Shown: positions 1-64,000 of the stretch, piece by piece
Layout: each line of letters opens with the position of its first letter
Numbering within the stretch: position 1 is the stretch's first letter
Assembly: GCF_000245735.1 (NCBI RefSeq)
Contig: NZ_AHTH01000005.1
Span: 186,001-250,000, forward strand
Length of the DNA stretch: 64,000 bases
Direction of reading: 5' to 3'
DNA from: Alishewanella jeotgali KCTC 22429
GTDB taxonomy: Bacteria; Pseudomonadota; Gammaproteobacteria; Enterobacterales; Alteromonadaceae
Notes under the pieces: generated by a model
The model's database searches: none
The model's input: the letters and a program-made list of their open reading frames with translations, nothing else
Told to the model about the DNA's origin: nothing
Position numbers and translations under genes: made by a program

Positions 1-409
1 TATTACTTGGTTGCAGTACTAAACGAGCCCCCAATCGAATGCCACCAGAGCTTACTAGTGCAAGCAAGGCATACACTACAACCAGATTAGTTTTATCCTG
101 TACGCCCAAACCGGCAAAAAGCAGAGCTAAGATAACGCCGCTGGCGATAATGCCGAACAATACAGCACCAAGCGCATGCTGTCCCATATAACGAATTACG
201 GCGCGATATAGGCCTAACTTAGTGAAAACCAGCAAGGTAAGCGGCAACGTTACTGCAAAAGCGAGTACCATTGTTTGAAATTGGCTTACGTTTCCATTTT
301 GAGTAAGCACAAAGGCCAGCAGCAACGACAAGGTTAAAAATACGGTATCTATTACTACTGAAATTATGCGCTTAACCGAACGCGGTAGCGCCAGCAACCA
401 TGCAAGCAT
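1..409 (-). CDS. PglF/WbpM-like nucleotide-sugar dehydratase, N-terminal part (runs off window)
   Basis: The reverse strand is open from an ATG at 409 to the window edge and gives about 136 residues beginning MLAWLLALPRSVKRIIS. There are four hydrophobic stretches at roughly residues 15-35, 45-65, 80-100 and 108-125. This is the usual membrane anchor in front of the SDR domain of UDP-GlcNAc 4,6-dehydratases such as WbpM, PglF or WeeK. A GGAG ribosome-binding site lies 5 bases before the ATG. The catalytic domain is outside the window, so the family call rests on the anchor and on the context (PglC- and PglE-like genes in the same cluster). It would make the 4-keto-6-deoxy sugar used by the aminotransferase at 6895. 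Family fairly sure, exact sugar not. Confidence 0.75.
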   Translation of the reverse strand, partial: MLAWLLALPRSVKRIISVVIDTVFLTLSLLLAFVLTQNGNVSQFQTMVLAFAVTLPLTLLVFTKLGLYRAVIRYMGQHALGAVLFGIIASGVILALLFAGLGVQDKTNLVVVYALLALVSSGGIRLGARLVLQPSN

Positions 410-513
410 TTTTTACTCCATCGTGCTGGTTTCAGTTACCAGCACTAGTTACATCTATCAAGCTGCTGAGTATAGCAGTTAAGCAGTCTAAATGCAGCAG
501 AAAGCCGCCAGCG

Positions 514-569
514 CACCACTCACAACTCAACATTCAACACTCACAACTAAAAACTCAAAACTCAAGATT
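514..569. repeat. Heptanucleotide tandem array at galU 3' end
   Basis: Eight consecutive 7-mers can be read: caccact, cacaact, caacatt, caacact, cacaact, aaaaact, caaaact, caagatt. The last two overlap the end of galU, whose stop codon TGA is part of a repeat unit. The unit family is the same as in the other arrays of this locus. No ORF in the array looks real. Confidence 0.85.
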
Positions 570-1467
570 CCCCCAAGTGCCCCCGCAACCAAGTCTTAAA
601 TGCCGGCCCCAGGTTTTTATCGCGCAAACCAAACTCAACAAAGGCTTGCATATAGCCCAGTTTATTGCCGCAATCATGGCTGCGGCCAATAATATGGTAA
701 GCATTAACCGGCTGCTCTTTCATTAAAATAGCAATAGCATCGGTTAGCTGAATTTCGTCACCAGCACCCAGCGGGGTATATTCCAAAGCTTCCCAGATAT
801 CCGGGGTAAATACATAGCGACCCACCACTGATAAGTTTGACGGCGCCTCTTCCTGGCGAGGTTTTTCAACAATGGCCGTCATATTTACCGAATCACCAAC
901 TGTTAATTCATGCCCCTGCACATCGGCTACCCCATAGCTGGACACACTTTCCATTGGCACTGGCTCTACCATTACCTGGCTAACACCGGTTTCAGCAAAC
1001 AACCTGGCCATATGTGCCAGGTTATCCCGCGTTAAATCACTGTCGTAACCATCAATCAAAACATCGGGTAGTACCACAGCAAAGGGTACATCGCCAACCA
1101 GAGGGCGGGCACACAAAACGGCATGGCCCAAGCCCTTTGCCTGGCCCTGGCGCACATGCATAATAGTTACATCTTTAGGGCAAATATTTTGCACCTCATC
1201 CAGCAACTGACGCTTAACCCGCTTTTCCAGCATCGACTCCAGCTCGAAGCTTTTGTCAAAGTGGTTTTCAATGCTGTTCTTGGACGAGTGCGTCACCAAC
1301 ACTATTTCTTTAATGCCAGCAGCAATACATTCTTGTACCACATACTGAATAAGCGGCTTATCCACTACCGGCAGCATTTCCTTCGGAATAGCTTTAGTAG
1401 CAGGCAACATCCGGGTTCCCAAACCCGCTACCGGGATCACCGCTTTACGAACAGCACTCTTTTGCAT
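562..1467 (-). CDS. galU: UTP-glucose-1-phosphate uridylyltransferase
   Basis: Makes UDP-glucose from UTP and glucose-1-phosphate in the cytoplasm, the precursor for Ugd and for glycan synthesis. The 301 residues are the usual GalU length. The N-terminal nucleotidyltransferase signature [20 protein letters not shown] is at about residues 15-34, followed by [11 protein letters not shown]. The substrate-site segment [18 protein letters not shown] is near residue 265. It begins after an AT-rich spacer and lies downstream of ugd in the same direction. The C-terminus (GHLGES) runs directly into the heptad repeat, which supplies the stop codon. High certainty on function. Confidence 0.96.
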
Positions 1468-1507
1468 AATGATTCCAATTCTTTAATTCTGTAACAAACC
1501 AAGCACT

Positions 1508-1598
1508 AAACACTCAAAACTCAAAACTCAAAACTCAAAACTCACAACTCAACATTCAACATTCAACATTCAACATTCAACATTCAACATTCAAAACT
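1508..1598. repeat. Heptanucleotide tandem array between ugd and galU
   Basis: Thirteen 7-mers in phase: one aaacact, four caaaact, one cacaact, six identical caacatt, and one caaaact. The array ends 3 bases before the ugd stop codon (complement of 1602-1604). On the coding strand of the operon it reads as repeated AATGTTG/AGTTTTG units immediately after the ugd stop. Confidence 0.95.
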
Positions 1599-1601
1599 AC
1601 C

Positions 1602-2777
1602 CTAATCATTCCCAAACAAATCACGGGTATAAACCTTAGCTTCCACATCAGCCAGCGCAGGGTTACGGCGATTGGCCACAATAACATCGGCCAGTTGTTT
1701 AAACTCGGCCAAGTCGTTGATCACCCGGCTGTTAAAAAACTCCGACTGCTTTAACTCCGGCTCATACACTATCACTTCCACACCTTTGGCTTTAATACGC
1801 TTCATAATGCCCTGAATTGCCGAAGCCCGAAAGTTATCCGATCCAGCTTTCATCACCAGGCGAAAAATGCCAACGATTTTCGGTTGACGCTTAAGGATAG
1901 ACTCGGCAACAAAATCCTTACGGGTTCGGTTGGCTTCTACGATCGCCTGGATAATGTTATTCGGAACATTACGATAGTTCGCCAATAACTGCTTAGTATC
2001 TTTGGGTAAACAATAGCCACCATAGCCAAAGCTCGGGTTGTTATAGTGGTTACCTATACGCGGATCTAAGCCTACACCCTCGATAATTTGCCGGCTGTCC
2101 AGGCCATGACTTTCGGCATAGCTGTCTAACTCGTTAAAATAAGCCACCCGCAGCGCCAGATAGGTATTGCTAAATAGCTTAATGGCTTCGGCCTCGGTGC
2201 TATCGGTAAACAGCACTGGGATATCCTGCTTAACCGCGCCCTGCTGCAATAAGGCAGCAAACTGGCGGGCACGCTCACTTTGCTCACCTACAATAATACG
2301 CGATGGATAAAGATTATCGTACAGCGCCCGGCCTTCACGTAAAAATTCCGGGGAAAAAATTAAATTCGCCGTAGCGAACTGCGCACAGGCGGCATTGGTG
2401 TAACCTACCGGCACGGTAGATTTAATAACCATCACTGCATTAGGGTTAATGGCCATAACGCTTTGAATAACGGCCTCAACACTGCGGGTATTAAAGTAAT
2501 TGGTTTCCGGATCATAGTCGGTTGGCGTGGCAATAATTACAAACTGCGCATCCGCATAAGCCTCCGCCGGATCTAAAGTGGCTCTAAAATTAAGGTTGGG
2601 GCGAGCCAGAAACTCACTGATCTCTTTATCTTCTATCGGCGACCTCTTAGCATTTAATAACGCCACCTTCTCGGCCACAATATCCACTGCCACAACTTGA
2701 TTGTGCTGCGCTAGTAGCATCGCATTCGACAAGCCAACATAACCAGTACCAGCAACGGCGATTTTTAAACCAGACAT
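1602..2777 (-). CDS. ugd: UDP-glucose 6-dehydrogenase
   Basis: Oxidises UDP-glucose twice with NAD+ to UDP-glucuronate, a precursor for acidic polysaccharides. The 391 residues match the Ugd length (about 388 in E. coli). The NAD-binding [10 protein letters not shown] is at residues 10-19, the substrate segment [15 protein letters not shown] is near 140, and the active-site cysteine lies in [11 protein letters not shown] near 255. Pairs functionally with galU just downstream. A second, different UDP-sugar dehydrogenase (WbpA type) lies at 19614, so this one most likely acts on UDP-glucose. Heptad arrays lie on both sides of the gene. Confidence 0.96.
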
Positions 2778-2791
2778 AACAAGCCTTTTGA

Positions 2792-2847
2792 TTAGTTTTT
2801 AGTGCTTAGTTTTAAGTGTTTAGTTTTAAGTGCTTAGTTTTTAGTTA
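2792..2847. repeat. Heptad array, opposite orientation, upstream of ugd
   Basis: Eight 7-mers of the complementary type: TTAGTTT alternating with TTAGTGC, TAAGTGT, TAAGTGC and TTAGTTA. The alternation gives a 14-bp higher-order period. It lies 15 bases upstream of the ugd start and faces the forward-type array at 2864-3010, so the pair forms a large imperfect inverted repeat. Confidence 0.85.
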
Positions 2848-2863
2848 AAAGTTCTACCCCACA

Positions 2864-3010
2864 GACAACTCAAAACTCAAAACTCAAAACTCAAAACTCA
2901 AAACTCAACACTCAACACTCAACACTCAACACTCAACACTCAACACTCAACACTCAACACTCAACACTCAACACTCAACACTCAACACTCAACACTCAAC
3001 ACTCAACATT
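2864..3010. repeat. Long heptad array (CAAAACT x5, CAACACT x14)
   Basis: One gacaact, five caaaact (2871-2905), fourteen identical caacact (2906-3003) and one caacatt (3004-3010). The last unit overlaps the stop codon of the metallo-beta-lactamase gene (complement of 3009-3011). The homogeneity of the 14 copies suggests recent expansion by slippage. Confidence 0.96.
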
Positions 3011-4415
3011 ACCCAATTACCACATCGTCGCAATACTCAAGCAGGGCCTGTTGCAGCACCTGCTTCGCCGCGGTGTCGCCATGCACTATTCTAACCTGCT
3101 GTGGCCTGCGGCGCATACCTTTAATAAAGGCGACTAAGCCGCGCTGATCGGCATGAGCAGAATAGCCACCTAAGGTAATGACTTCTGCTTTAATGTCCAC
3201 TCTTTGGCCCGCTATATTAACATAGCCACCGCGCGGGCCATATTGCTGAATGGCCGCACCCAGAGTCCCCCTGGCCTGATAGCCTACAAATACCACCTGA
3301 TGTACCGCATCGCCTAGCATAGCGTTTAAATAATTAACGATGCGCCCGCCTTCGCACATACCACTGGCAGCAATAACAATTGCCGGCTTGCGGGTGCTGG
3401 CCAGCAGTTTTACTGCCGCCAAATGCTCGGCATGGCTATCAATGGTATACAACTGGCTAAAATTAAGCGGATGCCTGCCTTGGCGCACACGTTTTAACGC
3501 CTCGTCATCCCAGCATGCAGCCAATTGTTGATACGCCACATTAAATTTAGCGGCCAAAGGTGAATCTACGATGACTGAAAGCTCGTGCCAACGTAAATGC
3601 TGGTGAATTTTTTTATCCCGCAAGCGATAAATTATGCTTTCCAGCTCGTACAACAATTCCTGGGTGCGGCCAATACTAAAAGCCGGGAACAGCACAGTGC
3701 CATTATCCTGTAACGAATGTAGCAAAACCTGCTCCAAGCGCTTGATACGACTGCGGCGGCTTTCATGTAGACGATCACCATAGGTGCTTTCAATTACCAC
3801 CACATCGGCGGCGTAAGGGGCTTTAGGTGCCGGCAGTAGCGGCGAGTAAGGTGCGCCCAAATCACCAGAAAACACCGTAATAAATGGTTTAGCGGCAACT
3901 CTATGTTTAATTTCGACATAGGCCGAACCTAAAATATGCCCGGCCTTTTGTAACCTAAACTGCAACTTGCGGCCATCTGGTGCAACGGGCAAGTCCAGCC
4001 AGATATTAAACTTACAAGGTACCAATTGCCTGCCAATGGTTCTTAAAAAGCCAGCAATAAGCTGCTCATCGCGGGTTACCCCAACTTTAAGCGCGTCTTC
4101 TAATACCAGGGGTAACAAATGAGCAGAAGCTTCAGAGCAAAAAATAGGGCCAGTAAAACCGGCCGCCAGCAGATACGGGATGCGCCCAACATGATCGATA
4201 TGGACATGAGTAACAATAAGGGCGCGAATATGCGCTATAGGGAAATTGATATTAAGATCGGTTTTACTACCACTACCCTGCTCATCGCCCTGAAATAAAC
4301 CGCAATCGATTAATATGCCATAATCGGGTGCAACCAGATATTCGTGGCAAGAGCCGGTAACGCCGTCTACGGCGCCGTGGTGGATGATGGTGGGTTGAGG
4401 GGCTGAGTTGGTCAT
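3009..4415 (-). CDS. MBL-fold / beta-CASP metallo-hydrolase (RNase-type exonuclease family)
   Basis: A 468-residue protein with the zinc-binding signature THVHIDHVGR near residue 70, a second metal-ligand stretch AGHILGSAYVEI, and SGDLGAPYSPLLP. In the beta-CASP part FPAFSIGRTQELLYEL and ASGMCEGGRIVNYLN are recognisable, and GGYSAHADQRGL is a C-terminal RMMBL motif. This is the architecture of the YSH1/CPSF-like RNA-processing family (COG1236). Family membership is clear. The substrate and its reason for lying between ugd and glmM in a polysaccharide locus are unknown. Gene order suggests co-transcription, not necessarily shared function. Confidence 0.88.
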   Translation of the reverse strand: MTNSAPQPTIIHHGAVDGVTGSCHEYLVAPDYGILIDCGLFQGDEQGSGSKTDLNINFPIAHIRALIVTHVHIDHVGRIPYLLAAGFTGPIFCSEASAHLLPLVLEDALKVGVTRDEQLIAGFLRTIGRQLVPCKFNIWLDLPVAPDGRKLQFRLQKAGHILGSAYVEIKHRVAAKPFITVFSGDLGAPYSPLLPAPKAPYAADVVVIESTYGDRLHESRRSRIKRLEQVLLHSLQDNGTVLFPAFSIGRTQELLYELESIIYRLRDKKIHQHLRWHELSVIVDSPLAAKFNVAYQQLAACWDDEALKRVRQGRHPLNFSQLYTIDSHAEHLAAVKLLASTRKPAIVIAASGMCEGGRIVNYLNAMLGDAVHQVVFVGYQARGTLGAAIQQYGPRGGYVNIAGQRVDIKAEVITLGGYSAHADQRGLVAFIKGMRRRPQQVRIVHGDTAAKQVLQQALLEYCDDVVIG

Positions 4416-4430
4416 CCGTGAACCTCTCTT

Positions 4431-4481
4431 TTAGTTTTGAGTGCTTAGTTTTTAGTGGTTAGTTTTGTGTGCTTAGTTTTT
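4431..4481. repeat. Heptad array overlapping the end of the four-helix-bundle gene
   Basis: Seven 7-mers: TTAGTTT, TGAGTGC, TTAGTTT, TTAGTGG, TTAGTTT, TGTGTGC, TTAGTTT. Every second unit is identical, giving a 14-bp period. From 4445 on, the array lies inside the coding sequence and specifies the last dozen residues of that protein. Confidence 0.85.
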
Positions 4482-4828
4482 TGCTGTGATGTTTTTATTA
4501 TGGCTGTCAGGATCTTGATCAGCTCATCGCTTTGATTAACTAAACTAATGACTTGCGGTTGGTTTTTATCTAAATAACCTGTACAGCAAAGTAACTCTAA
4601 CCAATATCGGGCTTCTCTCGATTCCTTACTCGCAATACACATTTTTGCGACAAAATCAGCCCTTGACTGACCAGCTTGAGCCTCATTGATGTTTGCACCT
4701 ATAGAGGTACCGCTTCTCAGCAATTGCTTAGACAGCACAAATTCTTTGTGTTGCTTTATAAGATACTGATAAAGCCGAACCACCCGTACCGCAAAATCAA
4801 AAGCTTTGCTTTGGATATTACTCGACAT
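4445..4828 (-). CDS. Four helix bundle protein (23S rRNA intervening-sequence family)
   Basis: A 127-residue protein starting MSSNIQSKAFDFAVRVVRLY. The ATG at 4828 is preceded by GGAT 8-10 bases upstream; a TTG at 4846 would add six residues and looks less likely. The motifs LLRSGTSIGANINEAQAG and AKMCIASKESREARYWLEL are hallmarks of the family first found in 23S rRNA intervening sequences (TIGR02436-like). Its biochemical function is unknown. Here it stands alone in a polysaccharide operon, not in an rRNA gene. The C-terminal tail TSQQKTKHTKLTTKN is encoded by heptad repeat DNA, so the natural end has been overwritten or extended by the repeat. Confidence 0.88.
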   Translation of the reverse strand: MSSNIQSKAFDFAVRVVRLYQYLIKQHKEFVLSKQLLRSGTSIGANINEAQAGQSRADFVAKMCIASKESREARYWLELLCCTGYLDKNQPQVISLVNQSDELIKILTAIIKTSQQKTKHTKLTTKN

Positions 4829-4912
4829 AAAAAAGATCCAACTCAATTCACATCGAAATATCTATAGCATCAAACCACCAAAAAACAACACAAGATATTA
4901 ACAAAAGGCAAA

Positions 4913-4950
4913 GGCTAAACACTCAACAATAACCACTCAAAACCCACTCA
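4913..4950. repeat. Degenerate heptad array at glmM 3' end
   Basis: Five to six imperfect units of the actcaac/actcaaa type sit directly after the glmM stop codon, whose complement is 4948-4950. Weaker than the other arrays but in the same place relative to a stop codon. Confidence 0.6.
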
Positions 4951-6288
4951 CCGGCAAGCCTGCGCAATCATCTCAGCCATTTTGTGGCAAAGCTCTGCAT
5001 CTACCGCTTCCACCATTACCCGAATAAGCGGTTCGGTACCGGATTTACGCAGTAACACCCGGCCGCTATCGGCTAATTGTTGCTCGGCAGCGGTTACTGC
5101 ATGTTTAACAGCGTCAGACTGCAATACCGCAGCGGCATCGCCTTCTACCCGCACGTTAATCAGCACTTGCGGCAGCTTTTGCATACCCAGCTTAAATTCG
5201 GCCAGTGGTTTACCGCTTAGCAGCATCGCAGCCAATACCTGTAACGCAGCTACGATGGCATCGCCGGTGCTTACTTTATCCAGCAATAAGATATGACCAG
5301 AGTTCTCGCCGCCAATAACCCAATTATGAGCTTTTAGCTGCTCTAGCACATAGCGGTCACCTACTTTGGCCCTGACAAAAGGAATATCCAATTCTTTTAA
5401 CGCCAGCTCCAATCCCAGGTTGGCCATTTGGGTGCCTACTACACCACCTTGTAAGGAGCCATTCTGTTTGGCCGTGCTGGCCAGCATATACAGAATTTCA
5501 TCGCCATCGACCACCACACCATGATGGTCAACTAACATAATGCGATCGGCATCACCGTCAAGTGCCAAGCCTAAATGTGCTTGTTGTGCTACAACAGCAG
5601 CGGCCAGGCTGTCGAGGTGGGTAGCGCCACAGTGGGCATTGATATTAATACCATCCGGCTTGTCATGAATGGCTACTACCTCGGCGCCCAATTCACGAAA
5701 TACTGCTGGCGCAACTTTGTAGGCAGCGCCATTGGCGCAATCTACCACAATTTTCAGGCCGGCCAGAGTTAAGCTATTAGGGAAAGTGCCTTTACAAAAC
5801 TCAATATAACGGCCAGGCGCATCATCAATACGGCGCGCCTTACCCAGTTTTTCACTACTGGCGTAATCAATACCATATTGCAAAGCATGTTCCAGCAAGG
5901 CTTCTATTTCGGCCTCTTGCTGGTCGGTTAACTTGGTACCGCTGTTGGAGAAGAACTTAATGCCGTTATCATAATAGGGATTATGCGAAGCACTAATCAC
6001 TACCCCGGCATCCGCGCGGAAGGTAGACGTTAAATAGGCCACCGCCGGCGTAGGCAAAGGGCCGGCTAACGCAATGTTGACACCGGCAGCCGATAAACCA
6101 GCTTCCAGGGCCGATTCCAACATATAACCACTGGCACGGGTATCTTTACCAATTAACACTTCCTTGGTGCCGGCAGCGCCAAGCACTTTACCGGCGGCCC
6201 AACCCAGCTTCATGGCAAAATCTGCCGTCATCGGAAAGGTACCGACTTTACCACGTACACCATCGGTACCGAAATATTGGCGTTTCAA
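4948..6288 (-). CDS. glmM: Phosphoglucosamine mutase
   Basis: Interconverts glucosamine-6-phosphate and glucosamine-1-phosphate on the way to UDP-GlcNAc, the parent of the amino sugars built by this locus. 446 residues, the usual length. It opens with [15 protein letters not shown]. The phosphoserine loop is [15 protein letters not shown] near residue 100, the metal loop is [11 protein letters not shown] near 245, and the sugar-phosphate loop GGENSGHI is near 325; the C-terminus has [16 protein letters not shown]. glmM is usually found near folP/ftsH, so a copy inside a glycan locus may be a paralogue. A phosphomannomutase role is less likely given the GlmM-type motifs. Confidence 0.92.
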
Positions 6289-6305
6289 AAACTCAACTCC
6301 GTTTA

Positions 6306-6902
6306 TTAACTTCTTTTAATGATCTTCAAAATGGTGTCGAGAATGATCCTGATGTCAGTAAGCACACCATGATTATCAACATACTCAACGTAGTAGCGCT
6401 GCTTTATCGGCAAAATATGATCAATGTATGCTTGGCGGGGATCGGGATACTTCGACAGAATTTCATTCTCATCCACCATTTCTATCGATGCACGATCGGT
6501 AATTCCCGGCCTGACTGATAGTACCTTTGCTTTAATATCGTCGGGGTAACAGTCAATAAACTCCTGAACCTCTGGCCGAGGCCCAACTAAGCTCATTTTA
6601 CCGATCAAAACATCAATCAGCTGCGGTAATTCATCAAGCTTGGTTTTACGTAACAAATGACCGGAGCGTGTAATACGGCTATCGCGCCCAACCGTTAAGC
6701 GGCCGGCCTGCTCAGCGTTAACACGCATGGTTCGAAACTTGTGAATGCGAAATGGGATACCAAAACGCCCCACTCTCACCTGCCGGAAAAACACCGGGCC
6801 TGGCGAATCAAGTTTAATCCAAATAGCTATCAGCACCAGTACAGGCAACAGCGCGGCCAACCCCAAAGCCGCGCATAATACATCAAACAACCGCTTAAGC
6901 AT
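6306..6902 (-). CDS. PglC-like initiating sugar-1-phosphate transferase
   Basis: Transfers the first sugar phosphate from a UDP-sugar to undecaprenyl phosphate at the inner membrane and so starts each repeat unit. 198 residues, the short monotopic form. One re-entrant N-terminal hydrophobic helix (residues 8-28) is followed by [17 protein letters not shown] and FRIHKFRTM, then [16 protein letters not shown] and [12 protein letters not shown], all standard for the bacterial sugar transferase domain. Its start overlaps the end of the aminotransferase gene by 8 bases. The substrate is probably a UDP-diacetamido-trideoxyhexose, since PglE- and PglF-like genes are nearby. Confidence 0.93.
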
Positions 6903-8061
6903 TCAGCAGTACCTGTTTTACTGCAGCAATAACCCGCAACTGATCATCGCTAGTCATCTTGGTATACAAGGGTAACGACACCTCCTGTTCGAAAATTCGC
7001 TGTGCAACAGGGAACATCTCTGGCGTGAGGTTATAGGTATCACGCCAGTATGGGTGTAGGTGCAATGGGATAAAATGCACCGAACAACCTATCCCCAACT
7101 CTGCCATTTTCTCAATAAAACGTGCGCGTTCAATTCCCGCTTCCGGCTTTATTTTTACCGGGAATAAATGCCAGGCATGCACATCAGCGCCAGTCGCCGC
7201 GGCCGGCATTTCCAAAGGTAAATCTTTAAAGGCTTCAAAGTAAACACGAGCCATCTGCTCGCGCTTTTCCTGAAATGCAGGCAAACGCTTAAGTTGATGA
7301 ATGCCAATTGCAGCCGCGATATCCGGCATATTGTATTTAAAACCCGGGGCAATAACCTCATAAAACCAAGCTGGTTTTGTTGAAACATAGCGATCAAAAG
7401 CATCACGGCTGATACCATGTAAACGCATTACTTTACAGCGCTTCGCCAGTTCTGGATGTCGGGTTACTACCATGCCGCCCTCACCCGTTGTCATGGTTTT
7501 ATTGGCATAAAAGCTGAAAACCGTAATATCAGTGTCTAACGTGCCAATTAACTTACCTTTGTATTTTGTTGGTAAGGCATGTGCCGCATCTTCAATAACA
7601 CGAATATTATGCTCTTTGGCTACAGCAATAATCGGATCCATATCACAGGCTAAACCCGCAAAATGCACAGGGACAACCGCTTTCGTTTTGTTAGTAATAG
7701 CTGCTTTAAAGCTGGCAGCGGTCATATTGAAGGTTTCGGCATCAACATCAACCATGATGGGTGTAGCGCCAAGATAACGAACAATTTCAGCAGTAGCGGT
7801 AAAAGTATAAGTAGGAACTATTACCTCATCACCAGGGCCTACACCCACCGCTTCCAATGCCAGGTGCAATCCTGATGTGGCCGAGTTAACGGCTATCGAC
7901 TCTAACGAACTGTCACCAAGAAAAGCAGTAAAGTCTGCTTCAAATTGCTTGGTTTTTGGTCCTGTAGTAACCCAGCCAGAACGCAGGGCACTTGCCACTT
8001 CATTAATTTCTTCTTCGCCAATCTCTGGCAATGCAAATGGCAAAAAATTATTTGCTGACAT
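6895..8061 (-). CDS. DegT/DnrJ/EryC1 aminotransferase, PglE/WeeJ-like
   Basis: PLP enzyme expected to aminate C4 of the UDP-4-keto-6-deoxy sugar produced by a PglF-type dehydratase. 388 residues. It opens with [20 protein letters not shown], has the phosphate-cup segment [20 protein letters not shown] near 60, the PLP aspartate in [11 protein letters not shown] near 160, and the Schiff-base lysine in [16 protein letters not shown] near 190. The product would be a 4-amino sugar for N-acetylation by the GNAT just upstream (8075). The two neighbours and PglC form a tight group. The family is certain; the sugar is inferred. Confidence 0.92.
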
Positions 8062-8074
8062 ATAGCCTCAAAAA

Positions 8075-8677
8075 TTAAAAGGATTTTGTTAAACGTAACA
8101 TCTGCCTACCATCAGGCTGAGTAAACTCACTCTCGATCTGATAACCGGCCTTAGTATAGAAACCCACCACAGCATCATTGCCATGTTTATCGGTAGTTAA
8201 GTACAAACAGTTAACCCCAGCCAGCACGATTTGTTGTTCAAAATCTGCCAGTAGCGCCTTACCTACCGACTTACCCGCCATCGTTGGCAGTACAGCAATA
8301 CTGCTAAGTAAAGCTGTTTGCTGTAAGGTCGCTGGCTTATCTCCCTTGTAAAACATGGCATAGTAAAGCTTGCGCAGCACCTTAATAGGATGTTTGATGA
8401 TCCCAGGTATTGCTGCGATAAGAAATGCAAACCACATTTTCTTTCGCAAAGCAGGAAAATACAGATCAGGAGCCAGAGTGCCAGCCGCAAAACCGACTAT
8501 CCTCTGTTCATCATCAATCGCTACTTGCATTACACCGTATTGTTCCGAGGAAAAAGCCTGATACATTTTTCTTAAAAAAGGCTTACCCAGCATGGTAAGA
8601 AAAAAACCTTCAAAAGCAGCAAGATGTACATCAACAATTTGCTGCAGATCATCCCTGGTCGCTTTACGAATCATCAT
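8075..8677 (-). CDS. GNAT-family N-acetyltransferase
   Basis: A 200-residue single-domain GNAT. It begins MIRKATRDDLQQIVDVHLAAFEG; the acetyl-CoA-binding region is LLSSIAVLPTMAGKSVGKALLADFEQ near 125-150, with an R/Q-x-x-G-x-G/A-like loop, and the end is GFYTKAGYQIESEF. The aminotransferase is 13 bases downstream. Bacillosamine-type pathways normally use a left-handed beta-helix acetyltransferase (PglD/WeeI) here, so a GNAT in this slot would be a non-homologous replacement, as PseH is in another pathway. The role is inferred from position. Confidence 0.85.
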   Translation of the reverse strand: MMIRKATRDDLQQIVDVHLAAFEGFFLTMLGKPFLRKMYQAFSSEQYGVMQVAIDDEQRIVGFAAGTLAPDLYFPALRKKMWFAFLIAAIPGIIKHPIKVLRKLYYAMFYKGDKPATLQQTALLSSIAVLPTMAGKSVGKALLADFEQQIVLAGVNCLYLTTDKHGNDAVVGFYTKAGYQIESEFTQPDGRQMLRLTKSF

Positions 8678-8678
8678 A

Positions 8679-9884
8679 CTATTTAGCGGCTCCGGCTAGT
8701 ACTGTAAGCAATTTTCGGTAGTTCACATCCATTGATAACCTCTGCTGATAAAAACTTCGCGCATTATGACCCAATTCAGGCCAAGTTTGGCGTGTTGCTA
8801 ACAGCCTGGCTGCAGCTTGCTGGATCGAGAGCTGATCTTCCGGCTCTGCAACCTCCCCTCCTTTGGCTTCAACCAGCAACTGGTTGGCTTCACCACCAAC
8901 CGCCATCAAAATAGGTTTACCCATTGCCATACTAGATTGTGTTTTCGACGGGATAGTTATCCTGAATAAGTCGTCATCTTTTAAATGGATCACCAGTACA
9001 TCGGCAGCAGCCAAAACATCAAAGATCTGTGCTGCCGGCACATAGTCACCAAAAAAGATGTTGTCGTAGCCTGTTTCAGCAACAAAGCGCTTGAGCTGTT
9101 CTTTTTCTACCCCACCACCAATCAAGGTAAAGGTGAGCTCAGTCTTATCAAAACTACCGAGTGCTTTTATCATAGTAGTTAAGGCCTGAGCCGATCCCAA
9201 ATTGCCTGCATAGACAAAACGGGCCGCGCCATCTCCTTGGCTGGAATTGGCATTTTGCTCTAAAACAGTGGCGATACGTTGCTCTTCCGGACACCAATTA
9301 TAGACAAGGTGTATCTTTTGCGCTGGCACACCTCTATCGATAAGTGCCTGCCTAAAACCTTCAGACAGCACAACGACTTGCGCTGCATGTTTATAAACCA
9401 AAGCACACCAACGACTGATCACCCGCAGCAGGAAGCCATCCTTACGCATACCGGTAGCCGTTAAAGCGTCAGGCCACAGATCCTGAACATCTGTGATAAA
9501 TGGCACCCCTCTGAATAACTTCATCAGCAAGCCAATTAAACCGGTGGTGGATTGCGGATGGTAGGTATATACCACATCGGGTTTTTGGCTAAACAATGCG
9601 GCAAATAGCGCCATCAGGGTAAAAGACAAGTAAGACCAGGCTCTGGACAGTTTCGATTTAGAGTGCGAGATATGTGACCAAAGCCTAATAACTCTAACAC
9701 CGCCACACTCATCCACTTGCCGGAACTTAACGGAATAGCCGTCAAACACCTTGCCAGTTGGATAGTTTGGGAAGGTGGTCAGCACCTCAACCTGATGCCC
9801 TTCTGCAACCAAGCGTTGCATCAGGGCCAAACCTTTAATCGAATACTCAGGATCAAACAGCTGGCTGATAAACAGAATACGCAT
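8679..9884 (-). CDS. GT4 glycosyltransferase, WbuB-like (L-fucosamine transferase candidate)
   Basis: 401 residues starting MRILFISQLFDPEYSIKGLA. The ATG at 9884 shares one base with the wecB/fnlC-like stop (TAATG), so translational coupling is likely; an in-frame TTG at 9899 is less attractive. GT-B fold with KPDVVYTYHPQSTTGL and DVQDLWPDALTATG in the acceptor half. The donor half has FVYAGNLGSAQALTTMI and SKTQSSMAMGKPILMAVGGEA. Directly following fnlABC-type genes is where WbuB/WbjE, the FucNAc transferase, lies in E. coli O26 and P. aeruginosa O11, which is the basis for the specificity. Confidence 0.88.
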   Translation of the reverse strand: MRILFISQLFDPEYSIKGLALMQRLVAEGHQVEVLTTFPNYPTGKVFDGYSVKFRQVDECGGVRVIRLWSHISHSKSKLSRAWSYLSFTLMALFAALFSQKPDVVYTYHPQSTTGLIGLLMKLFRGVPFITDVQDLWPDALTATGMRKDGFLLRVISRWCALVYKHAAQVVVLSEGFRQALIDRGVPAQKIHLVYNWCPEEQRIATVLEQNANSSQGDGAARFVYAGNLGSAQALTTMIKALGSFDKTELTFTLIGGGVEKEQLKRFVAETGYDNIFFGDYVPAAQIFDVLAAADVLVIHLKDDDLFRITIPSKTQSSMAMGKPILMAVGGEANQLLVEAKGGEVAEPEDQLSIQQAAARLLATRQTWPELGHNARSFYQQRLSMDVNYRKLLTVLAGAAK

Positions 9885-11014
9885 TAATACTGCTTCCAAA
9901 CCACCCGCATAACGTAATCACGGTAACTGTGTACAATTCTGACAACCTTGTCAGAGACATTAGGCATACTGTAATCGTATACTGGCCGCAGCAAACGCTC
10001 ATTACCGCTGGGTTGGCTTTCCAGTACCTGCAGCGCCTGAAACACTCGCTCAACTTCCAGCCCCACCATCATTACCGAGGCTTCTTCAAAGGCCTCTGGC
10101 CGCTCATGCGCTTCACGAATGTTTAGCGCCGGGAAGTTCATAATCGACGACTCTTCGCTAATGGTGCCGCTGTCGGATAAGACAGCCTTGGCCGATTTTT
10201 GCAGCTTGTTGTAGTCGTGAAAACCCAGTGGCTTTAACAACTGCACCAGTGGATGAAAACTTAAGCCCTGCTCTTCAATACGTTTACGGGTACGGGGATG
10301 CGTTGAAACGATAACAGGGTAGCCATACTTTTCACCCAAACCATTTAACACTAACGCCAATTTGTGCAGGTTCTTTGGCGAATCAACGTTTTCTTCACGG
10401 TGGGCGCTAATTACAAAAAACTCGCGCTCGGTTAACCCCAACCGGTTTAATACATCAGAACCATCAACTTGCGGCATATAATGGTTTAATACTTCAAACA
10501 TCGGGCTGCCGGTTTTAATAACACGGTCTGGCGGAATGCCTTCGGCCAGTAAATAGTCGCGGGCAATACTGCTATAGGTAAGATTAATATCGGCGGTATG
10601 GTCGACGATACGGCGGTTAATTTCTTCCGGCACCCGCATATCAAAACAGCGGTTACCCGCTTCCATATGAAACGTAGGGATCTTACGACGTTTCGCAGGA
10701 ATCACAGCCATACAGCTATTGGTATCGCCAAGCACCAGCATGGCATCCGGGTTAACTTCGGCCAGCACTTTATCAACGGCAATAATTACATTACCAATGG
10801 TCTCAGCGCCCGTGCTGCCCGCAGCATTTAAAAAGTAATCGGGCTTGCGTACACCCAAGTCATCAAAGAAAACCTGGTTAAGCTCAAAATCGTAGTTCTG
10901 GCCGGTGTGCACAATAACATGCTCGCAATGTGCATCCAGGGCGGCCATTACCCGTGACAGCCGAATAATTTCCGGGCGGGTGCCCACTACGGTCATTACT
11001 TTAAGTTTGTTCAT
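9884..11014 (-). CDS. fnlC: UDP-N-acetylglucosamine 2-epimerase family, FnlC/WbjD/CapG-type
   Basis: Expected to carry out the last step to UDP-N-acetyl-L-fucosamine, the C2 epimerisation of the talose/6-deoxy intermediate. 376 residues; opens KLKVMTVVGTRPEIIRLS, then VHTGQNYDFELNQVFF, VLGDTNSCMAVI, FHMEAGNRCFDMRVPEEINRR and SAHREENVDSP, and finally LSDSGTISEESSIMNFPALN. These are signatures of non-hydrolysing 2-epimerases. WecB has the same fold, but the position directly after fnlA- and fnlB-like genes favours FnlC. It is 3 bases from the fnlB-like gene upstream and overlaps the GT gene downstream by one base. Confidence 0.9.
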   Translation of the reverse strand: MNKLKVMTVVGTRPEIIRLSRVMAALDAHCEHVIVHTGQNYDFELNQVFFDDLGVRKPDYFLNAAGSTGAETIGNVIIAVDKVLAEVNPDAMLVLGDTNSCMAVIPAKRRKIPTFHMEAGNRCFDMRVPEEINRRIVDHTADINLTYSSIARDYLLAEGIPPDRVIKTGSPMFEVLNHYMPQVDGSDVLNRLGLTEREFFVISAHREENVDSPKNLHKLALVLNGLGEKYGYPVIVSTHPRTRKRIEEQGLSFHPLVQLLKPLGFHDYNKLQKSAKAVLSDSGTISEESSIMNFPALNIREAHERPEAFEEASVMMVGLEVERVFQALQVLESQPSGNERLLRPVYDYSMPNVSDKVVRIVHSYRDYVMRVVWKQY

Positions 11015-11017
11015 TAA

Positions 11018-12124
11018 TTACACCTTGTAAGCAACAGTATCAGGGCGTTCACGGTCAAAGTTTTCATTCGCCCACAGCATTACCACCATTTCATCGTCGC
11101 CAATATTGGTGATATCGTGCGACCAGCCCGGCACGGTTTCCACAATTTCAGGCATGTCGCCGTTGGTAAAAATTTCGATGACTTCATCAGTAATAATATG
11201 GCGGAAGCCGAAGCGGGCTTTGCCTTTAATTACCAAAAACTTTTCAGTTTTTACATGGTGATAATGGCCGCCACGCGTTACACCAGGGTGAGCGGTAAAA
11301 AATGAGAACTGGCCAGAATCGCGGGTTTTTAGCATTTCTACAAAGCAGCCACGCTTATCTTCATGCTTGGTTAGGCTATAGTTAAACTTATCTGGCGGAA
11401 TATAGCTAATGTAGGTGGCATACAGCACACGGGTAAACCCTTCACCCACCGGCTCGGTGATCAAGCTTTCACGGCTATCGCGGAACTTATATAACTGATC
11501 AACTAACTCACCCAGGGTGATCTGATAAACAGGGTCAACGTTGACATATAGCTGCTCTTCCGGTTGCTGGCGTAAAATTTTTAAAAACGAGGTTACCACG
11601 GCCCCAATATGCACTAACTGTAATTTGGTAGAAGGGTCATTCACCTGAATGGGTAAGCCACGGCTAATGTTATGGCAAAAGGTGGCTACGGCTGAGTTGT
11701 AATTTGGCTTGCACCACTTACCAAACACATTAGGCAAACGATAAATATAAACTTTATTACCTGTTTCCAAATGTAAATTAAGCAAGTGCATTTCAGCCAT
11801 TAGCTTACTTTTACCGTAAGCATTATTGCGCTCGGCCTGTATAGACGACGACAACACAATAGGGATCTTGCGGCCACTGGCTCTTATCGCCTGACAAAGC
11901 GCACCGGTTAAATCGGCATTCCCCACGGCAAAATCATTTTCATCTAGCGGGCGATTCACCCCAGCCAGATGAAAAACAAAGTCTGCACGCGCCAGCAACT
12001 CAGGTAGCTGTTGCAGTGACATATCATGCGTAAACTTAATGACTTCAACTTCTGGGTTACGCTGTAAGCTGATTATCAGGTTCTTACCGATAAAACCGTT
12101 CGCACCTGTAACTAGTACCTTCAT
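11018..12124 (-). CDS. fnlB: CapF/FnlB/WbjC bifunctional reductase-epimerase
   Basis: Second enzyme of UDP-L-FucNAc synthesis: a cupin domain epimerises C3 and an SDR domain reduces C4. 368 residues. The NADP-binding TGANGFIGKNL is at residues 6-16, and SSSIQAERNNAYGKSKLMAE contains YxxxK near 110. The C-terminal cupin from about 245 has DKRGCFVEMLKT, HPGVTRGGHYHHVKTEKF and WSHDITNIG, with the HxH metal/catalytic residues. The two-domain layout is diagnostic for CapF. It lies 3 bases after the fnlA-like gene. Confidence 0.95.
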   Translation of the reverse strand: MKVLVTGANGFIGKNLIISLQRNPEVEVIKFTHDMSLQQLPELLARADFVFHLAGVNRPLDENDFAVGNADLTGALCQAIRASGRKIPIVLSSSIQAERNNAYGKSKLMAEMHLLNLHLETGNKVYIYRLPNVFGKWCKPNYNSAVATFCHNISRGLPIQVNDPSTKLQLVHIGAVVTSFLKILRQQPEEQLYVNVDPVYQITLGELVDQLYKFRDSRESLITEPVGEGFTRVLYATYISYIPPDKFNYSLTKHEDKRGCFVEMLKTRDSGQFSFFTAHPGVTRGGHYHHVKTEKFLVIKGKARFGFRHIITDEVIEIFTNGDMPEIVETVPGWSHDITNIGDDEMVVMLWANENFDRERPDTVAYKV

Positions 12125-12127
12125 TGT

Positions 12128-13162
12128 TTAATCCTCTGCAGTTGCCAGTTCACCACGGGTAATGGCTTGAATAAAATCTAGCTTTAACAGTAACTGCTTC
12201 ATACCGTCTACATCTAGCCGCTCGGTATTATGCGAGTTGTAATCTTCCAACTCGTTAATCAGCTTATCGCCCTGATCGAAAAACTTGCCGTAGTTTAAGT
12301 CTCGGTTATCTGGCGGTACGCGGTAATACTCACCCATATCAATAGCACAAGCACGTTCTTCACGGCTTAATAGCGCTTCAAACAACTTTTCACCATGGCG
12401 GGTACCAATAACATTTACCGGATGCTCAGGCTTTTGCATCAGCTCTAATAAGGCTTGTGTTAATACTTCGATAGTAGCTGCCGGCGCCTTTTGAACGAAG
12501 ATATCGCCATTGTCGCCATGCTCAAAGGCATACAACACCAGATCAACTGCATCTTCCAGCGTCATCATAAAGCGCGTCATATTCGGATCGGTAATGGTAA
12601 TGGGCTTGCCGGAACGCACCAGATCGACAAATAACGGAATAACAGAGCCACGCGACGCCATAACATTGCCATAGCGGGTGCCACAAATTACGGTTTTAGC
12701 CGGGTCCAGGTTACGGGCTTTAGCTACCATCACCTTTTCCATCATGGCTTTAGAAATGCCCATGGCATTAATAGGATACACGGCTTTATCGGTACTTAAG
12801 CACACTACACGGGATACACCGTTAACAATTGCCGCTTCCAGTACGTTCTCAGTACCCACTACATTGGTTTTAACCGCTTCCATAGGGTAAAACTCGCAGC
12901 TTGGCACCTGCTTTAAAGCAGCGGCATGGTAAATAAAGTCTACGCCACGGGTAGCATTGAGTACGCTGTTATAATCACGTACATCGCCGATATAAAACTT
13001 TAACTTCGGATGATTATACTTTTTACGCATATCATCCTGTTTCTTTTCGTCACGGCTAAAAATACGGATCTCTGCAATATCAGTATCGAGAAACCGACGC
13101 AAGACAGCATTACCGAATGAGCCGGTGCCGCCGGTGATTAGTAAAATTTTATCTGAAAACAT
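12128..13162 (-). CDS. fnlA: FnlA/CapE/WbjB UDP-GlcNAc C4,6-dehydratase / C5-epimerase
   Basis: First step of the UDP-L-FucNAc route. 344 residues, soluble (no membrane anchor, unlike WbpM/PglF). TGGTGSFGNAVL at residues 9-20 binds the cofactor. The catalytic stretch is LSTDKAVYPINAMGISKAMM. There Met takes the place of the usual SDR tyrosine (MxxxK), a feature I recall for the inverting CapE/FnlA group. CGTRYGNVMASRGSVIPLF follows. The ATG at 13162 starts a run of three tightly packed fnl genes. Upstream (13163-13263) is a 100-bp AT-rich spacer. Confidence 0.95.
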   Translation of the reverse strand: MFSDKILLITGGTGSFGNAVLRRFLDTDIAEIRIFSRDEKKQDDMRKKYNHPKLKFYIGDVRDYNSVLNATRGVDFIYHAAALKQVPSCEFYPMEAVKTNVVGTENVLEAAIVNGVSRVVCLSTDKAVYPINAMGISKAMMEKVMVAKARNLDPAKTVICGTRYGNVMASRGSVIPLFVDLVRSGKPITITDPNMTRFMMTLEDAVDLVLYAFEHGDNGDIFVQKAPAATIEVLTQALLELMQKPEHPVNVIGTRHGEKLFEALLSREERACAIDMGEYYRVPPDNRDLNYGKFFDQGDKLINELEDYNSHNTERLDVDGMKQLLLKLDFIQAITRGELATAED

Positions 13163-13263
13163 TAGACTTAACCCTAACTCTTATAAACTATGAACATCCA
13201 ATTTCAACGTTAAAACAATTAAAAACCAAAGCAAATCATACAGAATCAACGATTAAACTGAGG

Positions 13264-14436
13264 TCAAACTGATTCGAAACTATCAATAAATCTTTTAGCG
13301 ATGAAATCCCAACTATAATTTTCTTTCATTTTACTATGAGCGATATACTTAAGTCGTTCCCGAGTGTCATGATCTAAAAAACTAAGAATAGTACGCTTTA
13401 AATCCTCAACATCAGCCTCTTTGTAGCTTGCCCCAGCTCCCTGCCACCTCTCTGTAGCTGGCTCCTTATCACTCATAATAATAGGCAGGCCACAAGCCGC
13501 AGCATCTAAGGTGCTGGTGGTAAGAGATTTCGGCCATACAGCTATATCGCACATGCGATAATACTTCGGTAAATCAGCCCACGGCTGAAAATCAATCAGT
13601 TTCGATTGGGTATAATTAGAAAGCACTTTGCTATAGTCACCGCTTCCAACGAACAAGGCTTTAATAGCAAAACCTTCGGCATTAAGTTCCTCAACTGCTT
13701 GCGCAAGAATCTCTATACCTTTGGTTGGGGTAATTCTTCCGGTCCAAATACAAATAATATCATTTGCAGCAAAACCAAGCATAGCTCGCATCTGAGCGCG
13801 CTCTGCTTCAAACAGTTCATTCGTAACAGGCACATATTTGTCGGTGTCTACCCCTAAAGGAATCATCTCAGTTTTACTACGTGGCACACCATAAAAATCA
13901 ACTGCCGCATCAACACAATCGTTGGTTGAACCAATGCATTTTGAAACGAAACTGGCTAAAATTCGGCCGGGCATTTTACGGGTTACGAAATTAAAAGCTT
14001 TCGTAAAATTCAAACCCTCTTTCTTCAACGCAGGTGAAGCTGCAGAATAAGCCATTCCAGTAGATGTGAATACTCTAAAATTTGAAAAAAACTTAGATAA
14101 AATCACTTGGCCTAACACAGGAGAAGCCAAACCTCTTACAACCACTACACTAGGATTGAGTTGAAGTAATTTCTTCTTGAAATCTCTAAGTATAATTCTA
14201 CTACCAATAAAAATGGGATCTAAAGTATGAATAAAGACCCCATTTCGATGCTCTGTATGTAAATGGGGAAAGCTTTCACTAACGAATCTGTGCCCAGTCT
14301 TGTTTTGGTAGTACATCGGGAGCCTGGACGTAATAATATGCACCTCATACCCCAGCTTTGCCATACTTACCGGAAGTAAATTATCAATATAACCAAGCCC
14401 TTCTGTATATGTTTCAACCACATAAACAATTATCAC
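13264..14436 (-). CDS. GT4-type glycosyltransferase
   Basis: 390 residues, starting MIIVYVVETYTEGLGYIDNL. The acceptor-side Rossmann half is followed by a donor half with DIICIWTGRITPTKGIEILA near 230 and SLTTSTLDAAACGLPIIMSD near 325, the sugar-nucleotide loop of GT4 enzymes. It overlaps wzy by 4 bases (ATGA). Base composition is more AT-rich than in the flanking fnl and wbp genes, as usual for serotype-specific genes. Donor and linkage cannot be told from sequence. Confidence 0.85.
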   Translation of the reverse strand: MIIVYVVETYTEGLGYIDNLLPVSMAKLGYEVHIITSRLPMYYQNKTGHRFVSESFPHLHTEHRNGVFIHTLDPIFIGSRIILRDFKKKLLQLNPSVVVVRGLASPVLGQVILSKFFSNFRVFTSTGMAYSAASPALKKEGLNFTKAFNFVTRKMPGRILASFVSKCIGSTNDCVDAAVDFYGVPRSKTEMIPLGVDTDKYVPVTNELFEAERAQMRAMLGFAANDIICIWTGRITPTKGIEILAQAVEELNAEGFAIKALFVGSGDYSKVLSNYTQSKLIDFQPWADLPKYYRMCDIAVWPKSLTTSTLDAAACGLPIIMSDKEPATERWQGAGASYKEADVEDLKRTILSFLDHDTRERLKYIAHSKMKENYSWDFIAKRFIDSFESV

Positions 14437-15728
14437 TTACAACCCTCTTTAATTCTCATACGCTTATCTACGGAGAACATGAAATAAATAACAAGAAGCA
14501 CACCACCAAAACTTATCATAGAAGTTGCCAAAGCAGCGTTGGACAACGAAACTACAAAAACAGAAATCGATAGCAAAACAAATTTTTCGTTATGCTTCCT
14601 AGAAACAAGATCAAAAAAATAAAAGAATGCAGAAAACAATGGCGCCATTATTAGCATCCCTAAATAACCAAAAGATGTGAAACCATCACTTGCATAATAG
14701 GGCGCGTTAAAGGTACCAAGCCCATATTTTGTATCCAACACCATTGGGATACTCTCAGAATAAGGATAGTCAACGAATAAATTAACGCCCGTTATGTGAG
14801 AGAAGTATGTATATTGGTTTCCAAGAAAGAAATCACTATAAACGGCTAGAGACAAGCCTTGAATAAGAAAAACTCTTAGACTAATCACGCCCTCGTAGAC
14901 GAACTTGAGCTCTTTCAGCGACTCGCCAAACATTAAAAGAGGCAACAAGAGAAGCACTGAGAAAACCAATGGGATAAAATAGTTCCCGTTCTTTAAGGTT
15001 TTATAATATCCATAACTTAAAACAAAATACCCAAGAGAGAATATATAAATCTTTGCGCCAATAGTGAAATACAAAAACGAATAGCCCATAACAACCGCTA
15101 AAACAACTTTCCAATTACCAAGAACCAGCGCCCTCGCCATAATGACAGGAAGAAAAAAATTGGCCATCCAAGAGATAAAATATCCGAACGATCCCAAGCC
15201 CATTTCTTTTATTGCGTCTCTCTTTGAATATACATCCAACAATGAAACAAAAGAGAAATTCCACCCGACTTTATAAAAAATTAGAATAGATAGAGGAACA
15301 GCAAGAGCATAGACAATTGAAATTGTCGGAATACCAAGAATGGATATTTTTCTTATATCGAAAAGCGGCAACCTTGTGAACAAGGCATTGATAGAGAAAC
15401 AGACAAATAGAACTAAAGAAAGAACAAAATCCTCTACATTATAAGCTAAACCGACATCATTTAATATGACAAGAGTCGGAATATAAACAACATAAAAAAT
15501 TATTGTCACAACATAAACACTTGGCCTTGGATTTGAAACAGGAATAAGCAGTGTTGGAACCAGAATAAAAAAAACGATAGAGAAAATATGAAAGAAAGTT
15601 GGACTTCCATCACCATAGCCAAAATATTTAAAACTAGTTGCAGCTACAGAAGCATAGGCATAATAGAGAGATAATGTAAACAAACAGGTAAACGCAATAA
15701 ATATCACTCTATTCTTTGTAAGTTTCAT
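14433..15728 (-). CDS. wzy: O-antigen/capsule polymerase (Wzy-like)
   Basis: 431 residues, almost wholly hydrophobic, with about 10-12 membrane segments and a larger periplasmic loop near residues 290-345 (YFSHITGVNLFVDYPYSES region). No other motif is visible, which is normal for Wzy. It overlaps wzx and the glycosyltransferase by 4 bases each, a tight translational chain. AT-rich. Wzy would polymerise lipid-linked repeat units in the periplasm. The call rests on topology, position between wzx and a glycosyltransferase, and the need for such a gene in the locus. Confidence 0.75.
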   Translation of the reverse strand: MKLTKNRVIFIAFTCLFTLSLYYAYASVAATSFKYFGYGDGSPTFFHIFSIVFFILVPTLLIPVSNPRPSVYVVTIIFYVVYIPTLVILNDVGLAYNVEDFVLSLVLFVCFSINALFTRLPLFDIRKISILGIPTISIVYALAVPLSILIFYKVGWNFSFVSLLDVYSKRDAIKEMGLGSFGYFISWMANFFLPVIMARALVLGNWKVVLAVVMGYSFLYFTIGAKIYIFSLGYFVLSYGYYKTLKNGNYFIPLVFSVLLLLPLLMFGESLKELKFVYEGVISLRVFLIQGLSLAVYSDFFLGNQYTYFSHITGVNLFVDYPYSESIPMVLDTKYGLGTFNAPYYASDGFTSFGYLGMLIMAPLFSAFFYFFDLVSRKHNEKFVLLSISVFVVSLSNAALATSMISFGGVLLVIYFMFSVDKRMRIKEGCK

Positions 15729-16945
15729 GCTTTACCACCTAAAGAAGCCCTGAAACAATAAAAATAATAGATTATAAAACTTACACTCAGTGAGAATGAC
15801 GTTGCAACAACGCTTAACAAAGGACTATTAGAATATAAAAAGGCACCAGCTAAAACTGCTAGCAGGAAAAAAAACCTGAATAATTGCCAATTAAACTCCT
15901 GAGCCTGCCTACCTGATATCATCATTGAATAAGAAACTGGCGAAGTCAAATATTGAAGGAAAAACATCGGCATTAAAATTTTAATGTAAATTGATGTTTC
16001 AAGCCAAGCCTCACCAAAAAGCAAAACTATCAACCACTCAGATAATAGATAAAATAATAAGAAACCTAATATCCCAGTTGAAGCACTGAATAAGCTAACT
16101 TTAACAAAAGAGTCTTTAAAATTATTTAGCCTTTTATACTCATCTAACGCTCGAGCTCTATAAACCTCGCCAATCGCTCTTCCAATTAAAGCAGTGGGCA
16201 TTCCGGCGAGCCTCGTTGCGAGCCCATAATAACCAGAAAACGATGCTCCATAGAAAAAACCGATCAAGTAAATCGGACAATTTGAAGATATATAGTTCAC
16301 AAAAGTTCCGGGGAATACAAACTTAAGGTAGTTAATATTTCTCCTAAAAGTTACAGATAGAGCGACTTTGCTAAACATAGATCTATTTAGTTGTTTCCGC
16401 TCTATTGATTTAAACAAGATAACGTTTGAAAACCAGAACCCGACAACTAAGCCAATGTAAGCACCCGCTTCTATGTCCAAGTAGAAAACTAGAACAATCT
16501 GAACACATGCACAAACTGCGCTGTTTGCTAGTTTACTCCCAGACATCAATGTAAAGAGACCACTGTAATTGGCGTGCATATAGAATACCTGATTGACACC
16601 CATACCTACTACAGCAAGTGGAAGCATAAGCCAATACCACGATAAAACATCAAAATAAAAGAGAAATACCGTGGCGCCGGATAGAATAATAAAATTAACT
16701 AAATTTAACACCAACGATATAGCAACTAATTGCCGCTCTTCTCTTGCATTCCGAGCCGCATTTATTGCATATTCGAATCTCAGCGATGTTAGCGCCCCCA
16801 ACATCATTAATGTGGTATAGAAAAGAGTGTAGACACCGAAACTATCTGCACCCAGTTTCATAGTCATAAACGGTAAAACAGCAAGCGGTAGTACTTGTGC
16901 CACCGCTGTGCCACTGACAAGTTTGAAAATGTTACGAATAAACAA
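15725..16945 (-). CDS. wzx: Wzx-like oligosaccharide flippase (MATE/PST type)
   Basis: 406 residues with about 12 membrane helices. It opens MFIRNIFKLVSGTAVAQVLPLAVLPFMTMKLGADSFGVYT-like, the standard start of polysaccharide exporters, and has EYAINAARNAREERQLVAIS near 60. It would flip undecaprenyl-linked repeat units across the inner membrane. The ATGA overlap with wzy gives the usual wzx-wzy pair. AT-rich with many ATA/AGA codons, unlike the fnl and wbp genes. Confidence 0.88.
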   Translation of the reverse strand: MFIRNIFKLVSGTAVAQVLPLAVLPFMTMKLGADSFGVYTLFYTTLMMLGALTSLRFEYAINAARNAREERQLVAISLVLNLVNFIILSGATVFLFYFDVLSWYWLMLPLAVVGMGVNQVFYMHANYSGLFTLMSGSKLANSAVCACVQIVLVFYLDIEAGAYIGLVVGFWFSNVILFKSIERKQLNRSMFSKVALSVTFRRNINYLKFVFPGTFVNYISSNCPIYLIGFFYGASFSGYYGLATRLAGMPTALIGRAIGEVYRARALDEYKRLNNFKDSFVKVSLFSASTGILGFLLFYLLSEWLIVLLFGEAWLETSIYIKILMPMFFLQYLTSPVSYSMMISGRQAQEFNWQLFRFFFLLAVLAGAFLYSNSPLLSVVATSFSLSVSFIIYYFYCFRASLGGKA

Positions 16946-16953
16946 GTTAAAGA

Positions 16954-18057
16954 CTACTTTAGCGTGTTAAGTATATTACTTAATGTTTCGAAGTTGAGAT
17001 ATCCATGCATAGGTAAACTAAATACCTTCTTGCATAAACTCGATGCAACCGGAAAATCACTGTCTGTATAGCCTAATGATTTAAATGCAGTTTGTTGATG
17101 CATACAGGTACCGTAGTAGACCATTGCTGGAATATTACTCTTCTTCAGCAAATCAATAAGACCGTCACGGTTTTCACTAACTAAAGTATACTGAGCCCAC
17201 GAACTTAAATAACCATCGGGAACAAAAGGGACTTGATAGCTTGTACTAAGCGCATCAGAATAAGTATTAGCTGCGTTATTTCTACTAACCAGCTCATCAG
17301 GAAATACTGCTAACTTTTCTAGTAATACCGCTGCTTGTATTGTGTCTAAGCGACTATTTATGCCAATTCTAACATTGTCATACTTATCTTTGCCTTTACC
17401 ATGAACCCGATAAGATCTAAATAAGGCAGCATATTCATCATTATTAGTAAAGATTGCCCCGCCATCGCCATAGCATCCCAGGGGTTTCGCAGGAAAAAAA
17501 CTTGTCGTTGCGATATCGCCAAAGCTTCCGGCGCGTTTTCCATTAATTTCGCCACCAAAACCCTGGGCGGCGTCTTCAATTAGCTTTAAACCGTATTTAT
17601 TAGCAATAACCTCCAGCTGCGGATAGTTCGCTGGCAAGCCAAACAAATCTACTACAATTATAGCTTTGGGGGTTAATTTACCCTCAGCAATAACTTGTTG
17701 AATACGGCGCTCTAAGTCCTGCGGACATATATTAAATGTGCGTTCGTCTGAATCTACAAATACCGGCGTGGCTCCTGCATAAGCCACAACTTCCGCTGTG
17801 GCAAAAAAGGTAAAGGTAGGGCAAAATACAACATCACCCGGTTTAATTTCCAATACCATCATTGCCAACTGCAGGGCATCGGTACCGTTCGCACAGGTAA
17901 TACAATGTTTAACGCCAACATATTCGGCCAGTTTTAACTCGAGCTCTTCGACTTCGGGCCCCATTATATAGTTGCCGTGATCTAGTACTGATTGAATTCG
18001 CTTATCGATACGCTGTTTTAAGTGCTGGTACTGCGCGGCCAGATCAATGAACTGCAT
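16954..18057 (-). CDS. WbpE/WlbC-like aminotransferase
   Basis: PLP enzyme of the DegT family expected to aminate C3 of UDP-2-acetamido-3-keto-glucuronate. 367 residues, starting MQFIDLAAQYQHLKQRIDKR, the typical WbpE beginning. CANGTDALQLAMMVLEIKPGD is the phosphate-cup region, LIEDAAQGFGGE holds the PLP aspartate, and TSFFPAKPLGCYGDGGA the Schiff-base lysine near 183. It is flanked by the acetyltransferase (2-base gap) and wzx. Together with the next three genes it is the standard wbpA-B-D-E set. Confidence 0.92.
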   Translation of the reverse strand: MQFIDLAAQYQHLKQRIDKRIQSVLDHGNYIMGPEVEELELKLAEYVGVKHCITCANGTDALQLAMMVLEIKPGDVVFCPTFTFFATAEVVAYAGATPVFVDSDERTFNICPQDLERRIQQVIAEGKLTPKAIIVVDLFGLPANYPQLEVIANKYGLKLIEDAAQGFGGEINGKRAGSFGDIATTSFFPAKPLGCYGDGGAIFTNNDEYAALFRSYRVHGKGKDKYDNVRIGINSRLDTIQAAVLLEKLAVFPDELVSRNNAANTYSDALSTSYQVPFVPDGYLSSWAQYTLVSENRDGLIDLLKKSNIPAMVYYGTCMHQQTAFKSLGYTDSDFPVASSLCKKVFSLPMHGYLNFETLSNILNTLK

Positions 18058-18058
18058 A

Positions 18059-18640
18059 TTAACTAACCTTGCTCAAAGAATTATTATTCAGAACATAGCG
18101 GGCTCCTGTATGTTCACATACTGCCTCACCCTCACCATTAACTGGTAAGTTTAAGCGCTCGCCATATTCACTCATCCAACCTAACTGCTTAGCCGGTACA
18201 CCTACCATGAGTGCATAAGCCGGTACATCTTTGTTAATCACAGCACCAGCGCCAACAAAAGCAAACTCGCCTATAGTGACACCACATACGATAGTGCAAT
18301 TTGCACCTAGCGTAGCGCCCCTTTTTACTAAGGTATCGCGATATTCGTTCTTACGCTCTATTAAGGACCGAGGGTTATAGACGTTGGTAAATACCATACT
18401 AGGGCCGCAAAACACTCCCTCTTCTAAGTGTACGTTGTCATAAACCGAAACATTATTTTGAATTTTACATTTATCGCCAATTGTCACTTTGTTGCCAACA
18501 AACACATTTTGGCCAAGTGATACGCCTTTACCAATACGGGCGCCGCCGCAAACATGCACAAAATGCCATACGCGCGAACCTTCACCAATAATAGCGCCTT
18601 CATCGACAATAGCACTTGGGTGTACTTGGTAGTTACTCAT
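18059..18640 (-). CDS. WbpD/WlbB-like hexapeptide N-acetyltransferase
   Basis: Acetylates the 3-amino group to give UDP-2,3-diacetamido-2,3-dideoxy-glucuronate. 193 residues built of left-handed beta-helix hexapeptide repeats ([47 protein letters not shown]). [18 protein letters not shown] is the family insert near 85, with [21 protein letters not shown] after it. It lies 4 bases after the WbpB-like gene and 2 bases before the WbpE-like one. Confidence 0.92.
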
Positions 18641-18644
18641 ATGA

Positions 18645-19607
<963 letters not shown>

Positions 19608-19613
19608 TTAATA

Positions 19614-20891
19614 TTAAAAGCGGATATCAACCAGATTCTTTTCCAAAATATATTTTAAATCATAAATCACACTATCAGGACGACAGAACTTTCTAATACC
19701 TATTGCGCCCATTGCTTTGAATTCGTTGTGTCCAACAGCGAGAACAACGGCGTCATAATTGCCATGCACCGGCTGTTCTATTGGTGTAATGCCGTATTCG
19801 TGTTGCGCTTCTGATACGTCAACCCAAGGATCGAAAACATCTGCCCGAACACCGTATTCCTTCAATTCCGTTAGTATGTCCATTACTTTGGTATTGCGAA
19901 TATCTGGGCAGTTTTCTTTAAAAGTTAAACCCATAATTAAAACTCGGGCGCCATTTACATGTATTCGTTTTTTAAGCATGGCTTTTACAAGCTGGCTTAC
20001 CACATATTCTCCCATACGATCGTTAATACGTCGTCCAGCTAATATCACTTCTGGGTTGTATCCAGCCGCCTGCGCTTTGTGGGTTAAATAATAAGGATCC
20101 ACCCCAATACAGTGCCCGCCAACCAAGCCTGGGCGGAAAGGAAGAAAGTTCCACTTAGTACCGGCCGCAAGTAATACCTCTTCGGTATCGATACCTAACT
20201 TATTAAAAATAACTGCTAACTCATTGATTAAGGCAATATTCAAATCACGTTGTGTATTTTCAATTACCTTTGCTGCTTCGGCTACCTTTATCGAACTTGC
20301 CTTGTATGTTCCAGCTGTTACGATGCTACGGTATAAATTATCGACAAAATCGGCCACTTGTGGCGTTGAGCCAGAAGTGACCTTTTTAATTGTCGTAACC
20401 CGATGCTCCTTATCACCAGGATTGATCCTTTCAGGGCTGTAACCGGCAAAAAAATCTACATTAAACTTTAATCCTGAAACACGTTCAATGACGGGAATGC
20501 AATCCTCTTCTGTCGCACCGGGGTAAACAGTAGATTCATAAATGACAACATCTCCAGCTTTAATAACCTTACCTAATGTTTCTGAAGCTTTGATTAAAGG
20601 AGTAAGGTCCGGCTGTCGATGCTCGTCAATTGGAGTTGGTACAGTAACAATGTAAACGTTAGCTGTGCTTAATTGGGATAAATCATTGGTGTATGAAAGC
20701 AGAGTTGCGGTATTCAATTCTTCACTGCTAACCTCAAGTGTATGATCCACTCCCTCGCTTAATTCTTTAATTCGGTTTGCATTTATATCAAAACCGATCG
20801 TAGGGTAATGTTTGCCAAACTCCACAGCCAAGGGTAAACCAACATAACCCAAACCAATAATAGCTATCTTCGATTTTTCTAGTTCAAACAT
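19614..20891 (-). CDS. WbpA-like UDP-N-acetylglucosamine 6-dehydrogenase
   Basis: 425 residues from the ATG at 20891 ([20 protein letters not shown]); a GGA lies 10 bases before it. An upstream in-frame start at 20954 would overlap wzz by about 40 bases and is not favoured. NAD site [14 protein letters not shown] near 13-26, [12 protein letters not shown] near 155, active-site Cys in [14 protein letters not shown] near 260, and [19 protein letters not shown] toward the C-terminus. Two oxidations of UDP-GlcNAc give the uronate used by the WbpB-like enzyme. Close to TviB/WbpA, and clearly different from the Ugd at 1602. Confidence 0.92.
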
Positions 20892-20913
20892 GTAATTAAT
20901 TCCAGCTTGGGAG

Positions 20914-21846
20914 TCAACGACTGACCTTTCGATTGAAATGTCTTCCAATAACAAAAATTACTGAAAACATACCACCAATAATAATTGATAACGCCACCAT
21001 TAATGCTCGCGCAGGTTTAGCCTTCTTTTCTGCTACAACTGCAGGATCTACCACTTTTAACACATACTCGCTTCGAACGTTTGCGAGCATTAAGGTTTTG
21101 GTTTGTTCTTCAATTAACGAAAATAACATTGCTCTTGCATCTGCAATATTAGTTTGGGCAATTTGCTCATTTAGATAAGTGATACTACGCTGTGCCTGGT
21201 TTAAATCTCGCTGACGAATATCTTCATTAATTTCGGTTACTAAGCTGTCAACCCACTGTTTAGCCAAAAACGGAGAATAATGTTGCACACTAATTTTTAC
21301 CATACCGTTACTTTTATCTTGTGACACACTCATGGTCTTGATAAACCGGGTATAAGTTTCCTGCACACTGGGTTTTGGTTTAAATGGCGGTTTAACTTTT
21401 CTTACCCATTGCTCTGTTTCTACATCATAAACCTTGGGGTTTATTTTTAAGCTATTGTCGGTGGGGTTCCAGCCCTTTGCTGCCATTACTGGCAGATACA
21501 AGTCATACTTATCTATAAAACGGCCAATAAAATCGCGGCTTTTTAGTACTTCTAATGCCAAATTGGTTTTTTCATTGCCCATGCCGGGCCTAAAACCGGC
21601 TAACGCCGCCAGGCCACCTAACTGACCAGGCATACGCATACTACTATCTTCGGTAACCGGAGCTAGCAATGCCTCACTTTGGTAGATATTCGGCAAACGT
21701 ATCGCATAAAATACTGCTGCCACGGCAAACAAGAAGGTAGTAGCAATAATTATCCACTTCCCTTGCCAGATGGCGCTAAATAGCTCGCGCAAATCAATCT
21801 CGTCATCCGCTGCTGCGGTTTGCGGCGCGTTTATATTCTCAGACAT
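20914..21846 (-). CDS. wzz: Wzz-family chain length determinant
   Basis: 310 residues from the ATG at 21846 ([20 protein letters not shown]), which has AAGGA six bases upstream; a start at 21867 is possible but less supported. Membrane helix near 27-48 ([19 protein letters not shown]) after the [17 protein letters not shown] lead, periplasmic coiled region, and a second helix near 285-305 ([21 protein letters not shown]). No cytoplasmic kinase domain or tyrosine tail is present, so it is a stand-alone Wzz rather than a Wzc. It sets polymer length together with Wzy and Wza. Confidence 0.92.
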
Positions 21847-21910
21847 AGTATTCCTTGTTAAAGCCATTTGGCGCCTGTTTACCAGTTATAGCCAGCAGCA
21901 ACCAGGCACC

Positions 21911-21950
21911 AAAAACTAAACATTCAACATTCAACATTCAACATTCAAGA
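21911..21950. repeat. Heptad array at wza 3' end
   Basis: Reads caaaaact, aaacatt and then three caacatt units, ending 4 bases before the wza stop codon (complement of 21954-21956). Same unit as at 1550-1591. It separates wza from wzz. Confidence 0.85.
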
Positions 21951-21953
21951 ATG

Positions 21954-24785
21954 TTAAAGCGTTGCAATAGCTGCTATCGCCACCGCACTGTTGTATATAA
22001 TTTGCGTTGCAGTGGCCCAAATGGTTAAGCCATCTTTGTATTCGGTATTTAACGGCACCACTATGGTATCGCCGGCTTCTAAACGGTTGCGGTTAATGGC
22101 AAACCAACTGCTGCTGCGGCTCATTACACTGCCATCGGCTTTAATTACATATACCGCTTTTTGATCGGCCCGTTGTTTAAAGCCACCGGCACGGTTTAAA
22201 TAATCTTGTACGCTTAACCCCGCCGTAAATACATGGCTGGACGGGTTATGCACCTCGCCAATAATACTGATGGCGTTACGCCTCTGCGGTACAAAAATTT
22301 CGTCACCGTCTTCCAATTGAATATTCTGGCCGCGCACCCCCGCCAAAGCCGAGTTCATATCAATTACCAAGCGGCCAATAGCTTCGGCTTCGTTAAGTTT
22401 GGCTGCCAGTTCTTCGGCTTCGGCAATAGAGGGGCCTGTTGTACCCACAGTTGCCGATTGGGCAGCTAACTGCTGTTGTAAACTCAGCCGTAATGCATCC
22501 AGTTGTTTGCGCTCGTTTTCACGAATACTGGCACGGCTAAATACTGCAGCCTCGGGATGCGCCTGGGTGGTAAAGCCACCAGCCCGGTTTATTACATCGG
22601 CCAGGCGTTCGCCCTTTTTAATGGTATAAGTCCCTGGAAACTTAACCTCACCAACCAACCGAACGGTATTGGTTTCGCGCCAATCCGGAATGCGCTTAAT
22701 TTGTAATGTATCAAGCGGGCTTAGGGCAGTAACACTGGCGTTATCCAGAGCTAATGCCCGGTGTTCCGTGCTGAATACGGCGCTACCGTCGGTACTGCGC
22801 CGGGTTAGCTCTGCCGTTACCGCATAGCTGGACTCACGAAAGCCACCGGCTACATCAATAAGTTGTTGTGCCGTCATGCCCGACGTTAAGGGGTAACGCC
22901 CCGGAAAACGCACATCACCTTCTATGTTAACAACCAGTTGTGGGGTTTCTTTGTCGGCTTGCTGCGTTAACTTGTTAATTAGCCCTGCTACCACGGGTTC
23001 GCGCGGTTCTACCATAGAAAACACATGCAAGGTATCCAGCTCTTGCAGTGGTAAGGCCAAATCTTGTGGGCTAGCCAAAGACACTACTTGTACACTGGTT
23101 TTAACCGTAGCACTGTTAAAGCGTGAAATCAGGGCGTAGTTTTTGTCGGCAAATTGGTCCAGATCAAAGCCGGCCTTTAACAAATCGGCCAGTGTCATGC
23201 CTTTAGTTAGCGGATAATTACCGTTAAAACGGCTAAAGCCAACTATCGACACTACTTTGGGCGGTTGTAAAAAGCGGGCTTGGTTACGTAACTCAGCTAT
23301 TAGCCCTTGTAACCGCTCGGTACGATCTTCGTTAGCACCAAACAGAAAAAGTTTGTCGCGCGGCTGCAGTAACAGGTTGGCCGCCGAACCCGGCTGGGTA
23401 ATGGCCAACGCCGGGTTAAAGGCAATAACTTCAATTTCCCGGGTTGGATACACTTCGCGCCGAATAATGCCGTAGTTTAGGTCCGGGTTTGGTAGCAGTT
23501 CACGCATGTCAGGCAGAACGTCGGAAATACGCATACCTTCCCGCCAGCCAAAGCCACCTGGGCGGTGCACATGCCCGGTAAGTTGCACAATATTTTCAAT
23601 TTGATCCAGCACTGAATACACTTCAAGAATATCGCCCTGGCGTAACGTTGTGGCTTTGCCAGCGGCCTGGGTCAGGTCGATATCTTTCAGCATTTTTGCG
23701 CCGTTGGCATCAATGCGCTCTAACCGTGATACTGCCGGAAAGGCGGTAGGTAAAAAACCACCCGCCAGGCGCACGATATCGTCTGCCGTTCTTTCATTTT
23801 TTAGTTCGTAAATGGCCGGGCGCAGCACTTCACCACCAATACCCACTGTGCGCTCAATAGTAGGGATAAACACTACGTCTCCCGGCTGTAACATAATATC
23901 GGCCGAGGTATCACCGCGTAGGAGTAAATTATATAAGTCGAGTTGGGCTACAGTTTTGCCGCTGCGCTTTATTTCAATATTACGCAGTGAACCAATTTTT
24001 TTAACACCACCGGCTGCCATAATGGCGTGTGTTGCGGTAGACAGCGAGCTGATAGTGTAAGCACCAGGCTGGAAGGCTTCGCCCAGCACAAATACGCGAA
24101 TAGAGCGCAGTTCACCCATGGTTACGTTTAGCTGGTTACCGATCATTTGCTGCTGCACTACAGTAGCCAGATTTTGTCGCAATTCACTAAAGGTTAAACC
24201 GGCCACCATAATGGGGCCAATGCCGGGGAAGAATATTTGGCCGTTGCGGTCTACGTTCAGCTCTTGCTGAATGTTTTCTTTACCATAGAGTTGAATACGA
24301 ATACTGTCGCCTGGCCCTACAATGTAGTCTGTTGGCACCGGAATATCCGATACCGGGGCAAAAGTGCTGGGCGTACCGGCAAACAGGTCGTAACCGAATT
24401 GCTTAAGGTTTTGCCGTAAGTTGCGGGCTTTTTGTGTCGGTTTAGCGGCTTTATCGCCATTTTCGGCTTTATCTACATTTGCCGTAGCTCGTTCAATAGT
24501 ATTATTCCACTGCTCTGCTTGTTCGCTTTGCGGACGTCGCGGTGTGGTTAACTCTTGCAAACTGGGGGCAGGTTGCATTGGTGTGGCTACTGCCGGGCCA
24601 GTAAGTTGCGATAAGTCAACACCATACTGCGCAGCAATGGCTTCTTGCTGGGCTCGGGGAAGTTGTTTAAATTGCTCAATTTGTGCCGCAGTAATTTGCT
24701 GTGCCATAGCACCGGCGCTGAGAAATACTCCCAGGGTGCAGGCCGCAATGGCGCGGAAAAGACTCTTTGACAACCTCATTAACAT
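21954..24785 (-). CDS. wza: Wza-type outer-membrane polysaccharide export protein with multiple SLBB domains
   Basis: 943 residues. A signal peptide ends near ALA-like SAGAMA-QQ (about residue 28) and there is no lipobox in the right place, so it is probably not a lipoprotein. The Poly_export domain starts near 150 (PVPTDYIVGPGDSIRIQLYG). Several SLBB domains follow, each marked by phrases such as RVFVLGEAFQPGAYTISSLS, GIGGEVLRPAIYEL, LTGHVHRPGGFGW, VNIEGDVRFPGRYPL, LVGEVKFPGTYTIKKG and IIGEVHNPSSHVFTAG. A C-terminal hydrophobic end is near 925. Much longer than E. coli Wza (about 380). It is the first gene after the ops leader, so RfaH should act here. Confidence 0.93.
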   Translation of the reverse strand: MLMRLSKSLFRAIAACTLGVFLSAGAMAQQITAAQIEQFKQLPRAQQEAIAAQYGVDLSQLTGPAVATPMQPAPSLQELTTPRRPQSEQAEQWNNTIERATANVDKAENGDKAAKPTQKARNLRQNLKQFGYDLFAGTPSTFAPVSDIPVPTDYIVGPGDSIRIQLYGKENIQQELNVDRNGQIFFPGIGPIMVAGLTFSELRQNLATVVQQQMIGNQLNVTMGELRSIRVFVLGEAFQPGAYTISSLSTATHAIMAAGGVKKIGSLRNIEIKRSGKTVAQLDLYNLLLRGDTSADIMLQPGDVVFIPTIERTVGIGGEVLRPAIYELKNERTADDIVRLAGGFLPTAFPAVSRLERIDANGAKMLKDIDLTQAAGKATTLRQGDILEVYSVLDQIENIVQLTGHVHRPGGFGWREGMRISDVLPDMRELLPNPDLNYGIIRREVYPTREIEVIAFNPALAITQPGSAANLLLQPRDKLFLFGANEDRTERLQGLIAELRNQARFLQPPKVVSIVGFSRFNGNYPLTKGMTLADLLKAGFDLDQFADKNYALISRFNSATVKTSVQVVSLASPQDLALPLQELDTLHVFSMVEPREPVVAGLINKLTQQADKETPQLVVNIEGDVRFPGRYPLTSGMTAQQLIDVAGGFRESSYAVTAELTRRSTDGSAVFSTEHRALALDNASVTALSPLDTLQIKRIPDWRETNTVRLVGEVKFPGTYTIKKGERLADVINRAGGFTTQAHPEAAVFSRASIRENERKQLDALRLSLQQQLAAQSATVGTTGPSIAEAEELAAKLNEAEAIGRLVIDMNSALAGVRGQNIQLEDGDEIFVPQRRNAISIIGEVHNPSSHVFTAGLSVQDYLNRAGGFKQRADQKAVYVIKADGSVMSRSSSWFAINRNRLEAGDTIVVPLNTEYKDGLTIWATATQIIYNSAVAIAAIATL

Positions 24786-24835
24786 GCTTCCGTTTAGTTG
24801 GTTATTAATATTGAAATCATAGTTTACGGCTTTAG

Positions 24836-24870
24836 GTACGCTACCGCCCTTGAGTTAAGCGCCCCAAAAC
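24836..24870 (-). promoter_or_regulatory. JUMPstart / ops element in the wza leader
   Basis: On the reverse strand 24848-24836 reads GGCGGTAGCGTAC, an exact match to the core ops sequence (GGCGGTAGCGT) that recruits RfaH to paused RNA polymerase. The bases just before it (GCGCTTAACTCAAG, to about 24870) resemble the wider JUMPstart region. It is transcribed about 50 bases before the wza ATG and about 50 bases after the likely start site. The gene for an RfaH-like protein is the next gene upstream. Confidence 0.92.
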
Positions 24871-24897
24871 TAAAAATGTGTATTTTTCAAACGCGGG

Positions 24898-24940
24898 ATT
24901 ATAACTGATATCCCCTCAGGTTATTACCTGAATACGTATT
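24898..24940 (-). promoter_or_regulatory. wza promoter with two palindromes
   Basis: On the reverse strand a perfect TATAAT lies at 24903-24898, leaving a leader of about 40 bases before the ops element. The -35 region is poor (about 24921-24926) and is covered by the palindrome CAGGT-tatt-ACCTG (24917-24930). A second perfect palindrome, AATACGTATT, adjoins it (24931-24940). This layout suggests an activator or repressor site over the -35 box. Candidate only. Confidence 0.6.
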
Positions 24941-24966
24941 TTTTATGACACCAGCTAACAGCTGCC

Positions 24967-25461
24967 TTAGGCTGATTTTTCTATGTGCTTATTATCTATT
25001 GTTATTTTTAGCTGTTGCCCTAAAAAACTTAACAGAATAATGCTGCGGGTTTCACCGTCTGGCTGCTGAAATACGGCATTTAGGCTAGCAAAGGGACCAG
25101 CTAAAATGGCCAGTTGCTCGCCGGTTTTAAAGGGTTGCTGCTCTGGTTGTTGTTGTAGTTCGAGTTGTTGTAGTAGCAGGCTTTGCACAAGTTGGTTGGG
25201 TACCGTTGCCAGGGTATCGCCAAAGCGAACCAGGCCACCTACCCCACGGGTACTGCGAATGCATGACAGATTTGGCGTGTTAGGACATTTTAAAAAAATA
25301 TAGCGCGGAAACAGCGGCTCGCTGACGATAACGGCTTTACCGGCACGGAGCTTTTTGCTGCGAATAAAGGGGGCGAAACTTTCAAAACCCTGATTTGCGA
25401 GATGCTGCTGTGCCCGCTGCTCTTGCCTGGGTTTGCTATATATCAGATACCAGTTGTCCAT
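24967..25461 (-). CDS. rfaH: RfaH-like transcription antiterminator (NusG paralogue)
   Basis: 164 residues, starting MDNWYLIYSKPRQEQRAQQH, the standard NGN-domain start of RfaH. SEPLFPRYIFLKCP near 50 and IRSTRGVGGLVRFGD near 70 match the family. A Q-rich linker (residues 98-108) leads to a KOW-like C-terminal domain with KTGEQLAILAGPFASLNAVF. RfaH binds ops-paused polymerase and suppresses Rho termination in long surface-polysaccharide operons. Its gene lies directly upstream of an ops-bearing leader, so the regulator is probably dedicated to this locus. Confidence 0.93.
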   Translation of the reverse strand: MDNWYLIYSKPRQEQRAQQHLANQGFESFAPFIRSKKLRAGKAVIVSEPLFPRYIFLKCPNTPNLSCIRSTRGVGGLVRFGDTLATVPNQLVQSLLLQQLELQQQPEQQPFKTGEQLAILAGPFASLNAVFQQPDGETRSIILLSFLGQQLKITIDNKHIEKSA

Positions 25462-25557
25462 AACTTAACGCTTCCGTAAAACTGGGCGCGATATTAGTGC
25501 ATTGCCGTAGCTAAGGTCAATCATTTATGCTTGCCCCGCGGTTGGCTGCACTTATAT

Positions 25558-26904
25558 TCACCAACGCCACTCCATTTTGGCGCCTACGGCATGCTCGAAT
25601 ACCTTTTCATTATGTTGCTGGCCGCGTTGTAACTCGTAATCTATGCTCGCCAGGCCGCTGAGTATTGGGTGTTGGTAGCCAACATTCACTACGGTGGCGT
25701 CGATAAGCTGTGACGTTTGGGTTAACACTTTCTGCTGTGAGGTGCGGTTACTAAACTTAAGGTATCCAGACTGACCATTGGCAGCGCTAATTTGCACACC
25801 CGCAACCCATTGTTTTTCATAGGGTGCGCCAATTGCGCCCGGCTGAATAAACAACCACTGTGCGTAGTTTTCCGGTATGTGCTGATACTCTGCAAAAAAC
25901 CGTAATAAAATGTCCTGGTTACCCACATAATAATGGCTACCCAGTAACCAGCCATTAGTTTGCTGTTCTCCACGCTGCGCCGACAGCTCACCATATACCG
26001 CGGCCTGTGCCGTCAGGTTATAGCGGGCATCTAAACCTAGTGTGGTGATATTGTCTTGTGGTAGTAAATCGCTGTATAGGCCGGTTGTTATTTGCTCACT
26101 TAGCTGTGGTTTAAGTTGTCTGCCGGTAACGCCCAACTCTAAGGGTTTAATTGGCCTTAGCGACACACGGGCCGCAGTGTAACGGGCGTGGCGGGTTGGT
26201 GCCGTACCAGCATATTCGCCCAGCTGCAAATTAACATTAACAGGGCCTAGCCATTTTAAATGCTGATGTAACGGTAAATTAGAATTAAGACGGTTTATTT
26301 GCAGGCTTTTCGTTGGCCGCTGCTGGTTGTTAAAGCTAAAGCTGCTGGTAATAGCCGGGCCCCACCACTGCTGTTGTACCGAGGCCACGAGTACCCAGTT
26401 TCCGGCGATGTAGGCGCCATAAGAGCCATCCCAATTCGTTTTATTTTGCGATTTAGCGGTGGCGTCGTAGCTATCACGACGAATGCTTTTTACCAGGCCG
26501 CTGGCCCAGTTTTCGTGTTTAGATTCGTAGCTTAATGTTGCGGCAGCCTTTTCGCCAAACTGGTTGCCAAAACTGGCTGTTGCCAGCGGATCGCTACTGG
26601 CTTGCAGGCTGGCAGTTTTTATTGTGCTGCGCTGTGCATAGCTGGCTGCCGACTTCACCCGCAAATAGGCAAACAGTTCGGCCGAACTCAGGTTTTGGGT
26701 ATTAACTTGCTGCAACTGCTCCATGACGGGCTGCCACATTAACGGCCAGGTGTTAACCGGAATATTTAAATGGCCGCTATTCGACAGCAGTTGAATACTT
26801 TGCTGCAAAAATTGATCGTCCGTATTTATCCACGGCGTGGCGTGCAGCATTGAGGAAAAGGCTACAGAGGCTGACGCCAGAACAACTTTAGAAACAAACC
26901 GCAT
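25558..26904 (-). CDS. wzi: Wzi-like capsule assembly outer-membrane protein
   Basis: 448 residues with a signal peptide cut after SSMLHA (about residue 22). TPWINTDDQFLQQSIQLLSNSGHLNIPVNTWPLMW is the typical mature N-terminus. The rest alternates short amphipathic strands (for example VLVASVQQQWWGPAITSSFSF, then LRPIKPLELGVTG) and ends EHAVGAKMEWRW with a terminal aromatic, as expected of a beta-barrel. Wzi binds polymer at the cell surface. It is the first gene of the leftward block, with the GGGTTTT array in its upstream region. Confidence 0.92.
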   Translation of the reverse strand: MRFVSKVVLASASVAFSSMLHATPWINTDDQFLQQSIQLLSNSGHLNIPVNTWPLMWQPVMEQLQQVNTQNLSSAELFAYLRVKSAASYAQRSTIKTASLQASSDPLATASFGNQFGEKAAATLSYESKHENWASGLVKSIRRDSYDATAKSQNKTNWDGSYGAYIAGNWVLVASVQQQWWGPAITSSFSFNNQQRPTKSLQINRLNSNLPLHQHLKWLGPVNVNLQLGEYAGTAPTRHARYTAARVSLRPIKPLELGVTGRQLKPQLSEQITTGLYSDLLPQDNITTLGLDARYNLTAQAAVYGELSAQRGEQQTNGWLLGSHYYVGNQDILLRFFAEYQHIPENYAQWLFIQPGAIGAPYEKQWVAGVQISAANGQSGYLKFSNRTSQQKVLTQTSQLIDATVVNVGYQHPILSGLASIDYELQRGQQHNEKVFEHAVGAKMEWRW

Positions 26905-26973
26905 AAATTTTCTCTGACATCCTGTGCAGACTCATTATCGCGGCAATGCTATCAAAGGCCCGCCGGGGTTACA

Positions 26974-27178
26974 AGTTTTGAGTTTTGAATGGTGAGTGGT
27001 GGGGTTTTGGGTTTTGGGTTTTGGGTTTTGGGTTTTGGGTTTTGGGTTTTGGGTTTTGGGTTTTGGGTTTTGGGTTTTGGGTTTTGGGTTTTGGGTTTTG
27101 GGTTTTGGGTTTTGAGTTTTGAGTTTTGAGTTTTGAGTTTTGGGTTTTGGGTTTTGAGTTTTGAGTGTTGGGGTTTTG
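26974..27178 (+). repeat. GGGTTTT/GAGTTTT heptad array with G-quadruplex potential
   Basis: After two GAGTTTT-like units at 26974-26990, an uninterrupted array of 7-mers runs from 27001 to about 27165. TTTT blocks recur every 7 bases from 27005 to 27110 (16 GGGTTTT units), then four GAGTTTT, two GGGTTTT and two to three GAGTTTT/GAGTGTT units. Runs of three G separated by four T satisfy the intramolecular G-quadruplex pattern many times over. It fills most of the 327-bp divergent spacer between wzi and rmlC and ends about 25 bases before a likely -10 box. Confidence 0.96.
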
Positions 27179-27201
27179 GTGTTGTGTGGTGGGCGATGCG
27201 T

Positions 27202-27207
27202 TATAAT
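27202..27207 (+). promoter_or_regulatory. Candidate -10 box for rmlC
   Basis: TATAAT stands 24 bases before the rmlC ATG (27232), predicting a start near 27214 and a very short leader. No good -35 is visible 16-18 bases upstream (the sequence there is repeat-derived GTGTTG-like), so the heptad array forms the upstream part of this promoter. Confidence 0.5.
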
Positions 27208-27231
27208 AGCTAAAAAATTAGTGCCTTGATT

Positions 27232-27774
27232 ATGAAAATTTTAGAGACGGCTTTGCCGGGTTGCTTGTTGATTGAACAGCCGCAGTTTAATGATAACCGG
27301 GGTTGTTTTCGGGAGTTGTATGTGCAGCAGCGTTATCAGGCTGCAGGTATTACTGAGCCACTGCTGCAAGACAACCTATCGCTGTCGGGTAAGGGCGTGA
27401 TCCGGGGTATGCATTTTCAGCGGCAGCAACCGCAGGGCAAGCTGGTAACGGTGCTTAGTGGCAAAATTTACGATGTAATGGTTGATATTCGCCCTACTTC
27501 ACGCACTTTTGGGCAGTGGCAAGCAATTGAGCTATCGGCGGAGCTGCCGCAACAACTTTGGATCCCGCCGGGCTTTGCCCACGGTTTTCAGGCATTAGCG
27601 GATAATAGCCTGGTATTTTATAAAACCAGCAGTTATTACAACGCACAAGATGAGGGCGCTTTTAACGCCTTCGACCCTCAGCTTAATATCCCCTGGCCTG
27701 TTAAAGAGGCCGTTTTGTCTGGCAAAGATAGCCAGGCTCCAGCTTTTCAGCAGGTTTTTAACCGCGGCCGTTAG
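27232..27774 (+). CDS. rfbC: dTDP-4-dehydrorhamnose 3,5-epimerase
   Basis: 180 residues from the ATG at 27232 ([20 protein letters not shown]). An in-frame TTG at 27226 is possible; no strong ribosome-binding site is seen. Converts dTDP-4-keto-6-deoxyglucose to the L-lyxo form on the way to dTDP-L-rhamnose. [12 protein letters not shown] near 20, [17 protein letters not shown] near 58-75 (catalytic His), [13 protein letters not shown] near 113, and [17 protein letters not shown] near 130 with the catalytic Tyr. Convergent with rmlB; the two coding regions overlap by 17 bases. Confidence 0.95.
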
Positions 27775-28792
27775 TTAGGGCATGTTGTTTTAGATACCAC
27801 AGCACAGTTTTGCGCAGACCGCTGGCAAAGCTTTCTTGCGGCTGCCAGCCTAACTCGCGTTGTATTTTACTGGTGTCGATGGCATAGCGCTGGTCGTGGC
27901 CGGGGCGATCGGTTACGTGGGTGATGAGTTTTGAATGTTGAGTTTTTAGTGTTGAGTTTTTAGTTGGGGCTAGTTCGTCCAGTAGCGTGCAGATGGCGTT
28001 TACTACGTCGAGGTTTTTGATTTCGTTGTGGCCGCCGATGTTGTAGGTTTCGCCTACCTTGCCTGTTGTTAATACGGTAAGCAGCGCTCTGGCGTGATCT
28101 TCTACAAATAGCCAGTCGCGGATTTGTTCGCCATTACCGTATACCGGCATGGGTTCGCCGGCCAGGGCTTTGGTAATCATAAGCGGGATCAGTTTTTCGC
28201 GGTTTTGATACGGGCCGTAGTTGTTTGAGCAGTTGGTGATCAAAATTGGCAAGTTGTAAGTGCGATGCCAGGCACGTACCAGATGATCGCTGGCTGCCTT
28301 GCTGGCCGAATAGGGGCTGCTGGGGGCATAGGGTGTGTTTTCAGTAAAAAGATCGTTACTACCGGCCAGATCGCCGAATACTTCGTCGGTGGAGATATGC
28401 TGAAACCGGAAATTGGCTTTTACTACCGCTGGGGCGTGCTGCAGATAGGCCCTACTCGCTTCCAATAAGGTGTAGGTACCGATGATATTGGTATTGATAA
28501 AGTCTGCCGGGCCAGTAATAGAGCGGTCGACATGGCTTTCTGCGGCCAGATGCATTACGGCATCGGGCTGAAATTGCTGGAATAAGCTATCTAAAGCGGC
28601 ACGGTCACAAATGTCGGTTTGCGAAAAATAATAGCGGGGCGAGGCTTCGATGTCGGCTAGCGCTGCTAAATCGGCAGCGTAGGTTAGCTTGTCGATATTG
28701 ACCAGGGTGTAGTCGGTTGCCTGAAATAAGTGTCTTAGCAGGGCTGAGCCGATAAAGCCCGCGCCACCTGTTACAAAAATAACCTTTGCCAT
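27758..28792 (-). CDS. rfbB: dTDP-glucose 4,6-dehydratase
   Basis: 344 residues from the ATG at 28792 ([20 protein letters not shown]), with AAGG five bases upstream; a GTG at 28804 is less likely. NAD site TGGAGFIG at 7-14, STDEVFGDL near 135, [12 protein letters not shown] (YxxxK) near 165, and [13 protein letters not shown] near 230. Makes dTDP-4-keto-6-deoxyglucose. Between LAP and [12 protein letters not shown] (about residues 274-288) the codons are made of heptad repeat DNA and give [12 protein letters not shown] in a stretch where, from memory, E. coli RfbB has about 11 different residues. The catalytic part is intact. Confidence 0.94.
27924..27966. repeat. Heptad array inside the rmlB coding sequence
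   Basis: Six 7-mers: tgagttt, tgaatgt, tgagttt, ttagtgt, tgagttt, ttagttg (42 bases, 14 codons). The frame is kept because six heptads are a multiple of three. The units are the same as those found after stop codons elsewhere in this locus. Confidence 0.85.
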
Positions 28793-28906
28793 ATTACCTT
28801 GCACTGTTTTGCGCTATTTACTGAGCTTGTTATTGCGCTCTTTGTCGCAGCCTGTATTAAACGCTTTATTGAGCTGCGTATTTAATTAAGTTGGGTGTTG
28901 GGCTGC

Positions 28907-29797
28907 TTAATTCGCCGCCTGGTTTAGCATCCGGCTTAGCGCCAGCTTTAAACTGTGGCGCCAGGCTGGCACCGCTGTATTAAAGTGCAGCTTAATTTTG
29001 CCGCTGGCCAAGGCGCTAAAGGCCGGCCGGCTGGCGGCAGTTGGATAGGCGCTAGTTTGAATGGGTTCGACCGTACATTCAAGTCCGGCAGTGTGGAAAG
29101 TAGCGCCGGCAAAATCGTACCAGCTGGTAATGCCGTTATTGGCGTAATGCCAAAGCTGTGGCGGGCTAAATAGCGGCTGCCCGGTAGCCTCAGCCATTTG
29201 TAATATCGCAATAGCCAGATCGCGGGCATAGGTTGGGCTACCATATTGATCCGCAACCACTTTAAGCGGTTTACCGCCTTGTGCCAGCCGCAGCATGGTT
29301 TTTACAAAATTGCTGCCAAATTCTGAATACAGCCAGCTGGTACGGATAATAGCCCCTTTGCAACCACTTTGTAACAACGCCTGTTCACCGGCCAATTTAC
29401 TGGCGCCATAAACTGACTTGGGGGCTGGGGTATCCAGTTCGGTATAAGGGTGTGCCTGATCACCGGCAAAAACATAGTCGGTACTGATGTGCAGCAACAC
29501 GATATTGTGCAGGGCTGCTTGCGCTGTCAGGTTTGCCACGCCATCGCGGTTGATGCGGTAGGCTTGCGCCGGTTCGGCTTCGGCTTTATCTACTGCAGTA
29601 TAGGCCGCGCAGTTAATGATAACCTGCGGCTGATAGCGCTGTATGGCTTGCCCGATACTGGCAGTATCGCAAATATCGACTTCGCTACGCGCGCTGCTAA
29701 TAAGCGTTAATGACGGAAACCCAGCCGCTTCGGCTTGTAGCGCCTGGCCTAGCTGGCCATTGGCGCCTGTTATCAGCACCAGAATAGAATTTGTCAT
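28907..29797 (-). CDS. rfbD: dTDP-4-dehydrorhamnose reductase
   Basis: 296 residues, starting MTNSILVLITGANGQLGQAL. NADPH site TGANGQLG near 10-17, INCAAYTAVDKAEAEP near 60, HISTDYVFAGDQAHPYTE near 100, and YGASKLAGEQALL (YxxxK) near 130. Reduces the 4-keto group to complete dTDP-L-rhamnose. rmlB lies 115 bases downstream on the same strand. The start codon is embedded in heptad repeat (the ATG is part of GTTGAATG) and no Shine-Dalgarno sequence is visible, so initiation may be weak. No rmlA is present in the window. Confidence 0.94.
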   Translation of the reverse strand: MTNSILVLITGANGQLGQALQAEAAGFPSLTLISSARSEVDICDTASIGQAIQRYQPQVIINCAAYTAVDKAEAEPAQAYRINRDGVANLTAQAALHNIVLLHISTDYVFAGDQAHPYTELDTPAPKSVYGASKLAGEQALLQSGCKGAIIRTSWLYSEFGSNFVKTMLRLAQGGKPLKVVADQYGSPTYARDLAIAILQMAEATGQPLFSPPQLWHYANNGITSWYDFAGATFHTAGLECTVEPIQTSAYPTAASRPAFSALASGKIKLHFNTAVPAWRHSLKLALSRMLNQAAN

Positions 29798-29812
29798 TCA
29801 ACATTCAACATC
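29790..29812. repeat. Short heptad repeat spanning the rmlD start codon
   Basis: Two to three units of cattcaa/catt run through the rmlD initiation site, replacing the place where a ribosome-binding site would be expected. Confidence 0.6.
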
Positions 29813-30014
29813 AGAAAACCCATCCTGAATAGCCAGAATGTTATGGTAGGCGTAAACCCGACTTGAAGCAAAGCGTAAGGCAGAATGGCATTAAGTGCAA
29901 TCAGGTGTGCCAAAGTACACATCCTTCAGCTAAAGCCTACCGAGGGTTGTTATCGTACTTTGTAGCTAACTATTACATTTAAAATCAGCTTAAGCTCTAT
30001 TTAATGGTTATTTT
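29813..30014. other. Intergenic stretch with interleaved inverted repeats
   Basis: This is most of the 318-bp gap between rmlD and rloA. GGTAGGC (29845-29851) pairs with GCCTACC (29935-29941), and AACCC (29854-29858) could pair with GGGTT (29944-29948). The two pairings interleave (A B A' B'), as in a pseudoknot. A smaller GTGT...ACAC pair lies in the loop. No ORF and no known RNA family is recognised. Confidence 0.35.
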
Positions 30015-30092
30015 TGGCAGAAATTGCCAGTAATCGCCATTATTATAGCTTTAACTGTACTCTCATGCTAAATTTTGACTATTATTGTCAAA
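30015..30092 (+). promoter_or_regulatory. Two palindromes upstream of rloA
   Basis: TGGCA-gaaat-TGCCA (30015-30029) and TTTGAC-tattatt-GTCAAA (30074-30092) are perfect inverted repeats in AT-rich DNA. The second ends 12 bases before the AGGAG ribosome-binding site. They look like operators for a repressor; no regulator gene is adjacent. No clear -35/-10 pair is seen. Confidence 0.5.
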
Positions 30093-30115
30093 TACTTCAT
30101 TTTAGGAGAGTCTCA

Positions 30116-31387
30116 ATGTTGATTGAGATGAGCGTTGCGAATTTCCGCTCGTTGCATGGCTTACAAACCTTTAGTCTGGTAAAAGGTAAAGGCGATGAAC
30201 TAGCCGTATCCAATTCCTTTAGGGTTGCTTCTGTAAACGAACTAGATCTGCTTCGTTCTGCTGCGATTTACGGCCCTAATGCCAGCGGAAAATCTAATTT
30301 TCTTCGTGCGTTGCAAACGATGAAACGTGTCGTGCTTGAGTCTGCCACCAACCAGCAGCGAGGCGATCGCTTGCCTGTCACGCCATTTCGCCTTTCACCA
30401 GAAACTCGCCAAGCACCAAGTGAGTTTGAAGTAACCTTTGTGGTACAGAATGTGCGCTATCAATATGGATTTTCAGCAACACCTGAACAGATCCATGAGG
30501 AATGGTTGTTGGCTTATCCTAAAGGGCGTGCCCAACGCTGGTTTACCCGTGTTTGGATGGCAGAGCAAAACCGGTTTGAATGGGAACTTGGTAATAACCT
30601 GGCTGGAGAAAAACAGCTGTGGCAAAAATCTACCCGCGACAACGCCCTATTTCTTTCGACGGCTGTGCAATTAAACAGTGAGCAGTTGCAACCTGTTTTT
30701 GACTGGTTTAAGAGCAAGCTTCGCATGACTAATGTTGGTGGATGGGGGCCTTCATTTAGTGCATCACTGTGTGAAAATGATAAAAAATCCAAGGTGATGG
30801 ACTTTCTTAATGCCGCGGATATTCATATTGACGATATTTTAGTTGAGACAAAATCTTTTGATCCGAGTGATTTGCCTGTCGATATGCCGGATGCGCTGAG
30901 GGGGGCTATTTTAGGAGAAATGAAAGATAGAAAAATCCTTGAAATTAAAACGGTTCATAAAGGCAGCGACGGTGAACCGGTGACATTTGATTTTCGCGAT
31001 GAGTCAGACGGTACCCAAAAGCTGTTTTCATTTGCGGGGCCTTGGATTGATGCTTTAGAAAATGGCTATGTGCTATTTATTGACGAGTTACACGACAATT
31101 TGCATCCAAGATTGGTTCGCTTTCTGGTCGAGTTATTCCACAATCCGAAAATTAACTCAAAAAATGCGCAATTGGTTTTCACGACTCATGAAACCTCTAT
31201 TTTAAACCAAGAGGTATTTCGTCGGGATCAGGTGTGGTTTTGCGAGAAAGATGCCGCTCAAGCCACGAAGCTCTATCCTTTAACAGATTTTAGTCCGAGA
31301 AAAGGTCGCGAGAATCTGGAACTGGCCTATCTTTCTGGACGTTATGGTGCTTTACCCTTTGTTAAGAACATTAGCTCGGCCTTTTAA
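30116..31387 (+). CDS. RloA-like AAA/ABC-type ATPase (putative defence module)
   Basis: 423 residues from the ATG at 30116 (MLIEMSVANFRSLHGLQTFS), which follows AGGAGAG by 5 bases; the longer frame from 30014 lacks support. The opening is the SMC/OLD-type N-lobe, Walker A GPNASGKSN is at 53-61, Walker B YVLFIDELHDNLHP near 317-330, and a VFTTHE switch near 357. This is the COG1106 group that includes RloA and resembles AriA of PARIS. Paired with a RloB-like gene 12 bases downstream. ATP-driven sensing coupled to a TOPRIM effector is inferred from the family; phage defence is likely but unproven here. Confidence 0.85.
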   Translation: MLIEMSVANFRSLHGLQTFSLVKGKGDELAVSNSFRVASVNELDLLRSAAIYGPNASGKSNFLRALQTMKRVVLESATNQQRGDRLPVTPFRLSPETRQAPSEFEVTFVVQNVRYQYGFSATPEQIHEEWLLAYPKGRAQRWFTRVWMAEQNRFEWELGNNLAGEKQLWQKSTRDNALFLSTAVQLNSEQLQPVFDWFKSKLRMTNVGGWGPSFSASLCENDKKSKVMDFLNAADIHIDDILVETKSFDPSDLPVDMPDALRGAILGEMKDRKILEIKTVHKGSDGEPVTFDFRDESDGTQKLFSFAGPWIDALENGYVLFIDELHDNLHPRLVRFLVELFHNPKINSKNAQLVFTTHETSILNQEVFRRDQVWFCEKDAAQATKLYPLTDFSPRKGRENLELAYLSGRYGALPFVKNISSAF

Positions 31388-31399
31388 GAGGGATATTTT

Positions 31400-32065
31400 G
31401 TGGGTACGGATAACTTTTTTCATAAGCGAAAGGCAAAAAGTTCGAAAGACCTCAAGAGAAGAACTGCGCGCCGGGAAGCTTACAAAAAAATTCTGATTGT
31501 CTGTGAAGGTGAAAAAACAGAGCCCAATTACTTTGAAGATGCCCGTGAACATTATCGACTTAATACGGTTAATGTTGAAGTTCGAGGTGATTGTGGGTCT
31601 GATCCAATGAGTATCGTCAACTTTGCAAAGCAGCGTTTCCGGGAAGAGAAAGATGCTGGCGATCCGTTTGAACAGGTCTATTGCATTTTTGATAAAGATG
31701 GCCACAGTACCTATGCACAAGCTTTAAGTTCCATAGCATCGTCTACGCCGCGAGGTGTTTATTTTGCCATTAATTCTGTTCCTTGTTTTGAGTATTGGCT
31801 GCTATTGCATTTTGTTTATACAACCAGACCTTATACAGCGCTTCCCGGAAATAGCTCAGGTAATCAGGTTTTAACGGAACTAAAAAACTTCATTCCGGAT
31901 TATGAGAAAGGTAGCCGAAAGATATTCTCAAGCCTTATAGCTCAATTGGAGCAAGCAAAGCGATTCGCCGAGAGGTCTTTGCAAGAAAGCTACCGTATTC
32001 AAACAGATAATCCGAGTACGCATGTGCATAAACTTGTTCAGGTTCTGCAGGATCTAAAAAGCTGA
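31400..32065 (+). CDS. RloB-like TOPRIM-type protein
   Basis: 221 residues from a GTG at 31400 with AGAGG 9 bases before it, overlapping the end of rloA's region, so coupled translation is likely. A basic N-terminus (KRKAKSSKDLKRRTARR) is followed by ILIVCEGEKTEPNYFEDAR (the RloB/TOPRIM glutamate motif, near 30-48) and YCIFDKDGHSTY (the D-x-D motif, near 98-108). NSVPCFEYWLLLHF near 130 is a family landmark. These acidic residues fit a metal-dependent nuclease. It forms a two-gene unit with the ATPase and would be the effector. Confidence 0.85.
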   Translation: MGTDNFFHKRKAKSSKDLKRRTARREAYKKILIVCEGEKTEPNYFEDAREHYRLNTVNVEVRGDCGSDPMSIVNFAKQRFREEKDAGDPFEQVYCIFDKDGHSTYAQALSSIASSTPRGVYFAINSVPCFEYWLLLHFVYTTRPYTALPGNSSGNQVLTELKNFIPDYEKGSRKIFSSLIAQLEQAKRFAERSLQESYRIQTDNPSTHVHKLVQVLQDLKS

Positions 32066-32191
32066 GTTTGATGCATCATCGCGGTTAATGCAGGAAAGCC
32101 AACCAACATTATTTCTGATCGTAAATTGTATATTCATTTTCGTGGCTTTATGATGCTTATATCACTTCTCTAGCGTTATAAGGATCGGATA

Positions 32192-33438
32192 ATGCTGTCC
32201 TCTTTTGCAAAAGTTTCTGTTATTGGCCTGGGTTATATTGGTTTACCTACTGCAGCGGTTATCGCTTCGCGCGGTGTTGAGGTGGTGGGTGTTGATGTGT
32301 CTGAGCATGCGGTTAATACCATTAACCAGGGTAAAATTCATATTGTTGAGCCTGATTTAGATATGCTGGTGCAGGCTGCCGTAACCACCGGTAAGCTGCG
32401 GGCGTCGTTAACCCCTGAGCCGGCTCAGGCTTTTATGATTGCTGTGCCTACACCCTTTAAAGACGATAAAGCGCCTGATCTGAGTTATATTCGCGCGGCG
32501 CTGGAAAATATAGCCCCGGTTATCGAAAAGGGTAACCTGATTATTCTGGAGTCGACCTCTCCGGTTGGCACTACCGAACAAATTGCGCAGTGGTTAAGCG
32601 AGCTGCGGCCGGATTTAAAAGTACCACTGGACCCTTCTGACAATGCCGATATCTTTATTGCCCACTGCCCTGAGCGCGTATTGCCCGGCCGGGTTCTGCA
32701 AGAGCTGGTAAGCAACGACCGCATTATTGGTGGTATTACCGATCGCTGCGCCGAAAAGGCCATGGGCTTATACCAGTTATTTGTGCGCGGTGAGTGCTTG
32801 CGTACAATGCCCGCACCGCCGAGATGGCAAAGTTAACTGAAAACGCCTTCCGTGATGTGAATATTGCCTTTGCCAACGAGCTATCGCTGATTTGTGATGA
32901 GCTGAAAATTAACGTGTGGGAGCTGATTAAACTGGCCAATCGCCACCCTCGGGTTAATATTTTAAGCCCTGGCCCTGGCGTAGGCGGCCACTGTATTGCG
33001 GTTGACCCTTGGTTTATTGTCGACTCAGCCCCTGCCCTGGCACGGATGATCCGCACCGCCCGTGAAATTAACGACGGTAAGCCGCACTATGTGATTAACA
33101 AGGTGAAGGAAGCGGCTGATCAGTTTAAACGCCCGGTAATTGCTTGTTTGGGCCTGGCGTTTAAAGCCGATATCGACGATTTACGTGAAAGCCCGGCGCT
33201 GGATATTGCTGAGCATTTGATTAACGACAATGTAGGCGAAGTTCTGTTGGTTGAGCCGAATATCAAAGAGCTGCCAAAACGCTTAAGCCAGCATAACGAC
33301 AAGCTCACCACCCTACCCAAAGCCTTAGAGCGCGCAAATGTACTGGTGGTGCTGGTTGATCACCGCCAGTTTAAGGCACTGCATATTAACGATGTCACCA
33401 CCAAGGTGGTAATCGATACCCGCGGTATCTTCGGCTAG
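32192..33438 (+). pseudogene. wecC: WecC-like UDP-N-acetylmannosamine dehydrogenase, broken by one frameshift
   Basis: An ATG at 32192 follows AAGGA and opens SVIGLGYIGLPTAAVIASRG. The frame is good WecC to GLYQLFVRGECLRT (about residue 208), then shifts. The next frame continues NARTAEMAKLTENAFRDVNI, GPGVGGHCIAVDPWFI (catalytic Cys) and LGLAFKADIDDLRESPALD to a stop at 33438. Adding one A in the run at 32806-32807 (ACAA to ACAAA) restores a normal 415-residue protein. Either a real recent inactivation or a sequencing error. If intact it would oxidise UDP-ManNAc to UDP-ManNAcA. Confidence 0.88.
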
Positions 33439-33451
33439 TTATCCGCAAAGA

Positions 33452-33613
33452 GGGTTTGGGGTCAGAAGGTTTGGGGTCAGGTCTGAAGGTTTGGGGGTCA
33501 GGTCTGAAGGTTTGCGAAGGTTTGGGGGTCAGGTCTTGCTTTTTGCTTAATGCGAAGGTTTGGGGGTCAGGTCTTGCTTTTTGCTTAAAAGGCAAAAAGC
33601 AAGACCTGACCCC
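33452..33613. repeat. Mobile hairpin with tandemly multiplied left arm
   Basis: The right end is a hairpin with 22-base perfect arms (33563-33584 and 33592-33613) and a 7-base loop ttaaaag; the arm begins GGGGTCAGGTCTTGC. Upstream, the left arm with its leader (AAGGTTTGGGGTCAGG) is repeated about five more times (from 33453, 33468, 33488, 33507 truncated, and 33517), with different 3' lengths. The same hairpin occurs at 52919-52969. Such elements are often linked to REP-type (Y1) transposases; none is in the window. Confidence 0.88.
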
Positions 33614-33619
33614 AAACCT

Positions 33620-34036
33620 CTATTCAAACTCAAAAGGATTAATCGCTCTAACTGTTGGAAAATCAGCGGTGTTACGGGTGACAACAACTAAATTATTCGC
33701 CATAGCTGTGGCAGCAATTAAACCATCCATTACGGCAACACGGTTGGGCACATTTATTTGTGCATAATGCGAAGCGACATTCTGAGTTATGTCCAAAATT
33801 CGGCCTTGGAAGTGCGTTTTAACTACTTGATTTAACCAGATCCGAAGTGGCATTGCCTGCTGGGGATCACGCCTCTCGAGCGACAAAACTCCCATCTCTA
33901 ACTCTGCCATTGTTATAACGGATAAATAAAGATGCTCGGCAGACACAGACTCTGCCCAACGCCGCACGTTTTGGTCTAGCCGATTTGTGCCAGATTTACG
34001 TAGTTCGGATATAACGTTGGTGTCTAAAAGGTACAT
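33620..34036 (-). CDS. vapC: PIN-domain toxin (VapC/FitB-like)
   Basis: 138 residues. MYLLDTNVISELRKSG gives the first catalytic Asp at position 5, a conserved glutamate lies in ITMAELEMGVLSLE near 46, VAVMDGLIAATAMANN holds an Asp near 104, and VVTRNTADF another near 122. This is the four-acid PIN RNase set. Its start overlaps the antitoxin stop by one base (TGATG), as usual for toxin-antitoxin pairs. Predicted RNA-cleaving toxin held by the Phd-like partner. Both sides of the pair carry the mobile hairpin repeat. Confidence 0.92.
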   Translation of the reverse strand: MYLLDTNVISELRKSGTNRLDQNVRRWAESVSAEHLYLSVITMAELEMGVLSLERRDPQQAMPLRIWLNQVVKTHFQGRILDITQNVASHYAQINVPNRVAVMDGLIAATAMANNLVVVTRNTADFPTVRAINPFEFE

Positions 34037-34287
34037 CAGAAGATGACTTCTCTTGGAAAATCTGTTTGCCGCTCAATGTCAAAGTCAACTTCAGCCGCGG
34101 CCGGATAAGCCAGCAAATCGGTGATTTTCTGGGTTTTAGCATTTAACTTTTTGTATTCTTCCGCGGATAACAGAACAGCTTCAAGTTCACCGCGGTTAGT
34201 AATATGCACAGGACCTTTTTTGGCAGCACGTTTTGCCGCAGCAGCGTCGTGATTAAATTCTCTGCTAGTCATAGTTGTATGCGACAT
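34036..34287 (-). CDS. Phd/YefM-type antitoxin
   Basis: 83 residues. MTSREFNHDAAAAKRAAKKGPVHITNRGELEAVLLSAEEY is the DNA-binding Phd/YefM fold, and the C-terminal VDFDIERQTDFPREVIF is the toxin-binding tail typical of antitoxins paired with FitB/VapC-like PIN proteins. It lies upstream of the toxin, probably represses their joint promoter in 34288-34368, and is co-translated with it. Confidence 0.9.
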   Translation of the reverse strand: MSHTTMTSREFNHDAAAAKRAAKKGPVHITNRGELEAVLLSAEEYKKLNAKTQKITDLLAYPAAAEVDFDIERQTDFPREVIF

Positions 34288-34368
34288 AAATGTACCCCCA
34301 ATACTGACAATGTAGCTTTATTATAGCTGAAGCCAAAAAAATAACCATTCACGTCTTCGGCGAGCTTT

Positions 34369-34456
34369 GGGGTTAGGTATTTTTGCTTAAAAGGCAAAAA
34401 GCAAGACCTGGCCCCTAACTTCCCAAAGGCAAAAAGCAAGACCTGACCCCTAACTT
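34369..34456. repeat. Degenerate mobile hairpin copies
   Basis: A damaged left arm (GGGGTTAGGTATTTTTGC, 34369-34386) faces a right arm ending CCTGGCCCC. A second right-arm copy (aaaggcaaaaagcaag then acctgacccc, about 34425-34450) follows with the same TAACTTCC tail. Same family as 33452-33613. It fills the space between the antitoxin promoter region and the oprD-type stop codon. Confidence 0.8.
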
Positions 34457-34459
34457 CCT

Positions 34460-35782
34460 TTAGTTAAACGTTAGGTTGTACTGCACAATAATACGGTTTT
34501 CGTCGATATCGGTGCGGTAATTGGCGCGGGCCGTGACATTGCGTAGCCGCAAGCTTAAGCCTTTTAATGCTCCTTGCTGCACGCTGTAAGCCAGATCGAG
34601 ATCGCGTTCAAAGGCCTCGCCATCGCTTACAGTAGCTACCTGGGCGCCATGACTTTTAATGTAGCGCAGGGTACTGCTTAAACCCGGTATGCCAAAGTGG
34701 CTAAAGTCGGTGTCGTAACGCAGTTGCCAGGATTTTTCGCCGGCCGAGGCAAATTCAAAAGTTGGTACTTCGTTACCCAGAATACTGACATTGGCAAATA
34801 CCCGAGGGAAGGCGCTGTCGCCGCGCATTTGCTGATAGCCGATATAGCCGGTATGTGCGCCCTGCTTTAGCGAAAACAGCGCGTAAAAGGCCTGGTTATC
34901 CAGCTGGTTTAACAGTGCGCGGCCATGCTCCTGCGCCGAAAATACCCCAAGATTAGCTTTAAACTGCAACTGCTGATTCAGTGCAATTTGCTGCTGCCAG
35001 TTCAGATAAACTTGCTGATAGAGGTCTTCCAGCTGCGCATACCAAAGCCGCCACTGGCTGTTCGCCGTTAACTGATAGTCAGCGCCAAGATAGCGAAAGC
35101 TGTCGCTGCTGACCTGGCGCTGCGGCACATGCCCCAGCATCGCCTGTAATTTATCGCGCCCGGCGCGGTTTCGCAGACTGGTGCTTTCCAGATAGCCAGC
35201 CTGTAATGTCAGCTTGCTGCTCAGCACAGCGTGCAAACTGGCGCCCTGATAGGTTGGTGGCAATAGCCGGATATCGCTATAGGTTAATACCGGCAAATTC
35301 GGCAGTAACTCCCCTACTCTCAACTCAGTGCTGCCGGCCTTTAGTTTTAGTGTACCGGCCAGTCGGCCGTAGCTGTCGGCGGCAGTGCCATCATCGTCCA
35401 ATGCCAGTAAACCGCTATTGATTTTGCTGCGACTGCTGTCGAGCTTAACGCCGGCGAAGGCATGCACGTCAAAACCGACCTGCAGCGGCGTCGCACTATA
35501 GCCGGATTTAAAGCTTGCCACCGCGCCTTGTGCCCATTCGACTGTGCGCCGTGGCCCCGGACTTTTAAGATCGCTAAACTCGCGCGAGAAATAGTAGTTT
35601 CTTAGCTGTAAATCAAGCTTGCTCTCCTGCCACAGTGGGGTGATTTCCCCATCAGCCTGTGCGGCATTGGCAATAACAGCAGCCAGACTAAAAACGATAT
35701 AAGATAAAGACTTAGCTGCTTTAGAGCGGTTTGTTTTGCTAAATTCAGGCCGCACGAAGCCGCCACACATATCATTGCGCAT
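34460..35782 (-). CDS. OprD-family outer-membrane porin (aromatic acid uptake candidate)
   Basis: 440 residues. A long N-terminus (MRNDMCGGFVRPEFSKTNR) precedes a signal peptide with hydrophobic core YIVFSLAAVIANAAQA, cut near residue 44. The mature part has LQLRNYYFSREF, the landmark of the OprD family, followed by barrel strands and a C-terminal NRIIVQYNLTFN ending in an aromatic. AGGA lies 7 bases before the ATG. It is the last gene after benK and benE, the position occupied by BenP/BenF-type porins in other ben clusters, so benzoate passage is inferred. Confidence 0.9.
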   Translation of the reverse strand: MRNDMCGGFVRPEFSKTNRSKAAKSLSYIVFSLAAVIANAAQADGEITPLWQESKLDLQLRNYYFSREFSDLKSPGPRRTVEWAQGAVASFKSGYSATPLQVGFDVHAFAGVKLDSSRSKINSGLLALDDDGTAADSYGRLAGTLKLKAGSTELRVGELLPNLPVLTYSDIRLLPPTYQGASLHAVLSSKLTLQAGYLESTSLRNRAGRDKLQAMLGHVPQRQVSSDSFRYLGADYQLTANSQWRLWYAQLEDLYQQVYLNWQQQIALNQQLQFKANLGVFSAQEHGRALLNQLDNQAFYALFSLKQGAHTGYIGYQQMRGDSAFPRVFANVSILGNEVPTFEFASAGEKSWQLRYDTDFSHFGIPGLSSTLRYIKSHGAQVATVSDGEAFERDLDLAYSVQQGALKGLSLRLRNVTARANYRTDIDENRIIVQYNLTFN

Positions 35783-35804
35783 AAAAAATCCTGTCGAAAA
35801 AGTA

Positions 35805-36986
35805 TTAGGGTGTTAGTTCGTTCTGTTTATAAGTAAGTACAACATGGGTCAGTAAGCCGGCGGTTAGGCCCCAAAAGGCGGCAGCCAGACCGAATAAGCT
35901 GACGCCCGAGCTGGTAAGTAGCAAGGTAATCAGGGCGGCTTCGCGGGTTTTGGGCTCTGCCATGGCAGAGTGCAAGGCGCCGGCAATAGCACCAAACAGC
36001 GCCAGCCCCGCCAAGGCCGCAATAAAAGCCCTGGGAAAAGCACTAAACAGTGCCACCAGGGTGCCGCCAAAGATCCCCAGCAGCAGATACGCCACACCAC
36101 CACTGATACCGGCGATATAGCGCCTGGCCGGATCCGGATGCGCATCTTTGCCAGTGCAGATCGCCGCAGTAATGGCGGCCAGGTTTAAACCATGACAACC
36201 AAAGGGCGCCAGCGCTGCACTGCCCAGCGCACTATGGGTTAACAGCGGGCTGGCGGCCAGTGGGTAACCAGCTTGTCGTAGCACTGCCATACCCGGCATA
36301 AACTGGCCGCTTAGTGCCACCAGCAATAGCGGCACCGACACATTAAGCAAAGCCTGCAGGCTAAATACCGGTGTCGTCCACACCACTGTGGCTAACTGCC
36401 AGCTGATCAGCTTGGTATCGACCTGCCCCTGCCACAATGCTATGGTTAGCCCGGTCAGTAATACCAGCACGATGGCGTAACGCGGTAAAAAGCGCCGCCC
36501 CAGCAGATAAGCCAGTAACATTAACAAGACCAGTAGCGGGTTTTGCGGCAATACCCCAAATACCGCCATGCCAAACTGCAGTAAGATGCCACACAACATG
36601 GCTGCCGTAATGGCCGGCGGTAACAGCTTTAGCAGCCGGTCAAAGGCACCGGTTAGCCCCAGCAGCAGTAGTAACAACGCGGTCATCAGATAAGCGCCAA
36701 CGGCTTCGGCATAACTTAATCCCGGTAACAGTGTTAATAGCAGCGCTGAGCCGGGCGCCGACCAGGCGATAATCACCGGCACCTTGTAGTAATAACTGAG
36801 GGCAATGCCCAGTACACCACTGCCAATCGAGATGGCCCAGATCCAGGAGCTCAGCAGGGCTGCGGGTAACTCTGCCACAGCGGCAACCTGAAAAATAATC
36901 AACAAAGGGCCGGCATAGGAAATCAAGGTCGCAATTAAACCTGCCACCAACGCTGATACTGAGCTATCCCGCAGTACAGTTCGCAT
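35805..36986 (-). CDS. benE: Benzoate/H+ symporter
   Basis: 393 residues and about 12 membrane helices. RDSSVSALVAGLIATLISYAG at the start, AWSAPGSALLLTLLPGLSYAEA near 74-95, and PFGCHGLNLAAITAAICTG near 262 are signatures of the BenE family; HPDPARRYIAGISGGVAY follows. Imports benzoate with protons. It starts 3 bases after the benK-like stop, so the two are co-translated. Having two unrelated benzoate importers plus a porin in a row indicates strong selection for uptake. Confidence 0.93.
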   Translation of the reverse strand: MRTVLRDSSVSALVAGLIATLISYAGPLLIIFQVAAVAELPAALLSSWIWAISIGSGVLGIALSYYYKVPVIIAWSAPGSALLLTLLPGLSYAEAVGAYLMTALLLLLLGLTGAFDRLLKLLPPAITAAMLCGILLQFGMAVFGVLPQNPLLVLLMLLAYLLGRRFLPRYAIVLVLLTGLTIALWQGQVDTKLISWQLATVVWTTPVFSLQALLNVSVPLLLVALSGQFMPGMAVLRQAGYPLAASPLLTHSALGSAALAPFGCHGLNLAAITAAICTGKDAHPDPARRYIAGISGGVAYLLLGIFGGTLVALFSAFPRAFIAALAGLALFGAIAGALHSAMAEPKTREAALITLLLTSSGVSLFGLAAAFWGLTAGLLTHVVLTYKQNELTP

Positions 36987-36989
36987 TGC

Positions 36990-38375
36990 TTATACCCGTT
37001 GTTTTTGTAAGCCAAAAGCCGGTGCTGCCTTACCCCTGCGCTGGCTTAATACAAACACCGACATCGCCACAGATGCAATCACGCCGGGTACGGCAAAGGC
37101 CATAAAGTTAAGTTGCAATGGCAGGCTAATCGCCAGCAAAGACCCGCCCAGCAAGGGGCCAACTATGGCGCCGTTACGGCCAATACCTGATGCCCAGCCA
37201 AGACCGGTGGAACGGATATTCAGGTTATAGAACTGTGCAGCACAGGCATACAGCAGGATCTGACTGCCAATGGTGGTGGCGCCGGCAATGGCAATCAGCG
37301 AATACAGCACAACCATCGGTGGTTTAAAGCCAAGTAAGGTAATAGACACCGCGGCAATAGCAAAAAACACCGCCAACACCTTGGGTAGATTTAGTTTATC
37401 ACCCAGCACGCCGCCACCGACCGCACCAAAGATGGCACCAAAATTCAGTACCAGCAGGAAGGCTAAACTGGAGCCCAGACTGTAGCCGGCATTGGCCATT
37501 AACTTCGGTAACCAGGAACCCAGCGCATACACCATCAGCAAGCAGCAGAAAAACGCCAACCACAGCATCAGGGTGCCCAGCGCGCGACCATCGGTAAATA
37601 GCTCTTTAACCGGTTTACCAGCAGGTTTATTGTCGGCTAAAAGCAATTCAGATTGCGCATTTAACCGCACCGCCGGCTCTACCTTTTGCAGCATTTGCCG
37701 CGCTTCGCTATGACGGCCGCGTTTAATTAAAAAGCCAACCGACTCTGGCAGTAACAGCATAATCAACGGCAGTAATAACAGCGGGATGCCGGCAAGATAG
37801 AACATAATTTCCCAGCCAAAGTTGGGCAAAAGCCAAATGCCGAGGCCAGCCGACAACATGCCGCCGACCGAATAACCGCTAAACATAATAGCAACCAGGG
37901 TGCTGCGGATTTTCTTCGGCGCATATTCGTTCATCAGCGCCACCACATTGGGCATCACGCCGCCAATACCTAAACCAGCAATAAAGCGGCAAATGGCGAA
38001 TTCAGTCACATCACGGGCAAAGCCGTTTAAAAAGGTAAAGCCGCTAAATAGCACCACACAGATGGCGATGGCTTTTTTGCGGCCAATTTTGTCGGCCAGC
38101 GGACCAAAAAACAGTGCGCCGAACATCATGCCAAACAATGCGTAGCTGCCAAGGGCACCGGCTTGCATTGGGGTAAGTTGCCATTCCTGCATCAGTACCG
38201 GCAGCACGACACCGTATATCACCAGATCGTAGCCGTCGAAGATAATAATCAGTGCACAGAGTAGCAGTACCCGCCAGTGAAAGCGGTTAAAGTGAGCGTT
38301 GTCGATGGTTTGGTTGACATCGAGCCTGTTGTCGGACCGGTTGTTGCCGGCGGGGTGTATTGTTGTGTTTGGCAT
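36990..38375 (-). CDS. benK: Aromatic acid:H+ symporter, MFS (BenK/PcaK-like)
   Basis: 461 residues, 12 predicted helices. NRFHWRVLLLCALIIIFDGY with DGYDLVIYG carries the aromatic-acid symporter Asp-Gly-Asp-like TM1 motif, GPLADKIGRKKAIAI is the MFS loop 2-3 motif near 102, and FAICRFIAGLGIGGVMPNVV is in TM4-5. Probably takes up benzoate, muconate or 4-hydroxybenzoate; PcaK and BenK cannot be separated by eye, but the ben/cat context and a BenM-like operator set 88-150 bases upstream favour BenK. Confidence 0.88.
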   Translation of the reverse strand: MPNTTIHPAGNNRSDNRLDVNQTIDNAHFNRFHWRVLLLCALIIIFDGYDLVIYGVVLPVLMQEWQLTPMQAGALGSYALFGMMFGALFFGPLADKIGRKKAIAICVVLFSGFTFLNGFARDVTEFAICRFIAGLGIGGVMPNVVALMNEYAPKKIRSTLVAIMFSGYSVGGMLSAGLGIWLLPNFGWEIMFYLAGIPLLLLPLIMLLLPESVGFLIKRGRHSEARQMLQKVEPAVRLNAQSELLLADNKPAGKPVKELFTDGRALGTLMLWLAFFCCLLMVYALGSWLPKLMANAGYSLGSSLAFLLVLNFGAIFGAVGGGVLGDKLNLPKVLAVFFAIAAVSITLLGFKPPMVVLYSLIAIAGATTIGSQILLYACAAQFYNLNIRSTGLGWASGIGRNGAIVGPLLGGSLLAISLPLQLNFMAFAVPGVIASVAMSVFVLSQRRGKAAPAFGLQKQRV

Positions 38376-38462
38376 TGCGGTGTTCTCTCTATCTTCCTGT
38401 TAATGGATAGGCTGGCGAGGCAACCCTATCGGTATGGTGTATTTTTCACCATTAACCAGAAG

Positions 38463-38525
38463 ATACGCTGCTTATAGCGTGATAATCCAACACCGAATCA
38501 GTATGTCACTATACCGAGAAAGTAT
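38463..38525 (-). promoter_or_regulatory. BenM/CatM-type operator triplet upstream of benK
   Basis: Three LysR-type sites in a row: ATAC-N7-GTAT, perfect, at 38511-38525; ACAC-N7-GTAT at 38490-38504; and a weaker ATAC-N7-ATAG at 38463-38477. Centre spacings are 21 and 27 bases. The same order and nearly the same spacing (22 and 26) occurs at catB-catM (49154-49216). From the literature, BenM sites are ATAC-N7-GTAT, ATAC-N7-GTGT (complement of ACAC-N7-GTAT) and a weaker third site. Predicts benK-benE-oprD as a separate BenM-regulated unit. Confidence 0.75.
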
Positions 38526-38599
38526 GGAAAACTATTGCTATTCGGGTTTGGATATGCTTGAAAAACAGGCGGGGCTTGCTGCAAAAAACTACCTTAAAG

Positions 38600-38790
38600 C
38601 GTCTGGATAAGCGCATCCGGCGGCAAGCACACCGTGCAACTTTGACGGGACACGCTGTGGATACATCCCTAACGGTTACAAACTTCATCCATGAAGTTTG
38701 CCCTGCGGGCCAGCTAAAGCTGTTCAAATTTGCTCCCGGCAAATTTGTGTCATTTTTCATCCCTGAAAAATACATTCCCTTACAAAGTGC
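38600..38790 (-). repeat. Structured intergenic repeat with serial hairpins
   Basis: Three perfect small hairpins follow each other: CAAACTTCAT/ATGAAGTTTG with loop CC (38679-38700), CAAATTTGC/GCAAATTTG with loop tcccg (38725-38747), and ATTTTTCA/TGAAAAAT with loop tccc (38752-38771). Read on the reverse strand, the first hairpin is followed by GGGATGTAT and ACAGCGT. The same order (CATGGATG hairpin, GGGATGTATTTACGGCGT) recurs in the two forward copies at 38982 and 39199. Part of the 1.1-kb gene-free gap between pcaD and benK. Confidence 0.7.
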
Positions 38791-38981
38791 ACGGAATGCT
38801 TACCACCTCGTTCAATATCATACTGCCAAGCGTTCTTGGGCATTATGACTATAGCATCTGCCTGCTCGCTTCAGCCGGATTGGCTGGTTATTAACAACAT
38901 CGAGGTTGACTTAAAATATACTTACAGAAAGTAAAAAAACCAACTGAGCTATATAGAACTATGAGAAAGTTTTTCGACTGA

Positions 38982-39165
38982 TGTTGCAAGTAACACCTTT
39001 GTAGCCAGGCAGCGAGCCGATATTGCTAAACAAAGCGTGTACGGCATGGATGCCGGACAGGAGCCTACAGGGATGTATTTACGGCGTCTTTGTGTGCAAT
39101 ATCGGCTGGTAGCAGCCTGGCGGTTCGATTCAGATGCTCTGTCAGGCAGCGAAAAACTTCAGTGA
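38982..39165 (+). repeat. Intergenic repeat element, copy 1
   Basis: About 184 bases, repeated 217 bases further on. It has an outer inverted repeat (GCCAGGCAGCGAGCCGATA- at 39004 against -TATCGGCTGGTAGCAGCCTGGC ending 39121), an inner CAAAGCGT/ACGGCGTCTTTG pairing, and a central hairpin CGGCATGGATGCCG (39042-39055). No protein-coding potential is seen. Function unknown. Confidence 0.85.
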
Positions 39166-39198
39166 GCTAAATCCAACTCCGGGGAAACTCTCAAATGG

Positions 39199-39386
39199 TG
39201 TCGCAAGTAGCGCCTTTGCAGCCAGGCAGCGAGCCGATATTGCTAAGCAAAGCGTCTTTCGCATGGATGCGAAAGAGGAGCCCCCACGGATGGGTTCACG
39301 GCGTCTTTGCGTGCAATATCGGCTGGTAGCAGCCTGGCGGTTCGGTTCAAATGTTCTGGCAGACAGCGATGAAACTTATACAGTGG
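39199..39386 (+). repeat. Intergenic repeat element, copy 2
   Basis: Same layout as copy 1, with outer and inner inverted repeats conserved. The central hairpin stem differs in sequence but still pairs: TCTTTCGCAT with ATGCGAAAGA around GG (39255-39276). Most differences from copy 1 lie in the central loop; the arms are nearly identical. Not coding. Confidence 0.85.
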
Positions 39387-39430
39387 TAAAAGTGCACTCA
39401 TCACTTTTTAAAGTAGCATTTTGAACGTCT

Positions 39431-39472
39431 GAAAAAGTAAAGCTGCAGCACACAACCCTGTCCGCTGCAGCT
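39431..39472 (-). terminator. Intrinsic terminator after pcaD
   Basis: On the reverse strand, AGCTGCAG (39472-39465) pairs with CTGCAGCT (39448-39441) across a 16-base loop and is followed by TTACTTTTTC. It lies 12 bases after the pcaD stop. This would end the cat-ben-pca transcript and leave benK-benE-oprD to its own promoter. Confidence 0.7.
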
Positions 39473-39483
39473 GTAAAGAAAGG

Positions 39484-40263
39484 TTAAGCCCGCAAAAACT
39501 GACTTAGCGCCCGGTTAAAGGCTGCGGGTTGTTCCAGATTGGAGATATGCGAGGCTTTTAACGATACCAGGCTGGCACTGGGGCAAGCCTGTACAATCGC
39601 CTCGGCGTCTGCCACCGTGGTTACCGGATCGGCGCTACCGGCGATAACCAACAACGGCAACTGGATCCGTGACAGATCCGCGCGTAAATCTGCCTCGGCC
39701 AGGGCATCGCAGCAGGCGGCATAACCCTCCTTATCTTGCTCGGCTAAGGTATCCGTTAACTGCTCAACTAAAGCGGCATGCTTGCGAATAAAGCCCGGGG
39801 TAAACCAGCGCTGCGGCGCTGATGTTGCAAGCTCTGCCAGGCCTTGTTCACGCACCGCTGCTGCCCTGCTCTGCCAGCCTTCTTTTGTGCCGATTTTCGC
39901 CGCGGTATTAGCTACGACGATCTTTAAAAACCGCTCCGGCGCATAGACTGCCAACCATAGCCCGGTTAAGCCGCCCATCGAAATACCGCAAAAATGCGCC
40001 TTTTTAATGCCAAGCGCGCCCAAAACGCATAGTGCGTCCTGCCCCAGCCGGGTCAGGCTGTAAGGACCGGCGGGTTTATCCGACTCGCCGTGCCCGCGGC
40101 TGTCGTAGCTAATCACGTAAAAGTATTTAGTCAGGGCATCGATTTGTGGCTGCCACATTTGCCAGCGGGTACCCAGCGAGTTGGACAGCAGCAGCGCCGG
40201 ATTGGCCGGGTCACCGGCCGTTTGATAGTAAAGTTGCACCCTATCGTCAGTTTTAACGAACAT
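39484..40263 (-). CDS. pcaD: 3-oxoadipate enol-lactonase
   Basis: 259 residues, alpha/beta hydrolase fold. LLLSNSLGTRWQMWQPQIDAL near 25-45 and SYDSRGHGESDKPAGPY near 54, nucleophile elbow CGISMGGLTGLW near 92, an Asp in IAGSADPVTTVADAE near 210, and His in LKASHISNLEQP near 238 complete the triad. Hydrolyses 3-oxoadipate enol-lactone to 3-oxoadipate. Its start overlaps the pcaF stop by 11 bases. Length and motifs fit PcaD, and no PcaC fusion is present. Confidence 0.95.
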   Translation of the reverse strand: MFVKTDDRVQLYYQTAGDPANPALLLSNSLGTRWQMWQPQIDALTKYFYVISYDSRGHGESDKPAGPYSLTRLGQDALCVLGALGIKKAHFCGISMGGLTGLWLAVYAPERFLKIVVANTAAKIGTKEGWQSRAAAVREQGLAELATSAPQRWFTPGFIRKHAALVEQLTDTLAEQDKEGYAACCDALAEADLRADLSRIQLPLLVIAGSADPVTTVADAEAIVQACPSASLVSLKASHISNLEQPAAFNRALSQFLRA

Positions 40264-41476
40264 CTGCTGCCTCCAGCCGTTCGATAATCATGGCGATGCC
40301 CTGACCGACGCCGATACACATGGTGCATAAACCATAGCGACCGCCGCTACGCTCCAGTTGTTGCAGTGCACTAATCACCAGCCGCGCGCCGGATGCGCCC
40401 AGTGGATGACCGAGCGCAATAGCGCCGCCATTAGGGTTGACTCTGGCGTCATCATCGGCCAGACCCAGATCGCGGGTAACTGCCAGTGCCTGCGCGGCAA
40501 AGGCTTCATTGAGTTCAATCACATCCATTTGCTTAAGAGCAAGCCCGGTTAACGCCAGCACCTTTTTTACTGCCGGTGCCGGGCCGAAGCCCATAATCCG
40601 TGGCGCGACGCCGGCGACGGCAGTACCTAAAATACGGGCGCGCGGCGTCAGTTGCTGCGCTTTTACTGCTGCTGCCGAGGCCAGTAACAAGGCACAGGCG
40701 CCATCGTTGACGCCGGAAGCATTACCAGCCGTGACCGTGCCGCTGGCTTTGACTACCGGCTTTAACTTTTGTAACGCCGCCAGGGTGGTATCCGGGCGCA
40801 GGTGTTCGTCTTCGCTGATGACTAACGGCTCGCCTTTACGCTGTGGGATCAATACCGGCGTAATTTCTGCCGCCAGAATACCGGCATGTTGTGCTGCGGC
40901 GGCGCGCTGTTGGCTGCGCAGTGCAAAAGCGTCCTGATCGGCGCGGTTGATATTAAAATCTTCGGCGACATTTTCGGCGGTGGCGGGCATCGCATCCACG
41001 CCATGCAATTCTGCCATTAGCGGATTGATAAAGCGCCAGCCGATGGTGGTGTCTTCAATTTTTTGATTGCGCGAAAAAGCGCTGTCAGCCTTACCCATCA
41101 CAAAGGGCGCCCGCGACATACTTTCCACACCACCGGCGATCAGTAATTGCTGCTCGCCACTTTTAATAGCACGAGCAGCAATAGCAAGGGCATCCAGGCT
41201 GGAGCCACAGAGCCGGTTAACGGTAGTACCCGGCACTTCGACCGGCAAGCCGGCCAGTAAGGCTGCCATTCGCGCTACGTTGCGGTTATCTTCACCGGCC
41301 TGATTGGCGCAGCCATAGACCACATCATCCACTGCCTGCCAGTTGACCTGCGGCTGGCGGGCCATTAAGGCTTTAATCGGTACCGCGGCCAGATCATCAG
41401 CGCGTACGGCAGCTAAGGCACCACCAAAACGGCCAAAGGGCGTACGGATGGCATCACATATATAGACTTCACTCAT
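40253..41476 (-). CDS. pcaF: 3-oxoadipyl-CoA thiolase
   Basis: 407 residues from the ATG at 41476 (SEVYICDAIRTPFGRFGGAL), preceded by AAGGAG. Nucleophilic cysteine in VNRLCGSSLDALAIAARAI near 92, GGVESMSRAPFVMGKA near 118, NPNGGAIALGHPLGASGAR near 355, and GLCTMCIGVGQGIAMI with the second Cys near 390. Splits 3-oxoadipyl-CoA into succinyl-CoA and acetyl-CoA, the last step of the pathway. Lies 16 bases after catJ. Confidence 0.95.
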   Translation of the reverse strand: MSEVYICDAIRTPFGRFGGALAAVRADDLAAVPIKALMARQPQVNWQAVDDVVYGCANQAGEDNRNVARMAALLAGLPVEVPGTTVNRLCGSSLDALAIAARAIKSGEQQLLIAGGVESMSRAPFVMGKADSAFSRNQKIEDTTIGWRFINPLMAELHGVDAMPATAENVAEDFNINRADQDAFALRSQQRAAAAQHAGILAAEITPVLIPQRKGEPLVISEDEHLRPDTTLAALQKLKPVVKASGTVTAGNASGVNDGACALLLASAAAVKAQQLTPRARILGTAVAGVAPRIMGFGPAPAVKKVLALTGLALKQMDVIELNEAFAAQALAVTRDLGLADDDARVNPNGGAIALGHPLGASGARLVISALQQLERSGGRYGLCTMCIGVGQGIAMIIERLEAADVR

Positions 41477-41492
41477 CGTTAGCTCCTTGGGC

Positions 41493-42152
41493 TTACTGAC
41501 AGTTAGCAGAAAATTGCAGCGCAGCACCGGTCATCGCCTGCAACTGCTCACGGGTAATACCCGGTACCATTTCCTGTACCAGCAGGCCCTGTGGTGTCAC
41601 ATCAATCACCGCCAGATCGGTGTAAATGCGATCGACACAGCCGACGCCGGTCAGCGGATAGCTACAGCGTTCAACAATTTTCGGCTCGCCTTTTTTGGTG
41701 ACATGATCAGTAGTAACAAAGACTTTGCGGGCACCCACGGCTAAATCCATGGCACCGCCGACAGCCGGAATGGCATCAGCGGCACCGGTATGCCAGTTGG
41801 CCAGATCGCCATTGGCAGCGATTTGAAAGGCACCGAGTACGCAGATATCGATATGGCCACCGCGCATCATGGTAAAGGAATCGCCATGATGGAAATAACA
41901 GCCGCCGGTGAGTAAGGTAACAAACTCCTTGCCGGCGTTAATCAGCTCCGGATCTTCTTCGCCCGGCGCCGGTGCCGGGCCCATGCCCAGCAGGCCGTTT
42001 TCGCTGTGTAAAAAGATTTCTTTTTCCGGATCGAGAAAGTTGGCAATCCGCGTTGGTAAGCCGATACCGAGGTTGACATAGCTACCTTCCGGAATATCGC
42101 GGGCAACCCGCGCCGCCAGTTGATCACGGCTTAATGGCTGATAGGTCATCAT
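41493..42152 (-). CDS. catJ: 3-oxoadipate CoA-transferase, beta subunit
   Basis: 219 residues. RDQLAARVARDIPEGSYVNLGIGLPT at the start, then LHSENGLLGMGPAPAPGEED with the catalytic SENG glutamate near 50, and MDLAVGARKVFVTTDHVTKKGEPKIV near 135. Acts with the alpha subunit just upstream to move CoA from succinyl-CoA to 3-oxoadipate. GGAG precedes the ATG. PcaJ/CatJ naming depends on branch; the catechol-branch context favours catJ. Confidence 0.94.
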   Translation of the reverse strand: MMTYQPLSRDQLAARVARDIPEGSYVNLGIGLPTRIANFLDPEKEIFLHSENGLLGMGPAPAPGEEDPELINAGKEFVTLLTGGCYFHHGDSFTMMRGGHIDICVLGAFQIAANGDLANWHTGAADAIPAVGGAMDLAVGARKVFVTTDHVTKKGEPKIVERCSYPLTGVGCVDRIYTDLAVIDVTPQGLLVQEMVPGITREQLQAMTGAALQFSANCQ

Positions 42153-42160
42153 GCGGCTCC

Positions 42161-42820
42161 TTATACTGCAACCAGTTGTTGAACAAAGATGCCGGGCGTT
42201 ACCACCTGCTCCGGATCAAGCGCGCCCAGCGCGACAATTTCGCTAACCTGAGCAATGGTGACCTTAGCCGCGGCGGCCATAATGGGGCCGAAATTACGCG
42301 CGGTTTTACGGTATACCAGGTTGCCCCAGCGATCGCCCTGCTGCGCTTTAATCAGCGCAAAGTCGGCACTGATCGGGTATTCCAGCACATAGTGTTTACC
42401 ATTGATTTCGCGGGTTTCTTTGCCTTGGGCCAGCAAGGTGCCGTAGCCAGTAGGGGTAAACACTGCGCCAAGGCCTGAGCCGGCGGCCTGAATCCGGCAA
42501 GCCAGGTTGCCCTGTGGCACTAATTCCAGCTCTATCTCGCCGGCACGGTACAGCGCATCGAACTCATAGGAGTCGGACTGACGCGGGAAAGAGCAGATAA
42601 TCTTTTTCACCCGGCGGGCTTTTAACAGTGCCGCCAGCCCGGTGTCGCCGTTACCGGCGTTGTTATTAACAATGGTAAGCTCGCGCGCGCCCTGAGCGAT
42701 TAAGGCATCAATCAGCTCAGCCGGCTGGCCGGCGCTACCAAAGCCGCCAATCATCACCGTTGCGCCATCGTAAATTTGCGCCACCGCGTCAGCGGCGGTT
42801 GCCACAGTTTTATCTATCAT
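42161..42820 (-). CDS. catI: 3-oxoadipate CoA-transferase, alpha subunit
   Basis: 219 residues. TVATAADAVAQIYDGATVMIGGFGSAGQPAEL has the CoA-transferase GGFGxxGxP glycine motif near 25. GNLACRIQAAGSGLGAVFTPTGYGT near 105 and FALIKAQQGDRWGNLVYRKTARN near 155 match the alpha-subunit family. It forms a heteromer with the 219-residue beta subunit 8 bases downstream. An 81-base gap separates it from benD. Confidence 0.94.
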   Translation of the reverse strand: MIDKTVATAADAVAQIYDGATVMIGGFGSAGQPAELIDALIAQGARELTIVNNNAGNGDTGLAALLKARRVKKIICSFPRQSDSYEFDALYRAGEIELELVPQGNLACRIQAAGSGLGAVFTPTGYGTLLAQGKETREINGKHYVLEYPISADFALIKAQQGDRWGNLVYRKTARNFGPIMAAAAKVTIAQVSEIVALGALDPEQVVTPGIFVQQLVAV

Positions 42821-42901
42821 CTGTTCACCTGCTTCGCTGTGCCAGCAACTGGCAAAGCTTAAGTTAAAGAGTTATCGGCGCTGGTTCGCCCTGTTTGCCG
42901 C

Positions 42902-43693
42902 TTAGCCCTGATCGCCGCCACCGACCGGCAAGACGGTGCCGGTAATGTAAGAGGCCTGTTCCGAGGCCAGGAATAAAATCGCCTGCACCTGCTCGTTAAT
43001 GCTGCCGTAGCGCTTCATCAGGCTCGATTCGATGGTCTGATCGACTATTTGCTGATACCAGATCTGCTCGTCGGCACTCAGTGGCTTGGGGTTGCGCGGC
43101 ACTTTGCGTGGTGGCGCTTCGGTACCGCCGGTGGCGACCGCATTGACCCGGATGCCATCCGCCGCATGCTCAAATGCCAGACTGGCGGTTAACGCATTAA
43201 CACCGCCTTTGGCAGCCGAATAGGGAATGCGGTTAATACCGCGGGTGGCAATTGATGACACGTTAACGATGGCCCCGCCTTGCTGCGCCAGCATCGTTGG
43301 CAATACCGCGCGACAACTCCATAAGGTCGGCATTAAGGAGCGGCGGATTTCAGCTTCAATTTCATCCGGCTGATAGTGCTGATATGGCTTAGCCCAGATG
43401 GTGCCGCCGACGTTATTGATCAGTACATCAATGCGGCCAAACTGTGTCAGCGCCGCCTGCACCATTTGCTCGGCACCGCTCCAGCTTTCCAGATCAGCTT
43501 CCACGGTCAGAATATCGCTGTCAGCCAGGCCGGTTGCGGCTTTAATTTCCGCGGCCACCTCCGGCAAAAAGCTGGCGCGGTCAACCAATACCAGCTTGGC
43601 GGCTTCCTGTGCCAGCGCTTCGGCGACACCGCGGCCGATGCCCTGAGCTGCTCCAGTCACCAGTACCACTTTATTGACAAAGCGTGCGTTCAT
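42902..43693 (-). CDS. benD: Benzoate diol dehydrogenase
   Basis: 263 residues from the ATG at 43693 (MNARFVNKVVLVTGAAQGIG), with GGAG 7 bases upstream and one base after the benC stop. NAD site TGAAQGIGRG near 14, NNVGGTIW near 88, Ser in VNVSSIATRGINRIPYSAAKGG with YxxxK near 150, and ATGGTEAPPRKVPRNPKPLS near 185. Oxidises the cis-diol acid with loss of CO2 to catechol. An upstream GTG at 43708 is not needed. Confidence 0.95.
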   Translation of the reverse strand: MNARFVNKVVLVTGAAQGIGRGVAEALAQEAAKLVLVDRASFLPEVAAEIKAATGLADSDILTVEADLESWSGAEQMVQAALTQFGRIDVLINNVGGTIWAKPYQHYQPDEIEAEIRRSLMPTLWSCRAVLPTMLAQQGGAIVNVSSIATRGINRIPYSAAKGGVNALTASLAFEHAADGIRVNAVATGGTEAPPRKVPRNPKPLSADEQIWYQQIVDQTIESSLMKRYGSINEQVQAILFLASEQASYITGTVLPVGGGDQG

Positions 43694-43694
43694 C

Positions 43695-44732
<1,038 letters not shown>

Positions 44733-45239
44733 TTAAATATGATAAATATCAATAACCTGATGGATATAGTCATTTTTCAGCACCACATACTTGTCGCGGA
44801 TTTTCGGGCTGCCGCCACTAAAATCAATCACATAACGCGACATGCCAAAGTGGCTGAACGTGGTTTTGTAGCGATGACTCAGGGTGTGCCAGTTAAAACG
44901 CACCGTGACGAAATCGCCCTGCTGCGCTACCACTTCGATATTGCTCAGGTTATGGCTGGTGCGGGTATCCGGCATGGTAGCGCTGGAGCGTTCGGTTTTG
45001 ATCCGGAATACCCGGTCTTCCAACCCGGCGCGATTCGGGTAATAAATCAGCGAAATTTCGGTCTGCGGATCGGTAACCAGTTTGTCGTCGTCATCCCAGG
45101 ATGGCATCCAGAACTGCGCCTCATCGTGATAACACTGCAGCCAGTCATCCCATTGTTCGTCATCAAGCAGACGCGCCTCGCGGTATAAAAAGGCACAAAG
45201 TTGCTGATAATCAACCGCGCTATTACTCAGCTTATTCAT
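44733..45239 (-). CDS. benB: Benzoate 1,2-dioxygenase, small subunit
   Basis: 168 residues. [39 protein letters not shown] is the typical NTF2-like start, [37 protein letters not shown] follows near 63-98, and [19 protein letters not shown] is the C-terminus. Structural partner of BenA in the alpha3beta3 oxygenase. GGAGG precedes the ATG; it overlaps the benA stop by 4 bases. Confidence 0.95.
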
Positions 45240-46606
45240 ACTTTGCCTCCTTCTTTGGCCAGTGCGTCTTGCATTACTTTTAACCAGTAGCTGTGCTGCA
45301 CGGTGTATAAGCCTTCATCTTCGGTTTTCAGGCCACTCATCACCGGCTTTAAACCAATTTCCTGTGCGGCCTGATCGGCCCCCTGGATCCAGTGCGTGGC
45401 ACCGCGACACATATCGTTCCACTCCATCACCTTGCCGGCATAACCCTGCTGACAGGCGCGGAATTCTTCCAAATCGTCCGGAGTGGCCATGCCACTGACG
45501 TTAAAGAAATCTTCGTACTGGCGGATGCGGCGGGCGCGGGCCTCTGGCGCTTCGCCTTTGGGTGCAATGCAGTAGATGGTGACTTCGGTTTTATCCACGC
45601 TTAGTGGCCGTAACAGCCGGATTTGGCTGCCGAACTGATCCATCAGATAGACGTTCGGATACAGACAGAGGTTGCGCGAGCGCTGGATCATCCAATCCGC
45701 GGTGGGTTGACCAAACTTGTCGGCAAATTCCTGATAGCGCGGAAAATTCGGCCGATCTTCCGGGTTGGCCCAGTTGGTCCACAGCAGCATATGACCCTGC
45801 TCAAAAGCGTAGAAACCACCGCCCTGCTGGCCCCAACGGCCGGCATCCATCGCTTTGATGTTATCTTCGCGTTTGGCCGCTTCTTCCTTACGGCGGTTGG
45901 TGGTAGCTGCATAGTTCCAGTGCACGGCAGAAACGTGGTAACCGTCGGCGCCATTTTCAGCCTGCAGTTTCCAGTTACCATCAAAGGTATAGGTAGAGGA
46001 GCCGCGCAGCACTTCCAGGCCATCGGCTGATTGATCAACAATCATATCGATGATTTTCGCTGCTTCGCCCAAAAAGTCCGTCAAGGGGGCGACGTCCGGG
46101 TTCAGACTGCCGAATAAAAAGCCGCGGTAGCTTTCAAAGCGCGCTACTTTTTTCAGATCGTGCGAGCCTTCTTTGTTAAAGCACTCTGAGTAACCGGCAT
46201 CAACAGGATCTTTAACCTTTAACAGCTTGCCGCTGTTATTAAAGGTCCAGCCGTGGAACGGACAGGTAAAGGTGGCTTTGTTGCCTTTTTTATGCCGGCA
46301 CAGCTGGGCACCACGGTGGCTACAAGCATTGATAAAGGCGTTCAGCTCGCCGGCGCGGTTGCGGGCAATAAAGATTGGCTGCCGGCCAATATAGGTACTG
46401 TAGTAGTCATTGGTATCTGGGATCTGGCTTTCATGGGCCAGGTAAATCCAGTTACCTTCGAAGATATATTTCATTTCCAGCTCAAATAAACGCTGGTCGG
46501 TAAAGGCGCTGCGATGCAGCCGGTAGTCGCCTTTGGCCTGATCTTCAATTAAAAAGTCGTTCAGGGTGCGCTCGTTTAGCGGCCGGTCCGGATCGATCAT
46601 ATACAT
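45236..46606 (-). CDS. benA: Benzoate 1,2-dioxygenase, large subunit
   Basis: 456 residues. The Rieske cluster is bound by [15 protein letters not shown] and [15 protein letters not shown] near 92-125, and mononuclear iron by the His pair in [20 protein letters not shown] near 220. Adds both atoms of O2 to benzoate, giving the cis-1,2-diol acid. The N-terminus [22 protein letters not shown] is typical. An intrinsic terminator lies 36 bases upstream, so benA expression depends on readthrough or on a promoter not recognised here. Confidence 0.96.
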
Positions 46607-46641
46607 AGTGTGTTACCTCAAAATCAGTTTCATACAGCCTG

Positions 46642-46688
46642 AAAAAAGGCGCAGCAGTCTCTACTATGGCTTACCCAACTGCTGCGCC
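46642..46688 (-). terminator. Intrinsic terminator between catA and benA
   Basis: On the reverse strand, GGCGCAGCAGT (46688-46678) and ACTGCTGCGCC (46658-46648) form a perfect 11-bp stem with a 19-base loop, directly followed by TTTTTT (46647-46642). This is the form of a strong Rho-independent terminator. It stands in the middle of what would otherwise be one operon. Confidence 0.85.
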
Positions 46689-46706
46689 AAGGGAACCCGG
46701 TTAGAA

Positions 46707-46724
46707 CCAGGAGTTAACTCCTGG
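46707..46724. promoter_or_regulatory. Perfect 18-bp palindrome after catA
   Basis: CCAGGAGTTAACTCCTGG lies 17 bases downstream of the catA stop and 18 bases before the terminator stem. Possible protein site, or part of a nested RNA structure that competes with the terminator. Confidence 0.55.
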
Positions 46725-46740
46725 CGAACTAAGCCTAAGC

Positions 46741-47661
46741 TCAGGCCCGGGCGCGACGCCGCTCAACTTCTGTCGTTGGCGCGGCCGCCACTTCTGCATT
46801 TAAGTGGAAGTCAAAATCAATTGAGGCGAACGGTTTGCTGACACCATGCTTGGCCAGTTCAGCCGGATCGCTGACTTCAACCACCGGCGGCACCAGGCCT
46901 TCACGACTGGCAAAGGCAAAGTCGTCCCACAGGTATTCGTCGCCGTCGATATTGATTTGGGTGGTCAGTTTGCGATGACCGGCGGCGCTGACAAAAAAGT
47001 GGATATGGGCCGGGCGCTGACCGTGACGGCCTAATAACCCCAGTAATTTGGCGGTGCTGCCATTTGGCGGACAGCCGTAGCCTTTAGGTACGATGCTCTG
47101 GAACTGATAACGGCCGTTGTCGTCAGTAATGATGGTGCGGCGCAGGTTAAAATCAGACTGCGATTTATCAAAGAATGAGTAGTTACCGAGCAGGTTGGCA
47201 TGCCAAACTTCAACCTGGCTGTTCGGCAGCGGCTTGCCATCGGCGCCATAGACGGTGCCCTGCATAAACAACACCTTGCCTTGTTCAGACTCAGTACCGT
47301 CATCCAGTCGCGCAAAGCCTTTGGCAACAGGCGCACCGGCCACATACAGCGGACCTTCGATAGTACGTGGCGTGCCACCGGTGATACCAAGCTTGGCTTC
47401 GGCTTCGTCAAAACGGATATCGAGGAAGCGATCTAAGCCGATGCCCGGGGCAATTAAGCCCAGCTCCATGCGGCCGCCCGCTTCCTGCAGAAACTCTAAA
47501 CCCTTCCAAACTTCGCTGGCGCTAAGATCCAGATCTTCAATCGCTTTGAATAAGTCACTTACCAAGCGCAGTACAATTTGCTGTACCCGCGGGTTCGCTG
47601 CAGATTGGGCGGCGTCGATAATAAAGCCTTTTACTAACTGGTCGATTTCGTTATGTGTCAT
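46741..47661 (-). CDS. catA: Catechol 1,2-dioxygenase
   Basis: 306 residues from the ATG at 47661 (MTHNEIDQLVKGFIIDAAQS), after an AGGGGA. Intradiol, ring-opening Fe(III) enzyme. IEGPLYVAGAPVAKGFARLD near 125, VWHANLLGNYSFFDKSQSDFNLRRTIIT with the Tyr ligand near 160, YQFQSIVPKGYGCPPNG with the second Tyr near 195, and RPAHIHFFVSAAGHRKLTTQ with two His ligands near 220. Makes cis,cis-muconate. It lies in the order catB-catC-catA. Confidence 0.96.
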   Translation of the reverse strand: MTHNEIDQLVKGFIIDAAQSAANPRVQQIVLRLVSDLFKAIEDLDLSASEVWKGLEFLQEAGGRMELGLIAPGIGLDRFLDIRFDEAEAKLGITGGTPRTIEGPLYVAGAPVAKGFARLDDGTESEQGKVLFMQGTVYGADGKPLPNSQVEVWHANLLGNYSFFDKSQSDFNLRRTIITDDNGRYQFQSIVPKGYGCPPNGSTAKLLGLLGRHGQRPAHIHFFVSAAGHRKLTTQINIDGDEYLWDDFAFASREGLVPPVVEVSDPAELAKHGVSKPFASIDFDFHLNAEVAAAPTTEVERRRARA

Positions 47662-47703
47662 GGTGTTGTCCCCTGTCGGTATCAAATTATGTGTGAGAGT
47701 GGT

Positions 47704-47994
47704 TTAACGGTCGTCGTCATGGATCGAGGACGGATGCCGGCACAGCGGTGTGACCTCAATCTGCATAAAGGGATACAGCGGCAACGACAGCAGCAGGTTG
47801 TGCAGCTCTTCGTTACTGGCTACATCAAAAATACTGGTGTTGGCATACTGGCCGGCAATGCGCCATAGATGGCGCCATTTGCCACTTTGCTGCAGTTGCT
47901 GCGCCAGCGCTTTTTCGCGGTTTTTAAGGTCGTTGACCTCGGTTTCGCTTAAATGGGCGGGGATGCTTACATCCATCCGTACTTGAAATAACAT
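47704..47994 (-). CDS. catC: Muconolactone delta-isomerase
   Basis: 96 residues, the standard CatC size. MLFQVRMDVSIPAHLSETEV at the start, LQQSGKWRHLWRIAGQYAN near 40-58, and SIFDVASNEELHNLLLSLPLYPFM near 61-84. Moves the double bond of muconolactone to give 3-oxoadipate enol-lactone. It sits 11 bases after catB. Confidence 0.96.
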   Translation of the reverse strand: MLFQVRMDVSIPAHLSETEVNDLKNREKALAQQLQQSGKWRHLWRIAGQYANTSIFDVASNEELHNLLLSLPLYPFMQIEVTPLCRHPSSIHDDDR

Positions 47995-48005
47995 GCTAAA
48001 GCTCC

Positions 48006-49118
48006 TTAAGCCGGGCGACGCCAGGCAGCAATTTTGTCAAGATCCAGCGCCAGCCCCAGACCCGGTGTGGTCGGCAGTTGCAGCGCAAAATCACGGTATT
48101 GCAGTGGCTCGGCCAGAATGTCCTGCTTTAGCAGCAGCGGGCCGAATAATTCGGTACCAAATTCCAGTTCATCGAAGGTGGCGAACAGCTGGGCCGAGGC
48201 CATGGTGCCAACAGCGCCTTCCAGCATGGTGCCGCCGTACAGGCTAATGCCTGCTAAACGGGCGATGGTGCCAAGCTCTTTGGCCTGGGTCAGGCCGCCG
48301 GACTGGGCAATTTTTACCGCAAACACATCAGCGGCATTCAGGCGCGCCACTTCCCACGCATCCTGCGGGCCGTTCAGGGTTTCGTCGGCCATAATGGCCA
48401 CGCTAAAGCGCTGTGCCAGCCGTGCCATACCGGCGCGGTTTTCCGCTTTTAGTGGCTGTTCAATTAAATCGATACCACCATCCTGTAACTGCTGGATCGC
48501 GGCGGTGGCCTGCAGTTCCGACCAGGCCTGGTTGACGTCGACGCGGATACTGACGTCAGCACCGAGCGCTTTTTTAATTGCCAGTACATGCTTAACGTCG
48601 TGCTGAATGCTGTTTAAACCGATTTTCAGTTTGAAGCTGTTGTGGCGGCGCAAGTCGAGCATCATTTGCGCTTCATCGATATCCTTGGCGGTATCGCCGC
48701 TGGCCAGAGTCCAGAGCACCGGTACGCTGTCACGCAGGCGGCCACCCAAAAGTTCGCTCATTGGCACACCCAGACGCTGTGCCTGAATATCCAGCAGCGC
48801 AGTTTCCAGCGCACATTTGGCAAAACGGTTGCCACGGATATTTTTACGCAGGCGGTACATCAGGGCGCCGACCTGACGCTCATCTTGCTGTAGTAATAAG
48901 GGCGCGATATGCTGGCGAATATTCACCGCTACGCTTTCCGGGCTTTCGTCGCCATATTTCAGGCCGCCGATGGTGGTGGCTTCGCCCCAGCCGCTGTAAC
49001 CGTCGTCAGTTTGGATTTGCACCAGTACCAGAGTTTGGGTGCTCATCGTCGCTACCGACAACTTGTGGGGCCGGATGGTCGGGATATCTATCAGAATTGT
49101 TTCAATCGCCTTGATCAT
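48006..49118 (-). CDS. catB: Muconate cycloisomerase
   Basis: 370 residues, enolase superfamily. KAIETILIDIPTIRPHKLSV at the start, SFKLKIGLNSIQHDVKHV with the catalytic KxK-type lysine near 170, RVDVNQAWSEL with a metal Asp near 198, LIEQPLKAENR near 222, and MADETLNGPQDAW near 248. Converts cis,cis-muconate to muconolactone. First gene of the cat-ben unit; its start codon lies 37 bases from the nearest BenM-like operator. Confidence 0.95.
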   Translation of the reverse strand: MIKAIETILIDIPTIRPHKLSVATMSTQTLVLVQIQTDDGYSGWGEATTIGGLKYGDESPESVAVNIRQHIAPLLLQQDERQVGALMYRLRKNIRGNRFAKCALETALLDIQAQRLGVPMSELLGGRLRDSVPVLWTLASGDTAKDIDEAQMMLDLRRHNSFKLKIGLNSIQHDVKHVLAIKKALGADVSIRVDVNQAWSELQATAAIQQLQDGGIDLIEQPLKAENRAGMARLAQRFSVAIMADETLNGPQDAWEVARLNAADVFAVKIAQSGGLTQAKELGTIARLAGISLYGGTMLEGAVGTMASAQLFATFDELEFGTELFGPLLLKQDILAEPLQYRDFALQLPTTPGLGLALDLDKIAAWRRPA

Positions 49119-49153
49119 ATCGTTTCGGTATAGTTAAATCGGATAACCGGACA

Positions 49154-49216
49154 ATACTTCGGCGTTAATCGCAGTTCCAACACTATGTTGGTATCAACTC
49201 CATACCAAAAAGGTAT
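49154..49216. promoter_or_regulatory. BenM/CatM-type operator triplet in the catB-catM spacer
   Basis: ATAC-N7-GTAT, perfect, at 49202-49216 (5 bases before the regulator ATG, so autorepression is likely); ACAC-N7-GTAT at 49180-49194, the complement of the known site-2 form; and a weak ATAC-N7-TTAA at 49154-49168 toward catB. Spacings are 22 and 26 bases between centres. The layout matches the site 1/2/3 scheme described for BenM and CatM in Acinetobacter. Confidence 0.85.
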
Positions 49217-49221
49217 AAACG

Positions 49222-50136
49222 ATGGAAATTCGGCATTTACGGTATTTTGTCGCAGTGGCAGAAGAGCAGAATTTTACCCGGGCGGCGGAGCGGCTTTTTA
49301 TTGCCCAGCCGCCACTTAGCCGGCAAATTCAGCAATTAGAAGATGAACTTGGTGTCAGCTTATTCGAACGCAGCAGCCGGCCGTTGCAGCTGACCGAAGC
49401 CGGCAAATTTTTATATACCCATGCCAAACGGCTGCTGGCCAAAAGTGCTGAAATCAAAACCATGACGCAGCGGGTTGGCAAAATAGAGCGCAGTTTATCG
49501 ATTGGTTTTGTTGCTACTACACTATATGGCTTGCTGCCACGAATTATCCGCCAGTTTCGCGAGCAGCATGCCAACGTCGAGCTGACCCTGCACGAAATGA
49601 CCACCTCAGAGCAGATTGAAGCGCTAAAAGCCGGCAAAATTGATGTTGGTTTTGGCCGCTTACGGGTCGAGGATCCCAGTATCCGACGTATTTTGCTGCG
49701 CGAAGAGCCGCTAATGGTGGCGCTGCCTTCCTCGCATGCCCTGGCCAAAAAAGGCCAGAAGTTGACGCTGCGCGATCTGATTGATCAGCCGCTCTTGGTG
49801 TTCCCAAAGCAGCCGCGACCGAGCTTTGCCGATCAGATCCTGGCGCTGTTTTATGATCGCGGCTTAACGCCGAATAAGGTGATTGAAGTGCGGGAGCTGC
49901 AAATTGCTATCGGTTTAGTCGCCGCCGGTGAAGGCCTGACGATAGTACCCAGCAGTATGCATGCCTTTATCCGCCAGGATGTCAGCTATTTGGATCTGGA
50001 CGAGCAACGCGCGGTGTCACCGGTGATAATGAGTATCAGGATGGGTGAACATTCGGATGATTTAAAAGCATTATTGCAAAACATCTACCAGGTATACGAA
50101 GACGAGCGCATCCGCTATATCCGCGAAGAGCTGTAA
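49222..50136 (+). CDS. benM: LysR-type regulator, BenM/CatM-like
   Basis: 304 residues. MEIRHLRYFVAVAEEQNFTRAAERLFIAQPPLSRQIQQLEDELG is the winged-helix DNA-binding domain (1-60) and is very close to CatM/BenM as I recall them. The effector domain has SIGFVATTLYGLLPRIIRQF near 92 and VELTLHEMTTSEQIEALKAGKIDVGFGRLR near 118-147. Senses cis,cis-muconate and probably benzoate and activates cat/ben genes. Divergent from catB across a spacer carrying three operators. One regulator for both cat and ben is implied, as no second LysR gene is seen. Confidence 0.93.
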   Translation: MEIRHLRYFVAVAEEQNFTRAAERLFIAQPPLSRQIQQLEDELGVSLFERSSRPLQLTEAGKFLYTHAKRLLAKSAEIKTMTQRVGKIERSLSIGFVATTLYGLLPRIIRQFREQHANVELTLHEMTTSEQIEALKAGKIDVGFGRLRVEDPSIRRILLREEPLMVALPSSHALAKKGQKLTLRDLIDQPLLVFPKQPRPSFADQILALFYDRGLTPNKVIEVRELQIAIGLVAAGEGLTIVPSSMHAFIRQDVSYLDLDEQRAVSPVIMSIRMGEHSDDLKALLQNIYQVYEDERIRYIREEL

Positions 50137-50214
50137 GCCTTTTGATGCAGCGCAGGCTGTTGGCAGAAATTTTCTGGCATACTGTATTTAACTGGTGAAA
50201 AAAGGAACAATATT

Positions 50215-52896
50215 ATGGCGACCGGCAAACCAAAAACGGCAGCACCTGTTAACGCTCACAGCCTGAGCGCTAATCAGGTGCTGGCGACGCTTAATAGCGC
50301 TGAGCAGGGTTTAACCGCGGCGCAAGCACAGCACCGGGCAGCGCAATACGGCTCTAACCTGCTGCCACAGGCGGCTGGCCCCTCACTGTGGTATCGCTTT
50401 TTTAAACACTTTCATGACACCCTGATCTACGTACTGTTATTTTCGGCTGCGGTTACGGCCCTGCTCGGCCACTGGCTGGACACCGCAGTGATTCTGGCGG
50501 TGGTGATTATTAATGCCATTATCGGCTTTATTCAGGAAGGTAAGGCCGAACAGGCTTTGGCCGGGATCCGCCAGATGTTGTCGGTGCATGCCAATGTCTG
50601 TCGCGATGGCCAGTGGCAGCAAGTGCCGGCCGAGCAGCTGGTGCCGGGCGATGTGGTAAAGATCCGCTCTGGGGATCGGGTTCCGGCCGACTTACGCTTA
50701 TTAGATACCACTGAGCTGCGGATTGAAGAGTCGGCGCTCACCGGTGAGTCGCAGCCGGTAGCCAAACAAACCGAACCAGTTGCGCCGGATGCGGCACTTG
50801 GCGATCGCAGTTGTCTGGCCTTTTCCGGCACCCTGGTCACGTCAGGGCGCGGTATTGCCGTGGTGACCGCTATCGGCGCGGCAACGGAAATTGGTCAAAT
50901 CAACCAGCTGTTATCCGAAGTACAGGGTATTACCACGCCGCTAACCCGGCAAATGAACCAGTTTGGCCGCTATCTGGCACTGGTAATTGCATTACTGGCG
51001 CTATTAATGCTGGCTGTCGGCATGTTGCTACACGACTATAGTCACGCAGAGGTGTTTCTGGCGGCGATTGGTTTTGCAGTAGCGGCGATTCCTGAGGGCT
51101 TGCCGGCTATTCTGACCATTACGCTGGCGCTGGGGGTAAAACAAATGGCAGATCGCAAAGCTATTACCCGGCGCTTAAATGCAGTGGAAACCCTGGGCGC
51201 GGTAACGGTGATTTGTTCGGATAAAACCGGCACCCTGACCCGTAACGAAATGACGGCCAAAGAAGTCGTCACCGTACAAGGCCTGTATCAGATTAGCGGC
51301 GTCGGTTATCAGCCGCAAGGGCAGCTGCGCTTGGCACAAGAGCCGGTAAACCTGGCAGCACATCCGGCGCTGGCAGCGTTAATTGAAGTGATCGCCGTAG
51401 CCAACGATAGTCAGCTGGTGGAAAAAGACGGTCAGTGGCTGGTACATGGCGAGCCTACCGAGGGCGCCCTGCTTTGTTTGGCGGAAAAAGCCGGCTTTGA
51501 GCGGGAACAACATCAGCGCTTAGCGGTGATCCCGTTTGAGTCGGAAAATAAATTTATGGCCAGTCTGGAACAACACCGCAACGGCAGCCGGCAATTGCTG
51601 GTAAAAGGTGCGCCAGATCGCTTATTACCGCGCTGTTCAATACAGCTGAATGCCCAGGGGCAAACCGAGCCATTAAATGAGGCATTCTGGCAGCAGCAAC
51701 TTAATCTATTAAGCTCGCAAGGGCTAAGGGTGCTGGCCGCTGCGGGCGGTGATACCGAACAAACCGAACTGGGGCTTAACGATTTAACCGGGCTTTGTTT
51801 TTATGGCCTGATTGGTATTATCGACCCACCGCGCCCGGAAGCCATTAGCGCTATTGCCGCCTGTCGGGCCGCCGGGATCCGGGTAAAGATGATCACCGGC
51901 GATCATGCCGGTACGGCAGAAGCCATTGGCCAGGAGATGGGTTTAGCGGCCGATGCCACGCTTAAGGTCTATACCGGGCAACAGCTGGAGCAAGCCAGTA
52001 GCGAACAATTACAGCAGATGGCATTGGCCGGCGATATTTTTGCCCGTACCAGCCCGGAGCATAAATTGCGGCTGGTACAGGCGCTGCAGCAACAGGGCGA
52101 AGTGGTGGCGATGACCGGCGATGGCGTCAATGATGCGCCGGCATTAAAACAGGCTGATGTTGGCGTGGCGATGGGCATTAAAGGCTCGGAGGCCAGTAAA
52201 GAAGCCGCGGATATTGTGCTGGCTGACGATAACTTTAGCACTATCGCAGCAGCGGTGGCCGAAGGGCGCACCATTTACGATAACCTGCGTAAAGCCATTT
52301 TGTTTATTCTGCCAACCAACGGCGCTCAGGGCTTGGTAATGCTTTGTGCCGTGTTATTTGGCATGACACTGCCGCTGACACCTGTACAAATTTTATGGGT
52401 AAATATGGTGGTGGCCATTACACTGGCACTGGCGCTGGCGTTTGAACCGGCCGAGCCAGGTGTGATGCAGCGCCCGCCGCGACAAAGTAGCGCAGCGTTG
52501 TTAAGTGCTGCCTTTTTGCGCCGTATCGCCCTGGTATCCTTATTAATTGGCGGCAGTGCCATGGCACTATTTCAGCTGGCATTAGCACAGGGCCTGGATC
52601 TGGCCACCGCCCGCACGGTAACAGTAACGGCACTGGTGGTGGCGCAGGCCGGTTACTTGCTAAACAGCCGGCATCTGAATAACTTTAGCCTTAAACCCAC
52701 ACTGCTATTTACCAACCGCATTGCCTGGCTGGCGATCGGCATACTGGTGTTGTTACAGCTGGCCTTTGTCTACAGTCCGCTGCTGCAACTGTGGTTTGGC
52801 ACCCAACCCCTTAGCCTGCAACACTGGTTATGGTCGCTTGGCGCGGCTTTGCTGGTGATGCTGTTGGTTGAAGTAGAGAAAAAGCTACTCTGGTAA
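50215..52896 (+). CDS. P2-type cation-transporting ATPase of uncertain ion specificity
   Basis: 893 residues. An N-terminal cation ATPase domain (SANQVLATLNSAEQGLTAAQ) is followed by the A domain with ALTGESQPVAK near 178, TM4 PEGLPAILTITLALG near 296, the phosphorylation site DKTGTLTRNE near 340, the nucleotide-binding KGAPDRLLPR near 464, and MITGDHAG and GDGVNDAPALKQADVGVAMG near 563-655. TM6 reads VNMVVAITLALALA, where SERCA-type pumps have N-x-x-T-D; the Asp and Thr are replaced by Ala and Val. The ion could be Ca2+, Na+, K+ or Mg2+. GGAA lies 8 bases before the ATG. Confidence 0.88.
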   Translation: MATGKPKTAAPVNAHSLSANQVLATLNSAEQGLTAAQAQHRAAQYGSNLLPQAAGPSLWYRFFKHFHDTLIYVLLFSAAVTALLGHWLDTAVILAVVIINAIIGFIQEGKAEQALAGIRQMLSVHANVCRDGQWQQVPAEQLVPGDVVKIRSGDRVPADLRLLDTTELRIEESALTGESQPVAKQTEPVAPDAALGDRSCLAFSGTLVTSGRGIAVVTAIGAATEIGQINQLLSEVQGITTPLTRQMNQFGRYLALVIALLALLMLAVGMLLHDYSHAEVFLAAIGFAVAAIPEGLPAILTITLALGVKQMADRKAITRRLNAVETLGAVTVICSDKTGTLTRNEMTAKEVVTVQGLYQISGVGYQPQGQLRLAQEPVNLAAHPALAALIEVIAVANDSQLVEKDGQWLVHGEPTEGALLCLAEKAGFEREQHQRLAVIPFESENKFMASLEQHRNGSRQLLVKGAPDRLLPRCSIQLNAQGQTEPLNEAFWQQQLNLLSSQGLRVLAAAGGDTEQTELGLNDLTGLCFYGLIGIIDPPRPEAISAIAACRAAGIRVKMITGDHAGTAEAIGQEMGLAADATLKVYTGQQLEQASSEQLQQMALAGDIFARTSPEHKLRLVQALQQQGEVVAMTGDGVNDAPALKQADVGVAMGIKGSEASKEAADIVLADDNFSTIAAAVAEGRTIYDNLRKAILFILPTNGAQGLVMLCAVLFGMTLPLTPVQILWVNMVVAITLALALAFEPAEPGVMQRPPRQSSAALLSAAFLRRIALVSLLIGGSAMALFQLALAQGLDLATARTVTVTALVVAQAGYLLNSRHLNNFSLKPTLLFTNRIAWLAIGILVLLQLAFVYSPLLQLWFGTQPLSLQHWLWSLGAALLVMLLVEVEKKLLW

Positions 52897-52918
52897 GGCT
52901 TTGGGGGTCACGGCTTTG

Positions 52919-52969
52919 GGGGTCAGGTCTTGCTTTTTGCTCAAAAGGCAAAAAGCAAGACCTGACCCC
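52919..52969. repeat. Mobile hairpin repeat after the ATPase gene
   Basis: A perfect inverted repeat with 22-base arms (52919-52940 and 52948-52969) and the loop tcaaaag. It begins GGGGTCAGGTCTTGC and is the same element as at 33563-33613. A partial extra left arm (GGCTTTGGGGGTCA) precedes it. It lies 22 bases after the ATPase stop and may act as a terminator, though no U-run follows. Confidence 0.9.
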
Positions 52970-53032
52970 ACTTGCTAATTAAAAGTTCTTTGCTAAGTTT
53001 AGAGGCGTTATCTCACTGAGGTGAACCTTGGC

Positions 53033-54136
53033 ATGGAATCAAGCAACCTTTCGCAGCTTATTTATTTACTCTACGGCAGTGTCGCAAGCAGTAATTTCCA
53101 ACCTTTTCTGCAACTGCTCGCCGACATTACCAAGTCGAATAAGGCGTTTATTTCGCTGAAAAAGATAACCGATGATAGCCCGCTATTTATTAATACCGTG
53201 TTTAATTTTGACTATTCACCAGCCGCTTTAATTGCCTATCAGCAACGCCACCTTGAAGATCCCTTATTTGAGGTGGTCAGGTATTTACCCGAGGGCGAGA
53301 TAGTATCCCCGACCGAAGTCATCGAGGTTGATAGCTATAAAAGCTCTGAGTTTTATCATCTGATCCTGGCACCGCTTCGCAGTCATCATGCTTTAGGCAT
53401 GGTCGTGATCCGGGATGAAAATTATGACTCCAGCCTGGTGATTAATCGCGGTCCGGACGACTCGCCCTATGAACCAGATTGTTATCAGCTTTTAACCCAA
53501 CTTGGTCCCCATGTGCAGCAAGCCATGCGTTTGTTTACGCTATTCCGGGATATCAGCCAACAACAGGAAATGCTGAAAGTAGTTTTAAATCAAAGTGATA
53601 AAGCGCTGCTCGTGCTGGATGGTGATGCAGATATCCAGCTAAGTAATGCACCGGCAGATCGGATCCTGGCCCTGCTGCCCTACTGGACGCGTCAGGGCAA
53701 TCGCTTTCAATTATGCTTGTCAGCCGAGCAACTGCGCTTTCGAGCTTTACTTAAGCAGTGCTTGCACGCTGAGTTACTTAATCAGGAGCGGCTTTATTTA
53801 CAGCTGAGTACTGATGATACCAATATGCAGGTTACCCTAACCCTGGCACCACTGCGCTGGTTAGAGCTGGAGAATGGCTGCGACAATCTGTGCTTGTTAA
53901 CGATTAACTATCAGCAAGCTATTGGCTGGTATGCGGTTAAAACTGAATATGGCCTGACCTCGCGGGAGCTGGAACTGGTCCAGGCGCTGCATAACAACCA
54001 GAAACTGACCGAACTCTCAGCGCAAATGCAGATCAGCTACCATACGCTAAGAAAGCACTTACAGACGATTTTTGCTAAGTGCCGGGTTAATTCTCAAAGC
54101 GAGCTGATGCTGCTACTTGGCCAGTTTCGGCATTAG
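53033..54136 (+). CDS. LuxR-type transcriptional regulator with N-terminal sensory region
   Basis: 367 residues from the ATG at 53033; a GTG at 53021 is possible, and GAGG lies 11 bases before the ATG. The C-terminal HTH is YGLTSRELELVQALHNNQKLTELSAQMQISYHTLRKHLQTIFAKC (about 302-347), the usual LuxR form. The first 180 residues show no recognised autoinducer motif; residues 185-260 (LKVVLNQSDKALLVLDGDADIQLSNAPADRI) look PAS-like. No receiver domain. It stands alone, 209 bases before the PEP-CTERM-like gene. Signal and targets are unknown. Confidence 0.85.
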   Translation: MESSNLSQLIYLLYGSVASSNFQPFLQLLADITKSNKAFISLKKITDDSPLFINTVFNFDYSPAALIAYQQRHLEDPLFEVVRYLPEGEIVSPTEVIEVDSYKSSEFYHLILAPLRSHHALGMVVIRDENYDSSLVINRGPDDSPYEPDCYQLLTQLGPHVQQAMRLFTLFRDISQQQEMLKVVLNQSDKALLVLDGDADIQLSNAPADRILALLPYWTRQGNRFQLCLSAEQLRFRALLKQCLHAELLNQERLYLQLSTDDTNMQVTLTLAPLRWLELENGCDNLCLLTINYQQAIGWYAVKTEYGLTSRELELVQALHNNQKLTELSAQMQISYHTLRKHLQTIFAKCRVNSQSELMLLLGQFRH

Positions 54137-54290
54137 CGGTGGTTGTACACAATTTTTATGTTACAGCACTTTAACACTTTCTCTGAAAGGTCGAAGTACG
54201 CCAATTGTAGTAGTCTATATATCTCACAACCTACGAACGCCCAAGACTAAAAACAAAATCAAATCATTGATTTTAATCAAATTTTATTTT

Positions 54291-54305
54291 TGGTGTTTTT
54301 CTTGC
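54291..54305 (+). promoter_or_regulatory. Sigma-54-like promoter for the PEP-CTERM-like gene
   Basis: TGGTGTTTTTCTTGC carries GG and GC exactly 10 bases apart, the invariant -24/-12 signature; TTGC matches the consensus -12 box and TGG the -24 box. The predicted start is near 54317, with a 29-base leader to the ATG at 54346. AT-rich DNA with an AAAATCA/TGATTTT inverted repeat lies just upstream. Confidence 0.6.
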
Positions 54306-54345
54306 TTACTTGACTTCGTCGTAACTAAAACGAGGAAGCACAATC

Positions 54346-55095
54346 ATGTTTAAGAAAATCTTTGCTGGCACAGCGCTGCTACTTGCCTGTTGTATGGCGC
54401 ATGCCAGCTTAATTGAATACAACGGCTACTCCAGAGATAGCTCAAGCAATATTGTTATCGGTGGTGGGCTGGAGTGGCTAATGTGGGATGTCACCAAGGG
54501 TATGAGTATCAATGCTGCACTTATACATTACGCGAGCAATGGGTGGGAGCTCGCTTCAAATGATCAAATGACAGCACTGTTTAATGCTTTTGAATTTGGC
54601 CGATCGGATTGGTATTCAGTAGAAGATGTGACTTTGTTTTCTTACGTACCTTGGACGCCATCTGAAACAAGTCGCCACTCGCTATTTATTCAAATGTTTG
54701 GGATGACCTTTACAACTACTTGTTCATCCTCAATACAAGTTGGTTGTTATATCTCGAGCGATCCCTATATTCGCTCTTCCGCTATATATGGTTCTGATAC
54801 CGACAGTAATGGGCTATTTAAATTAGCAAGCGTCAATGATGATGCACTCAGACGCTATTGGGGCTGGTCAGGCAATTTTGAATTAGAGCAATATCACCAT
54901 GAGGCATTACTTTATAATGATTATGTGACATTAAGCTCAACAGTTGCAGGTCACGGTATTGCGCTAGTGCGTCAGATCAACTCGTCACCAACAACCCCAT
55001 TGCCTGTGTCAGTTCCAACTTCGCTGAGTCTAATTACGTTAGGTTTGATCGGTTTAGCATATCGCCGCAGGATCACGCGCACATACAATGCTTGA
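54346..55095 (+). CDS. Secreted protein with PEP-CTERM-like sorting tail
   Basis: 249 residues. Signal peptide MFKKIFAGTALLLACCMAHA, cut near 20. The C-terminus has PLPVSVPTSLSLITLGLIGLAYRRRITR, that is, a proline-rich short motif, a hydrophobic helix and a basic end, the tripartite PEP-CTERM form; the motif reads VPTS where VPEPS is usual. The middle (LIEYNGYSRDSSSNIVIGGGLEWLMW and later HGIALVRQIN) is like other PEP-CTERM proteins of unknown role. GAGG lies 13 bases before the ATG. Anchoring would need an exosortase, which is not in the window. Confidence 0.82.
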   Translation: MFKKIFAGTALLLACCMAHASLIEYNGYSRDSSSNIVIGGGLEWLMWDVTKGMSINAALIHYASNGWELASNDQMTALFNAFEFGRSDWYSVEDVTLFSYVPWTPSETSRHSLFIQMFGMTFTTTCSSSIQVGCYISSDPYIRSSAIYGSDTDSNGLFKLASVNDDALRRYWGWSGNFELEQYHHEALLYNDYVTLSSTVAGHGIALVRQINSSPTTPLPVSVPTSLSLITLGLIGLAYRRRITRTYNA

Positions 55096-55133
55096 GTTTT
55101 TATCACTACTTTATACAACAAAACGACAAAATT

Positions 55134-55165
55134 GCAGCGTTTTAGAACTTTGCCTAAGACGCTGC
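55134..55165. terminator. Terminator-like hairpin between convergent genes
   Basis: GCAGCGTTTTAG (55134-55145) pairs with CTAAGACGCTGC (55154-55165) over an 8-base loop with one G-T pair. On the reverse strand it is followed by AATTTTGTCGTTTTG, so it would serve the leftward transporter gene best; on the forward strand no U-run follows. Confidence 0.55.
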
Positions 55166-55195
55166 TTAGATTCATGCTTCAGGTTACGATTGCTC

Positions 55196-56671
55196 CTAAA
55201 CTGTCAGGCGAAATGATGGTAAAAAGGCTGGAATGCCCGGAAACATGCCGATAGCTGCCATCACCGTGCATAGCACAATAAATACAATACCTGGCACTAT
55301 CCAGCGCCCCAGATGCCCTAGACCTTTGCCGCGTTCTTTACAACCGATAATACCCAGATTATCCAGCAATACGGTTAGCGACCAGCCAAACACCGGATTC
55401 ACTAGCGCTGACGAGAAAATGACAATAGCGGCTGATTGGGTGGTTTTGCCCTCGCGGGTCATTTGCATGCCGGCTTCAAGCAGCGGAATAAAAACGCCAA
55501 CCATTAAGGCCACACTAAGCACCGGTGGCCATACAGCCAGATCCATGGGATACCCCCAGAGTGCGGCAATAATACAAAATAGCCCGGTAAGCACTGCCCC
55601 GGCAGGAATGGGGCGGCGCGCTATTGATGCCGGGATAATATAGGTGCCCCAGGACGAGGCGATGTTACCCCCGCCCAGCAAACTGCCCGTTACCTGACGG
55701 GTCGCTGCCGAGCACATGGTATCGTCAATATTCATCAATACTTTGTCTGTCTTTGCCGGGTAATTGAGTTGTTGAAATACCCGGTGTCCGAGGAAATCGG
55801 GCGACCACATCGCTACAGCCAGCACCGCAAAGGGCGCAACAGCCAGAAAGTGTTGTAACGTTGGCAGCCCGAGTTGCCAACCGGTGTCGGCTCCCCACCA
55901 GTAAGCCGGGTTGAGATTAGGGATACCAGGTTCGGTTTGAAAACTAAAAGGCGCCCCCAAGCTCCAGGCTAACAAGGCCGCCAGTGCCGATCCCAAGGGG
56001 ATCGCCAACCAACGCTTTTGAATATGCTCCAGATATGCGTATAAGATAATGACTGCCAGGATAATAACAAACGCCAGGTAGGCCATATCAAAACCTGTTG
56101 CCCAGCTGAAAAGATGCTTGATTTGGGCTTGTAAGCCAATAAAGCCGAGATACAACAACAAGCCACCACAGACGCCGTTACTGGTAAGTTTGGCCAGTAA
56201 GCTTCCTCCCTTGGTAATGCCTAAGATAAAGCCCAAAACGCCAATCAGGATGCCGAGCGCCATGGGATGCCCCCCGGCAGCAACGATCAACGGTATTAAT
56301 GGGATCAGCGGGCCATGAGTGCCTGCCAGGTTGGCCACCGGATTGAGAAAGCCTGAAATCAAAATAACGAACAGCACTGCAGCGATCAGCATCTCAAAGC
56401 GCACGTTCTCGATAACAAAGGCATCGGATAAGCCCAAGGGACCGGCAAAGGCAGCGACAATTGCCGCCACCATCACGATTTTACCAATGGTCGCCGCCGT
56501 TGCTGGTACCAGATCTTCCCATTCAAAGCGGTAGTCTTTAAAAGGCAGATTGGGGCGCCAGCGTTTCGGTGCCATCGCCTGTAGCTCGTGTTCCAGATAA
56601 GCGGCACGATCAGAGAAGTGCTGCCGCGGCCGGCGCTGTTGCAAATAATCAGAAGGGGGTTTTACAGACAT
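55196..56671 (-). CDS. Multipass membrane protein, SulP/permease-like, possibly DUF3360
   Basis: 491 residues from the ATG at 56671 (SVKPPSDYLQQRRPRQHF); an in-frame ATG at 56701 is also possible. A soluble N-terminus of about 55 residues rich in charge precedes about 11 hydrophobic helices. NPVANLAGTHGPLIPLIPLI near 112-131 and GSLLGGGNIASSWGTYIIPASIARRPIPAG near 320 resemble the substrate-loop regions of SulP and uracil/xanthine permeases. I think it belongs to a little-studied Vibrio/Shewanella family but cannot confirm this. The substrate is unknown. No operon partner. Confidence 0.7.
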   Translation of the reverse strand: MSVKPPSDYLQQRRPRQHFSDRAAYLEHELQAMAPKRWRPNLPFKDYRFEWEDLVPATAATIGKIVMVAAIVAAFAGPLGLSDAFVIENVRFEMLIAAVLFVILISGFLNPVANLAGTHGPLIPLIPLIVAAGGHPMALGILIGVLGFILGITKGGSLLAKLTSNGVCGGLLLYLGFIGLQAQIKHLFSWATGFDMAYLAFVIILAVIILYAYLEHIQKRWLAIPLGSALAALLAWSLGAPFSFQTEPGIPNLNPAYWWGADTGWQLGLPTLQHFLAVAPFAVLAVAMWSPDFLGHRVFQQLNYPAKTDKVLMNIDDTMCSAATRQVTGSLLGGGNIASSWGTYIIPASIARRPIPAGAVLTGLFCIIAALWGYPMDLAVWPPVLSVALMVGVFIPLLEAGMQMTREGKTTQSAAIVIFSSALVNPVFGWSLTVLLDNLGIIGCKERGKGLGHLGRWIVPGIVFIVLCTVMAAIGMFPGIPAFLPSFRLTV

Positions 56672-56964
56672 AAAGGATACCAAAAAACACAATGCTGGCA
56701 TCCTAGGAAGGGATGGCGCTCAGGTCAATGTGGCTAAAGTCGAATAGCTTTTTGCTAACCTTGGCGAAAGGCCGCAACCTTAGCAGATATTTATCGCGCC
56801 AGACTGCTGGGTGAAAGTTATCACTCTAGCCGGGCTATCCCGCTGCAGCCCAATAAATTCAGGCGAAGTCGTAAGATAGGTATGGTAATTTTTAGTCTAT
56901 TAGCTATAGTTAAAAAGGTTAATATTTCACCAGCACAGTGTGCAACTTTGGAGTATAAATAGCG
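56672..56964. other. Intergenic region, no recognised feature
   Basis: About 290 bases between the two divergent genes. Beyond an AT-rich stretch at 56885-56930 that could hold a promoter for the following gene (TAGCTATAGTTAAAAAGG), I see no hairpin, repeat or ORF worth naming. Confidence 0.4.
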
Positions 56965-57438
56965 ATGATTTCCGCTATCACTAATAGTCCCTTTCCGGTG
57001 AACACCTTATTGCGCCAGCAAACCGAGCGCCAGGCACAGCAAGCTGAGCAACAGGCGCAAGCGCTGGAGCAGCAAGCGGCAGCCAAACGACGCGAGGCCA
57101 GAGCGGCGCAGCAACAAGCCAGAGAGTTGGACTCTGAAGCCGCCGAATCGGCTAATCGCGCCACCCTATTGCAGCAGAATCTGGCGGCCAGTGATCGTTT
57201 GGATACCAGCCAGCAACGAAGTAATGAACGGCTAACAGCAGCGCTTGAGCGTGCCACAGGCGCTGATAATGGTGAAACCGATACCGATGCCGACAATGAA
57301 GCGGCTAGTCAGGTAGCCGCATCACGCCGGGAAACTGCCACGCCAACTAATACTGCCAGTAATGCAACGGCGTTGTTTAACTTTATTGCCAGACCACCGG
57401 CGTCGGGTAGCGGTTTAATGGTTAATTTGCAGGTTTAG
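56965..57438 (+). CDS. Hypothetical coiled-coil protein
   Basis: 157 residues, family not recognised. The N-terminus MISAITNSPFPVNTLLRQQ leads to a long helix of Q/A/E/R heptads (residues 18-100), strongly predicted as a coiled coil. A D/E/T-rich linker (104-125) and a short C-terminus with FNFIARPPASGSGLMVNLQV follow. No signal peptide and no membrane segment. GGAG stands 12 bases before the ATG. Convergent with the kelch gene; they overlap by 17 bases at the stops. Confidence 0.65.
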   Translation: MISAITNSPFPVNTLLRQQTERQAQQAEQQAQALEQQAAAKRREARAAQQQARELDSEAAESANRATLLQQNLAASDRLDTSQQRSNERLTAALERATGADNGETDTDADNEAASQVAASRRETATPTNTASNATALFNFIARPPASGSGLMVNLQV

Positions 57439-58426
57439 GCGCTAACGTTAAGCGCTGTAACTGCCCCAGCGTCGCCTTTAATCCGACTTCGGCAGCACCA
57501 CCAATCACATAGACTTGTTCGTCAACAACGACAGCGCCATGGCCATGCCGGGCTATAGGTAAGGACGTTAGCGCTTGCCAGCGATCTTCAGCTGGCAGGT
57601 ATTGCCAAACGGTACTGAATACGCCACCACCATCGATAAAGTGCTCGCCACCAAAAACTAATAAGGTATCGGCAACTACGGCTGCGGCCAGTCCTGCCTG
57701 GGCCTCTGGTAACGGAGCCCGTTGTTGCCAGCTGTTACTTTGTGGATCAAATACTTCGTGCACAGCCAGATTACCCGCTGCGACCGTTCGACCGCCTACC
57801 ACATGCCAACGCCCGTGCAGCAAAGCTCCGGCCGCACTGTTACGCGCGGTAGGCAATGCGGCCGCTTCCGTGATTTGATAACTGGCGGGGTCGAAGATCC
57901 AATGCCAGGCGACATCAGTGTTGTCGCGCCACTGGCCATTTTTTTCTGCCGTCGCAGTGCGACCAGAGGCCAGATGAACCTTACCGTCAATCACGCTAGC
58001 TACGGCTTCACTCAGGGGGGCCGGTAGCTCAGCGACTTTTTGCCATTGGCCATTTTGCGGATTTAATAACAAAATATCCGGGCTGTTGGTCCACCAGCCT
58101 TGTTCTGTCACAACAAAACCACCAAAGGAGAACAGCTGGTTAGCCACGGATACCAGATAACTATGATGCCGCGGTTCAGGTAAGTCATTGCCCTGTTGCC
58201 ATTGCCGCTGGTTAAGTGAGTACTGCTGTACTTTAGCCGTTACCGGCGGCGTATCTTGGCCCAGGGTACTGCTTAAGCCACCGACAACCCAGATCTGCTG
58301 TTGATGCACGGCGGGATAGATTTCCTGTACCGGTAACGGCATAGCCGCTTCGTCTTGCCAGCTACTGCTGACTACCGTACTCCCTATCAAGATAGCACTC
58401 AGTTGCAATAAAAAAGTATTTAACAT
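57422..58426 (-). CDS. Kelch-repeat periplasmic protein, NanM-like propeller
   Basis: 334 residues from the ATG at 58426 (LNTFLLQLSAILIGSTVVSS), with GAGG 10 bases before it; longer starts lack support. A signal peptide is followed by six kelch-type blades, each with GG and a W about 12-16 residues on: WVVGGLSSTLG, FSFGGFVVTEQG, HLASGRTATAE, HVVGGRTVAAG, LVFGGEHFIDGG, YVIGGAAEVG. This is the beta-propeller form of N-acetylneuraminate epimerase-like proteins and of many secreted kelch proteins. No neighbouring sialic acid genes, so no enzyme activity is claimed. Confidence 0.85.
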   Translation of the reverse strand: MLNTFLLQLSAILIGSTVVSSSWQDEAAMPLPVQEIYPAVHQQQIWVVGGLSSTLGQDTPPVTAKVQQYSLNQRQWQQGNDLPEPRHHSYLVSVANQLFSFGGFVVTEQGWWTNSPDILLLNPQNGQWQKVAELPAPLSEAVASVIDGKVHLASGRTATAEKNGQWRDNTDVAWHWIFDPASYQITEAAALPTARNSAAGALLHGRWHVVGGRTVAAGNLAVHEVFDPQSNSWQQRAPLPEAQAGLAAAVVADTLLVFGGEHFIDGGGVFSTVWQYLPAEDRWQALTSLPIARHGHGAVVVDEQVYVIGGAAEVGLKATLGQLQRLTLAPKPAN

Positions 58427-58640
58427 AGGGGTTTGCCTCAATTTAGGTTTGGGTCTGCAGCTAAGATTATTTAAATCGACAATTAACAATAAAATTACAC
58501 AACAACAATGGAGTGTGTTATACCTAAATATAAAGCTTATCATGCTTGGCTTAAAAATTTATTCCACGGCCAGCCAACCAGCAGAAAATTCAGGACGTAA
58601 GTATTAATGGAACTGTCAAGCTGGATGAATAGGGATGCTA

Positions 58641-60098
58641 ATGCCCAGGTTAGTTAATTTTATGCAGCACAGCCAGGCTGCAAGCTGGCTGGTGTGTATT
58701 GCTTTACTGTTGGTACTATTTACTGACAGCCTGACGCAGCTTGGATTTGCACACGGCATCCTCTACACGCCTGTTATTGCTTTAGCCGGTCTAAGCACCA
58801 ACCGTTTGTTGTTACATGGCTCTGCGCTGTTTGCTCTTTTCGGCATTTGGCTGGGCTTTTTTATTGCACCCACTGCGCCTGCCGAATTCTCGGCGTTTTA
58901 TGTTATCGCAAACCGCAGTATTTCTTGCCTTGCCATACTGTTGTTATGGTGGTTTGGGATACAGGGGATCCAATTTCGACGCGCCCAACAACAACAGCAG
59001 CAGCATGAATCGCAAATGCGTTTGGATTTGGCGCTGGTTAACAAGGTGGCAGGGTTAAGTCATTGGTGGCTGGATTGTCACCAGAAGAAAGTTAAACTGG
59101 ATACGATTAGCCAGCATTTATTAGGGGTAACACTTAGTGAATTAACACTGGAACAATTTGTCTGCTGTTTTGAATGGCATGAACAAGAGGATTTAAAGCA
59201 ACAACTGGAGCAGGTTTTAACCAGAGCTGAGCCGTTAAGCCTGGAATTGAAGCTACACAACGAGCACCACAGCGCTATCTGGGTGAGATTAATTGCCTAT
59301 GCCGATCCGGCAGAGCTGGAGCTGATCCGCGGGCTGCTGCAAAATATTCAACAGCATTACGACGAAGCGCAGCGTGCCAACTCATTACAATTACGCTTTA
59401 AGCAATTGGCTGACAGTATGCCGGTGAAGGTATGGACAGCGACAGCGGACGGCATGATTGATTTTGTCTCGGATACGTTCGCGCAATTTAGTGGCAAAAC
59501 AACCAGTCAGATTGTTAGTGATTGGTTAGCATTACTACACCCGGATGACCGCGAGCGCACTGCGGCTTATTGGCTAAAATGTGTTAGCAGCAAGAGCCAT
59601 TATCAAATTGAATTTCGGATATGCCGCCAAGACGGCAGCTATATCTGGCATTTGACCTCGGCCCGACCAATCTATGATGACAGAGGCCAACTACTGTATT
59701 GGTTTGGCTCGGCGATGGACATCAGCGAACAAAAGCGGCTGTGGCAACAGACTGACCAACTGCGACAAGCGCTCTATCAAACCCTTAATGATGTGTCAGA
59801 TCCGTTCTTTACTCTGGATCAGCACCTGAATTTTACTTTTATGAATCAAAGTGCGCTGGAGCTGTTTGCCGATCCGAAAATACCGGTAATGGGTAAAGCG
59901 TTGACCGAAGTATTTTATCGTCCCGGTCAGGATTTTAGTGGCTTGACCAGCGCAATCCAACGCAGTTTTATGCGCAGCAAGCCTGAGCAGTTGCGCTTGC
60001 GCGTACCCAATATTTCTACTGAAGTTACTCTGCTGCTGTATCCATCAGACTCCGGGATCCATGTGTTGTTACAGCCAGACCCGGCGACAACCACTTAG
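58641..60098 (+). CDS. Membrane-anchored multi-PAS protein without recognised output domain
   Basis: 485 residues from the ATG at 58641, which has AGGG 6 bases before it; the ATG at 58635 abuts that site. Four hydrophobic helices (residues 13-32, 37-58, 62-80, 85-108) form a membrane sensor. A Q-rich linker (QQQQQQHESQ) leads to three PAS-type units: about 125-240 (weak), 245-370 (FKQLADSMPVKVWTATADGMIDF with the PAC end YWFGSAMDISEQKR) and 375-480 (ALYQTLNDVSDPFFTLDQHL). The protein stops there: no kinase, GGDEF, EAL, HTH or methyl-accepting domain. The stop overlaps the rluA-like gene by 4 bases. Confidence 0.8.
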   Translation: MPRLVNFMQHSQAASWLVCIALLLVLFTDSLTQLGFAHGILYTPVIALAGLSTNRLLLHGSALFALFGIWLGFFIAPTAPAEFSAFYVIANRSISCLAILLLWWFGIQGIQFRRAQQQQQQHESQMRLDLALVNKVAGLSHWWLDCHQKKVKLDTISQHLLGVTLSELTLEQFVCCFEWHEQEDLKQQLEQVLTRAEPLSLELKLHNEHHSAIWVRLIAYADPAELELIRGLLQNIQQHYDEAQRANSLQLRFKQLADSMPVKVWTATADGMIDFVSDTFAQFSGKTTSQIVSDWLALLHPDDRERTAAYWLKCVSSKSHYQIEFRICRQDGSYIWHLTSARPIYDDRGQLLYWFGSAMDISEQKRLWQQTDQLRQALYQTLNDVSDPFFTLDQHLNFTFMNQSALELFADPKIPVMGKALTEVFYRPGQDFSGLTSAIQRSFMRSKPEQLRLRVPNISTEVTLLLYPSDSGIHVLLQPDPATTT

Positions 60099-60769
60099 AA
60101 ATCAATAGTGGCTGTTAGAGTGAGCTCTTTGGCTGTGTTCGGGTGTTGCAAACGGATCTGTTGCGCATGCAACAATAATCGGGGAGCCATGGCGGCCTGC
60201 GCCGGCGAGGCGTAAAGGCTGTCCCCCAGGATCGGATGGCCAATGGCAGCCAAATGCAAGCGCAGCTGATGCGAGCGACCTGTTACCGGCTCCAGCTCCA
60301 CTAAAGTGCTGTCGTCCCCTGCCCGGTATTCCAGCACACGATAATGTGTTAATGAAGGCTTACCGGTTAGCTGACAAATTTTATACAGTGGCCGGCGCTC
60401 AGCGTCTGGTGCGATTGGCAAATTAATTTCTCCGACAGCAGCGGATAATTGGCCGGCCACGCGGGCCTGATAGAGCTTGCTAATGCTTCTCGCCTGAAAT
60501 TGCTTACTTAGCGCTGACAGTGCTTTTTTAGTCAGTGGCAGCAGCACTATGCCAGAGGTGTCGTAATCCAGCCGGTGCACCACCTGTGCGCCCGGGAATT
60601 CACACTGTACCCGGCTAATCAAGCAGTCGCGGTTCGCCGGATGCCGGCCCGGCACAGTTAACAGTTTAGTCGGCTTATCAACCACCAATAAGGCTTCATC
60701 CTGATACAGGATGTGGTAGGCCTGGTTGGTTGCCGGCAAAATTGCCAATTCGTCTAACGCCGCTGTCAT
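60095..60769 (-). CDS. RluA-family pseudouridine synthase (copy A)
   Basis: 224 residues. YQDEALLVVDKPTKLLTVPGR near 23-43, the catalytic HRLDYDTSGIVLLPLTKK with the essential Asp near 82, and PVTGRSHQLRLHLAAIGHPILGDSLYA near 173-200. It matches E. coli RluA in length and layout (23S rRNA U746 and tRNA U32), but one of the two copies here may have another target. Ends against the PAS gene and starts 205 bases from its divergent paralogue. Confidence 0.88.
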   Translation of the reverse strand: MTAALDELAILPATNQAYHILYQDEALLVVDKPTKLLTVPGRHPANRDCLISRVQCEFPGAQVVHRLDYDTSGIVLLPLTKKALSALSKQFQARSISKLYQARVAGQLSAAVGEINLPIAPDAERRPLYKICQLTGKPSLTHYRVLEYRAGDDSTLVELEPVTGRSHQLRLHLAAIGHPILGDSLYASPAQAAMAPRLLLHAQQIRLQHPNTAKELTLTATIDF

Positions 60770-60787
60770 AATCCGGTTCCTATGCTG

Positions 60788-60802
60788 TAATGCAGCGCAT
60801 TA
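60788..60802. promoter_or_regulatory. Palindrome between the two rluA-type genes
   Basis: TAATGC-agc-GCATTA is a perfect inverted repeat 20 bases upstream of the leftward start codon and overlaps TATAAC, a possible -10. Possible shared operator in the divergent spacer. Confidence 0.4.
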
Positions 60803-60974
60803 TAACCAAGTTAGCCTGAGGCGTGTCGACGTTTGCTGATTGAGTTTTGTAAATCTGGCGGCGTTTTAATCGCGAAACGAAACAACACCCCCTAACGGTT
60901 GGCAAAAAAGCCTTGCAGGCGGCGCCAAAGCCGTTAAGCTGCCGCCAAGATGGTGATAAGTTGCGGATTTACAG

Positions 60975-61649
60975 ATGAGTGCGTATCAGTTCTACCAGCC
61001 TCCGTCAGGCTCGCTGCAAATTTTGTATCAGGATAAAGATTTGCTGGTGGTGAATAAACCCAGCGGCTTGCTGACAAATCCCGGCCGGGCGTTAGAGCTT
61101 AGCGATTCACTGCTTAGCCGGGTACAGCGCGAGTTTCCAACCGCGTTATTGGTGCACCGGCTGGATCTCGGAACCTCAGGTGTGGTGGTGTTTGCGTTAA
61201 GACGCAAGGCGGAGCGTGAGTTAAAACGGCAATTTGCCGAGCGGCTGGTTAAAAAGCGCTATCTTGCGGTAGTCGCCGGTGTAATGTCAGCTGAGCCGGG
61301 AGAAATTAATCTGCCCCTGAGTGCTGATCCGGATCAGGCGCCCAAACAGCGGGTGGATGCTGCCGGTAAACCCGCACAAACCTTTTATCAACGCATTGCG
61401 GTACGGCAAGACTGTAGTTTAGTAGAACTAAGACCGGTAACCGGGCGCTCACATCAGCTAAGAGTGCATCTGGCCGCGTTGGGCCATCCGATCCTGGGGG
61501 ATAATTTTTATGCCTCGCCCGAACAGGCAGCGGCAGCCCCCCGTTTACTGCTGCATGCCGCAGAACTGCGTTTACAGCAGCCATACAGCCAGCAACCCCT
61601 GCTCTTTACCGCCGATACCGACTTTGTTAGTGCCAACGGTAACTGGTGA
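60975..61649 (+). CDS. rluA: RluA-family pseudouridine synthase (copy B)
   Basis: 224 residues. FYQPPSGSLQILYQDKDLLVVNKPSGLLTNPGR (residues 6-38), HRLDLGTSGVVVFALRRKAERELKRQFAERLVKKRYLAVVAG (near 72-113) and VTGRSHQLRVHLAALGHPILGDNFYA (near 156-181) follow E. coli RluA more closely than copy A does, including NKPSGLL and ERELKRQF. Probably the true RluA. Divergent from copy A, of identical length. Confidence 0.9.
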   Translation: MSAYQFYQPPSGSLQILYQDKDLLVVNKPSGLLTNPGRALELSDSLLSRVQREFPTALLVHRLDLGTSGVVVFALRRKAERELKRQFAERLVKKRYLAVVAGVMSAEPGEINLPLSADPDQAPKQRVDAAGKPAQTFYQRIAVRQDCSLVELRPVTGRSHQLRVHLAALGHPILGDNFYASPEQAAAAPRLLLHAAELRLQQPYSQQPLLFTADTDFVSANGNW

Positions 61650-61673
61650 GCAAAGGTAGTTCAGTAAAGCGCA

Positions 61674-61710
61674 GGGCCGCCCTTCAGCTCAGCTGGCTGA
61701 AGGATGGCCC
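61674..61710. terminator. Hairpin between convergent rluA and S9 peptidase genes
   Basis: Arms 61674-61688 and 61696-61710 pair at 13 of 15 positions (GGGCC..CCTTCAGC with GCTGAAGG..GGCCC), 7-base loop. It lies in the 72-bp space between the two stop codons. No U-run on either side, so it may be a structural 3' end and not a classical terminator. Confidence 0.5.
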
Positions 61711-61721
61711 CGGTGACAAGG

Positions 61722-64000
61722 TTAGAGATTTTGTTCAAACAGTTTGTAGATACGGCGGTACTCGTCCAGCCAGCTGCTTGGTTGCCGGAAACCATGATTC
61801 TCCACCGGATAGATCGCGGTTTCAAAGTGAATGATTTCCTGCTCAATCAGCCGTTGTACCAAACGCACCACATCCTGGAAGAACACATTATCATCGACCA
61901 TAGGGGCGTTGATCAGCAGTGGCTTTTTCAGACCCTGAGTAAAGTAGATCGGTGAACTGCGTTCATAAGCAATAGGATCGATATCCGGCGTGTTCAGAAT
62001 ATTTGAGGTATAAGGGTGGTTATAATAAGCCCAGTCACTAACCGGCCGCAGTGCCGCCCCGGCCTGGAACAACTCAGGCTCTTTAAACAGCGCCATAAAG
62101 GTCATAAAGCCACCGTAAGAGCCACCATAGGTACCGATGCGCTTACGATCAACATTGGCATGTTTTACCAGCCACTCGACACCATCGACCAGATCCTGAA
62201 TTTCCGGTGTTCCCATCTGACGGTAAATGGCAGTACGCCAGTCACGGCCATAGCCTTTTGATGCCCGGAAATCCATATCCATCACTACATAACCCTGTTG
62301 TACCAGCAGGTTGTGGAAGAAGAACTCTCGGAAGTAACCCGACCAACCCAGATCGCTGTTTTGCAGATAGCCGGCACCGTGGTTAAAGATCACTGCCCGG
62401 CGCGCTTCACCCTGCTGATAATCTGCTGGCAGATAGACCTTGCTAAATACCGGATGCTTGCCATGGCTGGACGGTACAGCTACCACCTGTGGCGCCACCA
62501 GCGGTAACTCGCGGAACTGTGCCGAAATGGTATTGGTTAATTGCTTTAGCTCAGCGCCTGGTCGGGCATCCGCGACGTACAACTCAGGTGGCAACAGGTT
62601 AGTAGAATGGCGCAGTAATAACTTTTGCTCATCCGGTGATAAGGTAAACTCGGTGCTACCCAGCAGGTTGGTCAGCTGTTCAATTTGTCCGTTAGCCAGC
62701 GCCAACCGGTACACATTGTAAATACCAGGATGGCTGACGTTGGCGGTGTAATACAGATACTGGTCATTATGCGTCAGTACCGGATTGCTCACCTCAAAGG
62801 TGCCGGCAGTCAGTTTCTTCGGGTTACGATCTTTCAGGCCCTTGGTATACAGATGGGAGTAACCACTCTCTTCTGACAGGAAATACAGGGTTTCGCTGTT
62901 GTTTAACCAGCCAAAGTCGTTAAAGGCGTAGTTAACCCAGGCTTTATCATGTAAGCGGTGCTGTGGTTGTAACTTTTTGCCTACCAGATCAACAGTCGCG
63001 ATCCAGCGGTCTTTGTTATCAAAGGCCTTTAACATGACCGCCAGCTGCTGACCATTCGGGTGCCAACGCAGCGCGCTCTGGCTCCAGTACCAATCGGTCA
63101 TTAAACCAATATCGCGGATAACCTTGGCACTCTTATAGGTTTCGCCCCGCGCCTTGGCATTTTCCGCTTTAACCTCAGCCAGAACATCTTCGTTATAGCC
63201 CGGTAAACTGGTATAGCTCAGTTCATGCTGACTGCCATCGCGTAAATCAACCAGGATCAGCTTCTGTGGCTCAGGTTTAAAGTCGTTTACCCTGGCCCGT
63301 ACCGGCTGCGCCAGAATATCGCCGGTTGCCGAAATATAGTTCGGCATAATGTCTTTCTCGTTGCGGCTGCTTTGCTTGCGACTGGCCAGGATCAGATGAG
63401 TACCGGCCGGTGATAAGCTGGCATCGACAATTTGCTGGCCTTTACCAACATAGATAGCAGCTGGCGCTAAACTGGCGTTTTGTTGCCGTAATTGTTGCTG
63501 TGCGTCAAAGCGCTCTGCCTGGTTGCGTTGTTGCAGCGCGACAAACTCCAGCAACTTATGTTGCTCCTGCGCCAGATAGCCTTTGGGCACGGCTGGTGCT
63601 TTTGGCGCATCTTCGGTCTTCAGGCTGGCCAGCTCGGTATGACTGCCGTTGTTAAAATCGTAAGCGATAAAATCCCAGCCTTGCTGATACACCAGGCGAC
63701 CATCCAGCAAAAATTGCGGCCGGCTGTGGCTGCTGTTGCTGCGGGTTAACTGCAGTAACTCACCGTTTTGCAGCACAAACACATTGCCTTCAAACACATA
63801 GGCCGCTTTGCTGCGATCACTGTTATACACCAGCTGCGAGGCGCCCATCTGATGCCAGTGCGCCAGCTTAACCAGCTCACCGTTGCCCTCGGCTAACAAG
63901 GGGCGGCTAAACCAATCCCGTAACTCACTACCCTCGCGTTTACGCTGGTAATAAATGGTGCTGCTGTCCGGCGACCAGAACGCCGTTTCCGGCTGACGGC
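61722..64000 (-). CDS. S9-family (DPP-IV/prolyl oligopeptidase-like) serine peptidase, N-terminus off window
   Basis: At least 758 residues are visible; the frame is open to the edge (RQPETAFWSPDSSTIYY) so the start lies beyond 64000. An N-terminal beta-propeller with repeated WHPNGQQLAV-like and SPDEQKLLL-like phrases is followed by a C-terminal alpha/beta hydrolase. Catalytic Ser in GTYGGSYGGFMTF, Asp in INAPMVDDNVFFQD, and His in YPVENHGF. Probably cleaves after proline or alanine at the N-terminus of peptides, likely periplasmic by family; the signal peptide cannot be seen. Confidence 0.92.
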   Translation of the reverse strand, partial: RQPETAFWSPDSSTIYYQRKREGSELRDWFSRPLLAEGNGELVKLAHWHQMGASQLVYNSDRSKAAYVFEGNVFVLQNGELLQLTRSNSSHSRPQFLLDGRLVYQQGWDFIAYDFNNGSHTELASLKTEDAPKAPAVPKGYLAQEQHKLLEFVALQQRNQAERFDAQQQLRQQNASLAPAAIYVGKGQQIVDASLSPAGTHLILASRKQSSRNEKDIMPNYISATGDILAQPVRARVNDFKPEPQKLILVDLRDGSQHELSYTSLPGYNEDVLAEVKAENAKARGETYKSAKVIRDIGLMTDWYWSQSALRWHPNGQQLAVMLKAFDNKDRWIATVDLVGKKLQPQHRLHDKAWVNYAFNDFGWLNNSETLYFLSEESGYSHLYTKGLKDRNPKKLTAGTFEVSNPVLTHNDQYLYYTANVSHPGIYNVYRLALANGQIEQLTNLLGSTEFTLSPDEQKLLLRHSTNLLPPELYVADARPGAELKQLTNTISAQFRELPLVAPQVVAVPSSHGKHPVFSKVYLPADYQQGEARRAVIFNHGAGYLQNSDLGWSGYFREFFFHNLLVQQGYVVMDMDFRASKGYGRDWRTAIYRQMGTPEIQDLVDGVEWLVKHANVDRKRIGTYGGSYGGFMTFMALFKEPELFQAGAALRPVSDWAYYNHPYTSNILNTPDIDPIAYERSSPIYFTQGLKKPLLINAPMVDDNVFFQDVVRLVQRLIEQEIIHFETAIYPVENHGFRQPSSWLDEYRRIYKLFEQNL

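Follow-up and report, generated by a model that had tools for sequence, protein, structure and literature searches.

ANGGA is the recognition motif of the global post-transcriptional regulator CsrA/RsmA, and the decoy RNAs CsrB, CsrC, RsmY and RsmZ are encoded by single loci with their own promoters. Among dispersed palindromes, REPs measure 20–40 nt and have conserved stems and a GTAG/CGTC foot, and YPAL repeats were reportedly described in the original paper as inserting near gene 3′ ends. A review presents YPAL as mobile repeats of ∼168 bp that contain internal inverted repeats, duplicate 3–26 bp of the target at sites spanning or adjoining dyad symmetry, and possibly influence RNA stability (PMC2229807, in excerpt). 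Y. pestis carries 43 copies and Y. enterocolitica 144 (PMC2847712, in excerpt), and the sequence of RU-2/YPAL is given in Table 1b of PMC2759123 (in excerpt). Two Rfam families are also close: TwoAYGGAY (RF01731), a type with GGA loops that was proposed as a CsrA-binding RNA with validation work in progress (PMC4333381, in excerpt; ANGGA itself is named in PMC9788540, in excerpt), and Ysr224 (RF02770), an annotated Yersinia sRNA found in a top list of sRNA counts across bacteria (PMC9029176, in excerpt). The definition of REPs by a GTAG or CGTC motif at the base of a palindrome of 20–40 nt draws in part on PMC3733652 (abstract).

The window, by which we mean the whole 64-kb stretch of DNA analysed here, carries a cluster of palindromes whose flanking genes we read as one transporter-like and one hydrolase-like. 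The initial annotation had described three related elements built on CATGGATG/CATCCATG hairpins, each perfectly paired despite differing stems and each accompanied by a tag. Checking the sequence recovered all three hairpins with these properties: CAAACTTCATCCATGAAGTTTG at 38679–38700 (GGA strand –), CGGCATGGATGCCG at 39042–39055 (+) and TCTTTCGCATGGATGCGAAAGA at 39255–39276 (+). They are not independent copies, however, since two form a tandem pair (38974–39152 and 39191–39369, + strand, ∼179 nt each, 84% identical, spacing 217 nt) and the third belongs to a separate composite element of ∼200 nt with several hairpins at about 38611–38812 on the – strand. A tag-like stretch does lie beside each hairpin: one is exact (39070–39087, +), one has three mismatches (38652–38669, –) and the one of copy 2, CGGATGGGTTCACGGCGT at 39287–39304, is more diverged and beyond the reach of a 3-mismatch search. 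The tag is part of a second GGA-loop hairpin, namely hairpin B plus its 3′ side. The features are as follows.

38611–38812, – strand: composite element with arms GCATCCGGCGG...CCACCTCGTT, from the sequence, ends set by eye; GGA-loop hairpins on –
38652–38669, – strand: diverged tag or weak second hairpin GGGATGTATCCACAGCGT, an inverted repeat with three mismatches to the tag
38679–38700, – strand: perfect hairpin CAAACTTCA-TGGA-TGAAGTTTG, the third element of the initial annotation
38725–38747, – strand: perfect hairpin CAAATTTGC-CGGGA-GCAAATTTG, GGA loop
38752–38771, – strand: perfect hairpin ATTTTTCA-GGGA-TGAAAAAT, GGA loop
38974–39152, + strand: tandem copy 1, a long hairpin with outer arms GCCAGGC / AGCCGATATTGC, from repeat comparison and fold
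39042–39055, + strand: copy 1 hairpin A, CGGCA-TGGA-TGCCG, from sequence and fold
39066–39077, + strand: copy 1 hairpin B, TACA-GGGA-TGTA, overlapping the tag, from tag search and fold
39191–39369, + strand: tandem copy 2, sharing 84% identity with copy 1, from repeat comparison and fold
39255–39276, + strand: copy 2 hairpin A, TCTTTCGCA-TGGA-TGCGAAAGA, a perfect hairpin, from sequence and fold
39283–39294, + strand: copy 2 hairpin B, CCCA-CGGA-TGGG, from sequence and fold

The GGA loops of the three strong hairpins of the composite element all lie on one strand, and in both tandem copies the two ANGGA loops lie 23 nt apart. Our covariance model of the element, R1, matches the cores of copy 1 (39023–39099, 70.1 bits) and copy 2 (39240–39316, 71.7 bits) and weakly a part of the composite element (38643–38712, 14.3 bits, E 0.16).

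Within the window, the tag occurrence and the folding energies are well beyond chance. A 3-mismatch tag search gave three matches where 0.03 were expected, one of them (at 22220) away from any element, and folding of the three regions is much more stable than that of their shuffles (z –4.45, –5.04 and –4.39, DNA parameters). By itself, the CATCCATG octamer shows no enrichment there (three occurrences against 1.94 expected; 29 of 100 shuffles reach three). When the 64 kb were scanned for perfect hairpins with a stem of at least 7 bp and a loop of 3–6 nt, 23 distinct hairpins were obtained; a GGA loop on one strand was present in four, all of them in the repeat region. Hairpin A of copy 1 has a perfect stem of 5 bp and so falls outside these 23.

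The initial annotation did not recognize the family. We compared the published 168-nt RU-2 sequence (PMC2759123, in excerpt) with our sequences by blastn and found 82% identity over 61 bp to window positions 39032–39091 (E 1.2e-9 in a database made of the fetched loci and the window). RU-2 is 86% identical to a copy from Yersinia proxima (L046) and nearly identical (98% over 167 bp) to locus L144. The repeats are thus kin of a described family, an outcome that the initial annotation had itself named as a refutation, and the novelty of the family falls with this match. Judged by sequence, we class the window repeats as members of the YPAL/RU-2 kind, apparently a small, dispersed, non-autonomous mobile element. 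The likeness extends from the core sequence to the length of about 170 nt, the internal inverted repeats, the many intergenic copies and the turnover among close relatives. The outer arms, in contrast, are unlike those of YPAL, there are also composite copies here with several extra GGA hairpins, and the present family is found across many Gammaproteobacteria; CsrA goes unmentioned in those portions of the YPAL literature on which this comparison draws. The resemblance to REP/RAYT systems concerns intergenic palindromes that often occur as inverted pairs, but here the stems vary and the loops are conserved, whereas in REPs it is the stems that are conserved.

Both Rfam families align with the element, on opposite strands. 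TwoAYGGAY aligns over its full length to window copy 1 on the GGA strand with 20.7 bits, below the gathering threshold of 43 and, at E 2.5, not significant by itself. Among 20 loci scanned, only L196, from a genome of the same family as the window's, passed the threshold (44.0 against 43); L198 followed with 35.3 bits, and these two were the only loci of the 20 with a TwoAYGGAY match. None of 15 other loci came up to the threshold of any Rfam family. The architecture agrees better: copies of the window type have, in matching order, an outer stem enclosing two hairpins with AYGGAY-type loops, and tandem G·A in the stem, described for TwoAYGGAY (PMC4333381, in excerpt), occurs in 18 of the 88 copies that we aligned (see below). 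Rfam classifies the motif as cis-regulatory, whereas the present copies are clearly a dispersed repeat. Ysr224 aligns to the window copy opposite the GGA strand (27.6 bits against a threshold of 70, E 6e-4) and over the copy in 16 of the 20 loci, always opposite the GGA strand and nowhere at threshold. From these alignments, Ysr224 looks like this very element read from its other strand.

The element is present in many copies. BLAST with copy 1 gave eight matches in the window's genome, including itself and copy 2. Twenty stretches were fetched around CATCCATG, of which ten (L009–L018) are element-like, with several entirely different outer stems, and ten (L019–L028) are ordinary-looking sequence. 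A degenerate pattern built from hairpin B plus the tag and run on named genomes found at least 119 stretches. The 80 matches listed by name are gammaproteobacterial judging by their titles, except two titled only Proteobacteria; among the matches listed are Stenotrophomonas, Xanthomonas, Rheinheimera, Alishewanella, Marinobacter, Microbulbifer, Alteromonas, Shewanella and Yersinia proxima, and one Alishewanella copy (L102) has nearly the outer arms of the window, which suggests that the host is related closely to Rheinheimera/Alishewanella. With R1, copies were found in 57 of 281 gammaproteobacterial genomes; the copy numbers per genome are lower bounds, as at most 16 candidates were scored in each. 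The window's genome has 23 matches at E ≤ 1 and 18 at E ≤ 0.001. In a sample of the phylum, 37 of 396 genomes matched, all from the class of the window (the sample comes without the share of the other classes), and a plasmid collection gave no match to the element. A Saccharophagus MAG (L058, 3121–3736) has four copies on one strand at ∼180-nt spacing, two of which have hairpin A stems made entirely of A/T.

We next consider the structure of the element. The pattern search yielded 133 matches, 127 of full length and 115 after removal of near-identical sequences; we aligned the 88 whose hairpin A carries NGGA at a fixed position. Their consensus is a three-way junction in which hairpin A and hairpin B, the latter closed by GCC/GGC, branch from a long outer stem. 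The fold as first drawn had 28 pairs, 23 of them with double changes; the structure test used 30 pairs in 88 rows (2,621 cells). The proposal that the pairing itself is maintained was strongly supported: 89.9% of the cells pair, against 62.6% in shuffles, 722 cells are double-changed, against 223.5, and the covariation score is 0.660, against 0.169. None of 500 shuffles reached the observed paired fraction, double-change count or covariation score. In a slid control, 33–42% of the cells paired and the score was at most 0.132, but this control leans toward the structure because the structure was drawn from these very sequences. A double change was found in 24 of the 30 pairs, which says little because the shuffles nearly match it (22.1 on average, with 15 of 500 reaching 24). 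The three GCC/GGC pairs are invariant and lie inside the search pattern.

The stems thus covary, and the apical loop of hairpin A is nearly invariant. Hairpin A was left untouched by the search pattern, and GGA is at its apex in 111 of the 115 non-redundant copies (the 88 at the fixed position plus 23 of the 27 others, identified by hairpin scan); the exceptions are L057, L080, L139 and L140. Among the 88, the base before GG is T in 50, G in 31 and A in 7, with a preceding A in 82, which gives the ANGGA motif of CsrA/RsmA, and the stem columns of hairpin A (19–25 and 34–39) have 40–70% identity. The loop of hairpin B, CANGGANG, was fixed by the search pattern, so that its invariance proves nothing. 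Strong hairpins outside the core also tend to have such loops: in 41 fetched loci from the window's genome and genus, all picked for holding elements, 12 of 18 non-core hairpins near elements carry a GGA/TCC loop, compared with 4 of the 42 that lie elsewhere (p 1.5e-5, odds ratio 19). The comparison omits 14 hairpins of the core type, of which 11 are near elements and 3 are not. The 12 are not independent, since several are variants of one hairpin and three come from an array beside csrA. Fourteen such hairpins lie within 230 nt of a tag, nine of them on the tag's strand; within 115 nt, a limit set once the data had been inspected, it is nine of ten.

The mismatches bear on which strand folds. 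Over the outer stem and hairpin A of the 88 copies, G·U outnumbers A·C by 61 to 34 and G·A outnumbers T·C by 94 to 20, counts made up of cells that are not mutually independent. Taken apart, the outer stem has 43 G·U against 19 A·C and 48 G·A against 13 T·C, and hairpin A has 46 G·A against 7 T·C. By row, 32 copies favour G·U and 14 go against it (p 0.011). Hairpin A alone has no G·U excess (18 against 15 A·C, or 18 against 9 without the innermost pair). Hairpin B is reversed, with 1 G·U against 34 A·C, 33 of the A·C cells being the innermost pair next to the loop; we read this A and C as unpaired members of a six-base loop, and without the innermost pairs the count is 1 against 1. On balance, these sequence asymmetries lean toward the GGA strand being the one that folds, either as RNA or as single-stranded DNA.

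The genomic context was examined for 220 R1 matches: 20 came from loci of the window's own genome and were left unplaced, and 200 were placed against predicted genes. Eleven of these lie inside a predicted ORF, 41 are without a neighbour and 148 have both neighbours: 50 convergent, 18 divergent, 33 tandem-sense and 47 tandem-antisense. The excess of convergent over divergent contexts (p 1.3e-4, on rough gene calls) locates the copies at gene 3′ ends, as in YPAL. In tandem contexts, the GGA strand is not preferentially sense to the flanking genes (33 sense against 47 antisense, p 0.15), and a cruder ORF test, which dropped 55 copies inside a called ORF, likewise gave no sense bias (upstream gene on the same strand in 29 of 67, downstream gene in 26 of 68). 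The copies in these counts are not fully independent, as some share an intergenic region and one record was fetched twice (L101 and L191 look identical). A simple sense-strand 3′-UTR element of mRNAs is disfavoured by the absence of sense bias in both the ORF test and the codon-model test. Among 42 adjacent pairs less than 500 bp apart, 28 are arranged –,+, seven +,–, five +,+ and two –,–; with mostly inverted pairs, TCC loops would be present in a large part of any transcript.

The site in the window turns over rapidly among close relatives, differing strongly in three of them: G282 has two elements with the GCCAGGC arms of the window in opposite orientation plus a short-form element with the other arms, G288 has a hybrid of the two arm types, and G302 retains a short remnant. 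For a copy elsewhere (L171, C18:246633), the corresponding site is near-empty in both G282 and G281, with 97–98% flank identity and, by eye at this single site, a possible AACCAWATTG duplication of ∼10 bp; G288 is also without an element there (flanks 77–81% identical), and G309 has a different one. Foldback copying, which the initial annotation had raised as a source of the stems, finds no support at the L171 site: both outer arms are absent along with the core, as if the arms travel with it. This argument from one site is weak and does not settle where the arms come from. No clean empties were obtained at the L170 and L165 sites, the L164 site was unalignable for L250, and the alignment for L254 was poor.

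To account for these repeats, we lean toward a mobile YPAL-type repeat whose GGA strand, when transcribed, would form a three-way junction with CsrA/RsmA-bound loops that act as decoys or 3′-end elements. Such an RNA would present two ANGGA loops, and more in composite copies; a CsrA/RsmA dimer could bind the paired loops, and the copies might then serve as decoys or as CsrA-dependent 3′-end elements. Selection for the fold would keep the stems paired while their sequence drifts. Transcription of the copies, CsrA binding and its effect are what we infer here. More tentatively, the paired CsrA/RsmA sites of this mobile repeat may make up a distributed, evolving set of decoys or targets, with YPAL, Ysr224 and TwoAYGGAY as facets of one element. 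Like CsrB, CsrC, RsmY and RsmZ, the copies have several GGA-loop hairpins on one strand, a feature of decoy RNAs, but those decoys are single loci and the present repeats are dispersed copies in both orientations. The window's genome encodes a CsrA that, over 57 residues, is nearly identical to the carbon storage regulator of solved structure 1y00. It also has a CsrB-like locus (L217, G000 C28:43590–43904, –) that scores 31.3 bits, below Rfam's 71, and contains 17 GGA in 316 nt, five of them as CAGGATG; this is probably the organism's CsrB. csrA is present in 56 of 57 genomes with copies and in 193 of 224 without (Fisher p 0.009), but we give this association little weight, since kinship and genome reduction confound it; in G157, which has copies, csrA was not found. 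The lack of sense bias, the inverted pairs, the opposite strand of Ysr224, the non-significant TwoAYGGAY match of the window, the csrA-less result for G157 and the mismatch patterns of hairpins A and B count against CsrA, and we know of no role of the conserved GAGCC and TTYACGGCG in CsrA binding.

The chief rival to the CsrA reading is a purely selfish DNA repeat, with pairing and GGA loops serving mobility only, as single-stranded hairpins for a transposase or recombinase. The strand signature would suit single-stranded DNA as well as RNA, and the patchy, dispersed copies (57 of 281 genomes), the inverted pairs without sense bias, the preference for convergent gene ends (50 against 18 divergent), the rearranged window site with one near-empty site elsewhere, and the target duplications of 3–26 bp reported for YPAL (PMC2229807, in excerpt) all speak for such a repeat. 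A mobility enzyme, however, would be expected to read a conserved stem sequence, whereas the stems here vary and GGA recurs in other hairpins, and we consider this explanation rather unlikely. A search of the window's genome for Y1 transposases (PF01797) gave one match (G000 C61:175391–175714), ∼10 kb before the window. The combination of strand-asymmetric mismatches with the lack of sense bias could also reflect a SINE-like element, whose GGA-strand RNA folds for reverse transcription and insertion, so that the strand is selected without orientation bias; the variable target duplications of YPAL (PMC2229807, in excerpt) would fit, and we nevertheless judge it very improbable.

Location at gene 3′ ends would further agree with a cis-acting 3′-UTR hairpin that works without CsrA, stabilizing the mRNA upstream or terminating transcription, a role suggested for YPAL in Yersinia, but a plain stability hairpin has no need of GGA loops, which makes this improbable to us. 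Least credible of all are integron attC sites or cassette debris, suggested by the long imperfect palindromes and by an uninterrupted integron integrase (G000 C45:9931–10875) in a genome that also has two interrupted copies of equal score (C11 and C19). The repeat-rich contigs C12 and C13, whose clusters had raised this suspicion, carry catabolic genes and no cassette array: ORF listing and family matches identified methylmalonate-semialdehyde and 3-hydroxyisobutyrate dehydrogenases, hydroxymethylglutaryl-CoA lyase and 3-oxoacid CoA-transferase, and attC arrays were rejected there on this ground. The window copies, with the transporter-like and hydrolase-like genes on their flanks, do not lie in a gene-cassette array either.

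If the CsrA reading is true, a mobile element is spreading the sites at which a global post-transcriptional regulator binds, and repeat dynamics would be tied to the control of carbon, motility and biofilm. It would offer a mechanism for the suggested effect of YPAL on RNA stability and give the Rfam motif TwoAYGGAY a repeat origin. Counts of the Ysr224 "sRNA" across bacteria (PMC9029176, in excerpt) may partly count a repeat. In the literature searched, which covered few subscription papers, no paper joining YPAL with CsrA, Ysr224 or TwoAYGGAY was found; nothing relevant was among the matches listed for the octamer and tag strings, no paper on the present repeats was among those listed for CsrA and repeats, and none on repetitive palindromic sequences in Rheinheimera was found. 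Relative to that literature, the breadth of the family, its composite form with multiple hairpins, the evidence of covariation and the connection of YPAL with Ysr224, TwoAYGGAY and CsrA seem to be new.

Two further arrangements were observed in the window's genome. Downstream of csrA and three tRNA genes, and on the csrA strand, lies an array of repeated GGA-loop hairpins, GGCGGCAGGATAGCCGCC and AAATTGTCTGGAACAATTT (L213, 1480–1760, G000 C21); two repeat elements come after this array, which may be a further one of the CsrA type. On C12 and C13 (L034 and L035), a second repeat class with AACGCCCTTAGCTGGG...CCAAGGGCTTAAC arms, also with CATCCATG hairpins, adjoins copies of the first class.
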